From NCBI GenBank assembly GCA_016650435.1, contig JAENVT010000304.1:1-5072 (forward strand): a stretch of 5,072 nucleotides of DNA, read 5' to 3'. A program made the translations under genes and the position numbers. Source of the DNA: Ilumatobacteraceae bacterium (GTDB lineage: Bacteria; Actinomycetota; Acidimicrobiia; Acidimicrobiales; Ilumatobacteraceae). Positions 1-5,072 of the stretch are shown here, one piece after another (position 1 is the stretch's first letter; the number at the start of each line of letters is the position of its first letter). The notes under the pieces were generated by a model that worked only from the letters and a program-made list of their open reading frames with translations, ran no database searches and had not been told where the DNA came from.

Positions 1-620
1 TCCTCGGCCACGAGGCGTGGGACTGGGACGGCACGCCCCGCGACAAGTATCCGCTGCTGCTCAACTTCCATCCGCTGGTGATCTATCGCCACCAGGTGCT
101 CAAGCAGGCCGATGTGGTACTCGCCATGTTCCTGCGCGGCGACGAGTTCGCGCCCGACGTGCAACGCCGCAACTTCGACTACTACGACCCGATCAGCACC
201 GGCGATTCGTCACTGTCGGCCTGCGTGCAATCGATCATGGCCGCTGAGGTGGGGCACGCCGACCTGGCATTCCAGTACTTCCGGGAGTCGTTGTACCTCG
301 ACATCGCCAACACCCACGGCAACACAGTCGACGGCGCCCACCTCGCCAACGTCGGCGGAGTGTGGGCATGCCTGGTGCACGGGTTCGCCGGTGTCCGCGA
401 CTCGGGAACCCACGTCCGGATCGCGCCGCGCCTCCCCGCCGGCTGGCAGGGCATGCGCTTCAACCTGCACCGGCGCGGCGGCGACATCGCGATTGCGGTC
501 GATCCCACCGGCGCCACGGTCACCGTGGAGTCAGGCGAGCCGGTGCCCATCCTCGCCGACGGAGTGATCACTGAGATCGCGACGGGCGGCTCCCTGCGGG
601 TCGTCGGCAGAGCACTCTAA
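1..620 (+). CDS. Glycoside hydrolase family 65 protein, C-terminal part (5' end outside window)
   Basis: The reading frame is open from base 3 to the TAA at 618-620, giving 205 residues; GH65 proteins are usually about 750-800 residues, so only the last quarter is here. Family hallmarks seen (fragment numbering): KQAD at 34-37, TGDSSLS at 66-72 and DGAHLANVGG at 110-119. These match the end of the (alpha/alpha)6 barrel, where GH65 phosphorylases contact substrate and phosphate through a Ser in the DSS motif and a His near HLA..GG. From about residue 134 the chain turns into a small beta-rich C-terminal domain. GH65 members act on alpha-linked disaccharides such as maltose, trehalose, kojibiose or nigerose, mostly by phosphorolysis. 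The general acid Glu lies upstream of the window, so neither substrate nor mechanism can be read here. The protein is probably cytoplasmic. The gene converges on the minus-strand pair and shows no functional tie to it. The family call is secure; substrate is unknown. Confidence 0.9.
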   Translation, partial: LGHEAWDWDGTPRDKYPLLLNFHPLVIYRHQVLKQADVVLAMFLRGDEFAPDVQRRNFDYYDPISTGDSSLSACVQSIMAAEVGHADLAFQYFRESLYLDIANTHGNTVDGAHLANVGGVWACLVHGFAGVRDSGTHVRIAPRLPAGWQGMRFNLHRRGGDIAIAVDPTGATVTVESGEPVPILADGVITEIATGGSLRVVGRAL

Positions 621-646
621 ATTCCGTTCTCGTTTCCGCGAGGCAG

Positions 647-683
647 GTCACGAAGTCTCCGCTGCTTCCGAATATTTCGTGAC
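647..683. terminator. Inverted repeat in convergent gap, possible bidirectional terminator
   Basis: The 87-bp gap between two convergent stop codons (GH65 ending at 620, minus-strand gene ending at 708) holds a perfect 8-bp inverted repeat, GTCACGAA at 647-654 and TTCGTGAC at 676-683, with a 21-nt loop. A 4-bp GAAG/CTTC pairing could form inside it. There is no run of T on either side, so this is not a classic intrinsic terminator. The placement suits a shared terminator, but the large loop makes it a weak candidate. Confidence 0.25.
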
Positions 684-707
684 TGGCGTCGAGCGGCGAC
701 CGGGCTG

Positions 708-2804
708 TTAGCTGGACGTCGGGATGGTGATCGTGTTGGAGTCCAACGTCACGGCCCCGTTGCGGGCGATCAGGCGCCCGACGATGGCGACACCGGTGGT
801 CGCAGTGATCGAGATGTTGGCAATCACGGTTCCGGCGAACTGTGTCGTTGTGCCGAACGTCGCCGAGGAGCCCACCTGCCAGAACACGTTGCCCGGTTGG
901 GCGCCGTTGGCGAGTACGACCCGGCTTGCTGATGCCGTGACCAGCGTGCTCGCCGCCTTGAACACGAACAAGGCGTTGGGATCGCCTCCGGCATCGAGGA
1001 TCACCGTCCCGGTCAACTCGATCGTGCCACCCTGGTAAACGCCCTGCGTGATCGTGCGCCCGCCGAGTTCGACGCCGGGGAGCGGTGAGGCGGCCAGACC
1101 GTCGAGGAAGAGCTGCGCGGCCGCAGCAGCGATGTGGGCCGCGGCGGGAGCCGCCGGCGAGGAGGCGAAGATCTGGCCGGAGACCTGTGCCGGCGTCAGC
1201 CCGGTGTTCCCGCTGATCGTTGTGCCGACGTGACCGGTGATCGACGTCGGTCCGGTCGAAGTGACCGCGGCGTAGCCGAGCACCGCGAAGTCAGCGGCGA
1301 CGCCCAGGTCGACGAGCGGAACGATCGGCAGCGTCACGACAGGCACCGAGGGGAACGTCACGATCGGCGCTGACGGAACGGTCGCGACCGGCGCTGACGG
1401 AATGGTCGCGACCGGCGCTGCCGGACCGGGAGGCGCCACAACCGGCGTGGACGTGGGCGGCGTCGCCCGAACAAATGTGGGCATGACCGGCACTGCCGGG
1501 CCGGGCGGCGACGACGTTGTGGACGGCACCATCGGCGAGTTCGTGTCGGCGGGCGGCGGCGACTGATCGAGGACAGGGTCGTCGCGTCTCGTGGCCGTCA
1601 CCGACGTCGCGACGATTCGCCCGGGTGACCAGACTTCAGCTATCACGCCGAGGGGTTCGAGAACAGAGTCGTAGTCGGCATGAGAGGCGACCGAAGCGCG
1701 ACCCGATGCGGCGGGGATGCCCTCCATGCCGATCGTGGGTGCGCCGACAACGGTGAGAACTGCGGCGATGGTTGCGGCGTGACTGCCGATAGCGGTCGAG
1801 AGGACCGACGTCGGGAACAGCGGGAGCTGCGAGACCCACGACAGGGGTCCGATCAGCAGTCGTAGTCTTCCGATCGAGATGTTCAGGAACGCCCGCACGA
1901 TTGTCTCGTCGAACTGCCCGCCTGCACACCGAGCCAGTTCTGTGCGTGCTTCGGCCGCCGAGACGGGTGTCTTGTACGAACGCGCTGACGTCATCACATC
2001 GAACACGTCGGCGACGGCGACGATCCGCGCCGCGAGCGCTATGTCGAGGCCTGCCAGACCCGACGGGTAGCCACGTCCGTCCCAGCGCTCGTGATGCTCC
2101 CACACGGCGCGGGCCGAATCGCCGAGCCACGGGATCAGAGGTGTCACCATGCCGCGGCCGTACTCCGGGTGCAGGCACACTTCCTCGTACTCCTCGGCGG
2201 TAAGTGTCCCCGGTTTGTTCAAGATCGCCGCCGGGATCAGCAGTTTGCCGACGTCGTGCAGCAGCCCGGCCCACTGCAGCCGGTCGAGCTCGGTCTCGCC
2301 GAGCCCCATCTCCTCGCCGATCATCCGGCTGTACGCACGCACCCGTTCGGAGTGTCCTCGAGTGGTGCGGTCATGGACGCTGAGCGCGGCGACGAGATCG
2401 AGCACACGCTCGGCAGCATCAGCGGGCGTGTTGCCGAGCTCGCCCCGGCGCGCTTCGGCGATGCGGTCGCGCAGTTGGCCCGTCGAGCCGTTGCGCAACG
2501 CGACTCGAAATCGTGGAGGCGCCCGGTCGGGAAACGTGAGGCTCAGCGCCAGCAACGTGGCCAACGGCGCGAGGCGACGGGCGAGACGCTCGGTGGCGAG
2601 CAGCACCGCCGTCGCTGCGGCGGCAATCAGCAGCCAACGGACAACAGCGTCGGCAATTGTCGGTGGCGCAGCGGCGAGTGAGCTCAGCATCCACGCAATG
2701 CCGAACGAGGCGGCAACTGGCACAGCGATTATGCCGACGCGCAGCGCCCGGCTGGCCACCGGACGCCCCGACCACTGCCTGGATGATTCGGGGTCCCGAG
2801 GCAT
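708..2804 (-). CDS. Membrane HD-GYP phosphohydrolase fused to extracellular DUF3494 (ice-binding-like) domain
   Basis: The 698-residue protein has these parts, numbered from the ATG at 2804. Two hydrophobic helices lie at about 23-45 and 52-71, followed by Arg-rich ERLARR. An HD-GYP domain covers about 130-315 with all expected metal ligands: H151, H183-D184 (LLHDVGK), H212, H237-H238, D266, plus the signature HHERWDGRGYP. A third long hydrophobic helix is at 333-359. A Pro/Thr/Ser/Val linker runs about 407-500, and a DUF3494 domain 501-692 starts ADFAVLGYAAVTSTGPTSI and contains GDPNALFVFK, NVFWQVGSSA and ARNGAV. HD-GYP enzymes hydrolyse cyclic dinucleotides (c-di-GMP, some 3'3'-cGAMP); DUF3494 proteins are secreted beta-solenoids, several of which bind ice. 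The helix count places HD-GYP in the cytoplasm and DUF3494 outside. Activity and ligand are inferred. It follows the flippase-like gene by 32 nt, probably as one operon. A GTG five codons upstream (2819) is an alternative start. Confidence 0.88.
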   Translation of the reverse strand: MPRDPESSRQWSGRPVASRALRVGIIAVPVAASFGIAWMLSSLAAAPPTIADAVVRWLLIAAAATAVLLATERLARRLAPLATLLALSLTFPDRAPPRFRVALRNGSTGQLRDRIAEARRGELGNTPADAAERVLDLVAALSVHDRTTRGHSERVRAYSRMIGEEMGLGETELDRLQWAGLLHDVGKLLIPAAILNKPGTLTAEEYEEVCLHPEYGRGMVTPLIPWLGDSARAVWEHHERWDGRGYPSGLAGLDIALAARIVAVADVFDVMTSARSYKTPVSAAEARTELARCAGGQFDETIVRAFLNISIGRLRLLIGPLSWVSQLPLFPTSVLSTAIGSHAATIAAVLTVVGAPTIGMEGIPAASGRASVASHADYDSVLEPLGVIAEVWSPGRIVATSVTATRRDDPVLDQSPPPADTNSPMVPSTTSSPPGPAVPVMPTFVRATPPTSTPVVAPPGPAAPVATIPSAPVATVPSAPIVTFPSVPVVTLPIVPLVDLGVAADFAVLGYAAVTSTGPTSITGHVGTTISGNTGLTPAQVSGQIFASSPAAPAAAHIAAAAAQLFLDGLAASPLPGVELGGRTITQGVYQGGTIELTGTVILDAGGDPNALFVFKAASTLVTASASRVVLANGAQPGNVFWQVGSSATFGTTTQFAGTVIANISITATTGVAIVGRLIARNGAVTLDSNTITIPTSS
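1317..1412 (-). repeat. Four tandem 24-bp units encoding 8-residue linker repeats
   Basis: Within the minus-strand HD-GYP/DUF3494 gene, four consecutive 24-bp units encode VATIPSAP, VATVPSAP, IVTFPSVP and VVTLPIVP. The two units nearest the 5' side of the gene (1389-1412 and 1365-1388) are almost identical in DNA; the other two have diverged. The units make a Pro-every-4 extended stalk directly before the DUF3494 domain. An earlier pair, PPGPAVPVMPT and PPGPAAPVATI, suggests an older, longer-period duplication in the same linker. This pattern suits a cell-wall-spanning spacer whose length can change by slippage or recombination. Confidence 0.75.
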
Positions 2805-2812
2805 CGTCTCGG

Positions 2813-2817
2813 TCCTC
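2813..2817 (-). promoter_or_regulatory. Ribosome binding site favouring the ATG at 2804
   Basis: On the minus strand GAGGA at 2817-2813 stands 8 nt before the ATG at 2804. The upstream GTG at 2819 has AGAAGG (2827-2822) only 2 nt away, which is too close for good initiation. This decides the start in favour of ATG 2804, with moderate certainty. Both motifs lie in the 32-nt junction after the flippase-like gene. Confidence 0.45.
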
Positions 2818-2836
2818 ACGGCCTTCTATCGGCACG

Positions 2837-4144
2837 TCAAGCCCGCGACTTGAGCTCGGCGGCCTGTGTGGATGGTGCGACAGGTTGGCGAACGCGGGTC
2901 AGGTTGCCGCGGCGGCCGGTGGCGACGAGCTTGTTCTGGCGCATACTCGCGTAGGTGACCCAGCCGATTCCCAACACGAGCCAACAAGACACGGCACGGT
3001 AGAGCAAGGCGGCGACGATGGCCGCCGACATCGGTACACCGCTCTGCACCAGCGCGACGGTGATCGCTGACTCCACGATGCCGATGCCAGCCGGAGTGAA
3101 GCTCAGCGATGCTGCTCCGAGTGTGGCTCCGTAGACGAGCACGAGGTGTGTCCACGGCACGGGAACGCCCAGTGCTCGCACACAGACGGCGAGGCAAGCG
3201 AGATCGGCTACCCAGTTAATCACCGAGTAGGCAGCGGCTGTGGCTCCGGCGCGCCAACCGAGTCGGAACCCGGCGATCCGCTCGAACGCTCGCGAGACGA
3301 CTGCCCCGTCGAGGCCATGAGGACGTTGTCTGATGAGGTGCAACCTCACCACAACCCGCTGGGTGACGTGACAGGCGTGGGTGCGAACCATCGGGGACCT
3401 GACCGACATCAACAGCACGGCGAGCGGGATGATGCCGAGGAGTACAGCGACGGCTCCGACGATGGACGTTGGGCCGTCGCCGGTGACGACGGCGCCGGCA
3501 CCGAGCACGAGCGCGAGGACGGTGGTCGAGATGATGCCGGAAGTCGCCAGCGCCCAGCCTGCCGACGGCGCATCGGAGCCGCGCTTCTTCAATTGCACGA
3601 ACGTGAACGCGGTCCCTGCCGTGCTGCCGGCCAAGGGCAGCGTGACCGACACCGCGTTCCCGGCGAGTGTGATTGCGGCCATCGAGCGGACTGGCAACGA
3701 CACGCCGCTAGCGCGCAGGACGCGGCGTTGTTGGAGTGCAGCGGTCAGCATCGAGACCGCAGCAAGAGCGAGCGCCGGCACGACCCACGCTCCGTTCAAC
3801 CGCTCGACGTCGCGACTGAACGAAGCGGCCATGTGCGTCCACCGGATCGTCGCGATTGCAACCACGGCCGCGATCGATGTGACGACCGCGATGACAAGCG
3901 CACGTTGCGACACCTCGCGCCGTGGAACCTGCGACAACGCGACCGGCTCCGCGAGTACCGGTTGCGTCGCGGGTGCCGTGCCCGGGAGATCCACGTGACT
4001 GCTGCGTGAGGGTGCAAGTGGTGCCGCGTGCTGTTGCGCCTGATGCGGGCATCGGCTGAATCCAACATGTCCTGCGGACCGCTGCGCGCTGCACCCCCGA
4101 GACGCGTCGGCTTGTTGCGGTGTCGGCGTATCGAGATCCGTCAT
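2837..4144 (-). CDS. LPG_synthase_TM / UPF0104 family polytopic membrane protein (flippase-like)
   Basis: The 435-residue protein starts at ATG 4144. Its first 75 or so residues are polar and low in order, rich in Pro, Ala, Gln and Ser with two Cys, and have no signal peptide. Hydrophobic helices then follow at about 81-101, 119-138, 154-170, 196-221, 227-248, 299-323, 331-350 and 372-399 (start-based numbering). Family marks are the GNAVSVTLPLAGSTAGTAF block with the following LKKRG, and FTPAGIGIVESAI near 349-361, matching the P(G/A)G(I/L)G..E motif of PF03706. This family includes the membrane flippase half of MprF and many stand-alone relatives thought to move lipids or polyprenyl-linked sugars across the membrane. 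No lysyl-transferase domain is present, so this is not full MprF. The cargo is unknown. It is the first gene of a probable operon with the HD-GYP/DUF3494 gene. The family call is firm; the transport role is inferred. Confidence 0.85.
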   Translation of the reverse strand: MTDLDTPTPQQADASRGCSAQRSAGHVGFSRCPHQAQQHAAPLAPSRSSHVDLPGTAPATQPVLAEPVALSQVPRREVSQRALVIAVVTSIAAVVAIATIRWTHMAASFSRDVERLNGAWVVPALALAAVSMLTAALQQRRVLRASGVSLPVRSMAAITLAGNAVSVTLPLAGSTAGTAFTFVQLKKRGSDAPSAGWALATSGIISTTVLALVLGAGAVVTGDGPTSIVGAVAVLLGIIPLAVLLMSVRSPMVRTHACHVTQRVVVRLHLIRQRPHGLDGAVVSRAFERIAGFRLGWRAGATAAAYSVINWVADLACLAVCVRALGVPVPWTHLVLVYGATLGAASLSFTPAGIGIVESAITVALVQSGVPMSAAIVAALLYRAVSCWLVLGIGWVTYASMRQNKLVATGRRGNLTRVRQPVAPSTQAAELKSRA

Positions 4145-4150
4145 ATGACA

Positions 4151-4156
4151 CCTCTC
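4151..4156 (-). promoter_or_regulatory. Ribosome binding site fixing the flippase-like gene start at 4144
   Basis: GAGAGG on the minus strand (4156-4151) lies 6 nt before ATG 4144. The frame stays open upstream to another ATG at 4228, but the 28 extra residues have no family resemblance, and I see no comparable ribosome binding site there. The start at 4144 is preferred. Confidence 0.6.
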
Positions 4157-4319
4157 GGTCGTGGGTCCTGCCGAGCGCGATGGACTCAGTACCGTCAACC
4201 GCATCCAGGATTGACCGCATTCCGGCACGATCTACGCAATTGTGTGACTCCCGCCACGGCGCGGAAGCGTGCTCAGGAAACCACGTGCAGCGCATCGCCT
4301 CGAGCCATTCATGAAATAT

Positions 4320-4329
4320 CCGGTACCGG
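4320..4329. promoter_or_regulatory. Perfect 10-bp palindrome, possible operator
   Basis: CCGGTACCGG is a perfect palindrome about midway between the divergent genes, next to the AT-rich TGAAATAT. It sits about 53 bp upstream of the proposed -35 box of the DUF2630 gene. It could be a dimeric regulator site, but a 10-bp GC-rich palindrome can also occur by chance. Confidence 0.2.
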
Positions 4330-4381
4330 CGGACAATTCGTACCTTGCCTGGCGACGTGACGACGCGCTCGTGTGATCCGG

Positions 4382-4410
4382 TTGGCACGACCGAACTCCT
4401 GGTGTAGAAA
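4382..4410 (+). promoter_or_regulatory. Candidate sigma70-type promoter for the DUF2630 gene
   Basis: TTGGCA at 4382-4387 (5 of 6 to TTGACA) and TAGAAA at 4405-4410 (4 of 6 to TATAAT) are separated by 17 bp, the ideal spacing. Transcription would begin near 4417, leaving a leader of about 24 nt that contains the ribosome binding site AAAGGA at 4429-4434, 6 nt before the ATG. Confidence 0.4.
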
Positions 4411-4440
4411 GGTGTCGGGCGCTCCTCGAAAGGAACAGAC

Positions 4441-4683
4441 ATGGACGAGATCGAGATCGTTCACCGGATCGGCAAGCTCGTCGAGGACGAGCATGCGCTG
4501 GAGCGTGCTCACGCTGGGTCACCTCCGTCCGAGGAAGATGTGGCCCACCTCCGCGAGCTCGAGGTCGCGCTCGATCAGTGTTGGGATCTGTTGCGTCAAC
4601 GGCGCGCACGTCGCGACGCGGGCCTGAATCCCAACGATGCCGACGTTCGCCCCGTACGCGTCGTCGAGGGCTATCAGCAGTGA
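4441..4683 (+). CDS. DUF2630 family small protein
   Basis: This is an 80-residue soluble, highly charged protein, starting at ATG 4441 behind AAAGGA. It matches the DUF2630 (PF10944) pattern along its whole length: an N-terminal helix with IVHRIGKLVEDEH, an acidic spacer PPSEED, a second helix ending in LDQCWDLLRQRRARR at 44-58, and the C-terminal tail VRPVRVVEGYQQ. Its length is usual for the family. The two heptad-like charged helices suggest a small helical hairpin or coiled coil, possibly dimeric. The family has no known biochemical function as far as I know, and it occurs mainly in Actinomycetota. There is no signal peptide or membrane segment. The next gene on the same strand, a ferredoxin, begins 70 nt downstream, so the two could share a transcript. 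The family call is confident; the role is unknown. Confidence 0.9.
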   Translation: MDEIEIVHRIGKLVEDEHALERAHAGSPPSEEDVAHLRELEVALDQCWDLLRQRRARRDAGLNPNDADVRPVRVVEGYQQ

Positions 4684-4690
4684 CGGACTG

Positions 4691-4712
4691 CGTTTCACCG
4701 ATGTCCGAAACG
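4691..4712 (+). other. Weak hairpin between the DUF2630 and ferredoxin genes
   Basis: CGTTTC at 4691-4696 and GAAACG at 4707-4712 form a 6-bp stem with a 10-nt loop in the 70-nt gap. No T-run follows, so it is not a clear terminator. It could slow transcription or protect the RNA 3' end between the two genes, or be chance. Confidence 0.2.
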
Positions 4713-4740
4713 GGAACCTTCACCCCGTCTCTGCTGAACG

Positions 4741-4747
4741 AAAGGAG
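4741..4747 (+). promoter_or_regulatory. Strong ribosome binding site for the ferredoxin GTG start
   Basis: AAAGGAG stands 6 nt before GTG 4754-4756 and is the best Shine-Dalgarno match in the window. It sets the ferredoxin start at a GTG codon, and the protein then begins MAGIAIITEAC, the usual distance before the first cluster cysteine. Confidence 0.7.
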
Positions 4748-4753
4748 CCGACC

Positions 4754-5072
4754 GTGGCCGGTATCGCGATCATCACCGAGGCCTGTATCGGTGTGAAGGA
4801 TCGGGCGTGCGTCGACGTGTGCCCTGTCCAGTGCATCTACGAGTTCGACCCGCAGAAGAACATCCTGTTCTCCGAGGAGCAGGCCGGCAGCGGGGTCATC
4901 GAGACCACGCATACGCCGAACCCCGACTCGGTCGCGATCTTCGGCGACACCTTGCTGTATGTGAACCTCGACGAGTGCACGTCATGCACCGCGTGCTACC
5001 AGCCCGACGTTTGTCCGGTCGGCGCGATCTACTCCGACGAACACGTGCCCAACGGCTCGGCCTCGACAGCCA
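4754..5072 (+). CDS. Two-cluster (probable 3Fe-4S/4Fe-4S) ferredoxin, 3' end outside window
   Basis: The frame from GTG 4754 is open to the window edge, giving 106 residues. The first motif is C11-x7-C19-x3-C23-P-x3-C27 (CIGVKDRACVDVCPVQCIY). The second is C75-x2-C78-x2-C81-x5-C87-P. By analogy with Azotobacter ferredoxin I, C11, C19 and C87 would hold a 3Fe-4S cluster, since the position three after C11 is Val and not Cys. C23 with C75, C78 and C81 would hold a 4Fe-4S cluster. This is a small cytoplasmic electron carrier; partners are unknown. Two features are odd: 47 residues separate C27 from C75, against 14 in Azotobacter ferredoxin I, and the last spacer is 5 residues where 3 is usual. 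The insert (about 31-70) contains an acidic stretch and THTPNPDS. It may extend the domain or shield a cluster. The family call is firm; cluster types are inferred. Confidence 0.9.
   Translation, partial: MAGIAIITEACIGVKDRACVDVCPVQCIYEFDPQKNILFSEEQAGSGVIETTHTPNPDSVAIFGDTLLYVNLDECTSCTACYQPDVCPVGAIYSDEHVPNGSASTA

What the first reader, a model, noticed from the sequence alone, without database searches (positions are those of the whole stretch)
708..2804. HD-GYP phosphodiesterase domain joined across the membrane to a DUF3494 ice-binding-like domain
One chain carries a full HD-GYP active site, a membrane helix, a proline-rich stalk and a DUF3494 beta-solenoid. DUF3494 proteins are normally secreted or surface-anchored and bind ice or act as adhesins; HD-GYP domains are cytoplasmic and cut cyclic dinucleotides. 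The helix count (two before HD-GYP, one after) places each domain on its expected side. This suggests a one-component surface sensor: ligand binding outside could change second-messenger breakdown inside, without a kinase or separate receptor. I recall related actinobacterial HD-GYP proteins with other extracellular C-termini, so the front half may be a reusable module that takes different outer domains. That recollection needs checking.
Basis: partly seen in the sequence, partly recalled or inferred. Interest (0 to 1): 0.75.

Follow-up and report, generated by a model that had tools for sequence, protein, structure and literature searches.

The report
Membrane signalling enzyme with ice-binding-like head
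A bacterial membrane protein joins an inner enzyme that should destroy a signalling molecule to an outer ice-binding-like head, and its front half turns up in many related bacteria carrying quite different, often adhesion-type outer parts.

Summary
Window 708-2804(-) is one 698-aa ORF: two membrane helices, intact HD-GYP domain, third helix, Pro-rich stalk, DUF3494 head. It is no assembly join: 28 of 120 listed proteins, the window's included, carry both domains. The topology is supported: 14 of 27 fusions have a head cysteine pair 59 residues apart, 13 have neither cysteine; 95 complete outer halves of the wider family have 0 (31), even (63) or odd (1) cysteine counts. Metal ligands are kept in 233-234 of 234 modules. 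DUF3494 sits on two module branches (one clade rejected, p-AU 4e-5); the head tree does not settle two captures. That outer binding controls the enzyme is inferred. No held paper pairs HD-GYP with DUF3494.

The parts
708..2804 (-). whole gene, 698 aa, ATG start at 2804, stop at 708-710
   Evidence: homologues of similar length and start
2682..2738 (-). membrane helix 1 (residues 23-41)
   Evidence: hydropathy; helix 15-43 in the model
2592..2648 (-). membrane helix 2 (residues 53-71); uncharged loop (residues 44-50) before it
   Evidence: hydropathy; helix 50-76 in the model
1899..2387 (-). HD-GYP phosphodiesterase domain (Pfam HD_5, residues 140-302)
   Evidence: E 1.1e-36; relatives 4r8z, 4mcw, 5z7c
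2253..2258 (-). His183-Asp184, the HD metal-ligand pair
   Evidence: conserved in 234 of 234 family modules
2064..2072 (-). Gly245-Tyr246-Pro247 (GYP motif)
   Evidence: conserved in 234 of 234 family modules
1749..1805 (-). membrane helix 3 (residues 334-352)
   Evidence: hydropathy; helix 332-354 in the model (low pLDDT there)
1314..1724 (-). Pro/Val/Thr/Ser-rich stalk (residues 361-497), no predicted structure
   Evidence: length varies between homologues
711..1313 (-). DUF3494 ice-binding-like head (residues 498-698; Pfam PF11999 at 508-693)
   Evidence: (E 3e-48), model, Foldseek
2837..4144 (-). neighbour: LPG_synthase_TM (PF03706) flippase-like gene ending 32 bp upstream of ATG 2804, same strand, perhaps one transcript; link to the module not found in the held loci

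Best explanation
A one-component transmembrane receptor of a phosphodiesterase type. The HD-GYP domain, held under the membrane by helices 1-2 and 3, most likely hydrolyses a cyclic dinucleotide (c-di-GMP or 3'3'-cGAMP) or the product pGpG. Helix 3 leads out to a Pro-rich stalk, long enough if extended to cross an actinobacterial wall (about 137 residues x 0.31 nm = about 42 nm; the rise per residue is recalled), which presents a DUF3494 head to the outside. When the head holds ice or another surface, the event is passed through stalk and helix 3 to the HD-GYP domain and changes messenger breakdown. It is one member of a family with a conserved inner half and swapped outer halves. Shown here: chain, domains, topology (by several indirect signs), intact active-site residues, swapping across the family. 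Inferred: enzymatic activity, substrate, outer ligand, coupling.
For: Both domains in one chain in 28 of 120 listed proteins, the window's included. Active-site conservation although the outer half varies: H151, H183, D184, H212, H237, H238 and GYP in 234 of 234 modules, D266 in 233 (that script stopped with an error after these counts were printed). Cysteine evidence that the outer half is outside, and K+R fraction 0.110 in modules against 0.041 in tails, n=118. Many outer halves are adhesion or carbohydrate-binding types. Solved HD-GYP relatives match by sequence and fold, among them 9rbz, titled c-di-GMP-bound.
Against: No activity, ligand or coupling data. The region between helix 3 and the head has no predicted structure, so no signal path is visible. 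The fusion itself was found in none of the 221 or 397 genomes searched, only in proteins of the large collection. Gene context gives no functional link. A hydrophobic stretch at 486-504 would, if it crossed the membrane, put the head inside; relatives do not keep it.
Confidence: 0.58

Rival explanations
1. Surface adhesin first: the front half mainly anchors and displays the outer domain, and signalling, if any, runs inside-out (nucleotide state of the HD-GYP domain changes exposure or retention of the head), as recalled for LapD.
For: Many outer halves are typical adhesin material: Ig/cadherin repeats, CshA and Rib repeats, lectin, CBM.
Against: LapD-type receptors have degenerate catalytic domains (recalled); here the active site is kept in 233-234 of 234 modules, which selection for mere anchoring would not be expected to keep. 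None of the five window proteins scanned with Pfam is a protease or adhesin-release partner.
Confidence: 0.22
2. Two functions side by side: an active phosphodiesterase and a displayed ice/surface-binding domain that share a chain and location but are not coupled.
For: Long stretch without predicted structure between the two; outer halves change type often on the module tree.
Against: 95 of 95 complete members of the panel keep an outer half of at least 103 aa, whereas the 8 other HD-GYP frames in the held loci that match only the HD-GYP part of the profile end 11 to 51 residues after it.
Confidence: 0.15
3. Annotation or assembly artefact (two genes fused by a lost stop or a chimeric contig).
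For: No whole genome is held for the window, so its own assembly could not be inspected.
Against: 28 of 120 listed proteins, the window's included, have the same fusion; the other rows of A1 are 64-86% identical in clade A and 42-43% in clade B.
Confidence: 0.02

Closest known systems
HD-GYP phosphodiesterases (PA4781 4r8z, PmGH 4mcw, V-cGAP3 5z7c, DvhD 9rbz)
   Same: Fold and HD...GYP motif, metal-ligand residues
   Different: None of these solved proteins has this three-helix membrane frame with an outer domain (judged from call titles and recall). PmGH has Glu where the window has Thr147 (alignment; that this Glu binds the third metal is recalled)
DUF3494 / type 1 ice-binding proteins (6eio, 7bwx, 6bg8, 5uyt)
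   Same: Head sequence and fold
   Different: The stand-alone relatives from the order mostly show a leader-like N-terminus (judged by eye, no signal-peptide program run), i.e. look secreted; here the head is tethered to a cytoplasmic enzyme. Of 116 DUF3494 architectures reported from Arctic samples (PMC9957290, section 3.2 and passages read), the main text has no match for 'HD domain' or 'cyclic'
Streptomyces HdgA (6TM-HD-GYP; PMC6205966, passages read)
   Same: Actinobacterial membrane HD-GYP protein, predicted PDE
   Different: Six helices and no outer domain in its table entry
LapD-type transmembrane c-di-GMP receptors (recalled)
   Same: Cyclic-dinucleotide domain joined across the membrane to an outer part
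   Different: Proteobacterial, degenerate GGDEF-EAL rather than intact HD-GYP, periplasmic part between two helices rather than a C-terminal stalk and head (all recalled)

Membership tests
HD-GYP phosphodiesterase | HD domain with metal-binding His/Asp set and GYP motif | tested here: met
HD-GYP phosphodiesterase | HD-GYP fold | tested here: met
   model m0e3c9756ce9b, Foldseek 4r8z_B E 5.8e-10, TMt 0.74
HD-GYP phosphodiesterase | hydrolysis of c-di-GMP, cGAMP or pGpG | not testable with these tools
   needs an enzyme assay
DUF3494 / PF11999 ice-binding-like | full-length profile match above curated cut-off | tested here: met
   164.7 bits against cut-off 28.7, profile 1-208
DUF3494 / PF11999 ice-binding-like | discontinuous beta-solenoid fold | tested here: met
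   (TMt 0.86, 0.91, 0.92 for the three best solved matches, all ice-binding proteins by title)
DUF3494 / PF11999 ice-binding-like | ice binding | not testable with these tools
   DUF3494 is described as occurring in ice-binding and in substrate-binding proteins (PMC12337378 passages)
one-component transmembrane receptor | input domain outside, output domain in the cytoplasm, one chain | tested here: met
   indirect but concordant: helix count, cysteine pairing and parity, charge bias
one-component transmembrane receptor | input changes output | not testable with these tools
   needs activity measurement with and without ligand
LapD-type inside-out receptor | catalytically degenerate nucleotide-binding domain | tested here: not met
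   active-site residues kept in 233-234 of 234 modules; the defining feature is recalled

The most novel reading that the evidence does not exclude
An order-wide family of phosphodiesterase 'touch receptors' in Acidimicrobiia-type actinobacteria: one conserved transmembrane HD-GYP engine onto which evolution has repeatedly set different grips (cadherin/Ig chains up to about 2,100 aa, lectins, pentapeptide fibres, an undescribed 2-Cys head and, on two separate module branches, an ice-binding head), so that contact with a surface, including ice, directly lowers or raises an intracellular cyclic dinucleotide.
Probability: 0.35. Interest if true: 0.85.

Novelty: new variant of a known kind. Interest (0 to 1): 0.62.

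Why it matters
How bacteria turn contact with a surface into a change of cyclic-dinucleotide level is an open question, studied mostly in proteobacteria with many-part systems (recalled). Here sensor-like head, stalk, membrane helix and enzyme are one polypeptide, in a lineage for which my searches found no paper on such receptors. The swapped heads form a natural domain-exchange experiment, and a carrier of the module whose record is not marked as a MAG exists (Acidiferrimicrobium sp. IK, L008).

Tried and rejected
Own-genome searches failed because no genome is held for the window. The fusion was sought in 221 genomes of the family (5 candidates scored per genome) and 397 of the order (2 scored per genome) of an Ilumatobacteraceae genome: no listed match spans both halves. 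It was also sought in the 2-genome family of G305 for clade B. 57 of the 397 have a DUF3494 match; by my reading, 9 of these 57 also have the module, each on another contig. So the fusion's own gene neighbourhood could not be compared. The neighbour genes of the window (flippase, GH65, DUF2630, ferredoxin) have no tblastn match at E 1e-5 in the loci held, but among module loci only L001-L008 have flanks of 2-8 kb, the rest about 1.5 kb or less, so an operon role of the flippase is neither shown nor excluded.

Assembly artefact: rejected. Cytoplasmic head: rejected. Two independent captures of DUF3494: the module tree supports it (AU p 4e-5; a long-branch warning beside clade B is printed), but in the head tree clades A and B lie together with support 79 only, so a single head passed between modules remains possible. 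The first AlphaFold run of the whole chain gave a good head but a poor HD-GYP domain; the second, module only, was better. The commonest unnamed outer domain (A5) has no credible solved relative; the best hit, E 0.0038, is a 46-residue partial match.

Counts of outer-type changes on the tree (32 over all labels) are inflated by truncated tails, by crude motif labels and by a mixed 'other' class; they show repeated change, not a rate. Rows dropped: by my count 16 of the 120 module matches listed were never fetched (mostly short, broken or second copies, and one 2171-aa frame, G453:C63); 3 of 121 fetched modules were cut by contig ends within 20 residues of the module; 23 of the 118 remaining tails run off their locus and were left out of the parity count; the module trees use 73 of 234 modules, 14 of them from clade A; P0025, P0026 and P0029 were left out.

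Full report
What is there. The ORF 708-2804(-) encodes 698 aa without interruption. Pfam places HD_5 at 140-302 (E 1.1e-36) and Ice_binding PF11999 at 508-693 (E 3e-48, whole profile). Hydropathy gives helices at 23-41, 53-71 and 334-352; the N-terminal 22 residues carry 5 K/R against 2 D/E, and the loop 44-50 has no charge, so N-in, loop out, HD-GYP in, C-terminus out. A further stretch, 486-504, is as hydrophobic as a helix in the window (1.82) but contains three prolines and scores -0.50 to 1.56 in the 26 other fusion proteins; I do not count it. Residues 361-497 hold 29 prolines and have no predicted structure. The head models with pLDDT above 90 in most blocks from residue 501 on and matches solved ice-binding proteins (6eio E 9e-16; 7bwx TMt 0.92). 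The module, modelled with 56 sequences (mean pLDDT 78.5), matches HD-GYP structures (4r8z, E 5.8e-10, TMt 0.74).

Is it a real protein type? In the 5.8-billion-protein search (1862 proteins at E <= 0.001 of 7996 scored; 120 listed), 28 of 120, the window included, carry both PF13487 and PF11999. P0027 and P0058 are listed with PF11999 only, but their first residues lie inside the HD-GYP domain. Clade A (P0002-P0024 in alignment A1) is 64-86% identical to the window, clade B (P0042, P0048, P0079) 42-43%. Two clade A proteins (P0018, P0020) are named by their sources as from an Ilumatobacteraceae bacterium. So the fusion is widespread enough to be kept, not a one-off.

Which side is the head on? 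In A1 a cysteine in the head (638 in P0003) and one at the C-terminus are both present in 14 of 27 rows, always 59 residues apart, and both absent in the other 13, the window among them; no row has one of the two alone. P0011 has one other cysteine in its outer half. Paired gain or loss is what a disulphide would give. Over the wider family: of 95 complete outer halves from genome loci 31 have no cysteine, 63 have an even number (2 to 26) and 1 has an odd number (L045, whose end looks out of frame), whereas module cysteines are odd in 51 and even above zero in 40 of 118. The same count on 88 outer halves among P0025-P0120, which include fragments and frame-shifted chains, is less clean: 29 zero, 50 even, 9 odd. 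The binomial p of 7e-18 in that call is for the 95 and ignores kinship. Lysine plus arginine fall from 0.110 in modules to 0.041 in tails (n=118). Together with the helix count this puts outer halves in an oxidising compartment outside the membrane.

The front half as a module. A profile of residues 18-362 separates two kinds of HD-GYP frames in the loci held: 121 different modules, E 2e-95 or better, nearly all matching from the first helix on, and 8 ordinary HD-GYP frames that match only profile positions of about 90-297, E 1e-39 to 3e-45; the two split frames of L009 fall between. In 397 genomes drawn evenly from the order of an Ilumatobacteraceae genome (G004; the order name, Acidimicrobiales, is recalled), 85 have a match at E <= 1e-45 with two candidates scored per genome; 3 of these (G282, G286, G352) match only through DUF3494, leaving 82 with the module, 3 of them (G373, G429, G563) without the first helices in the match. 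In 296 genomes of the phylum, by my reading 18 have it (E 6e-65 or better), then come HD-GYP-only matches from 6.5e-49 on; one weaker match, G645:C33 (query 24-333, E 2.6e-42), spans the helices and blurs the border. Which orders these 18 belong to is not told. I fetched 104 of the 120 module matches listed (by my count) besides others. Of 121 different modules 3 were cut off by contig ends; 118 outer halves were studied, 95 of them complete: 103 to 2127 aa, median 320. No complete member lacks an outer half.

What the outer halves are. Pfam on 103 shorter and 15 longer outer halves, members matched: Big_9 21 and 14, Cadherin_5 16 and 14, pentapeptide 8 of 103, lamin tail domain 6 and 8, He_PIG 4 and 4, CshA repeat 3 and 4, Rib long 2 and 1, C-type lectin 2 of 103, CBM_6 1, CBM_35 1, fn3 1 (the lists are capped at 25 families). 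PF11999 is in neither list. A further class, commonest in close relatives (52 of 88 tails among P0025-P0120; 13 of 118 in the genome panel), follows a Thr/Pro-rich stalk, has the motif NYDTDRD and two invariant cysteines in 9 aligned members, and has no credible solved relative; one search lists no Pfam domain beyond the HD ones for these proteins. Others look like low-complexity stalks only (by eye). The nearest sisters of clade A, P0030-P0032, end without a head; P0030 and P0031 have a similar Val/Thr/Pro stalk, as if a head had been set on, or lost from, an existing stalk, though a truncated gene call would look the same. Single genomes carry modules with different outer halves: G004 has three, of frames 438 (runs off its contig), 746 and 2248 aa.

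Enzyme side. Across 234 modules (116 from proteins, 118 from loci) H151, H183, D184, H212, H237, H238, G245, Y246 and P247 are invariant, D266 is kept in 233, D145 in 231, K187 in 229. At the place of the PmGH glutamate that, as I recall, binds the third metal, the window has Thr147 (alignment) and A1 has T 18, S 4, R 3, I 2, so a two-metal site is more likely; this does not fix the substrate. The closest solved relatives by sequence are a 3'3'-cGAMP-specific enzyme (5z7c), PA4781 (4r8z) and PmGH (4mcw). GGDEF proteins, possible makers of the substrate, are present in 322 of 397 genomes, in all 82 with the module and 240 of 315 without (read; Fisher p 5e-9). Genome size and completeness are uncontrolled confounders.

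One origin or two for the ice-binding fusion? In a FastTree of all 234 modules clade A (23 fusions plus P0025, P0026, P0029) and clade B (3) each have support 1.0 and their common ancestor holds 180 rows. On the 73-row tree clade A (14 rows used) is a clade (99) next to P0030-P0032 and clade B stands elsewhere; holding A and B together costs 53 log-likelihood units, AU p 4e-5. The program warns of a long branch beside clade B. On the head tree (69 rows: 27 A, 3 B, 39 stand-alone) A and B lie together with support 79, not significant. So two module branches carry DUF3494, but whether the head was taken up twice from stand-alone genes or once and passed on is open. DUF3494 occurs in 57 of 397 genomes, so donors are at hand; no genome searched had the fusion.

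Literature. Full-text searches: HD-GYP with DUF3494, 0 papers; with ice-binding, 0; with Ilumatobacter, 0; with Acidimicrobi-, 2, on leptospirilli by title; with cadherin, 6, none on such fusions by title and abstract start; with extracellular domain, transmembrane and Actinobacteria, 1, on agriculture; phosphodiesterase, c-di-GMP, ectodomain, adhesin and one-component together, 0; HD-GYP with c-di-GMP, Actinobacteria and domain architecture, 12 listed, of which I read passages of PMC6205966 (Streptomyces HdgA is 6TM-HD-GYP). PMC9957290 (passages and section 3.2) reports 116 architectures among 3869 prokaryotic ice-binding proteins, Acidimicrobiales among the orders carrying them; its main text has no match for 'HD domain', 'cyclic' or 'signal transduction' and its one 'phosphodiesterase' is a neighbouring pfam01663 gene. 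PMC12337378 and PMC5014055 were read in passages. Subscription papers and preprints are outside these searches.

How it probably works, and how sure. I take it as a receptor whose output is messenger breakdown (0.58). The main rival is an adhesin whose inner half is an anchor or works inside-out (0.22); strict conservation of the active site under exchange of the outer half speaks against that. Uncoupled co-display stands at 0.15. Ice as ligand is a guess from the family name: the solved relatives are titled ice-binding or antifreeze proteins, but the domain is also described in substrate-binding proteins.

Verdict. Observation confirmed; interpretation supported in structure and evolution, untested in function. 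New variant of a known kind; the unexpected part is the scale of outer-half exchange on a fixed transmembrane HD-GYP module.

Noticed in passing
window 2837-4144(-): LPG_synthase_TM (PF03706) flippase-like gene directly upstream on the same strand, 32 bp before the ATG; possible co-transcription, link not found in held loci.
   Followed up: partly
window 3-620(+): C-terminal end of a glycoside hydrolase family 65 protein (PF03632 and PF03633).
   Followed up: no
window 4441-4683(+) and 4754-5071(+): DUF2630 gene, then a ferredoxin (FdxA-like) cut by the window end; FdxA_Actino scores 57 bits against a cut-off of 125.
   Followed up: no
L021:790-1884(-), L003:3046-4176(+), L004:9060-10085(+) and others in A5: Undescribed outer domain with NYDTDRD motif and two invariant cysteines, the commonest outer half among close relatives, no credible solved relative.
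   Followed up: partly
P0025, P0026, P0029: Members of the clade A module branch listed without DUF3494, whose tails seem to leave the fusion frame; decayed copies or sequencing errors.
   Followed up: no
L009 (Ferrithrix thermotolerans DSM 19514), frames at 1873 and 2267: The module lies in two overlapping frames, so the gene looks broken in this record.
   Followed up: no
L008 and L014 (Acidiferrimicrobium sp. IK, genome G008): One genome, not marked as a MAG, with an intact module frame (713 aa) and a separate DUF3494 gene.
   Followed up: no
G502:C72 (L102, L060) and G385:C193 (L130, L052): Two module genes on one contig, about 14-15 kb apart; L060 and L052 were flagged pentapeptide-like, their partners were not.
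   Followed up: no
G129 and others: Some genomes hold several separate DUF3494 matches (three listed for G129), so the domain has also multiplied outside the fusion.
   Followed up: no
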